A stretch of 64,000 bases of DNA from an uncultured Flavobacteriaceae bacterium (lineage in GTDB: Bacteria; Bacteroidota; Bacteroidia; Flavobacteriales; Flavobacteriaceae): the NCBI GenBank assembly GCA_947504035.1, contig CANNGA010000002.1, positions 248,001 through 312,000 on the forward strand, given 5' to 3'. The position numbers and the translations under genes are program-made. How positions within the stretch are numbered: the stretch's first letter is position 1; every line of letters begins with the position of its first letter. The notes beneath the pieces are model-generated. The model worked only from the letters and a program-made list of their open reading frames with translations. It had not been told where the DNA came from and searched no databases. Below, piece by piece: positions 1-64,000 of this stretch.

Positions 1-120
1 TTTTTTGATGAGGTCTACACCCTTTGGAGTCTACTAGGTATCGGTCTTATTGTAATAGGTTTGCTTTTAAATATAGCGCACAAACAAAAGCAGCAAAACC
101 AAACAGAGCTTTTAAAATAG
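1..120 (+). CDS. C-terminal end of a membrane protein (truncated by window edge)
   Basis: An open frame runs from base 1 to a TAG at 118-120 and gives 39 residues. It holds one hydrophobic helix (LLGIGLIVIGLLLNI) followed by a polar Lys/Gln-rich cytoplasmic tail ending ELLK. This looks like the last transmembrane segment and tail of a polytopic transporter. The next gene starts 12 bp later on the same strand, so the two are probably co-transcribed. The family cannot be named from this fragment. Confidence 0.6.
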   Translation, partial: FFDEVYTLWSLLGIGLIVIGLLLNIAHKQKQQNQTELLK

Positions 121-132
121 AAGTTAAGAATT

Positions 133-1443
133 ATGAAACATCCTAATGCATTTTCATTTATACGGCCTAAAAAAACACCTTTTTTTTATGGCTATATCGT
201 TTTAATAGCAGGAAGTATAGGGGTTTTAGCAAGCATTCCGGGGCAAACTGTTGGGGTGTCTGTTTTTACAGACCCTGTAAAAGATGCCTTAGGCCTGTCT
301 CGAAATCAATTTAGTAATGCGTACATGATTGGAACCTTATTGAGCGCCTTTTTTGTGGCTAGAGCAGGGGTGTTGTTCGATCGGTTTGGTGCGCGGTACG
401 TGGCCTTTTTTTCGGCGTTGTTTTTGGCTGTAGCATTAGCCTTGGCAGCCAATTCGGTGTATATATCAGAAGGATTACAAGCATGGATAGCGGTACGCTC
501 TTGGGTGCTGCCTTTTATTGTGATGAGTGTGCTGTTTTTTGCCATTCGCTTTTTTGGTCAGGGTGTGCTTACCATGTCTTCTCGAAATATGATTATGATG
601 TGGTTTGATAAAAATAGAGGTAAAGTTAATGCTGTGAGTAGCATAGGGGTTGCTCTGGGATTTTCTAGTGCGCCAATAGCTCTTGATGCCTTAATAGATA
701 CCTACGGATGGGGAAATTCATGGCTTATACTAGCTCTTATTTTGTTCTGTTTTAGCGTTGTGGTTTTACAGTTTTATAGAAACAGTCCAGAAGATTTTGG
801 AATGCCACCAGATGGTAAAACGGTACTTGATAAAACCAGTACAACAGCACCCGTGGTCGAAAAAAATTTTACGCTTGCAGAAGCCAAACAAACCCGTGCA
901 TTTTGGATGATTGGTCTTACATTAGCTTTTAATAGCTTCTTTTCAACAGGTTTTACATTTCATATTGTCTCTATTTTTAGCAGTCAAGGGTATTCTAAAG
1001 CAGAAGCTATAGCTGTGTTTTTGCCTATTTCTATTATAGCGATTAGTGTGTCTACTTTAGGGAATGTTTTAAGCGATTATGTGCATCATAAAATATATGT
1101 GTACATCATGCTAGGGGCAGGTGTTTTAGCATCATTAGGTTTGTTTTACTTGGGCACTTCTTTTAGTATTTATATGCTTATTATAGGTTTAGGCGTGTTT
1201 AGTGGGCTTTTTGCGGTGGTGAATGCTGTAACTTGGCCTAGGTATTTTGGCAGGAAACACTTAGGTGCTATTACAGGAAAGGTGATGAGTTTTCTAGTTA
1301 TAGCTAGTGCTATTGCGCCAAGTTTGTTTAGTTATTGTTACACGTTACTAGGGTCTTATGCGACGATAAGTTACCTTACTTTAGGGGTTTTGCTTTTTTT
1401 AGTGATAGGGAGTATTCGGGTGAAAAATCCTCAAAACCTGTAG
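133..1443 (+). CDS. MFS transporter
   Basis: A 436-residue polytopic inner-membrane protein with about 12 hydrophobic segments. Around residues 77-88 there is a clear MFS motif A (GVLFDRFGAR, matching G-x-x-x-D-R-x-G-x-R) in the loop between helices 2 and 3. The central cytoplasmic loop (about residues 220-255) is polar, as expected between the two six-helix halves. The length is normal for the family. It lies 12 bp after another membrane-protein gene, suggesting a transport operon. Substrate is not predictable from sequence alone. The family call is secure; specificity is open. Confidence 0.85.
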   Translation: MKHPNAFSFIRPKKTPFFYGYIVLIAGSIGVLASIPGQTVGVSVFTDPVKDALGLSRNQFSNAYMIGTLLSAFFVARAGVLFDRFGARYVAFFSALFLAVALALAANSVYISEGLQAWIAVRSWVLPFIVMSVLFFAIRFFGQGVLTMSSRNMIMMWFDKNRGKVNAVSSIGVALGFSSAPIALDALIDTYGWGNSWLILALILFCFSVVVLQFYRNSPEDFGMPPDGKTVLDKTSTTAPVVEKNFTLAEAKQTRAFWMIGLTLAFNSFFSTGFTFHIVSIFSSQGYSKAEAIAVFLPISIIAISVSTLGNVLSDYVHHKIYVYIMLGAGVLASLGLFYLGTSFSIYMLIIGLGVFSGLFAVVNAVTWPRYFGRKHLGAITGKVMSFLVIASAIAPSLFSYCYTLLGSYATISYLTLGVLLFLVIGSIRVKNPQNL

Positions 1444-1538
1444 TTATTGTGTTGTTGTATAGTAATTTAACATAACGTTGGTATAGGGTTTTCAATTTGT
1501 TTAGTAGCTTTATAAAGCAATAATTAAAAAGGTGGTCT

Positions 1539-2090
1539 ATGAAACGTACTCTCATATTTGTATTTGTATTAATTCTAGGAGTTGCATCCTGCACAAGTTA
1601 TAAACGTGCAGTGCCACCACAGCAGTTAGCGGCATTTTCTAAGTTAATGGCTTCTAAAACCTTTACGATTGCATCAGATTGGGCTTATCCTCAAGTATCA
1701 AATGCATTTTCACAGCAATTGGTCGCGCAATTATTACCGCCAGGGAATACTGCAGGCGCCATAAACTTAATAGGCACCCCTAATTTCTTAAGAATTGAAA
1801 ATGACAGTGTATTTTCAGAACTGCCCTATTTCGGTCAACGTCAATTTCGTGTGGCTTACGGGGGGACAGATACAGGTATTGCGTTTAAAGGGCTTATGAA
1901 AGAGTATCAGGTCAAAACAAATAAAGATGCCAGTCAAACCATTACATTTTCAGCAGATAGCCATTCCGAAGTTATTGATGTTAGCATTCGTATTTATCCT
2001 AATTTAAAAGTAGATATGCAGCTTAATGGCGTGACGAGACATCCTATTCAATACAGTGGCACTGTTCAAATTCCTAAAACGACTTCTTAA
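1539..2090 (+). CDS. DUF4251 domain lipoprotein
   Basis: A 183-residue exported lipoprotein. The N-terminus is a type II signal with lipobox GVASC, Cys at about residue 18. The mature part matches the Bacteroidota DUF4251 family: a central pair of short motifs (PYFGQRQF and YGGTDTGIAFKG) followed by beta strands that end in the ISV-IYPNLKV region. No catalytic residues are evident and the biochemical role of the family is unknown. It stands alone, 95 bp after the MFS gene. The family call rests on the PYFG and YGG...GI.F.G blocks. Confidence 0.75.
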   Translation: MKRTLIFVFVLILGVASCTSYKRAVPPQQLAAFSKLMASKTFTIASDWAYPQVSNAFSQQLVAQLLPPGNTAGAINLIGTPNFLRIENDSVFSELPYFGQRQFRVAYGGTDTGIAFKGLMKEYQVKTNKDASQTITFSADSHSEVIDVSIRIYPNLKVDMQLNGVTRHPIQYSGTVQIPKTTS

Positions 2091-2162
2091 CTTAGAAGAC
2101 CTTCTGCTGTTTCGATCCCTGTTTCTATACTTTAATATTTGTATATGTATAGATAAAAGTGT

Positions 2163-2201
2163 CAAAATGTCATTAAATAAGTGTTTGAAAATGACATTTT
2201 G
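2163..2201 (+). promoter_or_regulatory. Inverted repeat upstream of hsp20, candidate operator
   Basis: CAAAATGTCATT at 2163-2174 is the exact reverse complement of AATGACATTTTG at 2190-2201, with 15 bp between. Each arm also contains a short dyad of the type GACA-AAA-TGTC. The site is about 130 bp upstream of the hsp20 start. It differs from CIRCE (TTAGCACTC-N9-GAGTGCTAA). It could be a repressor site or an mRNA hairpin. Confidence 0.5.
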
Positions 2202-2333
2202 TCTTTGTTTTGCGAACTTATGGTGCCAAAAGTGGTCAAAATACCAGTTGGCATTTCTTTTGACAGTTACGTATCAAGCAATCAAAGCAAAAGATTGTTA
2301 AAGATTCGTTTCATATAAAAAAACATAAAAGTT

Positions 2334-2807
2334 ATGAGTACACTATTGCAAGTTCCAAAAAATGGACAGTTACAGAATAGAACAAATTTTAACCACAGAA
2401 AATGGTCGCATTGGATTGATGATGTATTACAAACAGAGCATTTTCCAGCGCCATTCTCATCACATCTTAATGCATCAGGGCGAGCTAAAGTTAATGTTCA
2501 AGACACTAAAGATGCCTTCATTTTAGAAATCGTAGCACCAGGGTTTAAAAAGTCCGATTTTAAGATTGATATCGAAACTAAAACGTTAAGCATTTCAATT
2601 CAAAAGCATGAAGAAGAAGTTGTTACAGAACATAAGTATACGCGAAAGGAGTTTGAATGTAAAGCGTTTAAAAATGTGTTTACACTGCCAAATACCGTAA
2701 ACGATAGTCAAATTAAAGCGCGGTACGAAGCTGGTATTCTAGAACTTACATTACCAAAACGCGAAGAGGCTAAAGAAAAGCCGCCTAGAACGCTAGAGGT
2801 ATCTTAA
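2334..2807 (+). CDS. Hsp20/alpha-crystallin family small heat-shock protein
   Basis: A 157-residue cytoplasmic holdase chaperone. The N-terminal arm (1-45) is followed by an alpha-crystallin domain (about 48-145) with the characteristic A-P-G-F-K-KSDFKIDIE strand, a Phe/Lys-rich middle (FECKAFKNVFTLP) and the hallmark G-I-L-E-L-T-L-P-K near residue 140. A short tail with a TLEV sequence resembles the I-x-I anchor that docks neighbouring dimers. Length is typical. The gene is preceded by a 12-bp inverted repeat and followed by a GC-rich terminator, so it is probably monocistronic and stress-regulated. Confidence 0.92.
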   Translation: MSTLLQVPKNGQLQNRTNFNHRKWSHWIDDVLQTEHFPAPFSSHLNASGRAKVNVQDTKDAFILEIVAPGFKKSDFKIDIETKTLSISIQKHEEEVVTEHKYTRKEFECKAFKNVFTLPNTVNDSQIKARYEAGILELTLPKREEAKEKPPRTLEVS

Positions 2808-2830
2808 GCCTATTTTTGTTTCATGTTATA

Positions 2831-2858
2831 AAGCCGCCCCCTAAAGGCGGCTTTTGCT
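2831..2858 (+). terminator. Rho-independent terminator after hsp20
   Basis: AAGCCGCC (2831-2838) pairs perfectly with GGCGGCTT (2846-2853) around a 7-base loop, followed by a short T-run. It is unusually GC-rich for this AT-rich window and closes the hsp20 transcript. Confidence 0.85.
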
Positions 2859-3095
2859 ATGGTTTAAACTGAATATCAAACCAATACATCCATATTCATG
2901 AGAAAACCCTTTATAGTTTTCTACCACTGTAAATAGTAGTGCTTGTCGTATTTGAAACCCTCATGATGCTATTTTAGATATCATCTGGATTAAAGAGGGG
3001 TTTTGATTTTAGACATATCGGTGTTACTTATAGTTATAGCTGTTCTTTTTTAGTCCTAAATTTTATGCGTATTTTTAATATTAAAAGAAAATTGT

Positions 3096-4112
3096 TTGGA
3101 GTTTATACGTTTTACAAAAAAAGGCATTTATTGCATTCCTGGTAAGTTTTATTTAGACCCATGGCAACCTGTAGACTATGCTATTATATCTCATGGACAT
3201 GCAGACCATGCCCGTTGGGGGATGAAGCATTATTTATGTCATGACCATTCTAAACCAATACTGCAACACCGTATTGGGGCGACTATAGCTGTAGAAAGCA
3301 TGGGCTATAATGTCTCTAAAACAGTACAGGGCGTTAAGGTTAGTTTTCACCCTGCGGGACATGTTATTGGTGCCGCTCAGATTCGATTAGAATACAAGGG
3401 GCGTATTGTTGTGTTTACAGGAGATTATAAAACGACTCCTGACGGCCTTAACATACCTTATGAACCTGTAAAATGCCATACGTTTATTACAGAAAGTACT
3501 TTTGGACTTCCTATATACAAATGGCTGCCTGAAGCTACTTTACAAAAACATTTACACGATTGGATTGCAACAAATCAAGCACAGCAAAAAACAAGTGTAT
3601 TTTTAGGCTATTCTTTAGGAAAGGCACAACGCATTATGAAGCTTTTAGAAGGTGTTGATGCCATTTACACGCATACAGCCATACACGCACTTAATACGAT
3701 TATGGCGCAAGCAGGGGTGCCGTTGCCTGAAACAACACTACTAAGTCCAGATTTTGATAAAAAGGCGGTAGCTGGAAAGTTGGTGATTTTACCACCAGGC
3801 TTGTTAGGTTCTAAATTATTAAAGCGTATTCCCAATGCTGCAACAGCCTTATGCTCTGGATGGATGCAAATACGAGGAAATAGGCGTTGGAAGGGGGTAG
3901 ATGCGGGTTTCGCTGTTAGCGATCACGCCGATTGGAATGGTCTTTTAACGGCTGTAAAGGCTTCAGAAGCCGAAAAAGTATATGTGACCCACGGGTCGCA
4001 AGCTACATTTTCAAAATATTTGAATGGTATTGGTATTCCAGCAGCAGAAGTGGTAACGTCTTATGGTGATGCTGCTTTAGATGGCACGCCCTTAACAACA
4101 GATACGGTATGA
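3096..4112 (+). CDS. Ligase-associated DNA exonuclease (metallo-beta-lactamase/beta-CASP-like)
   Basis: First gene of the four-gene ligase-associated operon; homologues have been characterised as DNA exonucleases. The 338-residue protein has the metal-binding H-x-H-x-D-H motif at 33-38 (SHGHADHA), a second His in HPAGHVIGA near 90, a GDY motif near 112, and C-terminal SDHADW and VTHGSQ motifs typical of beta-CASP enzymes. The only in-frame initiator that fits the family N-terminus is the TTG at 3096; upstream codons give no other start. The end overlaps the ligase gene by 4 bp, indicating translational coupling. Confidence 0.88.
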   Translation: MEFIRFTKKGIYCIPGKFYLDPWQPVDYAIISHGHADHARWGMKHYLCHDHSKPILQHRIGATIAVESMGYNVSKTVQGVKVSFHPAGHVIGAAQIRLEYKGRIVVFTGDYKTTPDGLNIPYEPVKCHTFITESTFGLPIYKWLPEATLQKHLHDWIATNQAQQKTSVFLGYSLGKAQRIMKLLEGVDAIYTHTAIHALNTIMAQAGVPLPETTLLSPDFDKKAVAGKLVILPPGLLGSKLLKRIPNAATALCSGWMQIRGNRRWKGVDAGFAVSDHADWNGLLTAVKASEAEKVYVTHGSQATFSKYLNGIGIPAAEVVTSYGDAALDGTPLTTDTV

Positions 4113-5698
4113 AAGACTTCGTGAGTTTGATAAATGCCATTGAAATTACCAATAAAACAACGGCCAAAATAGAAGCGTTAATCGCTTATTTCGATACCGC
4201 ATCAGATAAAGATAAACTTTGGTGTATTGCTATATTTACAGGGAAACGTCCGCCGCGACCTGTAAAATCCTCATGGATGAAACACTGGTGTGCCGCCCTT
4301 GTAGAGCTTCCTGAGTGGTTGTTTTTAGAATGCTATAGTACAGTTGGCGATTTAGGAGAAACTTTAGTGTTATTGCTACCAGAGCCTACACACCAAATAG
4401 ACCTGTCTCTAAGCGATTGGATGACAGCTATTATTGATTTAAAATCTAAAACGGAAGCAGAGAAAAAAGCATTTGTAATGCACGCTTGGTCTGGTCTACA
4501 ACTGCAAGAACGTCTTATTTTTAATAAATTGATAGGTGGTAGTTTTAGAATAGGCGTCTCTAAGAAAACCTTAGTAAATGCCTTGGCAAAACGATCTGGA
4601 ATAGATGCAAACCAGCTTATGCATAGCATCATTGGGCATTGGGATGTCCACGCGTTAACGTTTGAGGCGTTATTGGAAGGCCAACATATCAACTACGACA
4701 ACTCTAAGCCTTACCCTTTTTGCTTGGCTTATGCTTTAGAGAAACCATTGTTAGAATTAGGGGCGCCAGACGCTTGGCAAGTAGAATACAAATGGGATGG
4801 TATTCGCGGACAAATTGTAAAGCGTCATGGTGAAATTTATATCTGGTCTAGAGGCGAAGAACTCGTTACCCAACAATTTCCAGAGTTGGTAAAGGCATTA
4901 ACCGATTTTAAAGATGATTTTGTTATTGATGGAGAGATTTTAGCTTTAAAAAACAACAGTGTCTTGTTATTTAACGATTTGCAGAAACGTTTAAACCGTA
5001 AACATGTGTCTAAGCAACTGTTAGAAGCGGTGCCTGTGGGGTTTTATGCGTACGACATTTTAGAATATAACGCCCAAGATTTAAGAACAATGGCTTTAGA
5101 AAAACGCCGAGGGTATTTAGAAACCCTATTTGCTAGTAGTACACTTTCTGAATGTCTTAAAATACCACCTGTACTTAGGTTCAAAACCTGGGAGGCCTTG
5201 CATAGTATTCGCGACGGTGCTAGGCGTCTTAATGCAGAGGGACTTATGTTGAAGCAAAAAGAGTCTTCCTATCATGTTGGGCGAAAAAAAGGAGATTGGT
5301 GGAAATGGAAAATAGCCCCTTTAACCATTGATGCTGTTATGATTTATGCACAAAAGGGCAGTGGCAGACGGAGTTCTAAGTATACCGATTACACGTTTGC
5401 TGTTAAAAAAGATGATGGTTTGGTCATCATAGCTAAAGCCTATTCAGGCCTTACAGATAAAGAGATTTCTGAAGTGTCTAAGTTTGTAACTAAAAATGCC
5501 ATAGAGAAATTTGGCCCTGTACGTACTGTAAAACCAGAGTTGGTTTTCGAAATTGCTTTTGAAGGGATTGCATTGAGTAAACGTCATAAATCGGGAGTAG
5601 CACTGCGTTTTCCACGTATTAAGCGTTGGAGACGTGATAAAACGGTTGAAGATATCGATACTATAGCAACTGTTAAACGTTTAATTAAAGCCTATTAA
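4109..5698 (+). CDS. ATP-dependent DNA ligase (ligase-associated repair cluster)
   Basis: Seals nicks in DNA through a ligase-AMP intermediate. The 529-residue protein has an N-terminal alpha-helical domain (1-200) and a nucleotidyltransferase domain with motif I EYKWDG (adenylated Lys228), DGEILA (motif III area), EGLMLK (motif IV) and WWKWK (motif V area). A C-terminal OB-fold domain follows. Size and order match the cisplatin-damage-response-type ligases found next to an exonuclease, an Lhr helicase and PdeM. It overlaps the upstream gene by 4 bp and the helicase gene by 1 bp. Confidence 0.92.
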   Translation: MKDFVSLINAIEITNKTTAKIEALIAYFDTASDKDKLWCIAIFTGKRPPRPVKSSWMKHWCAALVELPEWLFLECYSTVGDLGETLVLLLPEPTHQIDLSLSDWMTAIIDLKSKTEAEKKAFVMHAWSGLQLQERLIFNKLIGGSFRIGVSKKTLVNALAKRSGIDANQLMHSIIGHWDVHALTFEALLEGQHINYDNSKPYPFCLAYALEKPLLELGAPDAWQVEYKWDGIRGQIVKRHGEIYIWSRGEELVTQQFPELVKALTDFKDDFVIDGEILALKNNSVLLFNDLQKRLNRKHVSKQLLEAVPVGFYAYDILEYNAQDLRTMALEKRRGYLETLFASSTLSECLKIPPVLRFKTWEALHSIRDGARRLNAEGLMLKQKESSYHVGRKKGDWWKWKIAPLTIDAVMIYAQKGSGRRSSKYTDYTFAVKKDDGLVIIAKAYSGLTDKEISEVSKFVTKNAIEKFGPVRTVKPELVFEIAFEGIALSKRHKSGVALRFPRIKRWRRDKTVEDIDTIATVKRLIKAY

Positions 5699-8151
5699 TG
5701 GGGAAATTTGAAGATAGTGAGGGCTTCAAGCTAGTAACTCAATATTTGGCAGCGCAAGGAAGAACACCTTTTCCGTTTCAATTAAAAACTTGGAAAAAAT
5801 ACCATACGGGGTACAGTGGGATGGTGATCGCTCCAACAGGTTTTGGGAAAACGTTCTCTGTGTTTTTAGCTGTTCTTATAAGGTATATAAATGCACCAGA
5901 AACACATAAAAGGGGACTGAAATTAGTATGGATAAGCCCATTACGATCACTTGCTAAAGATTTGGCAAAAGCCATGACAGAGGTCGTTGAAACGATAGGA
6001 TTAGATTGGACGGTACAGGTTAGAAATGGAGATACACCGCAGCAGATACGACGACAACAAGAACGCCTAATGCCAGACGTAATGCTTACCACACCAGAAA
6101 CCATGCACCTGTTATGTTCTCAAAAAAACAATTCGCGTTGGTTTAAACACTTAAAATGTGTGGCAGTAGACGAGTGGCATGAGTTGCTAGGGAATAAGCG
6201 GGGTGTGCTAACAGAATTGGTCATTTCCCGATTACAGACACTAGCACCCCAACTTAAAATTTGGGGCATTACGGCTACCATTGGAAATTTAGATGAAGCT
6301 CTAAAAGTATTAGTGCCTTATCCAGAATTTAAAACCGTAAAAATAACCGCTCAAGCAAAAAAGAAATTAAAAATTCACGCCGTTCTACCAGATGAAGTCG
6401 ATGTTTTACCTTGGTCTGGACATTTAGGCGCTAGCATGAGCTCTAAAATTATTCCCATAATAAACGCCCATCGTACGACCTTAATATTTACCAATACACG
6501 TGGACAGAGTGAACTGTGGTATCAAATTATTTTAGAAGCAGCTCCCGAATTGGCAGGCCAATTGGCCATACATCATGGGTCTATAGATTTAAAATTACGG
6601 CATTGGATTGAAGATAGTATTGTTCAAGGCCATTTAAAAGCTGTTATATGTACCTCGTCTTTAGATCTAGGGGTTGATTTTAAACCTGTAGATTGCATCA
6701 TTCAAATTGGATCAGCAAAAGGTGTTGCGCGTTTTGTGCAACGCGCAGGACGCAGTGGGCATGCACCACATGAGACCTCAAAAATTTACGTTGTCCCTAC
6801 GCATTCTTTAGAGCTTATTGAAGTAGCTGCATTAAAAGCCGCTGTAAAAGATCGCGCTGTAGAGGCCCGCCATCCTTTAGTATTGTGTTACGATCTTATG
6901 GTGCAATTTTTAATCACCTTAGCGGTTGGAGAAGGTTTTAAAGCAGAAGAGGCTTATCACATTTTAAAACAAACCCATGCTTTTTCATTTTTAAATAAAG
7001 ACGAATTTAACTGGGGCCTGCAATTTATAACCCAAGGTGGTACAGCACTACAGGCTTACGAAGAGTTTCATAAAGTTGTTTTAAACGACGACGGGGTGTA
7101 TCGAGTGCAGAGCAGGCGTATTAGCATGTTACACCGTATGAATATTGGTGCTATTGTTAGTGATGCTATGTTAAATGTGAAGTATTTGTCTGGAGGGTAT
7201 ATAGGAATGATTGAAGAATTTTTTATTTCTAAGTTAAAACCTAAGTCCAGTTTTATTTTGGCAGGGCGTGTTTTAGAACTGGTGCACATTAAAGACATGA
7301 CGGTATATGTAAAACGAAGTAAAGCCAAGAAAGCCATAGCCCCCAGTTGGATGGGGGGCAGGTTGCCACTCACCTCGCATTTAAGTCATTTTTTACGTAT
7401 AAAATTAGAAGCCGCATTGGCACCTGGCATACAAGAACGTGAACTTAAGTTTTTACACCCTTTAATAGCGAATCAAAACAGCCATTCACACATCCCTAAA
7501 GCTAATGAGTTTTTGGTAGAATTGATCGGTACAAAAGAGGGCTATCATGTTTTTATGTATCCTTTTGAAGGCCGATTGGTACATGAAGTTATTGCAGCAT
7601 TAATCGCTTATAGATTAAGTCAAATTACGCCGCTAACATTTACGATTGCAATGAATGATTATGGTTTCGAATTGTTAAGCGATCAGCCCATACCATTAGA
7701 TGAAAGTAATATTGAAGCCTTACTTTCTAAAAACCAACTCATGGAAGATGTTACAGCGAGTATTAATGCCTCAGAAATGGCCTCTAGGACATTTAGAGAT
7801 ATTGCGGTTATTGCAGGTTTGGTGGTACAGTCAAGACCTGGTGCCCGACAAAATAATAAGAGTTTACAATCTTCTTCAGGGTTAATTTTTAGAGTATTGG
7901 AGGAGTACGAACCACAACATTTACTTTTAAAACAAGCGTATACCGAAGTGTTTAATCAACAACTAGAAGAGGTGCGTTTACAAGCGGCATTCGAGCGTAT
8001 CTCTAAAAGTAAAATTATCTTGCGACGGGCATCTGCGTTTACGCCACTTAGTTTTCCTATTAAAGTAGATAGCTTAAGACACGCTATGAGTAATGAAAGT
8101 TTAGAAAAACGCGTTGCACGCATTCGAAAACAAGCCTTAAAAGACAATTAA
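5698..8151 (+). CDS. Ligase-associated DEXH-box DNA helicase (Lhr-core type)
   Basis: An 817-residue superfamily 2 helicase, expected to translocate 3'-5' on DNA. Visible motifs: Q-motif area FPFQLKTW (26-33), Walker A APTGFGKT (45-52), DEWH box at 158-161, GITATIG (motif III), and C-terminal RecA motifs STDLG-like SSLDLGVDF and QRAGRSGH (motif VI). The remaining 400 residues fit the Lhr-core winged-helix and beta-barrel domains. Start codon and the ligase stop share one base (TAATG), so expression is coupled. The length is that of the short ligase-associated Lhr, not the 1500-residue long form. Confidence 0.92.
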   Translation: MGKFEDSEGFKLVTQYLAAQGRTPFPFQLKTWKKYHTGYSGMVIAPTGFGKTFSVFLAVLIRYINAPETHKRGLKLVWISPLRSLAKDLAKAMTEVVETIGLDWTVQVRNGDTPQQIRRQQERLMPDVMLTTPETMHLLCSQKNNSRWFKHLKCVAVDEWHELLGNKRGVLTELVISRLQTLAPQLKIWGITATIGNLDEALKVLVPYPEFKTVKITAQAKKKLKIHAVLPDEVDVLPWSGHLGASMSSKIIPIINAHRTTLIFTNTRGQSELWYQIILEAAPELAGQLAIHHGSIDLKLRHWIEDSIVQGHLKAVICTSSLDLGVDFKPVDCIIQIGSAKGVARFVQRAGRSGHAPHETSKIYVVPTHSLELIEVAALKAAVKDRAVEARHPLVLCYDLMVQFLITLAVGEGFKAEEAYHILKQTHAFSFLNKDEFNWGLQFITQGGTALQAYEEFHKVVLNDDGVYRVQSRRISMLHRMNIGAIVSDAMLNVKYLSGGYIGMIEEFFISKLKPKSSFILAGRVLELVHIKDMTVYVKRSKAKKAIAPSWMGGRLPLTSHLSHFLRIKLEAALAPGIQERELKFLHPLIANQNSHSHIPKANEFLVELIGTKEGYHVFMYPFEGRLVHEVIAALIAYRLSQITPLTFTIAMNDYGFELLSDQPIPLDESNIEALLSKNQLMEDVTASINASEMASRTFRDIAVIAGLVVQSRPGARQNNKSLQSSSGLIFRVLEEYEPQHLLLKQAYTEVFNQQLEEVRLQAAFERISKSKIILRRASAFTPLSFPIKVDSLRHAMSNESLEKRVARIRKQALKDN

Positions 8152-8153
8152 GT

Positions 8154-8810
8154 ATGCCTATTTATTTAGAACCAATACAATGCAATACAGAACAACTTTT
8201 GCTAACCAACCAGCGTGTTGCTTATTGGAAAGCTCAGAAAACACTTATTCTATCGGATGTACACATCGGTAAAACAGCCCATTTTAGAAAACAGGGTATT
8301 CCTATTCCGTTTAAAGTCTTGTTGCGAGATTTAGAACGTTTAGACGCGCTTATTCAGCATTTCAAACCAGAACGGCTTATTGTTGTTGGAGATTTGTTTC
8401 ATGCAGAGTTCAATCAAGATGTTGTTTTTTTTCAAAAGTGGATGTCAACCTACCAATCTCTAGAACTGGTATTAGTGAAAGGAAATCATGATGGTTCTGC
8501 TGTAAAACTATATGAGAATTTAAATATAAAAATTGTTGAAAATCAATTAGAAACGACTGGTTTTACTTTTGTACACGATAGTCCTGTAGTTCAAGATAAT
8601 GTGTCTACATTCTACATCTCTGGGCACACGCACCCAGGTGTGCTTTTAAAAGGGAAAGGCAAACAACGCATTAAATTACCTTGCTACCAATGGAGTACTA
8701 GACAATTGGTATTACCTGCCTTTAGTTTATTTACAGGTTTAAATACTAAAATACCATCTGCAGCGTTTAAAAATTATGCGTTTACAGCGGATAGCATTTT
8801 TGAAATGTAG
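8154..8810 (+). CDS. pdeM: Ligase-associated DNA damage response endonuclease PdeM
   Basis: A binuclear metallophosphoesterase of 218 residues; characterised relatives from the same gene cluster are Mn-dependent single-strand DNA endonucleases. All calcineurin-type motifs are present in order: DVH (D35, H37), GDLFH, GNHD and GHTHPG. The gene starts 2 bp after the helicase stop and is the last member of the operon. The order exonuclease-ligase-helicase-PdeM is complete and intact, supporting a shared repair pathway. Confidence 0.9.
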   Translation: MPIYLEPIQCNTEQLLLTNQRVAYWKAQKTLILSDVHIGKTAHFRKQGIPIPFKVLLRDLERLDALIQHFKPERLIVVGDLFHAEFNQDVVFFQKWMSTYQSLELVLVKGNHDGSAVKLYENLNIKIVENQLETTGFTFVHDSPVVQDNVSTFYISGHTHPGVLLKGKGKQRIKLPCYQWSTRQLVLPAFSLFTGLNTKIPSAAFKNYAFTADSIFEM

Positions 8811-8967
8811 TGTCTAAAATTATACGATTACATCGGTTTTTTTTGCGTTTTGTATAAATAGCATTGCACTAATCGAATATTTTTACTGTTTTACGATTTT
8901 TTAACATATGAGCATGTTATTTTTATAATTTTAAAACCATTAATTAATTCATTAATCACCCTCTCTT

Positions 8968-9564
8968 ATGAAAATTATAACTTTAGTTATAGCTTTAGCA
9001 GTATCTGCACTATCATTCGCACAGCAGTCTGCTAAAAATCAAAGACAGCAAAGTGTTGTTTACGATATCACAAAAAAGAACATGAGTAATGTTGATACCA
9101 TTCCTGGGTTTCAATCACGAAAAGAAAAACTTAAAATAACTGGAATCATTTACGAAAGTGATGGTGTAACGCCAGCTAAAAATGTCGTGCTTTATATTTA
9201 TCAAGCCGATGAAGAAGGCGAGTACCATGCTACAAAGGTAAATGGTAAGCGTGTGCTTAGACATGAAGGTTGGGCGCGAACAAATGATGAAGGCCGTTAT
9301 ATGTTTTACACTTTTGTTCCAGGTACAGATTGGTCTTCAAAGTCTATGAAACAAATTCATGGTATGATTAAAGAACCTTCTACAGATAAAACGTATAGCA
9401 TCAATCAATTTGTATTTGATGACGATCCTATGCTTACCAAATCGTGTAGAAAGAAAATTGCAAAATACGGTCTAAATAACATCTTGAAATTAGAACGTGA
9501 TGCAGAAGGCATGCTTGTAGGTACGAGAGATATTGTCCTAAGTGATGAAATACGTCACCTGTAG
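8968..9564 (+). CDS. Exported intradiol ring-cleavage dioxygenase-like protein
   Basis: A 198-residue protein with a signal peptide (about 1-18, ending LSFA). The mature part follows the intradiol dioxygenase beta-sandwich: GIIYESDGVTPAKNVVLYIYQAD, then EYHAT, then the conserved turn GWARTNDEGRYMFYTFVPG, and QIHGMIKEP where the family has its iron-binding HIH region. Candidate iron ligands are the Tyr in EYHAT, Tyr in GRYMF and the His in QIHG; only one His is clear there, so catalytic activity is uncertain. Small exported members are common in Flavobacteriia. It stands alone with its own terminator. Confidence 0.8.
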   Translation: MKIITLVIALAVSALSFAQQSAKNQRQQSVVYDITKKNMSNVDTIPGFQSRKEKLKITGIIYESDGVTPAKNVVLYIYQADEEGEYHATKVNGKRVLRHEGWARTNDEGRYMFYTFVPGTDWSSKSMKQIHGMIKEPSTDKTYSINQFVFDDDPMLTKSCRKKIAKYGLNNILKLERDAEGMLVGTRDIVLSDEIRHL

Positions 9565-9598
9565 ACATCTATTAGAATACGCTTAAAAACACTATTTA

Positions 9599-9623
9599 AA
9601 ATCCTGCTTTTGCAGGATTTTTT
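9599..9623 (+). terminator. Rho-independent terminator
   Basis: ATCCTGC (9601-9607) pairs with GCAGGAT (9612-9618) around a TTTT loop, flanked by A-run and T-run (AAA...TTTTT). It ends the dioxygenase-like gene transcript; the A/T flanks let it also serve the convergent minus-strand gene. Confidence 0.85.
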
Positions 9624-9762
9624 AGTTTATAAGATATACTATACTAGCTCTTACTGTTTTATACATCATAACAACTGTTATTAGGTGAACTGTATGTGAG
9701 ATCGTATTTTATTGGCGTAGTGACCAGTGAGTTGACTTGCAAGTAACACGTACCGCAAACAA

Positions 9763-10662
9763 CTAGGTGTAAAGTATAAAAAATACACCAGCCATAATGC
9801 CTATAAGCGGAATGAGTTTCTTACGTTTGTTTTTCTCTTTAAAAATAAATCCACCAACAAGTACAGCAATTAGTATTTGACTGCGTTTAATGGCAGACAA
9901 TAACATAATGAGTGCTTCAGGGTCTTGAAGTGCTTTAAAGTAAAAATAATCGGCAGTTTGTAGCAAGATACCCACCATAGGGATGGTCCAACGCCATTTA
10001 AAATTCTTACGTTTAGCATGATGTGGAAACCACATTAGTGCTAAAATAACAAGTAAGATGAGAAGCGTGTACCAGCAAAACCAAAACTGAAGCGTTTGTG
10101 GATTAAGTGCTAGGTTTTGCACTAAAAATTTGTCGTATAATCCGCTACAAGACCCAAAAAAAGTAGCTCCTATTATAGCAAATACCCATTTGTTTTTTTT
10201 AAACACAATGCCTTCTTTCTTTCCGATTTTAGAATAGAGCATTACCGAAAAAATAATGAGGAAAAACCCAAGCCATTGTAAAGGATTGGGCTGTTCATTA
10301 TAGAGGGCTATTGCGCCAATAAATGTGAAGAAAGGCCCTGCAGATCTAATGGGCGTTACAATAGTAATAGGTAAATGCTTTAAGGCTTGGTAGGCCAGCA
10401 CCCAAGAACTTGCCATAAGCATAGACTTTATCGAGATAAAGGCATGCGTTTTTATAGGTATATGTTCGATATAAAACCCTATAGCTTTAAAGGTATCAGG
10501 CGCATAAATAGAGCCTATAAAAAATGGTAAAAACATTAAAAACCCTGCAGCAATGGTAATCGCTACAACGGGTAATACTTCATTATCCTGTACGGCGTGT
10601 TTTTTACATAAATTATGAAATCCTAAAAATAATGCCGCTAAAAGTCCTAAATACATCCACAT
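9763..10662 (-). CDS. DMT-superfamily (EamA-like) transporter
   Basis: An integral membrane protein of about 300 residues with some ten hydrophobic helices arranged as two EamA-like halves (for example SAGPFFTFIGAIALYNEQPNP ends the first half, and FKEKNKRKKLIPLIGIMAG lies in the last). I chose the ATG giving MWMYLGLLAALFLGF as start because family members begin directly with the first helix; a TTG 39 bases further upstream would add 13 polar residues. The substrate is unknown. It converges with the dioxygenase-like gene and is divergent from the LexA-like regulator gene. Confidence 0.8.
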   Translation of the reverse strand: MWMYLGLLAALFLGFHNLCKKHAVQDNEVLPVVAITIAAGFLMFLPFFIGSIYAPDTFKAIGFYIEHIPIKTHAFISIKSMLMASSWVLAYQALKHLPITIVTPIRSAGPFFTFIGAIALYNEQPNPLQWLGFFLIIFSVMLYSKIGKKEGIVFKKNKWVFAIIGATFFGSCSGLYDKFLVQNLALNPQTLQFWFCWYTLLILLVILALMWFPHHAKRKNFKWRWTIPMVGILLQTADYFYFKALQDPEALIMLLSAIKRSQILIAVLVGGFIFKEKNKRKKLIPLIGIMAGVFFILYT

Positions 10663-10828
10663 GGGCGCGAAGATAGTTTTTTGAATGCTGTTTGAAAACA
10701 AAGCCTCCTAAAGAATCCTATAATTTAGAACCCTTTAGCAAACTAAAGGATACACTAATAGATTCTAACTTATTTTATATTTTTTTAGTAGATTTTTTAA
10801 TTTGTTTAAATTCTATGCATTTTATGCG

Positions 10829-10836
10829 TAGATTTG
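10829..10836 (+). promoter_or_regulatory. Candidate Bacteroidota -7 element of the LexA-like gene
   Basis: TAGATTTG matches TAnnTTTG. A TTTG lies at 10801-10804, slightly further upstream than the usual -33 spacing. The box ends only 4 bp before the ATG at 10841, so the transcript would be nearly leaderless. Low confidence because such boxes occur by chance in AT-rich DNA. Confidence 0.3.
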
Positions 10837-10840
10837 CTAC

Positions 10841-11617
10841 ATGGGGAATTTTATTGCAACAAATATCAAATATCTAAGAGAGCAGAAAGCCTTATCTCAG
10901 GAAGCCTTTGGCGATGCTTTGCAGATATCGCGCGCTCAAGTGTCTACTTTCGAGCGCAACTGTTCTGCGCCGTCTATAGAAGTATTGGTAGCCTTATCTA
11001 ATTATTTTAAGATTCCTATAGATATTTTGATTAAAAACGATTTAACGAAATCAGACCACACATCATTTATAGAATTGAGAAACAGACGTATCTTGTTTCC
11101 TATAGCTGTAGATAGCACAAATGAAGATCTTATTGAAGTGATTCCGGTAAAAGCTTCTGCAGGATACGCCAACGGTTATGATGATCCAGAATATATCGAA
11201 CAGCTCCAAAATATTAAACTGCCTTTCTTACCAACAGGGAAGCACCGTGCATTTCCTATTAAAGGGGAGTCTATGCTACCTATGAAAGATGGTGCTTTTG
11301 TAGTTGGTAAATTTATCGAAAATCGAGACGATATTATAAGTGGAAAAACCTATATCGTTGTCACCTTAAATGATGGTATGGTGTACAAACGCGTTTATAA
11401 TCAGATCGCAACCGAGCACGCTTTAAAATTGGTATCCGATAATCATAATTACCAACCATACACAGTACCTATAGATGAAGTCTTAGAGTTATGGGAATTT
11501 GCATGTAGCATTAATCTTCAAGAGTACGACGAGAGTGAGTTGAAAATCAGTAGTATTTTAACCATGTTTAATACGCTGGGTATCGAATTAGAAGCCTTAA
11601 AAAAAGAAGTCTTATGA
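10841..11617 (+). CDS. LexA-like transcriptional repressor (XRE HTH + S24 peptidase domain)
   Basis: A 258-residue regulator. Residues 5-65 are an XRE-type helix-turn-helix (LSQEAFGDALQISRAQVSTFER). Residues 100-200 are an S24 autopeptidase fold with the Ser in GESMLP (S144) and the Lys in VYKRV (K183) forming the Ser/Lys dyad. An A107-G108 dipeptide in VKASAGYANGY sits where LexA/CI proteins self-cleave. It resembles stress-responsive phage-type repressors rather than canonical LexA, which has a winged helix. It overlaps the following nuclease gene by 4 bp (ATGA), so it very likely controls that gene. Confidence 0.87.
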   Translation: MGNFIATNIKYLREQKALSQEAFGDALQISRAQVSTFERNCSAPSIEVLVALSNYFKIPIDILIKNDLTKSDHTSFIELRNRRILFPIAVDSTNEDLIEVIPVKASAGYANGYDDPEYIEQLQNIKLPFLPTGKHRAFPIKGESMLPMKDGAFVVGKFIENRDDIISGKTYIVVTLNDGMVYKRVYNQIATEHALKLVSDNHNYQPYTVPIDEVLELWEFACSINLQEYDESELKISSILTMFNTLGIELEALKKEVL

Positions 11618-12948
11618 TGTATACGATAATTGATGTTGAAACTACTGGACGCAGTAATAGAATTACGGAAATCTCTATATTTAAATACGATGGCACGACT
11701 GTTATTGATGAGTTTACAACGCTCGTAAATCCAGGGGTTTTAATTCCTGTGTATATCACAGTACTCACAAACATAGACAATGCAACTGTAGCGAATGCGC
11801 CTTATTTTGAAGCTATAGCAGAGCGTGTCCTCGAGATTACAGAGGGTACTGTATTTGTGGCTCATAATGTAAATTTTGATTACAACGTAATTCGAGGTGA
11901 GTTTAAGCGCCTAGGCTTAACATTTGATAGAAAAAAATTATGTACAGTACGACTGTCTCGTCAATTATTTAAAGGCTTGCCCTCTTACAGTTTAGGGAAA
12001 TTGTGTGCATCTTTAGAAATCCCTTTAACAGATCGGCACCGTGCTAGGGGCGATGCAGAAGCTACAGTAACTTTATTTCAAAAGTTACTAGCTCAAGAGG
12101 AAGCACCTGCTGTTTTTAAAAGCTTTATGAAAGCCAATAGCAGGCAAGGCACTTTACCGCCTAATCTTTCTGAAGAGGTGTTTAATACATTGCCAGAAAC
12201 CACTGGTATCTATTATTTTATGGATAAAAAAAACACGATCATCTATGTGGGGAAAGCTAAAAATATTAAAAAACGAGTCCTGAGTCATTTTTATGATAAA
12301 AAACAAAAAGAACTCGATTTGTGTCGAGAAACAGCACATATTGATTTTGCGCTTTCAGGAAGTGAAACCTTAGCTTTATTAATGGAAGATGCTGCCATAA
12401 AAAAACATTTTCCGAAATACAATCGCGCTTCTAAAATTTCAAAAAAAAGCTATAGTCTTTTTAATTATACCGATCGTAAAGGTGTCATACATTTTGCGAC
12501 AAACATCTCTAAATTAGCACCCTATGCACTTTTAACGTTTCATAGCAGACGGGATGTTATTTTATATATGGAAAAGTTGTGTGCGACCTATAAGTTATGT
12601 CCAAAATATTGCAACCTCCAAGCCGTAGAAGCTTCATGCGATCATTATAAAATAACCACCTGCCAAGGGGTGTGTAGCGGTGAAGAAACTATAGACGCCT
12701 ATAATAAACGTGTGCATTTGGCAGTTGAAGCTATTAAAAATAAGCACGTTAATAATATCATTAAACTCTCTGGTAGAGATGTAGATGAAGATGCGGTTAT
12801 ACTTATTGAGAATGGGGTTTATAGAGGTTATGGTTTTATATCTAAAAACGATAGTATATCATATACAGATGCCGAAACTATTGCAACGCATATTATTCCA
12901 CAGCAAGACAATGCCGATGTGCAACGCATTTTAAGAAAAGTCATTTAG
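11614..12948 (+). CDS. DnaQ-like exonuclease + GIY-YIG nuclease fusion (UvrC/Cho-like)
   Basis: A 444-residue two-nuclease protein. Residues 1-165 form a DEDD 3'-5' exonuclease: IDVETTG (D7, E9), HNVNFDYNVI, and RARGDAEAT as Exo III. Residues 190-280 form a GIY-YIG domain: TGIYYF...IIYVGKAKNIKKRVLSHF. The remainder resembles the UvrC region after GIY-YIG and has a Cys cluster (CPKYC...C...TCQGVC). Similar fusions are common in Bacteroidota and are thought to act in nucleotide-excision-type repair. Start and upstream stop overlap as ATGA, coupling it to the LexA-like repressor. Confidence 0.88.
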   Translation: MMYTIIDVETTGRSNRITEISIFKYDGTTVIDEFTTLVNPGVLIPVYITVLTNIDNATVANAPYFEAIAERVLEITEGTVFVAHNVNFDYNVIRGEFKRLGLTFDRKKLCTVRLSRQLFKGLPSYSLGKLCASLEIPLTDRHRARGDAEATVTLFQKLLAQEEAPAVFKSFMKANSRQGTLPPNLSEEVFNTLPETTGIYYFMDKKNTIIYVGKAKNIKKRVLSHFYDKKQKELDLCRETAHIDFALSGSETLALLMEDAAIKKHFPKYNRASKISKKSYSLFNYTDRKGVIHFATNISKLAPYALLTFHSRRDVILYMEKLCATYKLCPKYCNLQAVEASCDHYKITTCQGVCSGEETIDAYNKRVHLAVEAIKNKHVNNIIKLSGRDVDEDAVILIENGVYRGYGFISKNDSISYTDAETIATHIIPQQDNADVQRILRKVI

Positions 12949-13437
12949 CAATTGCATCTGCACTATTTATATACGGACACGGTGTTTTTCTCAAACGTTC
13001 TAAAACGTGTTTTCTAAGCACTTATAAAACAGTGTTTTGAGTATTTTCAGGCCTTTAGGTGTATGTTTTGAATGGGAGGGATGGACATGTTTTACGAATG
13101 TTAAAACGAAGTAAAGACTTTACCAGAGCATTAATGGCGAGGCTAAATTGAAGTTAGATCCCATAGAATAGCTTCTGTATTCTAAAAAATATTAAAACGC
13201 ATAAAAAACTGATAAAAAGCGTGTTATTCGTGTTTTTTGTTTGATAAAATCTATTATATATAAGAAAATGGTAGTTTTTTTTTAGTGCCGTATTAAACCT
13301 TTTGGGAAGTATAGGGTCTACATACTATAAGCACAGTAGCAACAAATAATGTCTGTTTAAAAAAAACGAATTATAGTGCCTGTCTGTTTTGTATTATAAA
13401 TTTTACAAAAAATTAACCCTACCTACTTCAATTACTT
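12949..13437. other. Gene-free spacer
   Basis: About 490 bp of AT-rich DNA with no credible open frame on either strand and no tRNA or clear terminator. It presumably carries the promoter of the gene at 13438, but I could not find a convincing -33/-7 pair. Confidence 0.5.
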
Positions 13438-13878
13438 ATGAAAACTTTTATTCTTTTAACACTCATGAATCTCTTCCATGGAGGAGACATTGCCACATTT
13501 ACAATCACAACAACCAATGCTAAAGTATACGTTGCTGTAAAGCTAGAAGCTGCCGCAATAGCTGAAGCTTTAGATGTTAAAATTGACGCCATAGATAAGG
13601 GCCATTTACAGCATTATCTTAATACACACATCACATATACTATTAATGGACAAAATGCGGGTTTCGAGATAACCGGTATGGAGGCAACCCACAACCATTT
13701 AGTGGTTCACACCACTTTAGAGGGGACCTATAGCCTTTTAAAACATTTGAAAATAAAAAACACAACGCTATTTGAAGTGAAATCGCGTCAAACCAATGTT
13801 GTAAGATTAAGATATAATACGACCTCTAGAGATTTTTTAATAAACCAAAAACGTCCTACCATAACTATTAACCTATAA
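13438..13878 (+). CDS. Small protein resembling DUF6702 family
   Basis: A 146-residue protein with a short hydrophobic start (MKTFILLTLMNLF) that may be a weak signal peptide. The second half has the pattern I know from Bacteroidota DUF6702 proteins: LKIKNTTLFEVKSRQTNVVRLRYN (compare N-LL-E-F-DQ-N-V-V), after an INGQ...G-E motif. Predicted mostly beta. Function unknown. It ends 12 bp before the sulfatase fusion gene on the same strand, so the two probably form a transcription unit. Confidence 0.6.
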   Translation: MKTFILLTLMNLFHGGDIATFTITTTNAKVYVAVKLEAAAIAEALDVKIDAIDKGHLQHYLNTHITYTINGQNAGFEITGMEATHNHLVVHTTLEGTYSLLKHLKIKNTTLFEVKSRQTNVVRLRYNTTSRDFLINQKRPTITINL

Positions 13879-13890
13879 ACCCAATGTATT

Positions 13891-16494
13891 ATGAGATTTA
13901 ATGCCACCATTTTAAAACAAGTTGCTGTCCTATTTTTTATATGTGGATTTTTCCATGTAGATCCTCTACAAGCGCAAGGAGATGTTCCTCCCAATGTGTT
14001 GTGTATTGTTGCAGATGATTTAGGAATTGATGCCTTATTCTCTTCAGATTATGGCATTACATTAGCAAGCCAACCCAATACGCCTAATATTGAAGCTTTA
14101 AAAGCTAATGGCGTATCATTTTTAAATACCTGGGCAACACCACAGTGTGCTACAACTCGTGCTGCTATGATAAGTGGTACCTATGGTATAAACACAGGGG
14201 TGAGGCGCGTGCCTGGAAACTTAGATTTGGTACACGAATCTATTTTCACGTATTTAGACAATGCCAACACAAATTATGCTAAGGCTGTTGTAGGGAAGTG
14301 GCATATTTCTAATCCACAAGATGCCAACCATCCAGGCGCACATGGTGTTGATTTTTTTGAAGGTATTTTAGGGGGCTTTGTAGACGATTATTACAGTTGG
14401 CAGAAGATTGATGGTAACGGTCAAACTACAGATGTAGATGAATATATTACAGCACATTTTACAGACACTGCAATAAACTGGATAGACAATCAAAGTAGCC
14501 CTTGGTTTTTGTGGCTAGCGCATACAGCGCCACATAGTCCGTTCCATACCCCACCATCAGGAACTTTTTCGCAAACGAACTTGAGTTCTAATAGAAATCA
14601 ATATATGGCAGCTATAGAGTCTTTAGATTACTATATAGGTACACTTATAGGTAGTATGGACCAAGCTACATTAGACAATACGATCATTGTTTTTATAGGT
14701 GATAATGGTACGCCAGGAGGTGTATCTCGTTTTTTTCCTGGCGATCATGCTAAAGGCTCTATGTACGAAGGTGGTTTACGTGTACCACTTATCATCTCAG
14801 GAAAAGGAGTAACGCGTCAAGGTGTATTAGAAAATGGCATTGCCCAAGCTACAGATGTTTATGCTACACTTGTAGAACTCATGTCTAACGACTTAGAAGG
14901 AGGTATACATAACAGTTATAGTTTGGCGCCTGCATTAACTACAGCAAATGCCATAGAACGCCCTTATATTTATACGGACTATATTGATGATGGATTGGAG
15001 TTTTGGGCTGTTCGCGATAACACGTATAAACTTATAGAAAATGAGAATGGTGTCGTAGAGTTTTACAATGTCGTTACCGATTTAGAAGAAGCGCAGAACC
15101 TCGTGGGGTTTTTAACAAATGAAGAAGCTAGTATTTTGGGGCAAATGCAAGCAGAGGCAGCAACCATACGTACCGATTGGTCATGCCAAGATTTAATTTT
15201 AAATGGCACAGAAACGATAACAGATGATTGCAGTTCATGTCCTGTAGATCAATTGAATTTTACCAATATAGGATGCTGTGAAACTCCTAATGTCCCTAAT
15301 GTTTATTATGAATATTTTGAAGGGGACTCTAGAAAAATATATTCAAACAATTTTCCTAATCATGATTATTGCTACAATAATAACATACCGACACAGAGTT
15401 ACCATGATTTAGAAATGGATGTCAATCCCGTGGTTACAAATACAATAACCAGTGTAATTAATCCACGTACAGGACGTCCAGCGACAACTTTTGGGGTGGC
15501 CCTAAATGGTGTGTTGTTTGCGCCAGGACCAGCCTTACCTTTTGTGTATTCTAATCCTGAGACTGGAGAGTTTAATTGGGATTGGGTTTTTGAACCTACA
15601 AATAATCAGGGTGCTGGTCAAGATTTAGTAAGTCTAGATTGTGCTTCTGCTCATACCAATAATGCTCACGGCTACCATTACCATGGTGAAATGTTTTCGT
15701 ATTTAGAGCATGAAATTCCGGGTGTGACTACAGCTACAACCGTAGATGCTATTATACCAATAGGCTGGGCTGCCGATGGATTCCCTATTTTATATAAGTT
15801 TGGTCCAGATACTAGTGGAGGACTAAAAATTTTGCAACCGAGTTACCGGTTAAAAGCTGGTGATCGCCCAGGAGATGGTACCGATGTACCCTGTGGACCA
15901 CATACGGGACGCTATACCAACGATTACGAGTACATTGAAAACCTAGGTGATTTAGATGCGTGTAATGGTATGAATGCATCAATTACTGTAGAAACAGCTA
16001 ATGGACCGCAAACTTTCGAATATTTTTATGTTATTTCATCTACCTTTCCTCAAGTGCCTCGTTGTTTTGTGGGTAACGTTAATAGCTCTTTTACAAATGA
16101 CCAAATCACAGGAACAGATGGTGATGGTGATGGTTTTATTGCTGCTTTTGATTGTGATGATGGCGATCCTACTGTTAATCCTTTAGCAACAGAAGTGCCA
16201 GGCAATGAAATAGATGAAAATTGTGATGGACAAGATACGCTTAGTTTAGACGATTTTGAAGGTAGCTTGGTGACCATTTTGCCTAACCCAACACAAGGAA
16301 AAGTAAGGCTTATCAATAATTTTGGATTTAATTATAAGGCCTATGTTTATGATATACAGGGAAAACTCTTATTAGAAATCGCTAATAGTCCAGAGTTTTT
16401 AAGTTTAGAAGCGTTTAAAAGTGGTATTTATATGCTAAAAGTAGAAGATACAAGATCTAATACAACGGGTATTTATAAAATTATAAAACGCTAA
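13891..16494 (+). CDS. Secreted sulfatase-YHYH-MopE fusion with T9SS sorting domain
   Basis: An 867-residue secreted multidomain protein. Residues 1-29 are a signal peptide (ending LQAQ). Residues 33-430 are a sulfatase: NVLCIVADD (metal Asp pair), the active-site segment CATTRAAMISG (C86 as formylglycine precursor), GKWH, AHTAPHSP and GDNGT. Residues about 470-745 form a YHYH domain (NAHGYHYHGE, GWAADGFPI, DLDACNGM). Residues 748-785 have the MopE-type metal-binding repeat (DGDGDGF...DCDDGDPTVNP...DENCDG). The final 75 residues are a T9SS type A sorting domain (ILPNPTQGKV...GIYMLKV...KIIKR). The position-3 Thr in CATTR departs from the usual C-x-P/A-x-R signature, so sulfatase maturation is uncertain. 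Confidence 0.88.
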   Translation: MRFNATILKQVAVLFFICGFFHVDPLQAQGDVPPNVLCIVADDLGIDALFSSDYGITLASQPNTPNIEALKANGVSFLNTWATPQCATTRAAMISGTYGINTGVRRVPGNLDLVHESIFTYLDNANTNYAKAVVGKWHISNPQDANHPGAHGVDFFEGILGGFVDDYYSWQKIDGNGQTTDVDEYITAHFTDTAINWIDNQSSPWFLWLAHTAPHSPFHTPPSGTFSQTNLSSNRNQYMAAIESLDYYIGTLIGSMDQATLDNTIIVFIGDNGTPGGVSRFFPGDHAKGSMYEGGLRVPLIISGKGVTRQGVLENGIAQATDVYATLVELMSNDLEGGIHNSYSLAPALTTANAIERPYIYTDYIDDGLEFWAVRDNTYKLIENENGVVEFYNVVTDLEEAQNLVGFLTNEEASILGQMQAEAATIRTDWSCQDLILNGTETITDDCSSCPVDQLNFTNIGCCETPNVPNVYYEYFEGDSRKIYSNNFPNHDYCYNNNIPTQSYHDLEMDVNPVVTNTITSVINPRTGRPATTFGVALNGVLFAPGPALPFVYSNPETGEFNWDWVFEPTNNQGAGQDLVSLDCASAHTNNAHGYHYHGEMFSYLEHEIPGVTTATTVDAIIPIGWAADGFPILYKFGPDTSGGLKILQPSYRLKAGDRPGDGTDVPCGPHTGRYTNDYEYIENLGDLDACNGMNASITVETANGPQTFEYFYVISSTFPQVPRCFVGNVNSSFTNDQITGTDGDGDGFIAAFDCDDGDPTVNPLATEVPGNEIDENCDGQDTLSLDDFEGSLVTILPNPTQGKVRLINNFGFNYKAYVYDIQGKLLLEIANSPEFLSLEAFKSGIYMLKVEDTRSNTTGIYKIIKR

Positions 16495-16540
16495 TAACTA
16501 AAAAAGCTATAGTCTGTTTAGACTACCAAAATATCACGAT

Positions 16541-16592
16541 AATACTATAGCCTTATCCGTTATTTGAAAACAGATAAGGCTAGTATTTTTTA
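16541..16592. terminator. Long bidirectional hairpin terminator
   Basis: AATACTATAGCCTTATCCGTT (16541-16561) pairs with AACAGATAAGGCTAGTATT (16569-16587) apart from a two-base bulge and one mismatch, followed by TTTTTTAA. It closes the sulfatase gene and is the left-most copy of a hairpin reused in the tandem array that follows. Confidence 0.75.
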
Positions 16593-16611
16593 ATACGCAA
16601 AACATTACAGG

Positions 16612-16833
16612 CTATTGTAGGTTACCTGCAAGTTGCTTGCGCGCATCATGCATGTACGACCAAAATTGCTTTTCATCTATTTTTAAGACTTTGCAAATGG
16701 CTTTGGTACTGTAATTATGAATCGTTTTAAGAATAAAAACTTCGCGTTGCATTTTGGGGATTGCTTTTAGAGTTTCGAGTACTAAAATTTGATTCATCTC
16801 GGCGCTGGCATTTCGGTTTAGTGCGACATTCAT
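16612..16833 (-). CDS. Mini-sigma4 protein, copy 1
   Basis: A 73-residue protein made almost entirely of a sigma-70 region-4-like fold: AIPKMQREVFILKTI (first helices, residues 24-38) then the helix-turn-helix STKAICKVLKIDEKQFWSYMHDAR (42-65). The pattern fits ECF sigma factors of the kind ending in a Trp-containing recognition helix followed by L-H-x-A-R. Region 2, needed for -10 recognition and core binding, is absent. It could act as a split-sigma subunit, a DNA-binding adaptor or a decoy. Its initiator ATG lies 31 bp downstream of TAAGTTTG (reverse complement of 16864-16871). Confidence 0.82.
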   Translation of the reverse strand: MNVALNRNASAEMNQILVLETLKAIPKMQREVFILKTIHNYSTKAICKVLKIDEKQFWSYMHDARKQLAGNLQ

Positions 16834-16918
16834 AAGGTAATTTTTTAGTTATTTTATGTCCTACAAACTTAAGTTTTGTTTAACCTTTAAAACATGTATG
16901 TTTTGCCCTAAAAAGTAT

Positions 16919-16944
16919 GATTTCAAGAAATTACACAAAGTTAT
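16919..16944 (-). promoter_or_regulatory. Palindromic motif upstream of mini-sigma4 copy 1
   Basis: GATTTCAAGAAAT followed by TACACAAAGTTAT. The dyad lies 86 bp upstream of the start codon, about 50 bp upstream of the -7-like box, a position typical of activator sites. The same motif and distance recur at every copy. Confidence 0.65.
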
Positions 16945-17055
16945 GTCGTCTTTTATAGTGTTTGTTTTATGTGTTGTGTGATTATCGTTTTTGAAATAAA
17001 TGATTAGTGTATGTGTTCAGATAATCAAAACGTTACCGCTTTAGTTAGTAAGCGA

Positions 17056-17193
17056 TTTTGTGATATGGAGAAGCGCTCTATTTAAAGTGGCTGGGAGTGA
17101 AAAATTAGTTTTATGAGAGGGGAGATCACAGCGTGGTTTGTGGTAGGGTTTAGTCAGGAAACGTTAAACAAAAAAGGTGTTTTTTAGAGCAAA
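17056..17193 (+). pseudogene. PAS-AraC gene remnant in spacer 1
   Basis: Three collinear matches to the gene at 20353: TTTTGTGATATG (start region, 17056-17067), GGAAACGTTAAACAAAAAAG (17157-17176) and TTTTTAGAGCAAA (17181-17193). The frame closes after six codons. Large internal deletions separate the matches. Confidence 0.6.
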
Positions 17194-17285
17194 TACGATT
17201 TAAGAAGGGAGACCATACTGTAACCTTACCTGTTACTTAAAAACAGATAAGGCTAGTATTTTTTTAATACGCAAAGCATTACAGG

Positions 17286-17507
17286 CTATTGTAGGTTACC
17301 TGCAAGTTGCTTGCGTGCATCATGCATGTACGACCAAAATTGCTTTTCATCTATTTTTAAGACTTTGCAAATGGCTTTGGTACTGTAATTATGAATCGTT
17401 TTAAGAATAAAAACTTCGCGTTGCAATTTTGGAATTGCTTTTAGAGTTTCGAGTATTAAAATTTGATTCATCTCGGCGCTGGCATTTCGGTTTAGTGCGA
17501 CATTCAT
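17286..17507 (-). CDS. Mini-sigma4 protein, copy 2
   Basis: 73 residues, differing from copy 1 only at two conservative positions (V18I, M28L). The helix-turn-helix is identical. Near identity of both protein and flanks marks the copy 1-2 duplication as the most recent, or as homogenised by gene conversion. Confidence 0.82.
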   Translation of the reverse strand: MNVALNRNASAEMNQILILETLKAIPKLQREVFILKTIHNYSTKAICKVLKIDEKQFWSYMHDARKQLAGNLQ

Positions 17508-17592
17508 AAGGTAATTTTTTAGTTATTTTATGTCCTACAAACTTAAGTTTTGTTTAATCTTTTAAACATGTATGTTTTGCCCTAAAAAGTAT

Positions 17593-17618
17593 GATTTCAA
17601 GAAATTACACAAAGTTAT
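17593..17618 (-). promoter_or_regulatory. Palindromic motif upstream of mini-sigma4 copy 2
   Basis: GATTTCAAGAAAT plus TACACAAAGTTAT, identical to the copy-1 site, again 86 bp upstream of the start codon. Confidence 0.65.
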
Positions 17619-17730
17619 GTAGTCTTTTATAGCATTTGTTTTATGTGTTGTTTGATTGCCGTTTTTGAAATAAATGATTAGGGTGTGTATTCAGATAATC
17701 AAAAAGTTACCGCTTCAGCTTGTAAACAAT

Positions 17731-17867
17731 TTTGTGAGATGGAGAAGCACTCTGTTTAAAGTGGATGGAGTAAAAAATTAGTTTTTATGAGAGTGGAGAT
17801 TACAGCGTGGTTTGTGGTAGGGTTTAGTCAGGAAACGTTAAACAAAAAAGGTGTTTTTTAGAGCAAA
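17731..17867 (+). pseudogene. PAS-AraC gene remnant in spacer 2
   Basis: TTTGTGAGATG (start-region match), GGAAACGTTAAACAAAAAAG at 17831-17850 and TTTTTAGAGCAAA ending at 17867, in the order found in the intact gene. The reading frame is destroyed, as in spacer 1. Confidence 0.6.
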
Positions 17868-17957
17868 TACGATTTAAGAAGGGAGACCATACTGTAACCT
17901 TACCTGTTACTTAAGAACAGATAAGGCTAGTATTGGTTAGTACACAAAATCTACTGG

Positions 17958-18179
17958 TTAGTGTAGATGTCCTGCAAGTTGTTTGCGCGCATCGTGCATG
18001 TACGACCAAAATTGCTTCTCATCTATTTTTAAGACTTTGCAAATGGCTTTGGTACTGTAATTATGAATCGTTTTAAGAATAAAAACTTCACGTTGCAATT
18101 TTGGAATTGCTTTTAAAGTTTCGAATACTAAAATTTGATTCATCTCGGTGCTAGCATTTTGGTTTAGTGTAACATTCAT
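17958..18179 (-). CDS. Mini-sigma4 protein, copy 3
   Basis: 73 residues. It differs from copies 1-2 mainly in the N-terminal tail (A4T, R7Q, A11T, L19F) and the last residues (AGHLH), while residues 28-69 with the whole helix-turn-helix are unchanged. Variation confined to the tail and extreme C-terminus suggests purifying selection on the DNA-binding part. Confidence 0.82.
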   Translation of the reverse strand: MNVTLNQNASTEMNQILVFETLKAIPKLQREVFILKTIHNYSTKAICKVLKIDEKQFWSYMHDARKQLAGHLH

Positions 18180-18264
18180 AAGGTAATGGTTTAGTTAAAC
18201 TATTCTCTACAAATTTAAGTTTTGTTTAACTTATAACACCTACAAATAGTGCTCTAAAAAGTAT

Positions 18265-18290
18265 GATTTCATGAAATCGAACAAAGTTAT
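18265..18290 (-). promoter_or_regulatory. Palindromic motif upstream of mini-sigma4 copy 3
   Basis: Perfect 14-bp palindrome GATTTCATGAAATC followed by GAACAAAGTTAT, 86 bp upstream of the start. This subgroup has the perfect form of the dyad. Confidence 0.7.
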
Positions 18291-18385
18291 ATTGCTTCTT
18301 ATTGTGCTTGTTTTGTTTGGTATATCATTAAAATTTAAAAATAGAGAATACAGCGTTAATGTATAGTTTTTTAAAGGGTTAGACT

Positions 18386-18541
18386 ATGATTGATAAACCG
18401 TTTTTTTATAATATTAAGAGCTTGCGTATTAGGAGTGCTAAAGCGTAAAAAATAAACGTTATTACAAGAGGGGATACGGCGTATTTTGTAGGAGCGCTAA
18501 TTAAGGTAACGTTAAACAAAAAAGGTGTTTTTTAGAGCAAA
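18386..18541 (+). pseudogene. PAS-AraC gene remnant in spacer 3
   Basis: Starts ATGATTGATA (intact gene: ATGATAGATA), giving M-I-D, then keeps GTAGGAGCGCTAATTAAGG and TAACGTTAAACAAAAAAG (18488-18524) at the register of the intact gene, and TTTTTAGAGCAAA. A TAA closes the frame after 20 codons. Best-preserved remnant. Confidence 0.7.
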
Positions 18542-18631
18542 TACGATTTAAGAGGGGAGACCATACTGTAACCTTACCTGTTACTTAAGAACAGATAAGG
18601 CTAGTATTGGTTAGTACACAAAATCTATTGG

Positions 18632-18853
18632 TTAGTATAGATGTCCTGCAAGTTGTTTGCGCGCATCGTGCATGTACGACCAAAATTGCTTCTCGTCTAT
18701 TTTTAAGACTTTGCAAATGGCTTTGGTACTGTAATTATGAATCGTTTTAAGAATAAAAACTTCACGTTGCAATTTTGGAATTGCTTTTAAAGTTTCGAAT
18801 ACTAAAATTTGATTCATCTCGGTGCTAGCATTTTGGTTTAGTGTAACATTCAT
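18632..18853 (-). CDS. Mini-sigma4 protein, copy 4
   Basis: 73 residues, identical to copy 3 except for the final residue (Tyr instead of His). Its promoter region is also nearly identical to that of copy 3. Confidence 0.82.
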   Translation of the reverse strand: MNVTLNQNASTEMNQILVFETLKAIPKLQREVFILKTIHNYSTKAICKVLKIDEKQFWSYMHDARKQLAGHLY

Positions 18854-18938
18854 AAGGTAATGGTTTAGTTATACTATTCTCTACAAATTTAAGTTTTGTT
18901 TAACTTATAGTACCTATAAATAGTGCTCTAAAAAGTAT

Positions 18939-18964
18939 GATTTCATGAAATCGAACAAAGTTAT
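18939..18964 (-). promoter_or_regulatory. Palindromic motif upstream of mini-sigma4 copy 4
   Basis: GATTTCATGAAATC plus GAACAAAGTTAT, 86 bp upstream of the start codon. Confidence 0.7.
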
Positions 18965-19059
18965 GACGCTTCTTATCGTGCTTGTTTCGTTTGGTGTATC
19001 ATTAAAATTTTAAAATAGAGAATACAGCGTTAATGTACAGGTGTTAAAAGGATTAAATT

Positions 19060-19212
19060 ATGATTAGTAAACCGTTTTTGTAATATTAACAGCTTGTGTG
19101 TTAAGAGTGCTAAAGTGTAAAAAATAAACATCGTTACAAGAGGGAATACAACATATTCTGTAGAGACGCTAATTAAGGTAACGTTAAACAAAAAAGGTGT
19201 TTTTAGAGCAAA
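19060..19212 (+). pseudogene. PAS-AraC gene remnant in spacer 4
   Basis: ATGATTAGTA start-like sequence, then CTGTAGAGACGCTAATTAAGG and TAACGTTAAACAAAAAAG (to 19196), then TTTTAGAGCAAA. Same order and spacing as in spacer 3; not translatable. Confidence 0.65.
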
Positions 19213-19302
19213 TACGATTTAAGAGGGGAAACCATACTGTAATCTTACCTGTTACTTAAGAACAGATAAGGCTAGTATTGGTTAGTACACAAAATCTATT
19301 GG

Positions 19303-19524
19303 TTAGTATAGATGTCCTGCAAGTTGTTTGCGCGCATCGTGCATGTACGACCAAAATTGCTTCTCGTCTATTTTTAAGACTTTGCAAATGGCTTTGGTAC
19401 TGTAATTATGAATCGTTTTAAGAATAAAAACTTCGCGTTGCAATTTTGGAATTGCTTTTAAAGTTTCAAGTACTAAAAGTTGATTCATTTCAGCGCTAGC
19501 ATTTTGGTTTAGTGTAACATTCAT
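19303..19524 (-). CDS. Mini-sigma4 protein, copy 5
   Basis: 73 residues. It combines the copy 3-4 style N-terminus (MNVTLNQNAS) with A11 and L19 as in copies 1-2, plus a private I16L change. The DNA-binding half is again unchanged. The mosaic pattern hints at recombination between units. Confidence 0.82.
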   Translation of the reverse strand: MNVTLNQNASAEMNQLLVLETLKAIPKLQREVFILKTIHNYSTKAICKVLKIDEKQFWSYMHDARKQLAGHLY

Positions 19525-19609
19525 AAGGGAATGGTTTAGTTATACTATTCTCTACAAACTTAAGTTTTGTTTAACTTATAGCACCTACAAATAGCACTCT
19601 AAAAAGTAT

Positions 19610-19635
19610 GATTTCATGAAATCGAACAAAGTTAT
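19610..19635 (-). promoter_or_regulatory. Palindromic motif upstream of mini-sigma4 copy 5
   Basis: GATTTCATGAAATC plus GAACAAAGTTAT, 86 bp upstream of the start codon. Confidence 0.7.
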
Positions 19636-19730
19636 GACGCTTCTTATCGTGCTTGTTTCGTTTGGTGTATCATTAAAGTTTCAAAACAGAGAATATAGTT
19701 TTAATGTGCATATAATCATAGGGTTAATCT

Positions 19731-19870
19731 ATGATTGATAAACCGTTTTTTATAATATTAAGAGCTTGCGTATTAGGAGTACTAAAGCGTAAAAAATAAA
19801 CGTTATTACAAGAGGGAAATACAGCGTATTCTATAGGAGTGCTAATTAAGGCAACGTTAAACAAAATACA
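19731..19870 (+). pseudogene. PAS-AraC gene remnant in spacer 5
   Basis: ATGATTGATA at 19731 and TAGGAGTGCTAATTAAGG with CAACGTTAAACAAAA (to about 19867). The third match block (TTTTTAGAGC) and the hairpin are missing here, so this spacer lost more of its 3' part. Confidence 0.6.
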
Positions 19871-19984
19871 TTTTTAAAATCACTATTGTTTTTAATATAT
19901 GTTATATCGTAACTATAGTGTTATAAGACGACTGCTTTAGAAAACATAAAAAAAACAAGAGGTAAATAACTGAAAAATAGCGCG

Positions 19985-20206
19985 TTAATGTAGGGTATTG
20001 GCTAGTTGTTGGCGCGCATCATGCATATACGTCCAAAATTGTGTGTCATCTATTTTTAAAACTTTGCAAATGGTTTTGGTGCTGTAATTATGAATCGTTC
20101 TAAGTACAAAAACCTCGCGTTGTAATTTGGGGATTGTTTTTAAAGTTTCAAGTACTAAGTTCTGGTTCGTCTCGGGGCTAGTGTTTTGATTTCGTGTGAC
20201 ATTCAT
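19985..20206 (-). CDS. Mini-sigma4 protein, copy 6 (divergent from PAS-AraC gene)
   Basis: 73 residues, clearly diverged from copies 1-5 (for example T44 for A, DDTQFWTYMHDARQQLANTLH at the end) but with the same fold and length. It forms a divergent pair with the intact PAS-AraC gene starting 147 bp away, which I take as the ancestral arrangement of the array. The palindrome between them could serve both genes. Confidence 0.82.
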   Translation of the reverse strand: MNVTRNQNTSPETNQNLVLETLKTIPKLQREVFVLRTIHNYSTKTICKVLKIDDTQFWTYMHDARQQLANTLH

Positions 20207-20293
20207 AAGGCCGTTAGTTTCGTTATACAGCGTTTTTACAAACTTAAGTTTTGTTTAACCTTTGGAGGGTAAACATTCCACTTAAAAAGGTAT

Positions 20294-20319
20294 GATTTCA
20301 AGAAATCGGACAAACTTAT
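20294..20319. promoter_or_regulatory. Palindromic motif in the mini-sigma4 copy 6 / PAS-AraC divergent region
   Basis: GATTTCAAGAAATC followed by GGACAAACTTAT, 88 bp upstream of mini-sigma4 copy 6 and 59 bp upstream of the PAS-AraC ATG. Being shared, it is the natural candidate for autoregulation by the PAS-AraC protein. Confidence 0.65.
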
Positions 20320-20352
20320 ACAACCTTTCAATTAATTCATTAAATTTGTGAT

Positions 20353-21096
20353 ATGATAGATACTATTAAAGCCGACATTTCGGTTGTAATCACAGATAGT
20401 CAAAGGATTATCATTTGGGTGAATGAACAGTTTAGCAAGATGACAGGCTATTCATTAGAAGAAGTTAGAGGGAAAAAACCTGCCTTATTACAGGGGAAAA
20501 ATACAGAACGACCTGCAGTTGCGAGAATTAAGGAAGCGTTAAACAAAAAAGTGCATTTTCATGATCGTATTACGAATTATCGTAAAAATGGTGAAGAGTA
20601 TACGTGCGCATTAACAATACATCCTATTTTCGATTTAGATGGAAGTTTATCAAATTTTGTAGCTTTTGAGGTTGATAACAATTTTGTAAACCCAGATAAA
20701 GAGCCTTTAATGCGTCTTTCGCAAGCTCAAAAGAAAACGTACTTAACAGATACTGAAGAATTGACGATGTATTTTAAGCTTTTAGATCTTTTTAGAGCAA
20801 AAAAATTATATTTAGATGCCAATCTTAGTCAGCAAAAGGTTGCCGATTTAATGGAGACTAATGTTAAATACTTGTCCTTGGTGATTAATAACCAGACTGA
20901 AAAAAACTTTAAATACTTTGTAAATCAATTTAGAGTACAGGCCTTTGAAAACTTATTGTCTTCTAAGGCCATGCCTAATTACACGCTTTTCAGTATTGGT
21001 GAACAGTGTGGTTTTAAAAATAAATCTACGTTTTACAGTGTGATTTTAACCCATACTGGTAAAACGCCAAAAGAAATTGCTGCGACGTATTATTAA
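20353..21096 (+). CDS. PAS domain + AraC-type HTH transcriptional regulator
   Basis: A 247-residue cytoplasmic regulator. Residues 5-110 form a PAS domain (VVITDSQRIIIWVNEQFSKMTGYSLEEVRG...YRKNGEEY...HPIFDLDGSLSNFVAFEVD). Its GKKPALLQGKNTE segment aligns with the LOV signature GxNCRFLQG, but the flavin-reactive Cys is replaced by Pro, so it is a LOV-like domain without photochemistry. Residues 130-247 hold a two-helix-turn-helix AraC domain (LSQQKVADLMETNVKYLSLVIN and FSIGEQCGFKNKSTFYSVILTHTGKTPKE). It is flanked on both sides by mini-sigma4 genes and is the only intact one of its kind here. Confidence 0.87.
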   Translation: MIDTIKADISVVITDSQRIIIWVNEQFSKMTGYSLEEVRGKKPALLQGKNTERPAVARIKEALNKKVHFHDRITNYRKNGEEYTCALTIHPIFDLDGSLSNFVAFEVDNNFVNPDKEPLMRLSQAQKKTYLTDTEELTMYFKLLDLFRAKKLYLDANLSQQKVADLMETNVKYLSLVINNQTEKNFKYFVNQFRVQAFENLLSSKAMPNYTLFSIGEQCGFKNKSTFYSVILTHTGKTPKEIAATYY

Positions 21097-21133
21097 CGCA
21101 TTCTTTTTTAGAACCCTTTCTTAACACGAAGAC

Positions 21134-21355
21134 TTAATGTCCAAATAAATGTTGGCGTGCATGGTACATGCATGCCCAAAATAATTTTTCATTAATTTTT
21201 AAGATTGTACAAATATCTTTTGTACTCTTATTGTAAATGGTTTTAAGTATAAATACTTCACGTTGCAGTCTAGGAATGGTTTTTAAAGTTTCTAGTAAGA
21301 CACTTTTTTTCATTTCAATATTTGTTGTGTCGCTTAAAGTACTAGTACTAGGCAT
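21134..21355 (-). CDS. Mini-sigma4 protein, copy 7 (diverged, outside the array)
   Basis: 73 residues, the most distant family member: the N-terminal tail is unrelated (MPSTSTLSDTTNIEMKKS) but TLKTIPRLQREVFILKTIYNKSTKDICTILKINEKLFWACMYHAR keeps every core position of region 4. It converges with the PAS-AraC gene (37 bp between stops) and retains the upstream palindrome, so it is an older duplicate under the same control. Confidence 0.75.
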   Translation of the reverse strand: MPSTSTLSDTTNIEMKKSVLLETLKTIPRLQREVFILKTIYNKSTKDICTILKINEKLFWACMYHARQHLFGH

Positions 21356-21442
21356 AAGAAAATTATTTAAGGGATATTAACTGACACAAAACTACTTTTA
21401 CTTATTCTTATAACAGTAAGATTTTTTTCCCAAATAAGTACA

Positions 21443-21463
21443 GTTTCATGAAATCGGACAAAT
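21443..21463 (-). promoter_or_regulatory. Palindromic motif upstream of mini-sigma4 copy 7
   Basis: GTTTCATGAAATCGGACAAA, 88 bp upstream of the start codon. Everything else in this upstream region has diverged from the array, so survival of the motif at the same distance points to function. Confidence 0.7.
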
Positions 21464-21976
21464 TCGCGTCATGTTGCATAGACATTTCTAGGGTATAATT
21501 ACGCCATAGTTTACAGAGTAATTCGCTTAAAATAAGATGGATGTAACTAAATGGTGTGTGTTCTAAATATGCTTCTTCAAGCATACAAATACCTGTACTA
21601 TAAAGTCTAAATGAGGTTAAAAAGTAGGTTTTAGAATATTTTATACCATTTAAGAGACTGCTACATGGTGTTTTTCTCAAATACTGTTCTGTTTTTAAGC
21701 TTTTATACCTCAAAATAACGCTTTCATACCCTTAAAACCTGAATTGCTGTCTCTTTTTTATTTAACAAGAAAAAGAACATGTATTTTTAGCATAATAAAC
21801 ATTGTATAGCAGTCTATTTCATACACTAACATTTATTGAAGCTATCCTAATAGCGATTAAAATGCTAGTATGTGCTATTTATAACATTATAGATGACGTG
21901 TTATAGTCTGTTAAAACGTATAGAAACTAACCAAAAATGCCGAAACAAATAAGTAGGCGCGTATAAAAGCAAAAAA
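21464..21976. other. Gene-free spacer before tyrosinase gene
   Basis: About 510 bp without a convincing gene. A 101-codon minus-strand frame crosses part of it but overlaps the conserved palindrome and resembles nothing known. It must hold the tyrosinase promoter. Confidence 0.45.
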
Positions 21977-23467
21977 ATGGGAACACAACAAGCAGTAGCG
22001 GTACCAACTTGGTATGATGATATAAGATATTTATTTACAGCGGGCGACATCGCATGTATGAAAAATCATGGCTATGACCTCAGTGATTATAGTACTGTAA
22101 AAAATGGTTCAGGAAGTATATATGGACAAGTTTCTGGTGGAATGATGCCAAAAGGAGGGCCTGCATGGTCTGCAGAAAAAGTAACTACGTTTTACAATTG
22201 GATGAACACGGGGTATACTAAAGGCCCTAGAGCGACAACGTCTAAACGTTTAAAAACATTTGCAGAAACGGCACCTACAGCAACACGTATACGAAAAGAA
22301 GTCACAACACTTAGTCCAAAAGAGGTTAAAACACTTCAAAAGGCATTTGCGGGTATTATGGCTAAACCCATAGACGATCCCGATAGCTTTTATGCACTAG
22401 CAGGGTGGCATGGTTTCCCTAAACCTAATTGTATGCATCATACCCCTGGTTATAATCCTTGGCATCGTATATACATGTGGCGTTTTGAAAATGCATTGCG
22501 TACTATAGAAGGTTGTAGTGATGTGGTATTACCGTATTGGGATTTTAGCCAAGAAGAATTACCCGCTGTTTTTGATACGGCTCCTCTTAATGCATATACG
22601 CTTCCAGTAGACACCACGTATAATGGTACAACGTATAAGAAGGGAATGACTACCGAACGGTATTCAGCGAAAACCATAGCTTCAAAAATGGAAGGCTATG
22701 ATACTATTGGTTGTTTTGATAGGGCTTCTAAAGAAACCGATTGGGAAGATTACCACGGTTTATTGGGCGGCACAACTAATGATACTACGTTTCATGGACA
22801 TGATACAGGACACTTATCTATTGGTCCTACAATGGCAAATCAAGATATTTCAGCTTTCGATCCTATTTTTTGGTTCTATCATTGTAACCTAGACCGCTTG
22901 TATTGGGAGTGGCAAAAGACGATGAAAGCAACAACATCTACTTCTATTTTAACAACCATACAAACACAGGCCAGTCGTAATATTTTTACAGTTCCAGCTT
23001 ATGAAGAATTGCCACCTTTTGATAAGAATTCACCTTTTTCTGTAGATTCTGAAAACAACTTAGATGTGGCTTACACAAGTACTTCTCAATCCGTTAAAAC
23101 TATGAGGCTTAAAACTAAAGGCACATCTTCTGCTAAAGAAAAGTTTACTGTACATACAGAAATGGTAAATGTGCGTGTAAAAGGAGTCAATCGGTTAAAA
23201 ATACCAGGGAGTTTCGATATACATCTTCAAAAAGACGGGGTTACGATAGCTACTCGCGGATTTTTTCAGCCCAATGATGTTGAAAAGTGCGCAAACTGTG
23301 TAGAAAATGCTATTGTACATTTTGATTTTAAATTACCTGTAGAAGCCATAGCTCATGGAACATTGAGTATTTCTGTAGTGCCACTAAGCACGCCAGAAAC
23401 AGACTTTCCACTTAGCAAGCTAGGACACCCTACAATAAATGTACGTTTATTATTAAGCAACCATTAA
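21977..23467 (+). CDS. Tyrosinase-family copper oxidase
   Basis: A 496-residue type-3 copper protein; such enzymes hydroxylate or oxidise phenols to quinones. CuA ligands: H145 (GWHG), H154/H155 (CMHHTP) and H163 (PWHR). CuB ligands: H275 and H279 (HGHDTGH) and H302 in DPIFWFYHCNLDRLYWEW. PYWDFS between the sites is also typical. An extra N-terminal region (1-105) has a DIRYLFTAGDIACM segment and a W-x5-TTFYNW block of unknown role. The C-terminal 150 residues are beta-rich, as in plant and bacterial long tyrosinases. No signal peptide is visible, although its neighbour is a lipoprotein. First gene of a four-gene plus-strand group. Confidence 0.88.
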   Translation: MGTQQAVAVPTWYDDIRYLFTAGDIACMKNHGYDLSDYSTVKNGSGSIYGQVSGGMMPKGGPAWSAEKVTTFYNWMNTGYTKGPRATTSKRLKTFAETAPTATRIRKEVTTLSPKEVKTLQKAFAGIMAKPIDDPDSFYALAGWHGFPKPNCMHHTPGYNPWHRIYMWRFENALRTIEGCSDVVLPYWDFSQEELPAVFDTAPLNAYTLPVDTTYNGTTYKKGMTTERYSAKTIASKMEGYDTIGCFDRASKETDWEDYHGLLGGTTNDTTFHGHDTGHLSIGPTMANQDISAFDPIFWFYHCNLDRLYWEWQKTMKATTSTSILTTIQTQASRNIFTVPAYEELPPFDKNSPFSVDSENNLDVAYTSTSQSVKTMRLKTKGTSSAKEKFTVHTEMVNVRVKGVNRLKIPGSFDIHLQKDGVTIATRGFFQPNDVEKCANCVENAIVHFDFKLPVEAIAHGTLSISVVPLSTPETDFPLSKLGHPTINVRLLLSNH

Positions 23468-23525
23468 ATCTAATTTTAATCCGAATTATGCGATAGAACA
23501 TTGTCGTGAAGCTTTGAGATACCAT

Positions 23526-23601
23526 AAATACTGACTTTTTCTTGATTTTAGCATAGCATCGCTATGGTTAAATTGAAAAAAGTAGTGTAGCGCCAGTATT
23601 T
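23526..23601. repeat. Long imperfect inverted repeat between tyrosinase and lipoprotein genes
   Basis: AAATACTGAC (23526-23535) pairs with GCCAGTATTT (23592-23601) with one mismatch, and inside it CTTTTTCTTGATTT...GCATAGC pairs imperfectly with GCTATG...AAATTGAAAAAAG around an ATC loop at 23558-23560. The arms total about 35 bp each. It lacks a terminal T-run, so it may be an mRNA-stability or attenuation hairpin rather than a terminator. Confidence 0.55.
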
Positions 23602-23669
23602 GCAGTAGCTTAAAAGTGTAATAGATGTGCTATCACATAAAGCGGGTTTAACGTATTAAACTATACTTT

Positions 23670-25271
23670 ATGAGATTAATTACACCTTGTTTTCGCATGG
23701 GAAACGCATTAAAAATTATTGTATTAAGTAGCGTTCTGCTCACGTTGTCTTGCGATAAAAAACAGCATTATGTGGCGCTTAAAGCTCCTGCTGTATTTTC
23801 ACCAAATATACCTGTAGATGTAGATCCTGCTTTGCAAAATACATTGAAAGCTGCCGGAGCTATTTACCAATTGAATACCGCTTATAATATTTACAGTTGG
23901 CAAGCACTTATTGCCATTAACTGGCCATTAGACAGTAGTGGTGTGGCCCTTAAAAATTTCACAGATAAAGGCACACCTACTTGGTTAACATGGAAGGAGG
24001 CTTTTCAAGTGTACCGTGCCGATGGTAAAGTACCTGCCGCATGGGATAGCCCAAGAACCGCTAATGGTTTGGGATTAAAAGCTGCTGTACTGAATGATCA
24101 TGATTCCAGAATTATATTAAGCGACAAAACACCAACACATACAGGACATTCTAATATTGCTGACGAAACCGATCAGGCTTTTGCAGGAAAGTTGTTTGAT
24201 CAAAATGGAGAAGTTGTGGTGTATGAAGTATTGATGAATAAGGAAGAGTTCGACTATATCGTGGAGCAGAAGCTGTATAATATAAATGGGCAATTAGAGT
24301 TTGCTAAAACGCATACCGAAGCAAATTTCCCAAAAGGGGATTATACAAAAGGAACGCTTGGTGCTACAGAAATTAAACTGGCGTGGCGGATTTTAAAGGA
24401 TAATACACCGCACCAAGACCGTTATCTTGTAGATGAAGGTTACATTATTGATGAAAAGACGAAAACACCTAAAAAAGTACGTTTAGGTTTAATAGGATTT
24501 CATATCAGTCAAAAAACACCAACAGGAAAGCAATGGGTTTGGTCTACGTTTGAGCATATCGATAATTTAGATCAAAATGTTATTGAAAAGGACGGAAAAA
24601 CCACAGTAATTCATCCTACGCTTACTAATCCTGATTGTGAGATATGTCCTGTAAATGTAGATGTAAGCAATAATGCTAATACTTATGCATTTCATAAAAC
24701 AAAACATGCCGACTATTGGAAAGTTACTGGCGATGCTCTAAAGTATTATACAGATGATACTTTAATGAAAACCCAAGCCAAGCGTATGGTGGATATTCCA
24801 GTGCGCGTAAAACGTGTCAATACTATGATGCAAAACTATTTTAAACAAGAAGGTAGTGTATGGCAGTATTACCAATTAATCGATACGCAGTATCCTTTAA
24901 ATCAAGATGCCGCACCGAGTATAAGCACACCCACAGCATATCATATCCCTGGAAGTGTGGTTAATAAGCCTGGAGGTGATCCTAATTTAGCATTTTTAAC
25001 CAATATCACTATGGAAACCTTTTTCCAAAAGGGCAACCAAATTGCAGGCCTTATGGAAAATTCGAATTCCGATATTACAATTTTTGGAACAGAAAGCTGT
25101 ATAGGGTGCCATTCCAGTGCGTTTATGTATAATTCTTATACCTTAAAGAAAGGAAAAGAGAAAGCAACTTTAGGCGCTGGCAGCCAATTGTCTGGAGACT
25201 TTAGTTGGTTATTGAAGAAAGCGACTTGGGATAAAGATTTACCGAAGCCAGCACCAACCGCAACGCATTAA
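23670..25271 (+). CDS. Lipoprotein with a CxxCH haem-binding motif
   Basis: A 533-residue exported protein. The lipobox LLTLSC puts the lipidated Cys at residue 28; an internal ATG at codon 10 (MGNALKIIVLSS) may be the true start. The body has conserved-looking Trp/Pro-rich segments (YNIYSWQALIAINWP, TPTWLTWKEAFQVYR) and near residue 475 a single c-type haem motif CIGCHS. A C-P-V pair (CEICPV) lies near 330. It follows the tyrosinase and may take electrons from, or supply copper or electrons to, the oxidase; this is inferred from position only. I do not recognise a named family. Confidence 0.75.
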   Translation: MRLITPCFRMGNALKIIVLSSVLLTLSCDKKQHYVALKAPAVFSPNIPVDVDPALQNTLKAAGAIYQLNTAYNIYSWQALIAINWPLDSSGVALKNFTDKGTPTWLTWKEAFQVYRADGKVPAAWDSPRTANGLGLKAAVLNDHDSRIILSDKTPTHTGHSNIADETDQAFAGKLFDQNGEVVVYEVLMNKEEFDYIVEQKLYNINGQLEFAKTHTEANFPKGDYTKGTLGATEIKLAWRILKDNTPHQDRYLVDEGYIIDEKTKTPKKVRLGLIGFHISQKTPTGKQWVWSTFEHIDNLDQNVIEKDGKTTVIHPTLTNPDCEICPVNVDVSNNANTYAFHKTKHADYWKVTGDALKYYTDDTLMKTQAKRMVDIPVRVKRVNTMMQNYFKQEGSVWQYYQLIDTQYPLNQDAAPSISTPTAYHIPGSVVNKPGGDPNLAFLTNITMETFFQKGNQIAGLMENSNSDITIFGTESCIGCHSSAFMYNSYTLKKGKEKATLGAGSQLSGDFSWLLKKATWDKDLPKPAPTATH

Positions 25272-25297
25272 TCCTTATTTACTAAAAACCACTTCAG

Positions 25298-25768
25298 ATG
25301 GAAAACTCAAAACATACATCATGCGCTTGCGGTACGTCACAACCGCTAAAAAAAGATCCTGCAACGCGCAGTAAAAAAATGAGTGTTCTAAATATAATTA
25401 CTGCGGTGGTTGTTTTTCTTTTTCCTAAATGTCCATTTTGTTGGGCGACCTATGCCTCGCTCTTTAGTTTTGTAGGATTAGATGTGTTAACGTACAATTC
25501 AAATTGGATTTACAGTGTTTTTGCAGTGTTTCTAATAGTAAGTTTTATAAGCTTACGAAAACATTATTTAAATAAATCCTGGGGAAGCCTTATTATTTAC
25601 AGCATAGCAATAGTCATTTTAGTGCTAACGTATTATTTTAAACTGAATCAAACATGGTGGCTTTATATTGTCCTTACCTTAATAGCATTGAGTAATCTTT
25701 CTAAACGCTATGTACATAAACTTAGGGCATTATTTAAACGCCCATTTTTAATAACACCTAAAATTTAA
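25298..25768 (+). CDS. Cys-rich four-helix membrane protein (MerC-like)
   Basis: A 156-residue inner-membrane protein. The cytoplasmic N-terminus has CACGTS, and the first helix contains KCPFCWATYASLF, a C-x-x-C pair placed as in MerC/metal-uptake proteins. About four hydrophobic segments follow (28-48, 60-80, 90-110, 115-132). The Cys pairs suggest binding of a soft metal such as copper, which would suit a tyrosinase operon; this is inference. It is 26 bp after the lipoprotein gene, and its stop shares a base with the next start (TAATG). Confidence 0.65.
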   Translation: MENSKHTSCACGTSQPLKKDPATRSKKMSVLNIITAVVVFLFPKCPFCWATYASLFSFVGLDVLTYNSNWIYSVFAVFLIVSFISLRKHYLNKSWGSLIIYSIAIVILVLTYYFKLNQTWWLYIVLTLIALSNLSKRYVHKLRALFKRPFLITPKI

Positions 25769-26442
25769 TGAAAACTACAACTCCAGAAAGTACAGCATTT
25801 AGAATTGTCATTCCAGTATACGATGGCGTAGATTTAATGGATATTGCAGCACCTCGAGAAATATTTGGCTGGTTGGCACATGCTGACTTTCCCAAAGCCG
25901 TTGAAATTGCTTATGTAGGCGCACGTGAAGGTACATTTACAACGAATAATGGTGTTATAATGAAAATTGAAGCCACTTTTGATATGGCTTCGGTACAGCA
26001 ACCCGATTTAATCTGGGTGCCTGGAGGGCGACCAGATGCATTAGCTCGGATACTTTCTAATACAAATTCGCCCTATATAGCTTATGTAAAACGCGTAGGG
26101 TTACATGCAGAATGGGTCTGTTCTGTTTGTGAAGGTGCTGTGCTATTAGCCCATACAGGTTTACTAAACGGTCATGAGATAACAACCCATTGGAATTTTG
26201 TGAATTGTTTTGGGAAGTATCCCGAAGTTACTGTGGTAAAAGGACATCCGCGTTACGTTAAAAGTGGTAACAGAGTTACTGGAGGCGGAATTTCTTCAGG
26301 GCTTGATCAGGCTATTTATTTAGTAGAACTTATTGCAGGCACTGCTAGTGCTGTAAAAGTGCAACGTATGATGCAGTATTACCCCAAACCACCTGTTAGC
26401 AGTACTATTCCCAACGCAGGCAGCTGCCCCGTACATTATTAA
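25768..26442 (+). CDS. DJ-1/PfpI family protein (GlxA/isonitrile hydratase-like)
   Basis: A 224-residue class I glutamine-amidotransferase-like fold. N-terminal strand FRIVIPVYDGVDLMDIAAPREIF, the nucleophile-elbow segment WVCSVCEGAVLLAHTGLL with Cys before EGA, and the THWN and VTGGGISSGLDQAIYLVE blocks are those of the DJ-1/ThiJ subgroup that also forms the N-terminal half of GlxA regulators; the AraC HTH is absent here. Start and upstream stop overlap as TAATG, so it is the last gene of the tyrosinase group. Substrate unknown. Confidence 0.82.
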   Translation: MKTTTPESTAFRIVIPVYDGVDLMDIAAPREIFGWLAHADFPKAVEIAYVGAREGTFTTNNGVIMKIEATFDMASVQQPDLIWVPGGRPDALARILSNTNSPYIAYVKRVGLHAEWVCSVCEGAVLLAHTGLLNGHEITTHWNFVNCFGKYPEVTVVKGHPRYVKSGNRVTGGGISSGLDQAIYLVELIAGTASAVKVQRMMQYYPKPPVSSTIPNAGSCPVHY

Positions 26443-27105
26443 TTAATAATACACCAATTTGGTGAATTGAAAGAGCGAAACACAGACTAAGAGGCCACCT
26501 ATAATTCTGTTTACACTAGTGGTTTTATTTTTCATCTTAAATTTTAAGACATGACTAAATTTGCCATAGCCATAAAGTGTGAGTACTTTTCCTAAAAATA
26601 CGCCAATACTAAAAAGACTTACAAAAATGTATTCTGTATGTATTGTTAAATGGATCATTTTAGTATTTAAAAATGAAATTACTAAAATCCAATACACCAA
26701 AACTGTAGGGTTAACCAATCCTAATATAAAACCTAAGAGCTGTTTCGAAATGTGAATGCTTCGCTTTTTTATGATAATGCATTCATCATTTTCGTCTTTC
26801 ACACATTCTTTTCGTCCTATAACAAGAACAATTCCAATACCCAAAAGCAAAACTACAATCGCATATTGTAACCATACGTTCATGTTTATAAAGTTTTCAA
26901 TTTGCATGTTAAAATTAATAGCAATAATAACCAAGATAACTTCGGCTAAAGCCGCCGTATAAATAATCTTTAGAGCATTTTGGATGTTTTCTTTTATGGT
27001 TGTATTTATTACAGCAACATTGGTGGTCCCTAGAGGTAAGGCACCAATTATTGCGGTTAGGAGTCCGATTAAGAGATAGAGTATAAAATTCATGGTATCT
27101 TGCAT
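26443..27105 (-). CDS. LysE-family amino-acid exporter
   Basis: A 220-residue membrane protein with about six helices. The first helix contains IGLLTAIIGALPLGTTNVAVI, the G-x2-P-G-P-N-like signature region of the LysE/RhtB family (P-L-G-T-T-N here). A charged cytoplasmic loop (KECVKDENDECIIIKK) separates the halves and LGFILGLVNPTVLVYWI follows. Exported substrate unknown. It converges directly with the DJ-1 gene, with no gap between the two stops. Confidence 0.8.
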   Translation of the reverse strand: MQDTMNFILYLLIGLLTAIIGALPLGTTNVAVINTTIKENIQNALKIIYTAALAEVILVIIAINFNMQIENFINMNVWLQYAIVVLLLGIGIVLVIGRKECVKDENDECIIIKKRSIHISKQLLGFILGLVNPTVLVYWILVISFLNTKMIHLTIHTEYIFVSLFSIGVFLGKVLTLYGYGKFSHVLKFKMKNKTTSVNRIIGGLLVCVSLFQFTKLVYY

Positions 27106-27422
27106 TTAGGTATTAAAATCCCGAAAAACACACTATTAAAGTGGTTGTATTCTAGTCGGTTTCTTTAAGGATTCTTTACGATACAATTCTAATTACTTCT
27201 AAGAGATCTATAGATCATTTTCGTTTATATCCCTTATGATTAACTTGATATTAATGTATATTCATATTTAAATAATACCAATTATCTAATAGTGCGTTGG
27301 GTTTAATAAGTATGAAATTCGTTATTATAAATAAACGTCCTTAAGAATAAATTGCTTAAATAATTGTATGTGTAGATGTCATTTAACCTGGTTATAGGTC
27401 TTTATAGAATACGTTTATAGTT
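27106..27422. other. AT-rich gene-free spacer
   Basis: About 317 bp between two minus-strand genes. I see no open frame, terminator or repeat; it should contain the LysE-type gene promoter. Confidence 0.4.
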
Positions 27423-28259
27423 TTAAATAAAGTAGTTTTTAGTCATTTTAGCATATCTAAAAAACTGATCATCATATAATTTATCTAATGGTATGGCTAT
27501 ATGTTTCTCTTTATAAAGATTTAACTCTTGCATACTGTTAAATCCTGCTGCAGTATATATTTTTTCGGCATGCTTAAAATACCTAGAAACAGGATATTTG
27601 TTTTTGAATATTTGTATTCTAGGATCTTTTAAGTCTACATCTACTTGGGTAAAAACGATAATAGCGATTTTTGGTCTGTTTTGACAGGCTTTAAGAGCTT
27701 CATTACAAATTTGTAACACATCCTTCTTTCCTCCAGAATGGACTACCAAAAGATAAGGGCTTTTAAGAAAAGGAATTGCAGGGAAGCGGTCGTTTTGCAG
27801 TGTTACAAATTCAATGTCTAAAGTGTTTTTTTGTATCCAATACAGGTGTTCAGGATACAATTCTTCTAATATAATAGTTTTAGAAAAAGTAATAGGACAT
27901 CCCAAAGGCATACTATTGTAGTAGTCTCGCCATTTTAGAATTCTAGAAATGTAAACATATTTAAGTTTTGGGAATGTTTTATAGATAGTTAAAAGCTCTC
28001 CCTTTATGCCTAAAGGGAAAGTGTCTATATAAAAGGTATTCGTGTTGTGTTTAATAAGCGTTTCCTCTATGGTTTTAGACCAGTTTTCAACAGGTGTGTT
28101 CCAAGATATTTTAACGAATTTGTAATCCGTAAAATAAGAGGTGAAAGCAGACGGCGTAATGATACATACAGCATGAGCTGGCAGTTTTAAGGTACGTATC
28201 AGCTTATGGATACGTGTTAAATGGCCTAAACCGCCACCATGTGCATAAAAAAGGTGCAT
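27423..28259 (-). CDS. GT-B fold glycosyltransferase-like protein (MurG/MGT-like)
   Basis: A 278-residue protein starting FYAHGGGLGHLTR, the Gly-rich N-terminal loop of GT28/MGT-type glycosyltransferases, and ending with AEKIYTAAGFNSMQELNLYKEKHIAIPL, the donor-binding region in which a Gly-x-N/S-x2-x-E motif contacts the nucleotide-sugar. It is about 80 residues shorter than MurG. Last gene of the minus-strand six-gene cluster; its start overlaps the upstream lipoprotein stop (TAATG). Donor and acceptor are unknown. Confidence 0.72.
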   Translation of the reverse strand: MHLFYAHGGGLGHLTRIHKLIRTLKLPAHAVCIITPSAFTSYFTDYKFVKISWNTPVENWSKTIEETLIKHNTNTFYIDTFPLGIKGELLTIYKTFPKLKYVYISRILKWRDYYNSMPLGCPITFSKTIILEELYPEHLYWIQKNTLDIEFVTLQNDRFPAIPFLKSPYLLVVHSGGKKDVLQICNEALKACQNRPKIAIIVFTQVDVDLKDPRIQIFKNKYPVSRYFKHAEKIYTAAGFNSMQELNLYKEKHIAIPLDKLYDDQFFRYAKMTKNYFI

Positions 28260-28804
28260 TAAAACCCTTTTAAAACCAATTCGTCTTTAAGGATGTGTTT
28301 TTGAATCTCAGGAATTTCAGAGATTTCATGAATTAAAAGGCTAGGAGCGTAGTTCCCTTTTACAGTCTCAGATCCCGTTCCATTTACAGGGGTTATGGTT
28401 TGCGTATTAGATACAGCATCATAAACCAATCGTGCTAATTTTGCATCATCTTTCACCAATTTAGCTTCATTGCTATTTATCAATTTAATTTCATAAGGAT
28501 TTAAATTGTCTTCATTGGCACTGATCTTAATTTTATCTGTATCTAATTTTACTTTCCATAGCAATTGCGACCCTGCTGTTCTTAATTTAAACCCATTTAA
28601 TTTATACTTCACTTCAAAAATAACGTTACCATTGGCATCATAATATTTCTTTTTATCTGGCTTAGTCATTTTAGAGGTATAAGTGAGGTCATGACTTATA
28701 CCATTAGAAGTACTAGCATTGGTATTATTTTTTTCTGTGTCTTTACACGCTAATGCTATAAAAAAGAGGACGCCTATGCTTAATAGTTTTATGTAATGTT
28801 TCAT
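28259..28804 (-). CDS. Small lipoprotein of unknown function
   Basis: 181 residues with a lipoprotein signal (lipobox IALAC, Cys at about residue 20), a Ser/Asn-rich linker, then a KYYDANGNVIFEVKYKLNGFKLRTAG segment and beta-rich remainder. No known domain recognised. It lies inside the glycosyltransferase cluster, one base after the upstream gene and overlapping the next, so it is clearly part of the operon and probably acts in the periplasm or outer membrane. Confidence 0.7.
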   Translation of the reverse strand: MKHYIKLLSIGVLFFIALACKDTEKNNTNASTSNGISHDLTYTSKMTKPDKKKYYDANGNVIFEVKYKLNGFKLRTAGSQLLWKVKLDTDKIKISANEDNLNPYEIKLINSNEAKLVKDDAKLARLVYDAVSNTQTITPVNGTGSETVKGNYAPSLLIHEISEIPEIQKHILKDELVLKGF

Positions 28805-28805
28805 G

Positions 28806-29921
28806 TTAAGTAATTATAGTTTTAAATATATCTAAATAATTTTGACTTTCCAGATCAGGAGTGAATCTGTCTTCTAATTTCTTTTTTAAACGTTTCGTTT
28901 TCAATTCTAAATGCACAGTACTGGTCTTTTCAAAATCTGAAAATGCTGAAAGTAACGTACTTTCCGATAACACATCAAAAATAAAGGCATTACCATTATC
29001 TAAGAGGTCTGGGATGCCGCCTGCATTTGAGGCTAAAATAGGGATTTCTAAGGCTCCAGCTTCAAGGATAACATTAGGCATACCATCATAAATTGAAGGA
29101 ATGGCTACCAAATCGCACATTAAATAATTTGCTATAAGTACGGTTTGCGATTCTGGAACAGCTATAGAATAGTCAATAGCATTAGTTATTAAAAGGGTTT
29201 CCATATGCGGTTCTACTTCCCCAACAATACGCAAATGGACTTTGTTTACAAATTGAGATTTTTTTAAACTCGATATAAAGAAATCTATGCCTTTTTTCTG
29301 TTTTAGGAATCCAATTAAACCAATGACTGTTGTCTTTTCCTCTACATTAAGAGTTGCTTTGTATTTTGCTGCAAGTAAGGTATCAGATTCTAGTGTTTTC
29401 CAAGCTTCTAAATGAATAGAATTAGGGGTAAACCATACATTAGGGTTTAGTTCTAAACGTTTAATACGTTCAACTTTTTCTTTTGTAACACAGGCTATTG
29501 CAGACGAATTTTCAAGCGCATAAATAAGATCTTGTTTTTTGTTAGAGAAGATAGCAGCATCAAAATCGTTACCCCTAAAGCAAGTTACAAGAGGTTTCTG
29601 TAGCCATTTAGCAATTTGTGGCATGCCCTTTAAACACAAGTTACTTCCAAAACTAACCAAAATGTCGCTTTCTAAAACTACAGTTTTATCTTTAATAAAG
29701 GCCCAAAGCATGTTAAGTGTGTGCGAACTATCTTCAAAAATAGGAATAGAGGTATATGCACCATTTATATGAGTCTCAGTCTTAAAAGCATTTTCTTTAT
29801 TTGTAAAATGGTACACATTTATAGTGTGATACTTTCGTAAATTTGTAATAATGCGATCACAACTTCTAGACATCCCACCTTTATTAGGAGGGTAATTCTC
29901 TGTAAACCAACTTATAATCAT
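28806..29921 (-). CDS. Family 4 glycosyltransferase
   Basis: 371 residues with the GT-B architecture. N-terminal ENYPPNKGGMSRSCDRII is the GT4 start motif, and VIGLIGFLKQKKGIDFFISSL begins the second Rossmann half. The donor site IPSIYDGMPNVILEAGALEIPILASNAGGIPDLL shows the E-x7-E pattern. It likely transfers a sugar to a lipid-linked or protein acceptor at the cytoplasmic face. Third-from-last gene of the cluster. Confidence 0.87.
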   Translation of the reverse strand: MIISWFTENYPPNKGGMSRSCDRIITNLRKYHTINVYHFTNKENAFKTETHINGAYTSIPIFEDSSHTLNMLWAFIKDKTVVLESDILVSFGSNLCLKGMPQIAKWLQKPLVTCFRGNDFDAAIFSNKKQDLIYALENSSAIACVTKEKVERIKRLELNPNVWFTPNSIHLEAWKTLESDTLLAAKYKATLNVEEKTTVIGLIGFLKQKKGIDFFISSLKKSQFVNKVHLRIVGEVEPHMETLLITNAIDYSIAVPESQTVLIANYLMCDLVAIPSIYDGMPNVILEAGALEIPILASNAGGIPDLLDNGNAFIFDVLSESTLLSAFSDFEKTSTVHLELKTKRLKKKLEDRFTPDLESQNYLDIFKTIIT

Positions 29922-29930
29922 TACTCTAAA

Positions 29931-30353
29931 TTAACTGTAAAAAAAAGTATCGTCATTACTTAGGCCGCTACCTATAGTAGTATTAGGGGTGTCTTCTAAG
30001 CTTTGCATATCGCCTTCTGTCCACATTCCAGAAGCACCGCCGCCGCCAAATTCACCACCACCAAACTCACGGTTATCAGAATCTAATGGATCAGACGACG
30101 CTGTAGATGATGTGTAAGTTACGGTATTAAAATCGGTGTAGGTGTCTATATAGTGATCGTCCAAATGGCTGTCTTTTTTTCTAGTACTGTATAAATAGGC
30201 TTCCCAATAACAGTCTTCACAAAGTTGCTCCATACTAGAAATCATGTGTGTATGTGTTTCGCAAATACCTTTCTTACAATTGGCACAAGTATATCTTTTA
30301 GCGTTCGAACAGCTTAAATTTAAAAACACACCAGATTTTTGTTGACATTTCAT
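29931..30353 (-). CDS. Zinc-ribbon protein with Gly-rich GGGGASGMW segment
   Basis: 140 residues. N-terminal half: Cys/His cluster C-x10-C, CANCKKGICETHTHM and LCEDCYWEA, an arrangement like a B-box or double zinc ribbon (eight Cys and two His in 48 residues). The second half is acidic and Ser/Thr-rich, then has FGGGEFGGGGASGMW and an acidic tail. Similar GGGGASGxW segments occur near the ends of TPM-domain and other membrane-associated proteins. No enzyme motif. It sits between a membrane protein gene and a GT4 gene in the cluster, perhaps as an adaptor. Confidence 0.65.
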   Translation of the reverse strand: MKCQQKSGVFLNLSCSNAKRYTCANCKKGICETHTHMISSMEQLCEDCYWEAYLYSTRKKDSHLDDHYIDTYTDFNTVTYTSSTASSDPLDSDNREFGGGEFGGGGASGMWTEGDMQSLEDTPNTTIGSGLSNDDTFFYS

Positions 30354-30363
30354 AGTTGCGTGT

Positions 30364-31236
30364 TTAATGTATTAATTTTTGATTTCCATTAGGTCTTATT
30401 ACTTTTTTGTCTATTAAATAGGTTAACATCTCTGTATAAATGGAAATTTGGTCTTTATTTGCAGCATTTATTTTTGAAGGGATTTCTGTGATCTTTTCTT
30501 TAAACTTAACCTTTACTAAATGATACTTATCGCTACTTTTTACATTGATATCAAAATGTTTTGTAGAAGAACTATGTATTATAGAATAGTCTGATGTTTT
30601 TAATTTTAAACTTAACTGATAAAATAACTTATGCTTGTATTTTATTTTGGTTTTAATTTTGCCACTACTTCTTCGTCTTGTGTTGCTAACACGTAACAAC
30701 ACTTGATGAAATGAAAGCATACAAATGCTACCGTCTTTAAACTTAAATTGCGAATAAAAACGCTCCATTTGGTAGGGCTTGTATTTTATTTTTGACGTAT
30801 TTTGCAACCCAATAGTCGCTGGATTAAGACTGTTTTTAGCAGTTGTAATTTTGCCCGTATTCAAACGTAACTCTATTACATTTTTAGAGATATCGCCTTT
30901 GGTGAAAATTATAAATTTAGCCAATTCAACAAAAATATTGATAGGCACAAATGCAGCGTTAGCATTTCTACCATAACGTAAAATACCTCTTACGATAAGC
31001 ATACAAATAAGAGCCACAAAAAACATTGCAAAACTTAATCCAGTAATACTATAAAAAAACAGAAATAACAGGATTGGAATTAAAGCAAAGAGATGAAAGG
31101 CTTTAAGCCGCCAAGGCTGTTTTGTAAGGATATGCTGCTTTATAAAGAGTAGCCAATAGTCACTAGGCCTTTTTGCCTTAAACTGTTTGGTGTTATGAAA
31201 CTGTTTGCCATCTAGTTTTAACGTCTTCTTAATCAT
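30364..31236 (-). CDS. Two-helix membrane protein of unknown function
   Basis: 290 residues. The N-terminal cytoplasmic part (1-45, Lys-rich) is followed by two adjacent transmembrane segments (FALIPILLFLFFYSITGLSF and AMFFVALICMLIVRGIL, about 47-85) and a 200-residue basic, beta-rich domain containing several short Lys/Arg runs (NTRRRSSGKIKTKIKYKHK). No family recognised. It overlaps the upstream GT4 gene by 8 bp, so it belongs to the same operon. Confidence 0.65.
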   Translation of the reverse strand: MIKKTLKLDGKQFHNTKQFKAKRPSDYWLLFIKQHILTKQPWRLKAFHLFALIPILLFLFFYSITGLSFAMFFVALICMLIVRGILRYGRNANAAFVPINIFVELAKFIIFTKGDISKNVIELRLNTGKITTAKNSLNPATIGLQNTSKIKYKPYQMERFYSQFKFKDGSICMLSFHQVLLRVSNTRRRSSGKIKTKIKYKHKLFYQLSLKLKTSDYSIIHSSSTKHFDINVKSSDKYHLVKVKFKEKITEIPSKINAANKDQISIYTEMLTYLIDKKVIRPNGNQKLIH

Positions 31237-32407
31237 ACGGAAGTAGTGTTTTGTAAATAGTTGTCATTTTAGCTTCCTGATACGTCCAAAGGTATTTTTT
31301 TTCAATTTCTTTTTTTCCATTTAAACCAATTTTTTTTAATTGATTTGGCGTTTCTAGTAAAGCTCTTATCTTCCTTCCTAAAAGTTCTGGTCTGTCAGGT
31401 GTTATTAAATACCCTGTCTTGGTATCTGTTATAAGTTCGCATACTACAGGAATATTAGAAGCGATAACAGGTGTTGCATACGCCATAGACTCTAAAACTT
31501 TAAGCGGATTACAACCTTGAACAATATTTCGGTCGCATAAGGTAAGCGGAGCAACGCTTAGCATAGCGTTTTTAATTTTTAGGGCAAGATCCTGTTTCTC
31601 TAACTCGTAAAACCAATCTATTTTATGGGCTACACCAATATTCACAGCGAAATCTTGATATGTTTCTGTTCTTTTTTTAGGAACAGAAGCACAAATGACC
31701 AATCTAGTATTTAAATCGTCTAACTCTTTTAAGGCTTTTAAAAGTGTTTTAATGCCTTGCCATTTTTGTAATGCTCCAAAATATAAAATATAGGGTTGAG
31801 ATGTGTTTTTTTTAGAATCTAAACCTGTAGTTGGGTAATAAGTTACACCATTAGGAATCACATTAATTTTTGAACAAATGGCTTTAAAATGTGTTTTTAT
31901 AAGTTGTTTGGTAACCTGCGATGGTGTAATGATTACATCACATTTTGCAATACAATACTGCTCTAGCTTTTCTGTTTTTTGGAGGACAGAAGCGCTAATG
32001 TTAGGGTATCTGTTAGGCAATTCAATATGCGAAAGGGCATTAACCTCAAACACTGTTTTGCAATTTAAGTTGCTATTTAAAGCAGGAATACCACCCCAAA
32101 TGTCTCTAAAATGGATCAGTTTAATAGTATCGCACAGTGGCATTTGTAAAAATGCTGATACATTTGCTTGAAATTTTTGAGTGCGCTCTAAAAAATTAAG
32201 TACTTTTTCTTTCCAACGGTAAACATATAGATTTCGCTCCTTATCAAATTGAAAAACAGGCATGTCATCATTCCCTATACATATAAGTAATCCCGTCTTG
32301 AATGTGTTTTGTAGTGCTTTTAAACAATGATTTATGTGCGTTGCGGCGCCTTTCTTTGAGGGAAATACATCAAACGCTATATATGCATATTCTGGCTTAC
32401 TAATCAT
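31229..32407 (-). CDS. Family 4 glycosyltransferase (first gene of cluster)
   Basis: 392 residues. The N-terminus (IAFDVFPSKKGAATHINHCLKAL) has the Gly-Ala acceptor loop, YILYFGALQKWQGIKTLLKAL opens the donor domain, and CNPLKVLESMAYATPVIASNIPVVCELI carries the E-x7-E-like donor motif. The 8-bp overlap with the next gene and short gaps downstream define a six-gene minus-strand transcription unit (two GT4 enzymes, one GT28-like enzyme, membrane protein, zinc-ribbon protein, lipoprotein). Confidence 0.85.
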   Translation of the reverse strand: MISKPEYAYIAFDVFPSKKGAATHINHCLKALQNTFKTGLLICIGNDDMPVFQFDKERNLYVYRWKEKVLNFLERTQKFQANVSAFLQMPLCDTIKLIHFRDIWGGIPALNSNLNCKTVFEVNALSHIELPNRYPNISASVLQKTEKLEQYCIAKCDVIITPSQVTKQLIKTHFKAICSKINVIPNGVTYYPTTGLDSKKNTSQPYILYFGALQKWQGIKTLLKALKELDDLNTRLVICASVPKKRTETYQDFAVNIGVAHKIDWFYELEKQDLALKIKNAMLSVAPLTLCDRNIVQGCNPLKVLESMAYATPVIASNIPVVCELITDTKTGYLITPDRPELLGRKIRALLETPNQLKKIGLNGKKEIEKKYLWTYQEAKMTTIYKTLLPYD

Positions 32408-32655
32408 CTTGTACTATAAGTCTCAAATATAACATCTATTTAGTATTTAGGCTTTAAATAGGTAAAGTATTTGTATAGCCTTAATTTAAGGTCATCTCAA
32501 AAAGCCCCTTTATAGTATTGGGGTAATCGATTTAATGAAATTACTCTTATAAAATAGCCTAATTTCTGAAACTAATAAAAAATAAAATAGTCATTTTAAT
32601 TTTATATTAGCTCGCCTTGAAATACATTTACAAATCTTAATTATTTATACGTCAC

Positions 32656-35031
32656 ATGCTTAAAGAACATCATATAGTGGTCGCCAAAATTAAAATTCTA
32701 CTAGTTTTAACTATAGCTAGTTTACAGTATGGCTTTTCACAAACTAATGATACGTTGTATTTTGATGCAAATTGGAAAAAAACGACCAAAGCAAATCATA
32801 TGTTTTATAGACCGCTACCCTTAAAAAAGGTAGATAGTCTTCTGTTTATACAAGACTTTTATAAGAATGGGAATATGCAAATGCAAGGCTATGTTTATAG
32901 TCTAAATGAAAACAAGTTCGCTGGAGATGTATACTGGTATCATAAAGATGGTACCGACGCGTCCCGCAGTAAATATATCAATACCACTAATGCCCCTTTA
33001 GCCTATTATCATCATAATGGTACACTTTGGAAAACCAACCGCTACGAAAAAGGCGTTAAGACAGGCACCATAAAATTGTATAATAGGAACAGGCAAGAGA
33101 TTGGAAAAGAAATCTATAAAGAGGGGGTAATAATAAATGATACTATAGATAAATTTACAAGTGCTTATTATGCTGTTTATAAAAATGCTCAAATTTCATT
33201 TAATAAGAATGTTGAAAAAAAATTTAGACCAACAAAAGCATTGTATTGGATGGATTCTGGAAAATTGGCATCTGTAAAAGTTTATAATAATGAGGGGGTG
33301 TTTGTGGAGCAGAACATATACGAGCGCTCAGGAAAGTTGATAAAGCACTATGAAAAAAACGATTTTTTAAATGATAAATTAGCTGAAGGATCTTACCATG
33401 CCCTTAAAACAACCAATGGCTTTGTGGTTGCAATCGACTCTACATCACAAGTGAGTCAACAACATCAAGTTGTAAATTTAAACGCTATTAATGCTGTGGT
33501 TGCAGACAAAACAGATGGAGATATGGCGTTTTATAAAAAAACAGCTTCTGATACATATTCAAAACTTGATTTTAAACTATTACATCAAAAACAATCTCAT
33601 GGCACCTCTGCATCGTTCGTGTCTCACTGGGATTCTGATACATATACAAATGAAGACCTTTTTGATAAAGACGTACACACCGTTGCCATTAGTCAAATAA
33701 AAACACAATCGGTAGCTCAGCTGTTCGAATCTTTAAAATTAGTAGCATGGGGTGGGGCTTATAAAACATCTAATAGATATAACGACACTAAGATCGATCA
33801 CAGAAGCACTTTTAAACTCTTAAATAACTATATTTTTTCGTATGTAGAAGAGGCATTTACGACTAAAGACAATGGTGGCTTTGGTTCTTATATTGTAGAA
33901 GATGATGATGCCGTTGAAAAATGGCGTATACAACACAGCGCTCTATATATGATACGTGTTTTTATGCTAAATGGTAATAAGCCTATTCTCGTACTAAGTG
34001 ATGATGCTAACATTGCATATTATATTATTCCTACTTCAGATAATCGTTTTATCGTAAACTTTCAAGATAGGGAAGATCATATATTACAACAACAATCATA
34101 TGAGGCGTTTAGTAATAGCACTTTGGAGACGCTTATCTTATATAGTAATTCTAATGCATTTTATAATGTAATTCAAAAAGATGAAAAATACTATGCTGCT
34201 AATGCTTTCAATGAAGTTGTTATTGAAAAAGCATATGATAGTCTGCAATTAGCGCATCACTATATTATTGGTAGAAATGAAAGTGAGATTACTATTTATA
34301 ATAGCAAACTTCAAAAATTACCTTTAGAAAACGTACAGCAAGTATATTACGATAATGGAAATTTACAAGTCCTTACAACCAATCGCCATTTCTACAGTAA
34401 TGCTTTAGGACATGAAACAAAAAGGAAATCGATCTCCTATTCCTTTTGTGGAACAGTAAGTTCTACAGACTTCACCTTGGTGGAAACTAAAGGCAAAAAA
34501 CCAATACATGCCATTAAAATCCGTTACGGCGGTTTGGGGAGAGGCTATACTACAGAACGTCTTATAAAAATTAATAATTTAGACCTAAGTTATACCGTTA
34601 CATTTTTAAACAAAACGAAACAGGAGGGCTACGATGGTAATAGTAGTTTTGTACAAGGGTATAAGGATGTAACAGGTATGCTTCTCGTAAATAAAAATGG
34701 TAAATTTGGACTTTACAGCTATCAGCTAAATGATGTGGATTTCAAATCTCAAATTAGTAGCACAGGTACTGGCATAATACCTATAGAGACTCCCAAACAG
34801 GGCAGTACAAATGCAAAAGAACTATTACCTGTTATATACGATGCTATAGAGTTTCGTAATCCGTTATTGGTTGTGAAACGAGATAATGCCTATGGTATTT
34901 ACCTCTCAAAGGAAGGCTTGAAATATAAAACATTGGGAGATGTTCATAATAATTTTATGGCCTTTGAGACTTTAGAAGGTAAAAAAGGTTGGATTGATGT
35001 GCATACACTTCAGGAGTTTCCTGCCAAGTAA
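32656..35031 (+). CDS. Secreted MORN-variant and WG-repeat protein
   Basis: 791 residues with a signal peptide (to about GFSQ, residue 29). The N-terminal third has MORN_2-type toxin-antitoxin YwqK-like repeats (DFYKNGNMQMQGYVY, YHHNGTLWKTNRYEKGVKTGTIKLYN, YWMDSGKLASVKVYNNEG). The last 150 residues have WG-type repeats (VNKNGKFGLYSYQ, VKRDNAYGIYLSKEG, FETLEGKKGWIDV). The middle is unlike anything I recognise. Both repeat types are structural beta modules on exported Bacteroidota proteins. It is divergent from the glycosyltransferase cluster. Function unknown. Confidence 0.75.
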   Translation: MLKEHHIVVAKIKILLVLTIASLQYGFSQTNDTLYFDANWKKTTKANHMFYRPLPLKKVDSLLFIQDFYKNGNMQMQGYVYSLNENKFAGDVYWYHKDGTDASRSKYINTTNAPLAYYHHNGTLWKTNRYEKGVKTGTIKLYNRNRQEIGKEIYKEGVIINDTIDKFTSAYYAVYKNAQISFNKNVEKKFRPTKALYWMDSGKLASVKVYNNEGVFVEQNIYERSGKLIKHYEKNDFLNDKLAEGSYHALKTTNGFVVAIDSTSQVSQQHQVVNLNAINAVVADKTDGDMAFYKKTASDTYSKLDFKLLHQKQSHGTSASFVSHWDSDTYTNEDLFDKDVHTVAISQIKTQSVAQLFESLKLVAWGGAYKTSNRYNDTKIDHRSTFKLLNNYIFSYVEEAFTTKDNGGFGSYIVEDDDAVEKWRIQHSALYMIRVFMLNGNKPILVLSDDANIAYYIIPTSDNRFIVNFQDREDHILQQQSYEAFSNSTLETLILYSNSNAFYNVIQKDEKYYAANAFNEVVIEKAYDSLQLAHHYIIGRNESEITIYNSKLQKLPLENVQQVYYDNGNLQVLTTNRHFYSNALGHETKRKSISYSFCGTVSSTDFTLVETKGKKPIHAIKIRYGGLGRGYTTERLIKINNLDLSYTVTFLNKTKQEGYDGNSSFVQGYKDVTGMLLVNKNGKFGLYSYQLNDVDFKSQISSTGTGIIPIETPKQGSTNAKELLPVIYDAIEFRNPLLVVKRDNAYGIYLSKEGLKYKTLGDVHNNFMAFETLEGKKGWIDVHTLQEFPAK

Positions 35032-35124
35032 ATAGTACAATGTATTTTTAAATTTAAAAATAGGCGCGTATCTCCAAAATTTTAAATAGCATTATTTTAA
35101 CAAATAGCTTTTAGAACATTAATG

Positions 35125-37209
35125 CTAAACCTTGTTTTTATGGCTGCGATTTACAAAAATAACTAAGCCAATAATTACTGCTAATGCAATCCCAACACCC
35201 CAATAGAATACTGCTTTTAGACTTGAAATCGTATCATTATTAAAAAAAATTTCCATGTTGAGAGCCTTAGCGTCGTCTTTAGGAATGTAAATGAAATAGG
35301 CCATTATTTGTTCTACCTCCTTGATTTTAGTATAGTATTCGTTAAAGTCTTCAGGTTTTACGTAACTATTTTTATTTTGATATTCGTAATTTAAATAGAG
35401 AATGTTTTGTGCAGAGTTCATTTTACCTTTTAGAGAAAACTTGAAATTTTTAGAGTTCACATTTATATGCTCTTTTGTTAGTGACCATCGTCTGGGTAGT
35501 TTAACCGTAATCTGATGTTTTTTATGTGTCGGATAGTATAAACCAAATGGTGCTTTTCGGGAGGCTTCATTAGGAAAAATAATCACATCTTTTAAACTGT
35601 AAGGTATAAATTCTGCCATAATATTTTTAGCATTTCCAACCATGGGCTGCCATATTTTATTAATCTTATAGGATTCTTCAACAAGAATTTTATTCGCTAA
35701 AGTATCATCGTCAAAACTAGGGTCTTTAAGGACTTCAACACCTTCATAAAGGTTATCGTAATAATTTTTAAAGTTCTTACGCAATGTCGTTAAGCTAGTC
35801 GATTTGTAACGCGCTCTCATTAAATCCGCCTCTCCTTCTCGATAAACAGTCATAACATTTAAAGTTGCAACGCCACCAACCTCAGGCAAATCGTAGGTGT
35901 CAAACACCTCTATTAAATCTTCATTTTTAGAGGCAATCTGTTCTAAAGCAGTAACCCCTTGTTTTACGACTAAAGCTTTGCCGTAATTAGGAAATGAAAC
36001 CGATTTATAATTTCCCCGTTGATTGCTAATTGTAGGGTCGTAAAACAAATTTGTATGCGTGCTATCTACAACTTTAACAACGGCATGATTAAATATCTTA
36101 GGTGTTGGTAAAAATTGGTGTAATGATTCGCCGTAAGTTGTGTTGACAAATACAGGATACGCCTCGATATTCATATGACGAAGCATGGTAACCATAAGCC
36201 AACTTTTATCTTTACAATCACCAAAACGGTGTTGGAGGACTTTATTTGGAGAGAAAGGTTTGTATGCACCAATACCAGACTCTAAACCTAGGTATCTAAT
36301 CTCGTTTTGCACAAATTGGAGCGTTTCAGAAATACGTTCACCTTCAGATGCCGCCATGTTTTTAATCGCTTCAATTTTGGTTTGAAGCGCTTTCGAAGGT
36401 GTAGTATCTTCATATATATTTAAAGCCCAATCCACAACAGCACCCCACGTTTTAAAATCGCTGAGATATACATTTTGATTTGAGAAATACCAGCTAGGTG
36501 TATTGTCTTCATAAATTACCGGTTTTGTTAAAAGCGTCGTCCAATTATAGGTTGTGAATCCTTTATATGCGCCTATTGTGGGCTTAAGGTCTGTATTAAG
36601 GACTTTATACTGTAGAGGCCTATCTGAAATTAAATAGTAGTTAATTTTTCCTATAGGTTGAAAACTGTTTAATGTTGTGCCTCCAGAAAAATGATGGCCA
36701 TGTATAGGATTAAAACCTTTAATGGTATAGCTAATATCTAAAATATCACCATTGCGAATGTCTGCTAAATTGGCAATGGCATTAAGACTACCGTCATAAA
36801 TATAACTTTCGGAGTTAGATTCCTGCCGAATGTTTTGAAAGTCATTTAAATTAAGTTTATTAATAATTTCACCCTCTCTAAGCACTTCAATTTTATGTAA
36901 TATCAATCCTTGGTAAGTAGGATCATAATTGATAGATATAGAAGACCCTTCTTGTACACCAACATTATCTGTAATTTTTCGAACCAAACGGATGTAACGT
37001 TCTTTTTTAGGAATATGAATTTGTTCATCACTAAGTAAGGTGAGTAATCCATACGAAATTTCGTTTAGATTAATTTCTGGATTGTGTTCATACGTTTGGG
37101 GTACAACCCATTGTGGCGTGCGCTTTATCTTAAGTTGCGCAAAGCAACTGGCACTACATAAAATAAAAATGAACGTAAAAAAACAGTGATTATAAGTTTT
37201 TAAAGACAT
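35125..37209 (-). CDS. DUF3857 and transglutaminase-like domain protein
   Basis: 694 residues: signal peptide (to CFAQ, about 25), DUF3857 domain (about 55-215), transglutaminase-like core (about 285-410) and a C-terminal transmembrane helix (AVFYWGVGIALAVIIGLVIFV, 665-685). The catalytic triad is visible: Cys in RFGDCKDKSW, His in FNHAVV, Asp in FYDPT. The family is common in Bacteroidota; activity is presumed to be proteolytic or cross-linking at the envelope but is not established. It converges with the MORN/WG gene. Confidence 0.87.
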   Translation of the reverse strand: MSLKTYNHCFFTFIFILCSASCFAQLKIKRTPQWVVPQTYEHNPEINLNEISYGLLTLLSDEQIHIPKKERYIRLVRKITDNVGVQEGSSISINYDPTYQGLILHKIEVLREGEIINKLNLNDFQNIRQESNSESYIYDGSLNAIANLADIRNGDILDISYTIKGFNPIHGHHFSGGTTLNSFQPIGKINYYLISDRPLQYKVLNTDLKPTIGAYKGFTTYNWTTLLTKPVIYEDNTPSWYFSNQNVYLSDFKTWGAVVDWALNIYEDTTPSKALQTKIEAIKNMAASEGERISETLQFVQNEIRYLGLESGIGAYKPFSPNKVLQHRFGDCKDKSWLMVTMLRHMNIEAYPVFVNTTYGESLHQFLPTPKIFNHAVVKVVDSTHTNLFYDPTISNQRGNYKSVSFPNYGKALVVKQGVTALEQIASKNEDLIEVFDTYDLPEVGGVATLNVMTVYREGEADLMRARYKSTSLTTLRKNFKNYYDNLYEGVEVLKDPSFDDDTLANKILVEESYKINKIWQPMVGNAKNIMAEFIPYSLKDVIIFPNEASRKAPFGLYYPTHKKHQITVKLPRRWSLTKEHINVNSKNFKFSLKGKMNSAQNILYLNYEYQNKNSYVKPEDFNEYYTKIKEVEQIMAYFIYIPKDDAKALNMEIFFNNDTISSLKAVFYWGVGIALAVIIGLVIFVNRSHKNKV

Positions 37210-37459
37210 ATAGGTGAATTAAAAGACAAATAAACCAAAATTATGACAAAATTATAGGTAGCACAACGCATATAATACCCAGTGAACGATTAGTTTAAGA
37301 AGAGTTGTTTATAACGATATGTTTAAATGTGTTTTCGTATTATTTTTAAGATTTTAAGTGTAGGATGTCTATTTCAAAACACGTAAAGCTATTAGATATC
37401 CCGTAAATAGCATTGAGATACCTGTTCTTAGAGTTTTTCTCTAGTAAATCTAAAATCTA

Positions 37460-39718
37460 CTACCTTGCAATAGGCGCTTCCAAGCAATGTTCGGGTATAC
37501 CAAAACCATCCACCAAGCTACCTATATGCGGTCGTAATTCTGTAGAGAGGCGCTCTACACGCTGCCGTATGGCCTTAGATTTTGTACCGTTAATATACCC
37601 TTGCTCTAAGTACCACGCTGCGTCGTTATGCAGTTCATGCAAAGCATATAATGTGCCTAATTTTTCAAATAAGGCCTTGTGCGTTTCATCTTTAAGCGTT
37701 GCTGTAAAATCTGTAAATGTGGTATAGGCCAATGCGATACTGTACGCTTTCCCCAAGGCTAATAAATGCGTTTGTACTTTTAGAAAAGCTTGATAAGAAG
37801 GCATGCCATTTTTTACATAGTTTCGAATGCGCATGGCAATGGTATAGGTAAGCCGTCGTGTACGGTAATCGAAAGCGTGGTGGTGAAATTTAGGGTTGTA
37901 CAAATGCGCTTTGTCTACATTAGAAGTGTAGGCAGGGTTAATAGTGTTCCATTTATCTCCAATTCGTGCGCCTAATAGTTTAAGAACGGCCGTAAACCCC
38001 GCGCTATTAAATTCCGATTTAAAATCAGATAAAACGCCCTTGGCGGCCAATTGAAGTAACACGTGGTTATCACCTTCAAAAGTTGTAAATATATCTACAT
38101 CACCTTTAAGGTCTGCGATTTGATTTTCTAGCAAGTAGCCTTTTCCGCCGCAAGCTTCACGACATTCTTGTATGGTACTATTGGCAAACCAAGTTACGAT
38201 CGATTTAAGACCCGCTACCTGTGTTTCAATTTTCCGTTTGTCTACAACAGCAGTATCGCTATAGGCTTTCATGAGATGTGTTAAAGTAACATCATACACA
38301 TAACAACTTGCAACAGCAGGTGTTAAACGCAATTGATGGCTTGGGTAATCCATTAATAAATCTTCCTGTACCTTTATACTGTCATTAAACTGTCTTCGTT
38401 TTAAAGCATGTTTTACAGCAATAGCCAACGCTTTTTTAGCGCCACCAAGCCCCGCACGTGCTACGCAAATTCTGCCGCCCACTAATGTGCCTAACATGGT
38501 AAAAAAGCGTTTACTCGGATTTTCTATAGCAGAATAATATGTCCCTTCAGGCGTAATATCTCCGTATTTATTTAATAAGTTCTCTCTAGGCACACGTACT
38601 TGATGAAACCAAATTTTACCATTATCGACACCATTCAATCCTAATTTATAGCCGTTATCTTCTATGGTAACGCCTGGCATGAGTTGATGATTTGCATCAC
38701 GAATAGGAACTAAAATAGCGTGAACACCATGGTTTTTGCCTTCTACAATTAATTGGGCGAACACAGAAGCCATTGTAGAATGTAGCGCATTCCCGATGTA
38801 TTCTTTATTGTCATTTTTTCCTGGAGTATGAATGATAATAGCATCTGTAGCCTTATCGTAAGTCGCGGTGGTTTTTACACCTCTTACGTTAGAGCCGTGT
38901 CCTGTTTCTGTCATTGCAAAACAGCCTAAAAGTGAAGCTGTGCCCGTTTCAGTCAAATAGGTATCATGATGCTTTTTAGTGCCTAATTTTTGAATGCTAC
39001 CTCCAAAAAGCCCAAACTGCACGCCAAACTTTACAGCCATACTGCCATCTACATACATCATGTTTTCGAAAATAGCAGCATATCCAGGCATATTATCTGT
39101 ACCTCCGTAGGCTTTAGGGTAAGCCATAGCGCCATAACCTGCTTTGGCTAAAAATTCAATTTGTTGTAACACATGCGCTCTAAACTGGTCTTTATCTCGT
39201 TTTAGCGTCGCTCTAAAAATGGGAGCTTTCAATACGGTTCTAAAAGCATCAACAACAGTCGCATGTTCGCCTTTTAAAAGCTTATCTATAGCAATAGGAT
39301 CGTAATAATTAGAGGTTACTTCTTTTACCACTTCAATATCAAAAAGATGGTTGTAGTGGTTGGGTTGTATGCCTAAATTAATTTCAATATCTCTTAAGTG
39401 TGTATTAAACGGACATTCACTAAAATGATGACAGATCATTTTCTGACTAAAACTAGACAAGGGGTAGGTATCACTTTCTATGAGTTTTATGTTTGAATTT
39501 GAAATCACGTTTTTCCAGTTCTTAAGGTCTTCTGGAGGCGCCTTTCGGTCTAAGCATTTTATAAGGTACTCATAATCTTCTTTTTCTAAGGTATCATCTT
39601 GCGTTAAGGCATTTTTTACCACAGAGATTTCAGAATAAGACAAAAGATCATCAGACCAAATCACATAAAAAAAAGGGATGTATTGTAGAATACCGGGAGC
39701 GTATGTTTTTATTTCCAT
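37460..39718 (-). CDS. Acyl-CoA dehydrogenase/oxidase (ACOX-like)
   Basis: 752 residues, the size of acyl-CoA oxidases rather than the 380-residue dehydrogenases. FAD-binding segment LLGCFAMTETGHGSNVRGVKTTATYD (near residue 265), substrate segment GRICVARAGLGGAKKALAIAVKHALKRRQF, and CREACGGKGYL...DIFTTFEGDNHVLLQLAAKG, with catalytic Glu in TFEGDN, are all present. It carries out the first step of fatty-acid beta-oxidation. Whether electrons go to O2 or to ETF cannot be told from sequence. It is a single-gene unit. Confidence 0.87.
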   Translation of the reverse strand: MEIKTYAPGILQYIPFFYVIWSDDLLSYSEISVVKNALTQDDTLEKEDYEYLIKCLDRKAPPEDLKNWKNVISNSNIKLIESDTYPLSSFSQKMICHHFSECPFNTHLRDIEINLGIQPNHYNHLFDIEVVKEVTSNYYDPIAIDKLLKGEHATVVDAFRTVLKAPIFRATLKRDKDQFRAHVLQQIEFLAKAGYGAMAYPKAYGGTDNMPGYAAIFENMMYVDGSMAVKFGVQFGLFGGSIQKLGTKKHHDTYLTETGTASLLGCFAMTETGHGSNVRGVKTTATYDKATDAIIIHTPGKNDNKEYIGNALHSTMASVFAQLIVEGKNHGVHAILVPIRDANHQLMPGVTIEDNGYKLGLNGVDNGKIWFHQVRVPRENLLNKYGDITPEGTYYSAIENPSKRFFTMLGTLVGGRICVARAGLGGAKKALAIAVKHALKRRQFNDSIKVQEDLLMDYPSHQLRLTPAVASCYVYDVTLTHLMKAYSDTAVVDKRKIETQVAGLKSIVTWFANSTIQECREACGGKGYLLENQIADLKGDVDIFTTFEGDNHVLLQLAAKGVLSDFKSEFNSAGFTAVLKLLGARIGDKWNTINPAYTSNVDKAHLYNPKFHHHAFDYRTRRLTYTIAMRIRNYVKNGMPSYQAFLKVQTHLLALGKAYSIALAYTTFTDFTATLKDETHKALFEKLGTLYALHELHNDAAWYLEQGYINGTKSKAIRQRVERLSTELRPHIGSLVDGFGIPEHCLEAPIAR

Positions 39719-40097
39719 ATCATGAAATTACAATAAAAAGGTTAAATGCACTATAAGAAAATGTTAAATACATGGCCATACATGCTTTGCTAAGTGTAAT
39801 TTCGAATGTTAATCCTACGTGTCAAATCTGGGGGAATTCAAAACAAAGGTTGTATTATTCTATATTAAAATCGAGTTCACGATCAAAAGCAAACAGCCTG
39901 TTAGGTGTTGAATACCAATGTGTTTTTAAGATCTTCAAATACTATTTTTTGAGACTGCTAAAACACAAAATAACACTTTTTTGGGGCTATTAAAAATGGC
40001 ACCCGTATGCATATATTGTAATTTGTTTAAATTTTTGGTAGGGTATTTTAGAGTTCATTTGTTTTAGGGCTGTAGAATTTTAAATCGAACTATACTT
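39719..40097. other. Gene-free divergent promoter region
   Basis: 379 bp between divergent genes. A 73-codon plus-strand frame at 39772 has no recognisable features. No terminator or repeat stands out. Confidence 0.45.
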
Positions 40098-40691
40098 ATG
40101 AAAACAATACGTTTAAGTCTTTCCATAGCCCTATTGAGTTTTGTGGCATTAAATGCGCAAGAACACGCACAACCTACTAACACAGCAGACATTTCTCCTA
40201 AGCACATTATTAAAATACACCCTATAGACGCATTAGGCGGAGGTATTGGTTTAGGGTATGAACGCGCCTTAACACCTAAATTATCATTAGATATTGAACT
40301 GTTTCAACAATTTAATAATGTGAAATTTGATAATGACCAATCGGAAATAAATTACAATCTATTTTTTGAAACCGACGTAAGGCGTTACTTTTCTAAACGA
40401 AAAAAAGTACTGGAAGGCTTTTTTATAGGTGGTGGTGTATTAACCATTTATAATAATTTTGACAGACTTAAAGACGAAGACAATACGACCATAAGTACCG
40501 ATGTAGAAGAACTATGGATTGGTGCTGCAGTGAAATTTGGACACCAATGGCACTTTAAGAAATTTCTAAAGGGAATAACAACAGAAGCTAATGCGTCTAT
40601 AGATTATAGAACACGTTTGGGGGCATTTAACAGAAGGTCATCAAATGAAATAGGAGTGCTTTTACGTGTTGCCGTTGGTTATTCGTGGTAA
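40098..40691 (+). CDS. Outer-membrane beta-barrel protein (DUF3575-like)
   Basis: 197 residues with a signal peptide ending near LNAQ (residue 21) and a mature part of alternating strands: GGIGLGYERALTPKLSLDIELFQQF, ETDVRRYFSKRKK, EGFFIGGGVLTIYNN, AAVKFGHQWHF, RTRLGAFNRRSSNEIGVLLRVAVGYSW, ending in an aromatic residue as barrels do. It lies 73 bp upstream of the ECF sigma gene on the same strand but is probably a separate unit. Confidence 0.72.
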   Translation: MKTIRLSLSIALLSFVALNAQEHAQPTNTADISPKHIIKIHPIDALGGGIGLGYERALTPKLSLDIELFQQFNNVKFDNDQSEINYNLFFETDVRRYFSKRKKVLEGFFIGGGVLTIYNNFDRLKDEDNTTISTDVEELWIGAAVKFGHQWHFKKFLKGITTEANASIDYRTRLGAFNRRSSNEIGVLLRVAVGYSW

Positions 40692-40764
40692 TAGTCTAAG
40701 TTTACAACCTATTTTTATACTTTAAATACCACATTTTAATATAAACACACGTAAGGATTTAACC

Positions 40765-41280
40765 ATGTCTAAAAAAACAATTGGGGTTTGTGATGAGAAC
40801 ATATATGATGCCTTATACCGTGAGCATGCCGAAAAAATATGTTACTACCTGTATTATAAATATGGCGATATGGAAAAAGCGCAGGATATTGTACAAGATA
40901 GCTTTGCTAAACTTTGGGTAGACTGTGCTAAGATTTTTTTAGGAGCTGCAAAAAGTTTTCTCTATAAGATTGCCAATAATGCGTCTATTAATAGTCTTGT
41001 GCATCAAAAAACCATATTAAAATATAAGCAAATTCCTCAAAAACGCTACACTAACGAGTCGCCAGAGTTCCAAATGGAAGAAAAAGAATTCTTGCAGCGT
41101 TTAAATGCGGCCATTTCAGGTTTAAAAGATGGACAGCGCGAAGTGTTTTTGTTGAACAGAATTGAAAAAAAGACCTATAAAGAGATTGCAGAATTGTTGG
41201 ATATTTCTGTGAAATCGGTTGAGAAACGCATGCGCTTGGCCTTATTGTTTTTAAGAAAAAAAATAAATACACCACTATAG
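40765..41280 (+). CDS. ECF RNA polymerase sigma factor (FecI-like)
   Basis: 171 residues with region 2 (YDALYREHAEKICYYLYYKYGDMEKAQDIVQDSFAKLW) and region 4 (ISGLKDGQREVFLLNRIEKKTYKEIAELLDISVKSVEKRMRLALLFLR). It belongs to the Bacteroidota FecI-type group that pairs with FecR and a TonB receptor. Unlike the mini-sigma4 proteins at 16.6-21.4 kb it has both domains. Three bases separate its stop from the mini-FecR start, so the whole cassette is likely one operon. Confidence 0.9.
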   Translation: MSKKTIGVCDENIYDALYREHAEKICYYLYYKYGDMEKAQDIVQDSFAKLWVDCAKIFLGAAKSFLYKIANNASINSLVHQKTILKYKQIPQKRYTNESPEFQMEEKEFLQRLNAAISGLKDGQREVFLLNRIEKKTYKEIAELLDISVKSVEKRMRLALLFLRKKINTPL

Positions 41281-41283
41281 CCT

Positions 41284-41445
41284 ATGGATTTTTTAGAACA
41301 ACAGCAGGACAACGAATTTTTAGGAAAATGGATACATGGCAAACTTACACCCGAAGAGTTGCATAGGTTTACAACGTCGAATTTATATAAAAACTTAGTA
41401 AGCTCAAGCCTGTCAAAACAAGACACGACAAACGAAACCTTATGA
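41284..41445 (+). CDS. 53-codon mini-FecR-like protein
   Basis: Starts 3 bp after the sigma gene and overlaps the FecR start by 4 bp (ATGA). The peptide begins MDFLEQQQDNEFLGKWIHGK and continues LTPEELHRF, the same pattern as the first helix of FecR anti-sigma proteins (compare LLDKWLSGTLTDAEKQAF in the next gene), then ends after a short polar tail. It lacks the transmembrane helix and FecR domain. It may be a cytosolic sigma-binding peptide or merely a coupling ORF. Confidence 0.6.
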   Translation: MDFLEQQQDNEFLGKWIHGKLTPEELHRFTTSNLYKNLVSSSLSKQDTTNETL

Positions 41446-42362
41446 AAAACGATAAAAACACGACCGTTCTTTTAGACAAATGGTTGTCTGGAACACTTAC
41501 AGATGCCGAGAAGCAGGCTTTTGAAGCCACGGAAGATTATTTGGCTTATAAAGACATATTAAACGGTGTAGCGCAGTTAGAACCCCCTGTTTTTGATGTA
41601 GAAAAAGGTTTGGCAGCCCAAAAAATCTATAATAGAACCTATAAAATCCCGAAAACACCAAAAGGCATAACACGTCGGGTATGGGGCTATTGTGCCGCTG
41701 CAGTTATTTTAGTTTTAATAGGCGCAAACGCCCTATGGTTTAAAGCAGTTAATGTCCATACGGCAATGGGACAAACAAAAACGGTCACCTTACCAGATCA
41801 ATCTGTAGTGACCTTAAATGCCGATTCACACCTAAGCTATACCAAACGTACTTTTTTAAAAAACAGGACGTTACATTTAAAAGGAGAAGCCTTTTTTAAA
41901 GTAGCTAAAGGGGCGTCATTTACAGTGCATACGTCCACTGGCATTATTAGTGTTTTAGGGACTGCTTTTAACGTCTATTCCAGAGAAAAAACCTTAGAAA
42001 CGCAGTGTTTTGAAGGTAAAGTACGTGTGCAAAAAGGCGCAAATACAGTCATCTTAACAGCTGGTAAAGGCACGAGCTCTCATGACAACGCAGGATTGGT
42101 GGCCTTTGGCATTTCTAATCTAAAACCCAATTGGTTGGAGGGGAAAAGTAGTTTCGTAGAAGTGCCGCTTTCGCGCCTCATAAAAGAATTGGAACGGCAG
42201 TACGATATTGAAATTCGTACCGAACAGATCAATCTAAATAGAGTCTTTACAGGTGTATTTACCCACGATAATTTAAAAGCAGCCTTAATAACTAGTTTTG
42301 CCCCTATGAATATTACTTATACATTTGAAACCAAAAGCCGCATAGTTCTAAAAGATAAATGA
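41442..42362 (+). CDS. FecR-family anti-sigma factor
   Basis: 306 residues. The cytoplasmic N-terminal sigma-binding helices (LLDKWLSGTLTDAEKQAF) precede one transmembrane helix (YCAAAVILVLIGANALWF, about 78-95). The periplasmic FecR beta domain follows (TVTLPDQSVVTLNADSHLSY...GEAFFKVAKGASFTVHTSTGIISVLGTAFNVYSR), and the C-terminal DUF4974-type STN-like domain (VEVPLSRLIKELERQYDIEI) ends the protein. It holds the ECF sigma inactive until the receptor signals. It overlaps the mini-FecR and the receptor gene by 4 bp each. Confidence 0.92.
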   Translation: MKNDKNTTVLLDKWLSGTLTDAEKQAFEATEDYLAYKDILNGVAQLEPPVFDVEKGLAAQKIYNRTYKIPKTPKGITRRVWGYCAAAVILVLIGANALWFKAVNVHTAMGQTKTVTLPDQSVVTLNADSHLSYTKRTFLKNRTLHLKGEAFFKVAKGASFTVHTSTGIISVLGTAFNVYSREKTLETQCFEGKVRVQKGANTVILTAGKGTSSHDNAGLVAFGISNLKPNWLEGKSSFVEVPLSRLIKELERQYDIEIRTEQINLNRVFTGVFTHDNLKAALITSFAPMNITYTFETKSRIVLKDK

Positions 42363-45001
42363 TTCGTATTCTACTTGTTACATTTTTGTGTTGTTTATGG
42401 GGTAGGGAGGCTCTGGCTCAAGATACCTACAGCATCACTAGCACTGAAAATGCAACGGTAGAAGCGCTTTTAAACGCGTTTGAACGGGACCATGCTATCG
42501 ATTTTTCTTATGATGTTACCGCTGTTAAACAACTTAAGCTTAAACACAAGCAGGGTGAGATGTCTATAGCTGCTTTTAAAAACCTCTTAAAAGCGCAAAC
42601 CTCATTTGTATTGCGAAAGGTTGGTGATAAGAGTTATATTTTGGTAGAACACAGCACAACTATTCCTATATGTGGTGTTGTTGTAGACGCATCGACGTCT
42701 TTTGCGCTGTCTGCAGCGACCATTACAACAAATAAAACCGTGACAACCCTTACAGATCAACAAGGCACTTTTAAGTTGCGTTTACCCCCAAAAGACGCCA
42801 TTTCAATAGCGTATTTAGGCTACCAAACAAAAACCCTTGACGCTAATGCATTTGTAGCTTCGCGCTGTGATACGATTCGTTTACAACCAGAAACACTGCA
42901 TTTAAGCCCAGTACTTATTAATGATTATTTAACGACAGGAATACAAAAAAACGAAGACGCAGGTGTTACAGTATCCACCAAAAAACTTAGAATATTACCT
43001 GGATTGGTAGAGCCAGATGTTTTACAAAGCTTACAGTTATTACCAGGCATAAGCAGTCCTACTGAAGATCCTGCCGGTTTATATATAAGGGGCGGCACAC
43101 CAGATCAAAACCTGGTCTTATGGGATGATATCAAAATATACCAAACAGGGCATTTTTTCAATCAAATTTCTACGTTTAACCCTTATATTGTTAAAGATGT
43201 AAAGGTGTACCGCGGGGGGACAAATGTGCGTTATGGCGATCGTGTTTCGGGCACTATTATCATACATTCTGATGACGATTTAACCGAAGATTTACAGATA
43301 GGTGGTGGGGTGAATTTTACGCATGCCGATCTTTTTGCTAAAATCCCTTTATCGCAACACATTGGGCTTATGGGCGCAGTGCGTAGGTCGACTACAGATC
43401 TTTACCAAAATATAAACTATAATAATTTGGTACAAAAAGTATTTCAAAATACACGAGCTGAAATTACAGAAGACAATGTGTCATCTCCATTTGATGCCGC
43501 CACTAGAGACGATAATTTTTCGTTTTCCGATGCTAATTTTAAAGCCGTTTGGCTGCCCAACGCCACTAATAGCATAAAACTTAGCAGTATCTTTTCGCAA
43601 AATACATTGAATAATAGAGCACCAATTCAAAACCTAGGCACCACCAGTTCTCTAAGTACCGAAGACCAGTATAATGTTAAAAATTTTGGGGCGAGCTTAA
43701 ATTGGGAAAAACACTATCCCAATAAGGCGTTTCAAAAAACAACGGTTTACATGTCTCTATTTGATACAAAATACCGTATTGATAGAGCCATTACGGAAGA
43801 AGATCAAAACCTAGATTACACCTACACACAAGATAATGTTGTTAAAGATATTGGGGTGAGTTATGCCTTAGACATTCCTATTGCCAAAACGCAATTGCTG
43901 GCATTGGGATACCAATATTTTTACAATGAAACCCAGTATTTTAATGAAGAACGTATTACGGGCAGTTTTGAAGATTTTTTAGACAATAACACTACAGGAC
44001 ATAATAACCATCATACCCTGTATACGCAGTATACTTATAAAGGCACTGCACTTAATACCTACATTGGTCTTAGAGGTTCTTATTTAAGCCGACAAGAACG
44101 CTTTTTTATAGAGCCGCGGCTATTTTCTTCTTTAGCACTCTTTAAAAACTTTAGACTTACAGCTTCTGCCGAATTAAAGAACCAACAAATTAATAATTAT
44201 AGCGATTTTGGAAGCCTTAGCCCCTCTATAGGTGGCCTTCCTGTAGCAGATGATGTGTTAGTGCTTTCTGGGGCCACTGTAAGAGATGATGCGGTATTTA
44301 CAATTCCGGTTTTAAAAAGCAGTCAGTTTACTTTGGGCACCTTATACACCTATAATGGTTGGAATTTCGATTTGGAAGGCTATTACAAACGTCTAAGCGA
44401 TATCACATCGGTTACTAATCCTATTTTAGAATTCATATCCATAAGTGAAAGTCAAAATGATATTGAATTAGGAACAGAACAACGCATAGGCTTAGATTTT
44501 TTATTAAAAAAACGCCTCCACAATTACCGTTTTTGGTTGGGTTATTCCCTAAGTAAAACAATCACCCGTTTTTCGAACTTACAAGACAGTGCTTTTCCTG
44601 GTAATTTTGACCAACGCCATATATTTAATATCTCGCAAACGCTAAAAGTCAAGGGGTTTGAATTTGCTTTGGGGTGGAATTATGCCTCAGGACGTCCCTT
44701 TACACGATTAATACCAGATGCCAATGGTTTTGCGGGTAAGAGACTTGATCCTAATGGAGTTAATGCCAATAGAATTAAAGCCTACCATAGATTAGATGCT
44801 TCTGTATTATACCGCTTTACAATTCCATCAAAAAAACCATGGGGTGGCATGTTAGGCGTTTCATTGCGCAATATTTACAATCGTAATAATACCATTGGTC
44901 AAGGGTTTAGAGAAGTAGGGGAGAACGACATTCTTGTAGATACTTTTGAAAGGGAATCGCTGCGTTTAACTCCAGATGTTGTACTGCGTTTTAATTTTTA
45001 G
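42359..45001 (+). CDS. TonB-dependent receptor with STN and carboxypeptidase-like domains
   Basis: An 880-residue outer-membrane receptor. Signal peptide to about LAQD (22); STN/secretin domain (25-95, VEALLNAFERDHAIDFSYD), which talks to FecR; CarboxypepD_reg-like domain (100-165, GVVVDAS...GTFKLRLP...AYLGYQTKTL); plug (about 195-310, LPGISSPTEDPAGLYIRGGTPDQNL, NVRYGDRVSGTI); then a 22-strand barrel ending VVLRFNF with terminal Phe. No SusD partner follows, so this is a FecA-type or peptide/metallophore receptor rather than a glycan PUL. Substrate unknown. Confidence 0.9.
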   Translation: MIRILLVTFLCCLWGREALAQDTYSITSTENATVEALLNAFERDHAIDFSYDVTAVKQLKLKHKQGEMSIAAFKNLLKAQTSFVLRKVGDKSYILVEHSTTIPICGVVVDASTSFALSAATITTNKTVTTLTDQQGTFKLRLPPKDAISIAYLGYQTKTLDANAFVASRCDTIRLQPETLHLSPVLINDYLTTGIQKNEDAGVTVSTKKLRILPGLVEPDVLQSLQLLPGISSPTEDPAGLYIRGGTPDQNLVLWDDIKIYQTGHFFNQISTFNPYIVKDVKVYRGGTNVRYGDRVSGTIIIHSDDDLTEDLQIGGGVNFTHADLFAKIPLSQHIGLMGAVRRSTTDLYQNINYNNLVQKVFQNTRAEITEDNVSSPFDAATRDDNFSFSDANFKAVWLPNATNSIKLSSIFSQNTLNNRAPIQNLGTTSSLSTEDQYNVKNFGASLNWEKHYPNKAFQKTTVYMSLFDTKYRIDRAITEEDQNLDYTYTQDNVVKDIGVSYALDIPIAKTQLLALGYQYFYNETQYFNEERITGSFEDFLDNNTTGHNNHHTLYTQYTYKGTALNTYIGLRGSYLSRQERFFIEPRLFSSLALFKNFRLTASAELKNQQINNYSDFGSLSPSIGGLPVADDVLVLSGATVRDDAVFTIPVLKSSQFTLGTLYTYNGWNFDLEGYYKRLSDITSVTNPILEFISISESQNDIELGTEQRIGLDFLLKKRLHNYRFWLGYSLSKTITRFSNLQDSAFPGNFDQRHIFNISQTLKVKGFEFALGWNYASGRPFTRLIPDANGFAGKRLDPNGVNANRIKAYHRLDASVLYRFTIPSKKPWGGMLGVSLRNIYNRNNTIGQGFREVGENDILVDTFERESLRLTPDVVLRFNF

Positions 45002-45113
45002 GACTTGCTAAAAACTGTAAAGGCGCTTTTTTTTGATGTATATTTATGCAAACGTAGGAAAGTATTGGTCAATAAACCGACCGAATACGAACTGGAATTT
45101 ATAACACACAACC

Positions 45114-46235
45114 ATGGATAGAAGATCATTTGGAAGCACATTAGCTAAAGGGGTGCTAGGTACAACCCTGTTATCTGCCCTACCTTTAACCGCTTGTAAT
45201 ACCTCTAAAACTAAAAAGAGATTAGGGATTGCACTTGTAGGTTTGGGCACTTACAGCAGGCAAGAATTAGCACCATCATTAGAAGAAACAAAACACTGTT
45301 ATTTGGCAGGTATTGTAACAGGGTCGCCAGATAAAGCAGAAAAATGGTCGAAAAAGTATGCCATTCCAAAAGAGAACATCTACAATTACGATAATTTTGA
45401 TACGATTGCTGCTAACGACAGTATCGATATTGTATATGTAGTTTTGCCCAATGCCATGCATGCCGATTTCTGTATAAGAGCAGCAAAAGCGGGAAAACAT
45501 GTAATTTGCGAAAAACCTATGGCCGTTAGTGTTTTAGAGTGCGATGCCATTATTGAAGCTTGTAAAAACGCACAGGTAAAATTAGGAGTAGGGTACAGGT
45601 TACACTCAGAACCTTATACCAAAGAAGTAAAGCGTTTGGTTAAAGAGAGCGCCTACGGGCCAGTGCAGTATGTTTCTGCCGATGCGGCGTATTTATCCAC
45701 GCGAAACCCTAAGCAATGGCGTTTAAATAAAGCACTATCAGGAGGTGGCGCTTTAATGAATATGGGGGTTTATGCGATACAAAGTGCTATTTATGGCTCT
45801 GGAATGAATCCTATTGCGGTTACAGCGCAAGAGTACAGTACGCGTCCAGAGTATTTTAAAGATACTGATGAAACAATTACGGCACAATTTCAATTTCCAA
45901 ACGGTGTTGTAGGTAATATTATGACGTCTCACAACGCCAATGTTAACCGGCTTTATGTGTCTTGTAAAGAAGGGTGGTTCGAATTGAATCCCGCTAATAA
46001 CTATGGGCCCTTAAGCGGGAGAACGTCCGACGGTCGAAAAATTAGGTTTCCTCACGAGCGGCAGCAAAAGCTTCAAATGGACGATTTTTCTAAGCATATT
46101 TTATACGATGCACCAAATATAGCGCCTGGGGCTATGGGGAAAAGAGACCTTATAATTATAGAAGCCATATACAAATCCATACAAGAAGGCGGCCAACAAA
46201 TCGCTTTAAATTTAGGAGATATGGGTTTAGGTTAG
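45114..46235 (+). CDS. Gfo/Idh/MocA-family oxidoreductase, Tat-type lipoprotein signal
   Basis: 373 residues. The N-terminus MDRRSFGSTLAKG with a hydrophobic run ending LPLTAC suggests Tat export and lipidation, as in glucose-fructose-oxidoreductase-type enzymes. The Rossmann domain opens with IALVGLGTYSRQELAPSLE, and EKPMAV carries the catalytic-site Lys. The C-terminal substrate domain has GGGALMNMGVYAIQSAIYGSG. NAD(P) would be tightly bound if the protein acts in the periplasm. Sugar substrate unknown. Confidence 0.87.
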   Translation: MDRRSFGSTLAKGVLGTTLLSALPLTACNTSKTKKRLGIALVGLGTYSRQELAPSLEETKHCYLAGIVTGSPDKAEKWSKKYAIPKENIYNYDNFDTIAANDSIDIVYVVLPNAMHADFCIRAAKAGKHVICEKPMAVSVLECDAIIEACKNAQVKLGVGYRLHSEPYTKEVKRLVKESAYGPVQYVSADAAYLSTRNPKQWRLNKALSGGGALMNMGVYAIQSAIYGSGMNPIAVTAQEYSTRPEYFKDTDETITAQFQFPNGVVGNIMTSHNANVNRLYVSCKEGWFELNPANNYGPLSGRTSDGRKIRFPHERQQKLQMDDFSKHILYDAPNIAPGAMGKRDLIIIEAIYKSIQEGGQQIALNLGDMGLG

Positions 46236-46343
46236 GCTTTGTATACTAGGATGTGTTACGTAACTTTGTTTTTAATGAAAAATGCATAGAGTAGCAAACG
46301 ATTCTATGTGTTAAAGCTCTAGTTATAATACCCCAAAAAAACG

Positions 46344-49300
46344 ATGAAATTTACAGCCTTAAGAAAACGAAAAACCTGGTGGAAATACAGTGTTATTACA
46401 GTCTTACTATTGCTAACAGCGTTTAGTGCTTTACTGCTGTATATTCATGTAAATCAAGATGCGATCATACAAGGTGAAATCAACACGTTGAATACACAGC
46501 ATAAAGGACGTATTACCGTAGGCGATACCCATGTAGCGCTCTTTAGTAACTTCCCCAATATCGCATTTAAGGTAGACGATGTCAAAATATATGAAACCAA
46601 AGCGGCCACTTCTGCAGCAATCTTAGACGTTGCCGATATTTACGTTGGCTTTAACATATGGGATATTATAACAGGACACTATACGATACGTTCCTGTATT
46701 ATAGAAAAAGGCTTTTTTGATGTTGTCCTGCATAAAGACGGTACCAATAACCTTCAAAATGCACTAAAATCGTTTGATGCCACAGAAGACGAAGCAGAGG
46801 AAAGTGATGCCTTTGCCAATATTCAACTTAAACACATCACATTACGCGATTTAGACATCCACAAAAAAGATGAAACTGAACAAACAGATCTAGAAACGTT
46901 TATTCATAAGGCCAAAGGCGGATTTAAAATTAAAGACAACCGTATAGCCACCCATATTGATACCGAATTTGAAATGAATTTGATAGATCATGGGGACACC
47001 ACTTACATTCGTCATAAACATTTTGAACTGCATACAGACCTCTCACTCGATCAAAATACAGGGCTGCTCACCATTGCACCTTCTGGCGTTAAAATGGAAC
47101 ACGGCGATTTTGAATTGGTGGGAACTATAGACACTAAAAACAAAATGGATCTTGACCTGGAATTAAAAGGGACGAAGCCAAATTTTGATATGTTTATCGC
47201 TTTTGCACCAGAAGATCTTATACCCGTATTGGAACGCTATAAAAATGCAGGGAAAATTTATTTTAATGCCCTAGTAAAAGGCCCCACACTTAACCAGCAA
47301 ATGCCATTTTTTGACGTTAATTTTGGGGCCAGTGAAGCCTTTTTAGAAAATACGAATAAAGGCAAGCGTCTAAACGATGTAGGATTTCGAGGGCATTTTA
47401 CAAATGGAGACTCCCTTAATTTGCGCACTATGGAATTTGCACTTAAGGACATGTCTGCCCAATTGGATAAAGGTGAGTTTTCTGGAAACATTGTCGTTAC
47501 TAATTTTGAAGCTCCAGAAGTAAATATGCAGTTGCATGCCGATTTTAATTTGGACTTTATGGTTGGATTTTTAAATCTTACAGACATCAGTAATACCTCT
47601 GGTACGGTGGCTTTAGAGATGAATTTTCATGATATTATTGATTTGGATGCACCAGAACTTGCACTTAATAAGTTGAATCAATCCTATTTTAGTGAATTAA
47701 AAATCAAGAATCTAAGCTTAGCATCACCAAGCCTTCCTGCGCCTTTAAAACAACTTAATGCACACCTTGTGATGGACCATAAAAAAGTAACGCTCCATCA
47801 ATTAGAGTTGCTATTAGGTACGTCGGATGTTGCTGCAACAGGATATGTGTCAGATTTACCAGCCATTATACACCATACCAATACACCTGTAGTTTCGCAT
47901 TTAGACCTAACATCAAAGCTGATAAACCTATCCGAACTTACCAAGTACACCGCTACAGACAGCACAAATACAGGTATAGACGAACAAATTAAAAACTTAA
48001 GTACAGCCTTTTCTTTTAAGTCTTCGGCAAAAGCATTAACAGAAGCAAAATATTTGCCTAAGGGGGAATTTTTTATCGATAAGCTAAATGCTAACTTAGA
48101 GCATTATCCGCATAAGTTACACGATTTTCATGTTGATGTACTTATAGACGATGCCGATCTTAAAATCGTAGATTTCAAAGGGTTTATTGATGATTCCGAT
48201 TTTCATTTTGATGGACAAGCCCATAATTATGGGTTTTGGATGCAAAAGGAACTTAATGGCGATGTCGATATCGATATGTCATTAGCATCTAGTACATTGC
48301 GTTTAGAAGATCTGTTTTCGTATAAAGGAGAGAATTATGTACCCAAAGATTACCGCCATGAAGTGTTCGACAAATTGGCCCTACACTTTAATGCCAGCAT
48401 GCATTATAAAAACTCCAAATTACAGGCCATAGATCTTAACCTCGATAAGCTTACTACCAAAATGCAGTTGCACCCTTTGAGATTTGAAAATTTTAAAGGA
48501 CGTTTTCACTATGAAGATGCGCATGTGATGGTTCAGGAATTTCAAGGTAAAATTGGCAAAACTGCTTTTAATGTGGATATGAATTATTATCTGGGTGAGG
48601 ACGAAACTATTAAAAAACGCGATAATTATTTGGGGTTACACGCCAATTATATCGATTTCGATGCCTTGTTTGACTTTAATACGGCAGCACCAGCGCCTAA
48701 TACAGCCGCAGCAACCGAAACTGCCGATGTAAAAGCACATGCAGACGCTTTTAACCTTTACGAGCTCCCGTTTACAGACATGACATTCGATGTGGATGTG
48801 AAGCATTTTATATACCACCGTATCGATTTACAGCATATTAATGCAAGCTTACGTACCACACAGAACCATTACATTCATGTAGATACCCTTAGTATGGATG
48901 CTGCAGGAGGACATTTTAAAATGTCTGGTTACTTTAATGGCAGTGATCCCAAACATATTTACATGAAACCCGACTTAGTGGCTAAGAATGTAGATCTTGA
49001 TAAATTGCTGTTTAAGTTTGAAAACTTCGGACAAGACCATTTGGTGTCAGACAATTTAAAAGGCAAATTGTCATCGCGCATTCACGGAAAAATTAGAATT
49101 TATCCAGATTTTGTGCCAGACTTAGACCAATCAGAAATTCATATGGATGTAGAGGTGCTTGATGGTAAATTGCAAAATTATGAACCCATAACGATGCTTT
49201 CAGATTATATGGGCGATAAGAATCTTAAAAACATTAAATTTGATACGCTTCGAAATCATTTAGACATCACCAAAGGCCTTATAACCATACCTAATATGAC

Positions 49301-49574
49301 TATTGAGTCTACTTTGGGGCATATGGAGCTATCAGGCACGCAAAGTATAGATAATACAATTGAATATTATTTAAGAATCCCTTGGAAAACCGTAAAGAAA
49401 GCAGCGCGTTACAAATTGTTTGGCAAGAAAAAAGAGGAAGACATCACAGCCGAAGATGCCATTATAGAAGTCGATCCTACTCAAAAAACACGTTACCTTA
49501 ATATAAAATTACACGGCAATACAGACGATTTTAAAGTCTCATTACAGAAAGCAAAAAAGGATAAAACGAAATAA
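46344..49574 (+). CDS. AsmA-family protein
   Basis: 1076 residues with one N-terminal membrane anchor (YSVITVLLLLTAFSALLLYI, 15-34) and a long periplasmic repetitive beta structure, as in AsmA/TamB-like bridge proteins that move or organise lipids between membranes. The AsmA N-terminal segment (INTLNTQHKGRITVGDTHVALFSNFPNIAFKVDDVKI) and C-terminal AsmA_2 region (GKLSSRIHGKIRIYPDF...LQNYEPITMLSDYMGD...IEYYLRIPWKTVKKAARYKLFGKKK) are evident. It is 108 bp after the oxidoreductase and 11 bp before the flavoprotein gene. Confidence 0.87.
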   Translation: MKFTALRKRKTWWKYSVITVLLLLTAFSALLLYIHVNQDAIIQGEINTLNTQHKGRITVGDTHVALFSNFPNIAFKVDDVKIYETKAATSAAILDVADIYVGFNIWDIITGHYTIRSCIIEKGFFDVVLHKDGTNNLQNALKSFDATEDEAEESDAFANIQLKHITLRDLDIHKKDETEQTDLETFIHKAKGGFKIKDNRIATHIDTEFEMNLIDHGDTTYIRHKHFELHTDLSLDQNTGLLTIAPSGVKMEHGDFELVGTIDTKNKMDLDLELKGTKPNFDMFIAFAPEDLIPVLERYKNAGKIYFNALVKGPTLNQQMPFFDVNFGASEAFLENTNKGKRLNDVGFRGHFTNGDSLNLRTMEFALKDMSAQLDKGEFSGNIVVTNFEAPEVNMQLHADFNLDFMVGFLNLTDISNTSGTVALEMNFHDIIDLDAPELALNKLNQSYFSELKIKNLSLASPSLPAPLKQLNAHLVMDHKKVTLHQLELLLGTSDVAATGYVSDLPAIIHHTNTPVVSHLDLTSKLINLSELTKYTATDSTNTGIDEQIKNLSTAFSFKSSAKALTEAKYLPKGEFFIDKLNANLEHYPHKLHDFHVDVLIDDADLKIVDFKGFIDDSDFHFDGQAHNYGFWMQKELNGDVDIDMSLASSTLRLEDLFSYKGENYVPKDYRHEVFDKLALHFNASMHYKNSKLQAIDLNLDKLTTKMQLHPLRFENFKGRFHYEDAHVMVQEFQGKIGKTAFNVDMNYYLGEDETIKKRDNYLGLHANYIDFDALFDFNTAAPAPNTAAATETADVKAHADAFNLYELPFTDMTFDVDVKHFIYHRIDLQHINASLRTTQNHYIHVDTLSMDAAGGHFKMSGYFNGSDPKHIYMKPDLVAKNVDLDKLLFKFENFGQDHLVSDNLKGKLSSRIHGKIRIYPDFVPDLDQSEIHMDVEVLDGKLQNYEPITMLSDYMGDKNLKNIKFDTLRNHLDITKGLITIPNMTIESTLGHMELSGTQSIDNTIEYYLRIPWKTVKKAARYKLFGKKKEEDITAEDAIIEVDPTQKTRYLNIKLHGNTDDFKVSLQKAKKDKTK

Positions 49575-49585
49575 TTTTTACAAGA

Positions 49586-50128
49586 TTGAAAGACTCTATT
49601 TTACAGGATTTAAAGCATGAATTGATGAACGGTTACGCCAAACGTGGCCATCCCTTTAGGTATTTTACGTTGGCAACGGTTCGAGACAGTGCACCCTGTT
49701 TGCGAACGGTGGTATTACGACAATTTCTACCAGATTTTACCGCGGTTGTCTATACAGACTTAAGATCGCAAAAGGTTAGAGACATTCAGCAGAATAATAA
49801 CGTGAGTGGGTTGTTTTACCATCCTAAAAAATTACTTCAAATTAAATTAGAAGGGCAAGCTGAAATTATCACAGATGAAACGGCTCTTAAAGCCTATTGG
49901 GATACTGTTGGCGAAAATGCTAAAAAGGACTATACCACGAGTAATGCGCCTGGTACACGACTTGAAAATCCAGACCATGTGGAATATCTGGAAGATCGCC
50001 CTAATTTTTGCGTACTAAAACTTAAGTGTTCTAAAATAGAATATTTACATCTAAAACGCCCCAACCACATTCGTGTGCTTTTTACAAATACAAACGGTCA
50101 TTTTAGTGGTGAATTTTTAGTGCCTTAG
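49586..50128 (+). CDS. Pyridoxamine 5'-phosphate oxidase-family FMN protein
   Basis: 180 residues of the split-barrel FMN-binding fold: LATVRDSAPCLRTVVLRQF, TDLRSQKVRDIQQNNNVSGLFYHPKKLLQIKLEGQAEI. The initiator appears to be TTG (49586), since the next in-frame ATG, 13 codons later, would cut a helix conserved in relatives. The C-terminal PNPOx dimerisation motif is absent, so it is a general Pnp-like flavoprotein rather than PdxH. It follows the AsmA gene by 11 bp and is probably co-transcribed. Confidence 0.78.
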   Translation: MKDSILQDLKHELMNGYAKRGHPFRYFTLATVRDSAPCLRTVVLRQFLPDFTAVVYTDLRSQKVRDIQQNNNVSGLFYHPKKLLQIKLEGQAEIITDETALKAYWDTVGENAKKDYTTSNAPGTRLENPDHVEYLEDRPNFCVLKLKCSKIEYLHLKRPNHIRVLFTNTNGHFSGEFLVP

Positions 50129-50134
50129 TAACAA

Positions 50135-51103
50135 CTATTCTATGCTGTTCCATAGATTTCTAACAAAATCCAAATCCTTTTTTATACGCCTTAAGACTTC
50201 CTTTTTCGCTATTTTTATAGTGCTATGGCCTTTTTCTGCCCCACCTAAATCATGTTCTGCATGCAAAGAAACCGGAACGTTAATGTTGTAGGCCTTAAGT
50301 AAAGAGAAATAACGTTTAAAATTTACCATACCCTCACCCATGGGAACATTAACAGGTTTCCATATGCCATTTACGAGCCCCCATTTTACATCTTTAAGTA
50401 CTATAGCATTGATATAGGGTGCTATGCGTTTTAAGCCAAGTTCCCAACTGCCATTGGCTTCTACCGTGGCATGTCTTATATCGTAGTGGCAGCCCATAAA
50501 TTGGCCTTTGGTAGCTTCTAAAATAGGAACTAAGTCCCAAACGGCCGAACCCACATACTTACCAGCATGGTTTTGATAGCCCCCAATAAGCCCGACAGAT
50601 GCATTTAAAGCTTCTAAAGCTTTAGCTTGTGCTGCAAACAGAGCCTGACTTTCAGAAATAGATTTGCGCTCTGGGTATTTTAACCAATTGGTTCTGTAAT
50701 GGGTAAACCCCAGACGACTTGCGGTTTGTAACACCATTTGGTGTTCTGTTTGCTGTGCATCCCAAATGTTTGTCGTCATCATTTTTGGACTAAGCCCTTG
50801 TGCTGTCATGGCTGCAACCGCTTTTGGTAAATCTTCAATGGCATTTTCGGGCAGTACATGGCCTTTAGGGCGTACTGTAAGGTCTAAACCATTAAAACCC
50901 ATACTGGCCGCAGCTGCCGACATCTCCTCATAATTTAAAAACTGTAAGTGTTTTGAAAACAAATGCACTTCCAAAGCTTTAGACTTTGAAGAGACCTCTG
51001 GCGCAATCCCATTTTGAAACGATAGTAGCGGCGTAGCTGCTATACCCATTGCTGTGAGTTTTGTAAATGCTCTTCTAGAGTAGGTATTGGGGTATTTTGC
51101 CAT
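50135..51103 (-). CDS. Tat-exported sugar phosphate isomerase/epimerase-like TIM barrel
   Basis: 322 residues. A twin-arginine signal (SRRAFTKLTAMGIAATPLLSF) is followed by an AP-endonuclease-2-type TIM barrel: MGFNGLDLTVRPKGHVLPENA, HYRTNWLKYPE, GGYQNHAGKYVGSAVWDLVPILEA, GCHYDIRHATVEANGSW, ALKDVKW-like VLKDVKWG and SLHAEHDLGG. Metal-binding Glu/Asp/His positions look intact. Export suggests action on periplasmic sugars, perhaps with the nearby Gfo/Idh/MocA enzyme. It converges with the PNPOx-like gene (6 bp between stops). Confidence 0.83.
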   Translation of the reverse strand: MAKYPNTYSRRAFTKLTAMGIAATPLLSFQNGIAPEVSSKSKALEVHLFSKHLQFLNYEEMSAAAASMGFNGLDLTVRPKGHVLPENAIEDLPKAVAAMTAQGLSPKMMTTNIWDAQQTEHQMVLQTASRLGFTHYRTNWLKYPERKSISESQALFAAQAKALEALNASVGLIGGYQNHAGKYVGSAVWDLVPILEATKGQFMGCHYDIRHATVEANGSWELGLKRIAPYINAIVLKDVKWGLVNGIWKPVNVPMGEGMVNFKRYFSLLKAYNINVPVSLHAEHDLGGAEKGHSTIKIAKKEVLRRIKKDLDFVRNLWNSIE

Positions 51104-51226
51104 GTTAGAGGGGGTGTTTTTAATTAAATTAAAGATAGGTATATGACTTTAAATTCTATCGTTTATATCAAGATTTGGTCTAGACCAACAGGATACACCT
51201 TAATCTGCTTTCCTACTTTTATATCT

Positions 51227-51652
51227 TCAAATTTTTTCTACAAAATTACTATCCAACATTTGAAGAAGAATCTCAGAATGATAGCTTTCTTTTAGTTCAG
51301 TCACTATTGGTTTTAAATAATCGAAAATCAATTGATTGAAAGCTTCATCTCCAAAATCCGGATCATGAGTGTGTATTGAACCGTTTAATTTAAATTCTGG
51401 ATTATCGTTTGTATATTCATTTTTCCATTCTGGTATTTCCATAAAATCAAATTCCACAAATTCAAAGTCGAGGCAGTTGTTTTTTGTTTCATCAAGTTTT
51501 TTAGTTGCATTAAAATGCATCGAGATCCAACCCGACCAAGGACAACAATAAACACCAATTGAACTAGGAGTATTGTTTTCCGATTGAAACTTAAGAATTG
51601 AAGCATTTAAAAACGCCTTTATTTTTCCTGTAGTATTATCTAAATTAGTCAT
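51227..51652 (-). CDS. Hypothetical cytosolic protein
   Basis: 141 residues, acidic, without signal peptide or membrane segment. Distinctive pieces are GVYCCPWSGWISMHFN and DFVEF-like FEFVEFDFMEIPEW, then NGSIHTHDPDFGDEAFNQLIFDYLKPIV. Composition and size resemble small immunity-type or SMI1-neighbour proteins, but I recognise no family. Single-gene unit. Confidence 0.6.
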   Translation of the reverse strand: MTNLDNTTGKIKAFLNASILKFQSENNTPSSIGVYCCPWSGWISMHFNATKKLDETKNNCLDFEFVEFDFMEIPEWKNEYTNDNPEFKLNGSIHTHDPDFGDEAFNQLIFDYLKPIVTELKESYHSEILLQMLDSNFVEKI

Positions 51653-51777
51653 TTTTTTGTTTAGTCTTCAGTTTTACCAAAGTTAAGTACCGCTACAATG
51701 GATACAATTAATGTCTTTTAAACCCTAAATATAAGGTTGATTTTATAAATTATTGGGTGTGTTTAAATAGAGGCCTT

Positions 51778-52224
51778 TTAATTTATATAGCTCATCAAAT
51801 ATTTAAATTCTGTTTTTGATAGTTTGAAATTATGGTCAAATGCATACTTATACGTTGCGTTTAAAGTTTTGGTGTATCTGTCATTTATTGTATTTAGAGA
51901 ATCTTCTTTGGTAATAAAATCAAAAACATAGTCATTATATGGAAATTCTCGTTTTTTTTCAATTCTGCGCAATGCTGGCCCAATCATCTTTTTGTCTAAT
52001 TTGTGACAAGCAGCACAATTTGTATTAAATAATTTTTTGCCTTTAATAGCATTTTCGGACACGTTTATGCAAGGAGAAACAGTTCCGCAAAAATTCTGCG
52101 GTATTTCATTCGCACAATCTGTATGCTTAGGTTTATTAAAATTATAGAGAAGAGAAGTAATTCCGATTGTTAAAAGTAGAAATCCACTTGAGATCATTAA
52201 AATCCAATGTATTAATTTTTTCAT
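51778..52224 (-). CDS. Membrane-anchored class I cytochrome c
   Basis: 148 residues with an N-terminal signal-anchor (ILMISSGFLLLTIGITSLLYNF) and one c-type haem site NTNCAACHKLDKKMIGPALRRI. The K-M-I-G-P-x-L motif after the haem is typical of c555/c552-type domains in Bacteroidota. Three extra Cys lie before the haem (DCANEIPQNFCGTVSPCI), which is unusual for this group. Single-gene unit; electron carrier in the periplasm. Confidence 0.82.
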   Translation of the reverse strand: MKKLIHWILMISSGFLLLTIGITSLLYNFNKPKHTDCANEIPQNFCGTVSPCINVSENAIKGKKLFNTNCAACHKLDKKMIGPALRRIEKKREFPYNDYVFDFITKEDSLNTINDRYTKTLNATYKYAFDHNFKLSKTEFKYLMSYIN

Positions 52225-52575
52225 AGATTTTCTTTAAGTATACCTATTTCGTAAATAGATACTACAAATCTAATAGATTTTCAATAGTCTAAAATGGTAA
52301 TAACCGATTACAAGAAAAATTATTTTATGCGCCAAAAGATTTTCAGGCATTAGACACACAATTCTCCATATCAGCTTAAAAAAATTAGTGGTATTAGTAG
52401 GGTGAAATGCTAGAGATAGCTGTAACTTTAGAAAAAAAGTAACACTTAAATAAGTGAGACCAACAGGAGCTAAATTTAAGAAAAGATTTAAAATACCACT
52501 TAAATACCTTAAAATAAAATAATTAAGACTGTTTTTCTTAGAGAAAATAGCAGCTACTTTTAAAATAAACATCAA

Positions 52576-52649
52576 TTTGCGTAAAATAAACACAAATATA
52601 TTTGTCAATTACATTAATGTGATTTATATTTGTGTAATAATTACGCAAA
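52576..52649 (+). promoter_or_regulatory. Nested dyad upstream of the NAD operon, candidate operator
   Basis: TTTGCGTAA (52576-52584) is the exact inverse of TTACGCAAA (52641-52649), and ACACAAATATA (52590-52600) of TATATTTGTGT (52625-52635). Both pairs share the same centre at 52612.5. AAAATAAAC follows or precedes the sites three times (52562, 52582, 52648). It ends 13 bp before the nadV start. A regulator binding site is likely; a cruciform or mRNA leader hairpin is the alternative. Confidence 0.55.
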
Positions 52650-52662
52650 ATAAACATCTATT

Positions 52663-54117
52663 ATGAACGGATTACTATTAACAGACGGTTACAAAACAGG
52701 ACATCACCAACAATATCCTAAGGGCACAGAGGAAGTATATTCTAACTGGACACCAAGGAGCAATAAATATGCACCTAAAGGTTGTGATAAAGTGGTTTCT
52801 TTTGGACAGCAATATGTATTTCAATGGTTGCATGATTATTTTAATGCGAATTTCTTTTCTAAACCAAAAGAAGAGGTGTGTAACGAAATTAAAGAGGAAC
52901 TATCACTGTATTTAGGGACAGCTTATGATGTGACACATTATGAAAAGTTACACGATTTGCAATACCTTCCTATAAAAGTAAAAGCATTACCAGAAGGGGT
53001 AGAAGTGCCAGTTCGAGTGCCAATGGTAACGGTTGTAAATACAGATGCGGCATTTTATTGGATTACCAATTTTTTAGAAACAATTCTGTCTACGATGTTG
53101 TGGCAGCCTATGACGTCTGCATCAATTGCGCTTAGGTACAAGAGAATATTTAAACATTGGGCCTTATTAACAGATAAAGACAATGTGGCCTTTATTGATT
53201 TTCAAGGGCATGATTTCTCTATGAGAGGTATGGGAGGCTTACAAAGTGCGGTGTCTTCTGGAATGGGCCATGGGGCTGTCTTTTTAGGATCGGATACATT
53301 ACCTGTTATTAGTAATTTTCGCAAGTATTACAATGCTAAAGGTTTTGTAGTTGGTTCTGTAAATGCGACCGAACACTCGGTAATGTGTGCTGGGACAAAG
53401 GATGATGAAATGGGCACCTTTAGGCATTTAATGGATACCTACCCAACAGGCATACTATCTGTAGTAAGCGATACTTGGGATTTATGGAAAGTCCTAACAG
53501 ACTATTTACCCCAATTAAAAGAAGAGGTATTAGCCAGAGATGGCAAATTGGTGATTAGACCCGATAGTGGCGACCCTGTGGCTATTATTTGTGGAGAAAG
53601 CAGAACGCTAGGAGGGACGTTACCTAAAGATAAAGGGGTTGTTGAGTTGCTTTGGGATATTTTTGGAGGTACTGTAAATGCACAAGGATTTAAGGTTTTA
53701 GATCCGCATATTGGTGCCATCTACGGCGATAGCATTACAACAGAGCGGGCCGAAAATATCTGTCAGCGTTTACACGATAAAGGTTTTGCAAGTACCAATG
53801 TGGTTTTAGGGATAGGATCATTTACCTATCAATTTAACACCAGAGACACCTTTGGATTCGCGATGAAAGCAACCTCTGTAGTGGTTAACGGAGAACGACG
53901 CGAAATTTTTAAAGACCCTATTACAGACGACGGCGTTAAAAAATCGGCTAAGGGATTGGTAAAGGTTGAGAAAGTTGATAATACCTATGTTTTGGTAGAT
54001 CAAGTAACGCCTACACAAGAAAATGAAGGTGAATTGCAGGTAATTTACGAAAACGGGAAGTTTTTAAACCGAGTAGATCTAGAGGTTATTAGGGCTAGAA
54101 TTAATGAAACGCTATAA
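52663..54117 (+). CDS. nadV: Nicotinamide phosphoribosyltransferase (NadV/NAMPT)
   Basis: 484 residues, the normal NAMPT length. It joins nicotinamide to PRPP to give NMN in NAD salvage. Signature blocks: DGYKTGHHQQYPKGTEEVYSNW at the N-terminus, FQGHDFSMRGMGGLQSA (Asp that contacts the amide of nicotinamide), GSDTLPVI, VNATEHSVM (catalytic His), SVVSDTWDLW and IRPDSGDP, which bind phosphate. First gene of a four-gene plus-strand group with ADP-ribose- and PRPP-related enzymes, which leaves open ADP-ribosyl-pyrophosphate as donor. Confidence 0.92.
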   Translation: MNGLLLTDGYKTGHHQQYPKGTEEVYSNWTPRSNKYAPKGCDKVVSFGQQYVFQWLHDYFNANFFSKPKEEVCNEIKEELSLYLGTAYDVTHYEKLHDLQYLPIKVKALPEGVEVPVRVPMVTVVNTDAAFYWITNFLETILSTMLWQPMTSASIALRYKRIFKHWALLTDKDNVAFIDFQGHDFSMRGMGGLQSAVSSGMGHGAVFLGSDTLPVISNFRKYYNAKGFVVGSVNATEHSVMCAGTKDDEMGTFRHLMDTYPTGILSVVSDTWDLWKVLTDYLPQLKEEVLARDGKLVIRPDSGDPVAIICGESRTLGGTLPKDKGVVELLWDIFGGTVNAQGFKVLDPHIGAIYGDSITTERAENICQRLHDKGFASTNVVLGIGSFTYQFNTRDTFGFAMKATSVVVNGERREIFKDPITDDGVKKSAKGLVKVEKVDNTYVLVDQVTPTQENEGELQVIYENGKFLNRVDLEVIRARINETL

Positions 54118-54129
54118 TACATTACAGCA

Positions 54130-55167
54130 ATGATAAGAGATATCCTTTTAGGGACTGCTATAGGTGATGCATTTGGTGCAGGTGTGGAATTTCAAGACAG
54201 AACTTGGATACGGGAAAATGTTGACTTTTCTACCCTTGTAAATGTAAGAAATCAAATAAAAGTTCCATCAGATAAAAAACAAATTTTTATTAAGAATTAT
54301 TCAGCATGGGATTATACTGATGATACCGAAATGACTATAGGAATAATTAATGCCTTATTGTCAAAAGAAATATTTTCAGAAGATCTGTTAGTACGAAAGT
54401 GGAAAGAAGAGTACGAAGATGGTAAACAGAGAAAGGGATATGGTAGAAACGGCCATGGTTCAATGTCTTGGTATTTTTCTGGACAAAAAACAATAGAAGA
54501 GGTAAGAGATTTTCAGCGCCATAGACCTAATCCAGGAAACGCTCCTGCCATGAGATCTGTTTTTTTAGGATTGTTAAAAGAAGATTTAATTAACAATTAT
54601 GCTGCTGTAAATGCAAATGCTACACATCCTAATATAAATGCAATTTTATCAAGTCAGTGTATTGCAAGAGCATCAGAGTATGTGCTTAAGAAAAAAGGAG
54701 AACGTTCTAAAATAATAGGATATTGTATAAATAACGTGACGTTAAATGATGAATATAAATCTTACTTGAAGGCAGTTGATCAAATTGGATTTTATAATGA
54801 ACTAACTGAGGTTGACTTTACCGTATTATGTGGTAAGCAACCTATTGAAGCACCTTATTTCTTGTCAGGGATAAAAGGATTACCTTCAGATTCTAAATTC
54901 ACAACGGGAGCTGTTTTATATATTCTTAAAGTGGCAAATAGTCCTTTCGATGCTTTAAAAAAATCTGTGCTTTTAGGAGGAGATGTGGATTCAATCGCTT
55001 CGATTACAACAGGTATTATGGCTGGGTATTTTGGTTTAGAGGATATTCCTAATTTTATGATTCAGAATGTTGAAAATAGAATTTACTTAGAAAATATTGC
55101 TGAAAATTTCAAACAAAATAAAAGTCCAAAAAGATTCAATTATGACATACACTATAAAACAATTTAA
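54130..55167 (+). CDS. ADP-ribosylglycohydrolase (DraG/ARH family)
   Basis: 345 residues. Family motifs are complete: GTAIGDAFGAGVEF at the N-terminus, DYTDDTEMT (two metal-binding Asp and a Thr), GYGRNGHGSMSWYF, and GGDVDSIASITTGIMAGYFG (C-terminal metal-binding Asp pair). Such enzymes release ADP-ribose from proteins, nucleic acids or small conjugates. The start lies 12 bp after nadV; the end overlaps the PRPP-synthetase-like gene by 26 bp, so the genes are translated together. Confidence 0.88.
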   Translation: MIRDILLGTAIGDAFGAGVEFQDRTWIRENVDFSTLVNVRNQIKVPSDKKQIFIKNYSAWDYTDDTEMTIGIINALLSKEIFSEDLLVRKWKEEYEDGKQRKGYGRNGHGSMSWYFSGQKTIEEVRDFQRHRPNPGNAPAMRSVFLGLLKEDLINNYAAVNANATHPNINAILSSQCIARASEYVLKKKGERSKIIGYCINNVTLNDEYKSYLKAVDQIGFYNELTEVDFTVLCGKQPIEAPYFLSGIKGLPSDSKFTTGAVLYILKVANSPFDALKKSVLLGGDVDSIASITTGIMAGYFGLEDIPNFMIQNVENRIYLENIAENFKQNKSPKRFNYDIHYKTI

Positions 55168-55900
55168 AGACGGCCAAGTCACTGCTGAAATTAAAGATAA
55201 GGGTGATTTAGAGGTTAAAATTAGAGGCAACAGTTATGAAGATCTATTTCGTGCGGCAGCGGTAAAAGAAGCTTGGGATGCAGAAACGGCAACAGAAAAA
55301 CATCGTGTTTCTACATTAACGCTATGCTGTTTAATTGGGCAGCGTTCAGACAGACGTTTTCATCCTGGAACGTCTTTTGATCTTAAAGTCATTGCTAATT
55401 TTATTAATACCATGAAATTTGATAAAGTCTTTGTGCTACACCCACATAGTCCCATTACATTAGCGCTTATTGATAATTCAGAAAACATATCGCATTTCGA
55501 ATTTGTAGAAAAAGCATTTAACGCTATTGGACACCCTGTATTGGTAAGTCCAGATGCTGGAGCCTACAAAACGACGCATGAAATTGCAGAACAACTAAAT
55601 GCAGATTTAGTGCCTTCCAATAAGGTAAGAGTAAATGGTGTTCCAGAGATAAGCATACAAGGCGATGTAAAAGGAAAACCTTGTTTAATTGTAGATGATT
55701 TGGCCGATGGTGGCCGCACGTTTAAATTTTTAGCAGCGGCTTTAAAATCTCAAGGGGCAACCAAGGTGTTTTTATATGTAACGCATGGACAGTTTAATTA
55801 TGGTTTTGACGAATTAAAAGAAAGTATAGACCACATATACTGTACAAATAGTTTTAAAGCTATTAATGATGATTTTGTAACGCAATATTCTGTAGTATAA
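55142..55900 (+). CDS. Short ribose-phosphate pyrophosphokinase-like protein
   Basis: About 252 residues from the ATG at 55142 (MTYTIKQF). Homologous to PRPP synthetases: RSDRRFHPGTSFDLKVIANFIN, VLHPHSP (the ATP/ribose loop), VSPDAGAYKTTHEIAEQL, and the PRPP loop VDDLADGGRTF followed by YVTHGQF (compare THGxF in Prs). It is 50-60 residues shorter than housekeeping Prs and the SPDAG and VDD loops differ from the classical SPDAGG...R and VDDMIDTAGT forms, so its substrate may not be ribose 5-phosphate. Third gene of the NAD group. Confidence 0.82.
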   Translation: MTYTIKQFKDGQVTAEIKDKGDLEVKIRGNSYEDLFRAAAVKEAWDAETATEKHRVSTLTLCCLIGQRSDRRFHPGTSFDLKVIANFINTMKFDKVFVLHPHSPITLALIDNSENISHFEFVEKAFNAIGHPVLVSPDAGAYKTTHEIAEQLNADLVPSNKVRVNGVPEISIQGDVKGKPCLIVDDLADGGRTFKFLAAALKSQGATKVFLYVTHGQFNYGFDELKESIDHIYCTNSFKAINDDFVTQYSVV

Positions 55901-55902
55901 AA

Positions 55903-56361
55903 ATGAAAGAAATTAAAGCGCCTGATAAGATTGTTAAAGATGCTAATCTTAGTATTTTTCTGGCTGGTAGTATCGAGATGGGGAGAGCCGAAAATTGGCA
56001 ACATAAAGTAACAACACATTTTAACGATAGAGAGGTCACTTTTTTCAATCCAAGACGAAGTGATTGGGATTCAACTTGGAAGCAAGATATCAGTAATCCT
56101 AAATTTAAAGAACAGGTAGAATGGGAATTAGATGCTTTAGAATTGGCAGATAGTATTGTAATGTATTTTGAGCCAACAACGAAATCTCCAATTTCATTGT
56201 TAGAGCTTGGATTATTTGCAAGCAGTAAACGATTAATTGTTTGTTGCCCCCATGGGTTTTGGAGAAAAGGCAATGTAGATATTGTTTGTAAAAGATATCA
56301 AATTAAACAGGTAAAAGATTTAGATGCTTTAATTGCACAAATAGAACTAAAATTAGAATAA
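55903..56361 (+). CDS. Nucleoside 2-deoxyribosyltransferase-like protein
   Basis: 152 residues of the Nuc_deoxyrib_tr fold: SIFLAGSIEMGRAENWQ (nucleotide-binding loop), FFNPRRSDWDSTWKQ, FKEQVEWELDALELADSIVMYFEPTTKSPISLLELGLFA. The Glu in LLELG fits the catalytic nucleophile position of this fold. Members cleave or exchange N-glycosidic bonds of (deoxy)nucleosides or nucleotides. It starts 2 bp after the Prs-like gene, completing a group in which all four proteins act on N-ribosyl or ribose-phosphate bonds. Confidence 0.83.
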   Translation: MKEIKAPDKIVKDANLSIFLAGSIEMGRAENWQHKVTTHFNDREVTFFNPRRSDWDSTWKQDISNPKFKEQVEWELDALELADSIVMYFEPTTKSPISLLELGLFASSKRLIVCCPHGFWRKGNVDIVCKRYQIKQVKDLDALIAQIELKLE

Positions 56362-56367
56362 AAGTTT

Positions 56368-56400
56368 TTACCTGTTAGGATTATATGGATAAGGCTAGTA
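56368..56400 (+). repeat. Diverged copy of the mini-sigma4 array hairpin element
   Basis: ACCTGTTA (56370-56377) and GATAAGGCTAGTA (56388-56400) occur in the same order as in the array hairpins (ACCTGTTA...GATAAGGCTAGTA, e.g. 17228-17257). The element lies just after the NAD operon, 36 kb from the array. It could be a dispersed terminator-like repeat. Confidence 0.4.
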
Positions 56401-56471
56401 GTCGCAGTACTTGTACAGGAGCGTTACGGCAACAGATCTCTGTACATTTCAAATAAAAGAATAATTTTAGA

Positions 56472-56499
56472 ATAGCATCATCTTAAGGGATGATGCTAT
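56472..56499. other. Perfect hairpin in intergenic region
   Basis: ATAGCATCATC (56472-56482) and GATGATGCTAT (56489-56499) form an 11-bp stem with a 6-base loop. No T-run follows on the plus strand, so it is not a standard terminator. The rest of the 351-bp gap (56362-56712) shows no gene. Confidence 0.55.
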
Positions 56500-56712
56500 C
56501 GCTTTATGTAAAAGTTCTGTACGACCATTATTAGATGGTTTAAAGTGAAGCACCCATTGATTTTTCGCATACTTTTCCTAATCTTAAAATCATCAGCTTG
56601 AAAAACGAAGCAGCAGTAGCTAAGGATAGTACTAGTTATAAATTTAACGCAACCAAGTTGCATTAATAAATATTAATCCTATATTTACAATTAATTGTAT
56701 TAGTGTCCACTT

Positions 56713-57021
56713 ATGAAGAAAATTATAGCAATAACAGTAGTAGTGCTAACGGTACTATCTTGTAATCGAATAGCAAAAGAAGAACGTGTATTGGTAAAAA
56801 AGGCAGACGATGCTGTTCTAAAAATAGCAACTCCTAAAGCTAAATGCCTTAAGTGTCAAAAGATTATAGAAACGGGATTAGAAACTATAAATGGCGTCCA
56901 CCAGTCCATTTTAGACTTGAATGAAAAACACGTATCTATAGTCTACAATCCTAACCATACCAGTCCTGAAGCACTTAGTGCTGCTGTAGCAGAATTAACC
57001 ACGAAAACACCTTGCAAATAA
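56713..57021 (+). CDS. HMA-domain-like heavy-metal-binding lipoprotein
   Basis: 102 residues: lipoprotein signal (lipobox TVLSC, Cys at about 17), then a ferredoxin-like HMA domain with the metal site CLKCQ and the pattern ...GVHQSILDLNEKHVSIVYNPNHTSPEALSAAV, matching beta-alpha-beta heavy-metal-associated proteins; the usual GMTCxxC is KCLKCQK here. It binds soft metals at the envelope. It lies upstream of an ABC transporter with a His-rich loop, suggesting a metal-related unit. Confidence 0.8.
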   Translation: MKKIIAITVVVLTVLSCNRIAKEERVLVKKADDAVLKIATPKAKCLKCQKIIETGLETINGVHQSILDLNEKHVSIVYNPNHTSPEALSAAVAELTTKTPCK

Positions 57022-57168
57022 CAATGTTGTTACTATTATAAAAACGTAGTAGTGATGGTACTGATCGATTAGTATGCGGTACTTCAAAATAACCGCTTCA
57101 TTATAATGTGTTTAAGAAGTAATACAATGTTCTCTATAATATTAAAGGAAAAATTAGTGTCTTTATAA

Positions 57169-57798
57169 ATGATACAAACAGATAATCTTACGTTTCGCTA
57201 TAAAAAGAGCAAGGCGCTTTTTAGATTTCCTAAGATCACCTTAGCACGACATGAAAATTTGCTTATCTTAGGTACATCTGGTATTGGAAAAACAACGCTT
57301 TTACACCTTCTCGCAGGGTTGTTAACCCCAATTTCTGGGAAAATACAAATAGGAGGTACAGACATTAGCACCTTATCTCAAAAACAATTAGATGCCTTTC
57401 GAGGGGCACATATCGGACTCGTTTTTCAAAAAAAACATGCCATTTCCTCCTTAACGGTGTTTGAAAATTTACAGACACGTCTTTATTTTAGCAATACCTC
57501 TGTAAACAATGAGAAAATTGAAACTTTATTAAAAGATTTAGATTTATACCAACTACAGAAAGCTAAAGTACGTACCCTTAGTGAGGGGCAATTACAGCGC
57601 TTGGGTATTGCTCTAGCTGTAGTGCATAATCCACAAGTTATTTTAGCCGACGAGCCTACTTCTAGTTTAGATGATGCCAACTGTAAAAATGCTATTGCAT
57701 TGCTAAAACAACAAGCAGCGCGAACCAATGCACATTTAATTGTTATTACGCATGACCATAGAATTAAAACGGACTTCGAAAAGACTATAGTATTATGA
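57169..57798 (+). CDS. ABC transporter ATP-binding protein (LolD/MacB type)
   Basis: 209 residues. Walker A GTSGIGKTT (K41), Q-loop VFQKK, signature LSEGQLQRLGIA (canonical LSGGQ is LSEGQ) and Walker B VILADEPTSSLD are all present. It belongs to the group that pairs with FtsX/MacB-fold permeases and usually acts mechanically on the periplasm rather than as a classic importer. It overlaps the permease gene by 4 bp. Confidence 0.9.
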   Translation: MIQTDNLTFRYKKSKALFRFPKITLARHENLLILGTSGIGKTTLLHLLAGLLTPISGKIQIGGTDISTLSQKQLDAFRGAHIGLVFQKKHAISSLTVFENLQTRLYFSNTSVNNEKIETLLKDLDLYQLQKAKVRTLSEGQLQRLGIALAVVHNPQVILADEPTSSLDDANCKNAIALLKQQAARTNAHLIVITHDHRIKTDFEKTIVL

Positions 57799-59000
57799 CG
57801 CTTTGGAATTTAAGTTTACAAAACCTAAAGTCGAAACCTTTATACAGTTTTTTAAGTGTTTTTACTTTAGCCTTAGGTATTGCTTTGTTACTGGGCATGC
57901 AACAGTTAAAACAGACTTTTAAACATCATGTCGCCCCCAATTTGGGAGCTATAGACGTGGTGGTTGGTGCTAAAGGCAGTCCTTTACAGTTGGTTTTGGC
58001 CTCTGTATTGCATGTAGACCATCCAACAGGTAATATAGCATACGTCACTGCTCAAAAAATAGCCAAAAACCCTATGGTAAAGTCGGCCGTACCTCTGTCT
58101 TATGGCGATAATTATAAGGGGTTTAGAATTGTAGGGACTACAGCACCGTTTTTAACACTTTACCAAGCCGAATTCAATAAAGGACGTAAGGTGGAAAAGG
58201 CTATGGAAGTTGTTTTGGGCGCTACCGTAGCACAGCAGTTACAGCTTAGACTAGGGGATCGTATATTAAGTGCTCACGGATTACTAGAGAATAGTATTGA
58301 TGTACATGCCGATGCATTTACTGTAGTAGGTATTTTAAAGCCGACACAGAAAGTGATAGACCGCTTAATCATTTGTAATTTACAAAGTGTATGGGAGGTG
58401 CATAAACACGAGAATAGAGCGGCACATGCTTCGCATGACCACGGGGCTGCGGAAAAAGAAATAACCGCGTTATTAGTGACTTTTAAAAGCCCGAGAGCTT
58501 TACTAAGCTTACCTCCAAAATTGAATAAAATGCCTTATATACAAGCCGCATTGCCAAAGTATGAATTGGACAAACTCTATGAAACTATGGGAATTGGATT
58601 TAAAGCCATAACAGGTCTGGCGTATTTAATCTTCTTTATATCGGGACTTATTCTTTTTACCAACTTATATAAAATGGTTAAAGAACGTACTTTCGATGTG
58701 GCCATTTTACGTACCTACGGTGCTAGTCATACACAACTTATACGCATTGTAGCGCAAGAAGGTCTTGCTATAGGAATTGTGGCTTTTATAAGTGCATATG
58801 CCCTCATAACAGGAGGCTTAGGTGCTCTCATTACACGTATACACAATACAACACATATGTACACACTGCAAAGCTTATCGTTGCAAGAGCTTTTAGAGAC
58901 AGGGATTTCGGTTTTTATACTAATTATAGTCTCTGTTTTGTTGGCTATATATCCCATTCTAAAAATGGACATTTCAACAATTTTAAGTCATGATACATAA
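57795..59000 (+). CDS. FtsX/MacB-like ABC permease with His-rich periplasmic loop
   Basis: 401 residues: one N-terminal helix (about 14-32), a large periplasmic domain (33-265) and three C-terminal helices (FtsX domain, ITGLAYLIFFISGLILF, IVAFISAYALITGGL, ISVFILIIVSVLLAIYP). The periplasmic part contains HKHENRAAHASHDHGAAEKE near residues 196-215, a run of six His typical of zinc-handling proteins. The arrangement ATPase-permease-CxxC protein resembles the zinc-regulated zrg operon of Vibrio; the substrate here is not proven. Confidence 0.87.
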   Translation: MTLWNLSLQNLKSKPLYSFLSVFTLALGIALLLGMQQLKQTFKHHVAPNLGAIDVVVGAKGSPLQLVLASVLHVDHPTGNIAYVTAQKIAKNPMVKSAVPLSYGDNYKGFRIVGTTAPFLTLYQAEFNKGRKVEKAMEVVLGATVAQQLQLRLGDRILSAHGLLENSIDVHADAFTVVGILKPTQKVIDRLIICNLQSVWEVHKHENRAAHASHDHGAAEKEITALLVTFKSPRALLSLPPKLNKMPYIQAALPKYELDKLYETMGIGFKAITGLAYLIFFISGLILFTNLYKMVKERTFDVAILRTYGASHTQLIRIVAQEGLAIGIVAFISAYALITGGLGALITRIHNTTHMYTLQSLSLQELLETGISVFILIIVSVLLAIYPILKMDISTILSHDT

Positions 59001-59427
59001 AATTCTAATTTTATATAGTATTGTTAGTGCTAGCCTGTGTTTTTCCCAATAACGCATTACTTGGGAGGATTTAGCTAAAGTAAGTTATACAGAAAAATTC
59101 TTTCCTGTTTACGATACCTCTTTTTTGTATCCAGAATTTTCACCTTCGGTACAGGCTTTAGAAGGGAAGCAGGTCACACTAATAGGTTATTTTTTAAATA
59201 TTAATCCAGAGGAACATTTATATACTTTATCTAAAGGCCCCATGTCTGCTTGCTTTTTTTGCGGACAAGGCGGCCCTGAAACAGCTGTTGAACTTCAATT
59301 TTCAAGCAAACCCAATTTTAAAACCGATGCCATAACTGCTATAACTGGAACATTAAACCTCAATCAAGATGACGTGGCGCATTTCAACTATATTCTTAAA
59401 GCTTGTAAAGGGACTTTGGTTAAATAA
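58990..59427 (+). pseudogene. DUF3299-like exported protein interrupted by one in-frame stop
   Basis: An ATG at 58990, overlapping the permease end, encodes a signal peptide MIHKILILYSIVSASLCFSQ, then a TAA at 59050-59052, then in the same frame RITWEDLAKVSYTEKFFPVYDT and the remaining 110 residues to 59427. The post-stop part contains LEGKQVTLIGYFLNINPEEHLYTLSKGPMSACFFCGQGGPE with a CFFC metal or disulfide motif. One C-to-T change (CAA to TAA) explains the break. A restart at TTG 59125 would give a 100-residue cytosolic remnant lacking the signal. Confidence 0.75.
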
Positions 59428-59937
59428 ATCCATAGTTTAAAGAATAGGGGAGGTCTAATCCTTTAGAATGTCTCCTCAAACTAAAACCTATATGCATTGT
59501 TTACACCAAGATGAATAGAAGTTTTTTTTAATACTTTCCATAATTAATTTCGTATTCTAAAATATTATAGTTGGATATAATACGATTATTTAAACTCTCC
59601 CTCAATAGTTATATCCATTTACTAAAGTAATACATTCATTCACTCATTAGTTTTCAATTTAGTTTAACATGATGTTATGTTTGAAGTGTCAATACTAGTA
59701 AAAGACAATTTATATCATTAATGATTCTGCAGATTCAAAATGAGACAACCAAAAAGTAATTCTATTCAAAAGTGTAAATGGGATTTTTATCTCAATTAAA
59801 TAATTAGTACAGATTTATTGTTAAGAATTATTCAAGGTTAAACAAAACTTGAATAATAGAGTAGAAATAGTTTTTACTCCATTATGGCAAGAAAACTATT
59901 TACAAAAAAAGATATAATAATTGATTAAAATAATATT
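59428..59937. other. Gene-free spacer with one inverted repeat
   Basis: 510 bp of very AT-rich DNA without a credible gene. ATTATTCAAG (59827-59836) and CTTGAATAAT (59848-59857) form a perfect 10-bp inverted repeat about 80 bp upstream of the next gene and may be an operator for it. Confidence 0.45.
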
Positions 59938-60264
59938 ATGGATATTACAAACGGAATAGTAGTACGTGGTTTAAAGAATGAGAATTTAAAACCATTTTCA
60001 GGAGAAATACTAGATAATCACGATAGATTAACCAATGCAAGTGTTAATTGTGCACAAGGTGTTAGTGACGTAAATGCAATCATGAGAGGCATGCCAAATG
60101 CTATGCACAAATACGGATACTGCAAAGTTTCTGTAAAAAAGATAATACAAAAAGGCGGAAGAGTTATCAAAGCTCCTCTAAGAGGTAATCCTAATCATTG
60201 TTTAATAACTGGTTTGAAATTGAGTATGGCTAATTCTCTATTTAGTAATAAAACAGTTTATTAG
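59938..60264 (+). CDS. Orphan small protein, function unknown
   Basis: 108 residues, basic, no signal peptide or membrane segment. The second half has MRGMPNAMHKYGYCKVSVKKIIQKGGRVIKAP and GNPNHCLITGLKL, a His-Cys pair in a compact segment that looks like a conserved active or binding site, but I recognise no family. It is preceded by a 10-bp inverted repeat. Codon use is similar to its neighbours. Confidence 0.55.
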   Translation: MDITNGIVVRGLKNENLKPFSGEILDNHDRLTNASVNCAQGVSDVNAIMRGMPNAMHKYGYCKVSVKKIIQKGGRVIKAPLRGNPNHCLITGLKLSMANSLFSNKTVY

Positions 60265-60348
60265 AAAGAAATAATTAATCTTTATAAGTACTTAGTTATA
60301 TCGTGATTTTTAATGACTAAAAATCAACAAATTCCCCCAAGTTATTTT

Positions 60349-60505
60349 ATGAAATAGAGCAAAATTGAGTGCAATACTATAAATAATTGTATTGGCTTTT
60401 GGTTTATCAATGAATAAAAATGGAGCAGAAACCATAGAAATAAACGAACTGGACACACAGTTATTTAAAGTGCAGGTGGTATCTGAAAAACCTTTAACAG
60501 AGTAG
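60349..60505 (+). pseudogene. Decayed fragment of a small exported protein
   Basis: After ATGAAA at 60349, a frame shifted by one base reads AKLSAIL-stop-IIVLAFGLSMNKNGAETIEINELDTQLFKVQVVSEKPLTE to TAG at 60503-60505. The hydrophobic stretch interrupted by a TAA at 60380-60382 looks like a broken signal peptide. An intact 31-codon piece from ATG 60410 remains. It may be noise, but the pattern of signal peptide plus acidic segment is suggestive. Confidence 0.3.
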
Positions 60506-60528
60506 GAATTTTATTAAAAATTATAATT

Positions 60529-60876
60529 ATGAGTTTAATAGATATAAACGCAGAAATGGATATTACCAAATTTTATGAATTGGCAAGTAAAGATATCGGA
60601 AAATTGCTTGCATCAGCGGGAGTAAATTCAGCTATCATTTATAATGATAGCGGTAAATTAGTTACTTTTAAAGTATATAACTACATAGATACAGTACATT
60701 GGATCGCTGCTCAGAGTGTAAAAGTTGCTAATAGTTATTCTGGAGCAGTAGCGGCATCAGGAGCATTTTTTAAAATTCATCCTGATGGAAAAGCTGATGA
60801 CGAATTCCTTGTGGCACCAAATGAAGCTTATATTTATAGAGGCCCAGGAAAACTTGAACGTGTAGAAAAGAAATAG
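60529..60876 (+). CDS. Orphan small beta-rich protein, function unknown
   Basis: 115 residues without signal peptide. After an amphipathic N-terminal helix (DITKFYELASKDIGKLLASAG) it shows alternating strands: SAIIYNDSGKLVTFKVYNYIDTVHWIAAQSVKVANSYSGAVAASGAFFKIHPDGKADDEFLV, ending YIYRGPGKLERVEKK. The general shape recalls single-domain beta-sandwich proteins of the aegerolysin/actinoporin kind, but that is only an impression. It has its own downstream hairpin terminator. The gene at 59938 is its only near neighbour on this strand. Confidence 0.6.
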   Translation: MSLIDINAEMDITKFYELASKDIGKLLASAGVNSAIIYNDSGKLVTFKVYNYIDTVHWIAAQSVKVANSYSGAVAASGAFFKIHPDGKADDEFLVAPNEAYIYRGPGKLERVEKK

Positions 60877-60888
60877 TACGATAAATAT

Positions 60889-60950
60889 ATAATGGCAGAT
60901 ATACAGATATTCTATTTTAATAAGTGAGTCTTAATCTGCCATTATTTTTC
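60889..60950 (+). terminator. Hairpin terminator after the 60529 gene
   Basis: ATAATGGCAGAT (60889-60900) pairs perfectly with ATCTGCCATTAT (60934-60945), followed by TTTTTC. The 33-base loop is long for an intrinsic terminator, but stem and T-run fit. Confidence 0.6.
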
Positions 60951-61164
60951 TAATACTATTAACTAAATCACTATGAACTCTTATAGTCCATAGGTTTCTA
61001 TATCTAAATAAAGTCAGGATTGTGTATTATAATGGTAAAGACTTACTCTTTCTGTCTCGTACTGATGAGTTCGTCATTTCTTTTATAAAAGGCTATTTTA
61101 TCTAGTACTAATATTGCTTGTTTAAAATGCGCAAGAGAAAAAAATCATGTATAAGTAGTTAAAT

Positions 61165-61920
61165 TTATAGTGTTTTAAATAAGCTAAAGACTTCTTTTTG
61201 TTTTGATTTACTTACTGGTATTTTTTTTCCCTCAATAAATAACAAATTACCTTCAAATGCACTAATAGCATTAATATTTATAATATAACTTCTATGTATT
61301 CTTAAAAAGGGATCTATAGGTAGTAGTTTTTCAAATTTTTTGAGAACAGATGAATAAATAAATTTACCTAGATCAGTATAAATAGTAGTATAATTATTAC
61401 ACGCTTCTAAAAATTGAATTTCATTTATAGGGACTTTTTCAAAGCGATTTTTCTTTTTAAGAAATAAACTATCCTTTATTTTTAAGACTTTGTTATCTGT
61501 ATCTTGAAACTTAGGTGTTTCTAGTAAATTTCCTTCAGGTGTTTTTTTAGAAAAATTAACTAAAGCTAACTCGATGGCAATCCTAATTTGATTGTCATTA
61601 AAAGGCTTTAACAAATAAGCATATGGTTTTACTTTTTTAGCACGTTCAACAAGGTCTTTATCTGCATGTGATGTTAAAAAAATAAAAGGAATTTGATATT
61701 TTTCATTAACTTCTTTTGCAAGTTCAATACCATCGCGGTCTCCTTTTATCATAATATCCATTAAGAGAATATCTATTTGTGGTGCTTTCTTTAATAAAAG
61801 TATGGCTTTATCAGCACTATCTGCAATGCCTACAATATCATAATTAGCATCACGAAGTCTAAGCGCTATATCTTGAGCTAAAATAGTTTCGTCTTCAACA
61901 ATGAGTATACGTATTTTCAT
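61165..61920 (-). CDS. LytTR-family response regulator
   Basis: 251 residues. Receiver domain 1-125: acidic pocket VEDE (D10, E11), phosphoacceptor D55 (LLMDIMI), Thr in FLTSH and Lys in LLKPF. A linker leads to a LytTR DNA-binding domain (150-250: INEIQFLEACNNYTTIYTDLGKFIYSSVLKKFEKLLPIDPFLRIHRSYIININAISAFEG). It is 2 bp downstream of the sensor kinase gene on the minus strand and forms a two-component pair with it. Target genes unknown. Confidence 0.92.
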   Translation of the reverse strand: MKIRILIVEDETILAQDIALRLRDANYDIVGIADSADKAILLLKKAPQIDILLMDIMIKGDRDGIELAKEVNEKYQIPFIFLTSHADKDLVERAKKVKPYAYLLKPFNDNQIRIAIELALVNFSKKTPEGNLLETPKFQDTDNKVLKIKDSLFLKKKNRFEKVPINEIQFLEACNNYTTIYTDLGKFIYSSVLKKFEKLLPIDPFLRIHRSYIININAISAFEGNLLFIEGKKIPVSKSKQKEVFSLFKTL

Positions 61921-61922
61921 TA

Positions 61923-63701
61923 TTACAAGTTACTGTTATATCTAAAAATAAAAGACCAATATGTCCCACAGTTATTTTCTGTACTTAGTGTGCCATTTAA
62001 TTGCTCTGTTAACGATAAAATTAATTTAAGACCTAAAGAGCCTACTTTGTTTTTTTCTTTTTCTAAAATTCCAATACCATTATCTGAAACTTCCATACGT
62101 AAACCTTCTTTTTTTTCTTCTATTAAAACACGAAGTTTTGGGCTGTTTATCCCATTATAAGCATATTTAATGGAATTAGTTACTAATTCATTTATAATTA
62201 ATGCTATGGGTATAGCTTTATCTACAGCAAGATGAATAGGCGTAATTAAAAATTTAGTTTCTATGGGAATATGATAACTATCGATAAGATTTAAAACAAG
62301 TTCTTCTACATAGTCTTTAACATTAACTTTTGTTTCTATACCTTCTTGATATAATTTTCTATGTACTAAAGATAAAGCTTCCACACGCTCTCTTCCGGAA
62401 GCAATAATTTGTTTGGCAGACTCTTGAGTTAATGACCCACTTTGTAAGTTTAGTAAGCTAGAAATCATTTGTAAGTTATTTTTAACACGATGGTTTAACT
62501 CTTTTAAAAGTAATGCTTTTTCTTCTTCACGCTTAGATAATTTTATATTTGTTAGTTGTATATGTTTATATAATTTGTATAAGAGATACGATAACACAGC
62601 AAATAATAAAATGCCAAAAGCTAAACCTATAGCGATGTTTTTTCTATTGGTACTAATTTCATTAATACGTTGTATTTCAGTTTCACGTTTATTAATTTCA
62701 TACTCAGATTTTATGTGCTCTATTTTTTTAATATTACCCTTATTTATTAAGCTATCTTGATATATTTGATAAATTTCTTGATAGTTAAACGCTTTTTCGA
62801 AGTCTTTTTTTTCTTTATTTAAAACAACTAGCATTTTACTGAAATCACGAATTTGTTCCTTTAACCCTGTGTTTTTAGCCATTTCAAAAGCTTGTGTTAG
62901 TTTAGCTTCTGCTATGTTATATTTTTTTTCTTTTTTGTGAACTTGTCCAAGTTCTGCTAAATAAATCGATACAGAGTAATAATCTTCAAAATCAGATAAA
63001 ATGTTTATCGCTTTATTAAGTTTTATTTTAGCCTCTTTTAATAGGTTTTTTGAAGCGTAAACCATCCCTAAGTTTCCAAAACTATAACCTAAAATAGGTT
63101 TATAAGTACCTTGGTTTAATTTTAAAACTTTTAGGAAAGTACTTTCAGCTTTATTTAAGTTTCCTGATAAACGGTAAACTTCACCTAGATTCACTAATGT
63201 TAATAAATATTTTCTTTTAAAATTAAATCTATTATATATAGTTAAAGATTTTTCTAGGTAATTTAAAGCCCTAGTGTATTCTTTTTCATTTACATAATGG
63301 GTTGCAATTTGTGTGTGTAATGCAGCTTGATTTTCTACTAAGTTAAGCCTTTCATATATGGATAATGACTTGAATATTACTTGTAATGACTTTGTACTAT
63401 TTCCAAGCCGCTGTTCTATTGATCCTATTTCTTCTAAAGCACCAGCTTGCCTAATGTCATCCTTTAATTCAATAAAAAGTGTTAATGCTTTTTTTGCAAA
63501 ATAAAGAGCACTATCTAATTTAGGATGATAATATGAAATTGTCTCAAACAAAATAGCCTTTTCTGTTATAGATAGATTATTGCGTTCTAGAACTTTAAGT
63601 AAACTATCGGTTTTTTTTCTGTTTTGACTAAAACTAACTATTGGATAACATAGTATAAAAAACGTAAGTATTAAGATATGTTTTTCATATTTTTTATTCA
63701 T
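61923..63701 (-). CDS. TPR-containing sensor histidine kinase (HisKA_2 type)
   Basis: 592 residues: signal peptide (to VSFSQ, about 26), periplasmic TPR array (about 40-310, with repeats such as YTRALNYLEKSLTIYNRF and LNKAESTFLKVLKLN), a transmembrane helix (IAIGLAFGILLFAVLSYLLYKLY, 353-375), a coiled linker, the HisKA_2 dimerisation domain with phospho-His H404 (LKELNHRVKNNLQMISSLLNLQSG) and an HATPase_c domain (INELVTNSIKYAYNG; DNGIGI; GSLGLKLI). It signals to the LytTR regulator encoded immediately downstream. Confidence 0.92.
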   Translation of the reverse strand: MNKKYEKHILILTFFILCYPIVSFSQNRKKTDSLLKVLERNNLSITEKAILFETISYYHPKLDSALYFAKKALTLFIELKDDIRQAGALEEIGSIEQRLGNSTKSLQVIFKSLSIYERLNLVENQAALHTQIATHYVNEKEYTRALNYLEKSLTIYNRFNFKRKYLLTLVNLGEVYRLSGNLNKAESTFLKVLKLNQGTYKPILGYSFGNLGMVYASKNLLKEAKIKLNKAINILSDFEDYYSVSIYLAELGQVHKKEKKYNIAEAKLTQAFEMAKNTGLKEQIRDFSKMLVVLNKEKKDFEKAFNYQEIYQIYQDSLINKGNIKKIEHIKSEYEINKRETEIQRINEISTNRKNIAIGLAFGILLFAVLSYLLYKLYKHIQLTNIKLSKREEEKALLLKELNHRVKNNLQMISSLLNLQSGSLTQESAKQIIASGRERVEALSLVHRKLYQEGIETKVNVKDYVEELVLNLIDSYHIPIETKFLITPIHLAVDKAIPIALIINELVTNSIKYAYNGINSPKLRVLIEEKKEGLRMEVSDNGIGILEKEKNKVGSLGLKLILSLTEQLNGTLSTENNCGTYWSFIFRYNSNL

Positions 63702-63745
63702 TTATACAGATATGTTATTTTTATGAATAACAAAAGTATTAATGT

Positions 63746-64000
63746 CTAATGTCTAGAAATAATTTTCATTAATGGGTCTATTTTAAAATAATAAATTTTT
63801 GAATTATATTTCATAGAAATAGTAAGGCTATATGAAATATATGTTACAGTAGCTGTTTTAGATGGTTTCGGTTTGGCTGAATTTATAGTTATTCGACATT
63901 TATTGTTTTTAGGTACAAGACAAAGTGTCCCATCTGGTATAGACAAGATATTAGATTTATCTTTATAATCAAAAATACTCTTCCAAGAATTAAGCGTTAT
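63746..64000 (-). CDS. C-terminal part of a protein cut by the window edge
   Basis: An open minus-strand frame enters at 64000 and runs to a stop at 63746, giving 84 residues (ITLNSWKSIFDYKDKSNILSIPDG...). It is Lys/Ser-rich, apparently beta, with two Cys (LCLVPKNNKC). It is unrecognised. It is 44 bp upstream of the sensor kinase gene on the same strand. Confidence 0.45.
   Translation of the reverse strand: MTLNSWKSIFDYKDKSNILSIPDGTLCLVPKNNKCRITINSAKPKPSKTATVTYISYSLTISMKYNSKIYYFKIDPLMKIISRH

Follow-up and report, generated by a model that had tools for sequence, protein, structure and literature searches.

The window, a stretch of 64,000 nt, contains what we read, with a probability of about 0.45, as an amplified two-gene transcription switch, in which a PAS-AraC sensor-regulator controls the promoters of a small sigma-like protein (sR4) whose copies are kept for sR4 dosage. 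Seven minus-strand open reading frames of exactly 73 codons each confirm the seven intact genes described in the initial annotation: copy 1 (16612..16833), copy 2 (17286..17507, 97% identity with copy 1), copy 3 (17958..18179), copy 4 (18632..18853, dS of 0.024 to copy 3), copy 5 (19303..19524), copy 6 (19985..20206) and the diverged copy 7 (21134..21355). The proposed direct tandem array of six copies with a period of about 672 bp is borne out by the start-to-start spacing of the repeated block (674, 672, 674, 671, 682, then 1143). By its coordinates copy 7 lies past the PAS-AraC gene (20353..21096, plus strand, 247 aa), as had been noted; it is an older copy outside the six-copy array. It had been overlooked that copy 6 and PAS-AraC form a divergent pair, copy 6 occupying the site of the single sR4 of relatives. 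The operators of the individual copies and the origin of the spacers from the sensor gene, both described below, had escaped notice as well.

In copies 1–5 residues 29–70 are identical and the N-terminal part varies, in agreement with the first description, with the qualification that residues 28, 71 and 73 vary too. The coding DNA of copies 1–6 differs by 1–19% and the spacers differ far more in most pairs. Because the copies have diverged, a simple assembly stutter or artefact is disfavoured; together with the location of the array within a 398-kb contig this supports a real tandem amplification. With dN/dS values of 0.10–0.24 across 15 pairs, not near 1, the array copies 1–6 are under purifying selection. 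The dS values of these pairs span 0.02 to 0.93, so that the divergence of the copies is of long standing. No sign was seen of the phase-like system suggested earlier alongside gene dosage; dosage itself is a plausible reason for the array. An inverted repeat past the copy 1 stop codon (16542..16588; repeat family D7 with five copies, hairpin recognized by eye) is a likely terminator, and similar repeats of this family follow copies 2–5. The terminator scan did not list the copy 1 repeat.

sR4 is a stand-alone ECF-type sigma region 4 protein. The Pfam family Sigma70_r4_2 (PF08281) matches all four of the seven copies that were scanned (copy 1, E 4.8e-9; copy 5, E 4.6e-10; copy 6, E 5.5e-9; copy 7, E 1.4e-7) at 31.5–39.4 bits versus a curated cut-off of 25.7, in line with the original family assignment. 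Within the 73 aa only region 4 was matched, and the region 2 of a complete sigma factor was not found in the same protein. The structure model of copy 5 (pLDDT 86.3) has a predicted region 4 fold; its top 12 PDB matches in Foldseek are ECF sigma factors or their region 4 domains, with a best E of 3.3e-3 and no match at or below 0.001. All 12 sR4 proteins have F57 and W58 in the putative recognition helix, and this invariance suggests that the helix is used. PHROGs profiles of phage sigma factors were matched weakly by copies 5 and 6 (best E 1.6e-5) and gave no match for copy 7. A defence role was rejected after PADLOC returned no match for copy 5 or PAS-AraC.

The partner protein combines a LOV-like PAS domain (PAS_9, E 2e-16) with an AraC-type DNA-binding domain (HTH_18, E 9.1e-9), the latter placing it in the AraC family with 35.9 bits versus a cut-off of 33.6. 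It belongs to the LOV/PAS sequence family, as seen from a match to the blue-light photoreceptor 6gay (E 1.3e-17, among the best 60 of 143 matches) and a partial match to the YtvA model (E 1.9e-21, yet 76.7 bits versus a cut-off of 250). In LOV photoreceptors the photoactive cysteine sits in a GxNCRFLQ motif. Placed through an alignment with LOV structures, this position holds proline in five of six PAS-AraC proteins, that of the window included, and alanine in the sixth. Since other flavin-contact positions also seem altered on inspection by eye, flavin binding by the PAS domain is doubtful, and light sensing through it is a hint in the sequence that we do not claim. The structure model of PAS-AraC was too poor for use (pLDDT 50.3).

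The divergent pair occurs in six genomes: that of the window, two uncultured Aquimarina (L036, L037), a Polaribacter MAG (L038), G281 and a congener of the window's genome (G008). The copy-number survey proposed at the outset found one pair-type sR4 in each of the five relatives, and among the six genomes the amplification is present in that of the window only. As these relatives keep a single pair, the multiplication seems to have affected the small partner of the two-gene switch alone. The trees of sR4 and PAS-AraC group the five relatives alike. Genes flanking the pair differ between genera and no conserved target gene adjoins it. A mobile or phage origin was rejected: searches of viral contigs with each of the two proteins confirmed a relative in 0/99 and 0/28 candidate stretches, the exact operator (see below) was absent from the viral contigs searched, and the phage and plasmid records searched contained no sR4. 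Matches to PAS-AraC occur in 79 plasmid records; none spans 80% of the protein, and the best 20 of these lie in its N-terminal part and cover at most 63%.

Judged by sequence similarity, the array spacers derive from the 5' end of the PAS-AraC gene, of which they are decayed relics. One relic of the coding part lies at 17018..17202 (plus strand), further ones at about 17677–17876, 18428–18550, 19010–19221 and 19683–19881; in all five spacers 0/300 shuffles reached the real score, and the reading frames are broken. The longer spacer match takes in the region upstream of PAS-AraC as well. The amplified segment thus consisted of sR4, the operator and the 5' part of the sensor gene. In older copy pairs the relics are 54–65% identical versus 81–92% for the coding DNA, that is, the sensor relics decayed while the sR4 genes stayed intact. 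Small RNAs in the spacers were rejected: Rfam gave no match at E 1 or below across 15500–22500, and the relics explain these segments.

A putative operator, a 22-bp inverted repeat of the form GTATGATTTC-NN-GAAATCATAC, is common to sR4 and PAS-AraC of the pair. It was found in 6/6 pair intergenic regions with 0–5 mismatches of 20 and is perfect in the Polaribacter MAG and the congener. In the window it lies between the divergent genes at 20290..20311 (converted from contig coordinates) and upstream of copy 5 (19606..19627), copy 4 (18935..18956), copy 3 (18261..18282), copy 2 (17589..17610) and copy 1 (16915..16936), each with 2 mismatches; a diverged version with 5 mismatches precedes copy 7 (21438..21459), all sR4 copies thereby retaining one. 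A search for targets across the window's genome gave six places with at most 3 mismatches, each upstream of one of copies 1–6, and the reversed operator as control gave one per strand.

Downstream of the operator, a promoter block TTAAACAAAACTTAAGTTTG containing the −7 box TAAGTTTG is found at 16864..16883 on the minus strand for copy 1 and also at 17538, 18210, 18884, 19555 and 20239; these six matches with up to 3 mismatches are the only ones in the window, at 0.94 expected. The operator centre stands 53–54 bp before a TAnnTTTG box in copies 1–7, G281 and the congener; in the latter both elements are shifted away from the gene by about 40 bp with their mutual spacing kept. No TTG stands at the usual −33 position of the sR4 promoters in the window; the congener has a TTG 19 bp before the −7 box, so its absence is not universal. 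On the sR4 strand of both Aquimarina loci and of the Polaribacter locus the expected place has no exact TAnnTTTG, and copies 1–6 carry a second TAnnTTTG at −110/−112 that overlaps the operator edge; the sR4 promoter assignment may therefore be wrong. Predictions of E. coli-type promoters were not used (10 found versus 20 in shuffles).

From these data we propose that the ancestral module was a divergent one-component sensor (LOV-like PAS plus AraC) and a 73-aa sR4 with one common inverted-repeat operator. PAS-AraC would bind this operator, whose centre is about 66 bp upstream of where the sR4 transcript is expected to start, and would activate the sR4 promoters. With sR4 amplified and the sensor copies decayed, a single sensor is set against six or seven sR4 genes, whose promoters it would drive in parallel, and selection may have retained the additional copies for the benefit of more sR4 protein. 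The sR4 protein would work as a small accessory factor that binds DNA or RNA polymerase, and not as a sigma factor.

sR4 itself, instead of PAS-AraC, may bind the operator. As a dimer it would be an autoregulator that also controls PAS-AraC, each array copy bringing its own site; we consider this unlikely, though worth serious attention. Palindromes of 22 bp built from short half-sites are less characteristic of AraC proteins than of small HTH dimers, and over 12 sites the operator is symmetric at 7–10 of 10 arm positions. It consists of two head-to-head TGAAATC half-sites, which we take to be similar to the −35 elements that region 4 of ECF factors reads, and the folds closest to sR4, those of ECF region 4 domains, include that of region 4 of E. 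coli sigma-E bound to −35 DNA. Also in keeping with this reading are the persistence of the operator even at copy 7 and, with up to 3 mismatches allowed, its confinement to sR4 genes in the genome of the window. However, the dimer is putative, and the operator occupies the place expected for an activator of the sR4 promoter. Ordinary ECF region 4 recognition helices carry basic residues, which by eye are missing from the putative helix of sR4.

A sigma mimic that titrates an anti-sigma factor in the style of the PhyR sigma-like domain, or competes for the polymerase flap, is improbable. Dosage would matter here because sR4 acts stoichiometrically, and the amplification would suit such a titrant; moreover, the top Foldseek match is a region 4 in complex with its anti-sigma factor. 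PhyR-type profiles match weakly (PF22233 in three of four proteins, E 0.0035–0.015, 15.5–17.5 bits versus 27; PRK09191 in copies 5, 6 and 7, E 1.4e-6 to 0.0016), but all below curated cut-offs, and no receiver domain was matched in sR4. No anti-sigma gene was found among nine immediate neighbours scanned in the relatives, nor by eye in the ORF lists, and the invariant F57/W58 pair points to a helix in use.

The initially suggested half-sigma subunit, with sR4 serving as region 4 for a separate region-2 protein in the manner of SigO/RsoA, has little likelihood left. The fold and family are those of sigma region 4, and split sigma factors exist (PMC8103513), but all 32 PF04542 matches (17 in the window's genome, 15 in the congener) lie in frames of 167–287 aa, by length whole-sigma size, although a more diverged partner could escape PF04542. 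As no short region-2 frame was found in this search, nor any region-2 protein among the immediate neighbours scanned in the relatives, such a split sigma factor is not supported. Tandem duplications arise often and this one is seen in a single genome, but neutral duplication kept by chance and gene conversion, with no dosage benefit, is very improbable in view of six open array copies at the low dN/dS given above, decayed sensor relics attached to them, and an operator and promoter block that were kept as well.

To our knowledge, few descriptions exist of sigma region 4 proteins that stand alone. The amplified switch proposed here would be a small testable system: its sensor partner is conserved, its operator is confined to the module within the genome of the window (up to 3 mismatches), and the ratio of one sensor to six or seven outputs is a dosage experiment in itself. 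Work on it could reveal whether region 4 alone is able to regulate transcription as an accessory that binds DNA or polymerase. If true, it is a natural case of evolution raising the dose of the sigma-like half alone, the sensor gene being left single. Tentatively, at somewhat less than even odds, we regard the locus as a new two-protein switch of a cysteine-less LOV-like AraC sensor and an sR4 without region 2, the latter either a dimer that reads −35-like half-sites in pairs or a polymerase accessory, in which tandem duplication raised the sR4 dose alone and the sensor stayed single.

A literature search of titles and abstract openings, mostly in non-subscription sources and covering two-subunit sigma factors, isolated region 4 proteins, LOV-AraC regulators of Bacteroidetes and arrays of tandem regulators, found the module undescribed among the matches listed. 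SigO/RsoA (YvrI/YvrHa) of Bacillus subtilis is a two-subunit sigma factor. It shares with sR4 a region 4 on a protein separate from region 2; the sR4 locus differs in its PAS-AraC partner and in its tandem copies, and no short region-2 frame was found in the window's genome or the congener. ECF sigma factors share the region 4 sequence family (PF08281) and the predicted fold, whereas sR4 has no region 2, an invariant FW in the putative recognition helix and no anti-sigma gene among the scanned neighbours. With the PhyR sigma-like domain it has the idea of sigma mimicry and a weak profile match in common; unlike PhyR, it comprises the region 4 part only, with no matched receiver domain and scores under the cut-offs. 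Small UPF0122/YlxM-type proteins have a region-4-like fold (1xsv, a UPF0122 protein, Foldseek match 49), but the structural match is weak (E 0.27), and their genes stand in a different context. Halobacterial BAT is a cysteine-less LOV regulator (PMC4682037); as in PAS-AraC, a LOV-like domain whose photoactive cysteine is replaced by proline occurs together with a DNA-binding domain. PAS-AraC differs by its AraC domain, which is not the BAT architecture. In arrangements of the araC-araBAD style an AraC-type regulator is divergent from its target gene. The present pair resembles these in its divergent genes and common intergenic operator, but here the target is a small sigma-like regulator that has been amplified without its regulator.

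All seven 73-codon genes for stand-alone sigma region 4 proteins (sR4) reported in the initial annotation are present on the minus strand. Six of them form the claimed tandem array (c1-c6), with a spacing of 671-682 bp and c1 at 16612-16833; the diverged c7 lies at 21134-21355. The relation to sigma region 4 was borne out by Pfam, as all four copies scanned out of seven (c1, c5, c6 and c7) matched Sigma70_r4_2, and no other family, above the cut-off. With NCBIfam, the best 25 matches of c5, c6 and c7 each were partial, fell on C-terminal ends of sigma factors and stayed below cut-offs. The AlphaFold model of c5 (8 sequences, pLDDT 86.3) exhibits four helices, and the 12 best PDB matches to it are all ECF sigma factors or region 4 domains of these, with a best E of 3.3e-3 and none at E ≤ 0.001. 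A sequence profile search of PDB up to E 0.01 gave a response-regulator HTH as the sole match (E 0.005). The putative recognition helix reads FW-(S/T/A/N)-(Y/C)-(M/I)-(H/Y) in 12 of 12 sR4 proteins, F and W being invariant. The window also encodes, at 13891-16494 (+), a large single-chain protein with sulfatase, YHYH, MopE-type metal-binding and T9SS sorting domains (Pfam). At 21977-25271 (+), a tyrosinase gene is followed by that of a 533-aa protein with no Pfam match above cut-off and no NCBIfam match up to E 0.1.

Divergently from c6 runs a gene for a protein with a PAS and an AraC domain (PAS-AraC, 20353-21096, +; Pfam). Of 133 candidate stretches that the sR4 alignment picked out in a search of genome contigs, three were confirmed as loci: L036 and L037, both of uncultured Aquimarina, and L038, of a Polaribacter MAG. 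A further relative, G281, was found by a family search with sR4. In these four, a single sR4 is divergent from a PAS-AraC 71-82% identical to that of the window. G008, from the window's own genus, also carries the pair (L056 7992-9359), with a PAS-AraC of 64% identity and an sR4 of 110 aa that has a longer N-terminal part and is 39% identical to c5. The divergent pair was thus found in six genomes, the window's included. The genes flanking it vary from genus to genus among the five relatives. In both Aquimarina loci (L036 9204-10268, L037 8441-9505) it adjoins a peroxiredoxin gene, called by Pfam for L037 and by sequence likeness for L036, and a thioredoxin-like gene called by eye. Since such neighbours were not seen beside the pair in the window, G281 or G008, they give only a hint of a redox link.

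The pair is rare. At E ≤ 1e-14, a threshold too strict for an sR4 with the divergence of the G008 protein (3.3e-11), sR4 was found in 2 of 397 family genomes, and PAS-AraC at E ≤ 1e-40 in 2 of 397 family, 1 of 395 order and 1 of 395 phylum genomes; the window's genome is counted throughout, and the three samples overlap, each being drawn from a larger group. Within the genus, 5 of 12 genomes match PAS-AraC at E ≤ 1e-20, at full length only in the window's genome and G008, the others covering the PAS part only; in the genus of G281 it occurs in one of two genomes. A 12-protein sR4 profile gave 12 matches at E ≤ 1e-5 in the genomes of the five relatives: one pair-type sR4 per genome, six matches with frame lengths of 184-203 aa, and one further match in the genome of L037. 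This last match (G763:C22:34338-34511), a second sR4-like one whose 61-aa frame contains one stop, is possibly a broken ECF gene. The copy-number survey proposed earlier found one pair-type gene in each of the five relatives and its amplification in the window's genome only. Extra copies could be missed in G281, which is 76% complete, and also in the genomes of L036-L038. We conclude that a conserved regulatory module of two genes has had its small half amplified at this locus; the amplification is real and unusual, and no description was found in the literature searched.

The spacers record how the array arose. All five between c1 and c6 match the start of PAS-AraC and the DNA upstream of it (61-65% over 344-370 bp, E 5e-23 to 1e-31); upstream of c7 the operator region alone matches (76 bp, E 2e-4). 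When spacer parts beyond the operator were compared with the sensor coding sequence alone, which excludes composition and the shared operator, real scores were 44-57 bits vs shuffled maxima of 27-31, and none of 300 shuffles reached the real score in any of the five spacers. These sensor relics have broken reading frames, and c1-c5 gave no match to the box TAAATTTG, which at c6 lies before the start of PAS-AraC. Because the match stops at about base 227 of the gene's 744 bp, the duplicated segment comprised sR4, its operator and about one third of the sensor gene, from its start. An inverted repeat with T-rich ends follows c1-c5 (first at 16542-16588); it was not found after c6, where the downstream sequence differs.

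The coding copies have been retained while the relics decayed. In older copy pairs coding DNA is 81-92% identical, whereas relics are 54-65%, the low end being about the level of unrelated AT-rich DNA in such an alignment; in the younger ones (c1-c2 and the pairs within c3-c5) the values are 96-99% and 79-89%. A dN/dS near 1 had been named as refuting the initial proposal, and each of the 15 pairs that c1-c6 form has a Nei-Gojobori value of 0.10-0.24, with small counts in the youngest pairs; pairs with c7 are near saturation. The spread of dS, from 0.02 (c3-c4) to 0.93 (c4-c6), shows that the array was built up stepwise over a long period, by several rounds of growth.

The operator, first noticed in an alignment of upstream regions, is a 22-bp inverted repeat with the extended form GTATGATTTC-NN-GAAATCATAC. 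It has no mismatch in the Polaribacter locus and G008, two at c1-c6, three in G281, four and five in the two Aquimarina loci, and five at c7. With up to three mismatches it occurs at six places in the window's genome, each upstream of one of c1-c6; a reversed-pattern control gave one per strand. The shorter core GATTTCWTGAAATC, at up to one mismatch, occurs at the six array positions and three others (9 distinct places); the latter look like chance, as the control gives 5 rows. A TAnnTTTG -7 box lies 53-54 bp after the operator centre in c1-c7, G281 and G008, and by eye a near-match TAnnTTTA at 52-53 bp in the Aquimarina loci; the Polaribacter locus has neither at that distance. A TTG at -33 is a further promoter rule. 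One ending 15-24 bp before the -7 box is present in G008, and absent from all of c1-c7 and from G281. A 20-bp block including the -7 box occurs six times in the window, always at c1-c6 (0.94 expected). A passage of PMC9723704 places the flavobacterial sigma-A -7 box, TAnnTTTG, at -12 to -5, and the operator centre would therefore lie at about -66. In c1-c6 an additional TAnnTTTG at -110/-112 touches the operator.

Among 60 of 143 matches, and also by comparison with a YtvA model, the PAS domain of PAS-AraC is closest to LOV-type domains. The photoactive cysteine is replaced by P in five and by A in one of the six PAS-AraC proteins, and further positions, which we take to be flavin contacts, appear altered by eye. 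LOV proteins that naturally lack the cysteine and have proline at its position are described in PMC4682037; one of them is a flavin binder whose shape changes when it is reduced. The five relatives fall into the same groups in the sR4 and the PAS-AraC trees, the two Aquimarina loci together and G281 with Polaribacter and G008, although several nodes are weakly supported, taxa are few, and c6 and c7 are not separated from the relatives in the sR4 tree. The G008 pair is nearer to that of Polaribacter than to the window's, despite the shared genus. This pattern suggests, weakly, that the pair is co-inherited and perhaps has been exchanged between genera.

A split sigma factor requires a region-2 partner. 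All 32 region-2 matches (17 in the window's genome, 15 in G008) lie in frames of 167-287 aa, by size those of whole sigma factors, and neither sigma region 2 nor anti-sigma families were found in nine of the nearest neighbour genes of the five relatives or in the 101-aa ORF upstream of c7. The half-sigma role first raised for sR4 thus loses ground, and these frame sizes lead us to favour a regulator or accessory. The operator may be bound by either PAS-AraC or sR4; its location ahead of the sR4 promoter speaks for an activator as the binder, and its half-sites, being short and symmetric, for a small dimer. In SigO/RsoA, region 4 is placed on SigO and region 2 on RsoA in a passage of PMC8103513; a table in PMC10141391 assigns them the opposite way round. 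In contrast to that system, sR4 occurs without a short region-2 partner frame found in the window's genome or G008. One ECF of the window (40765-41280) was compared with sR4 at the recognition helix by eye, as the BLASTP alignment ends before it. Ordinary ECFs carry basic residues at the recognition-helix positions, whereas sR4 proteins carry the invariant FW.
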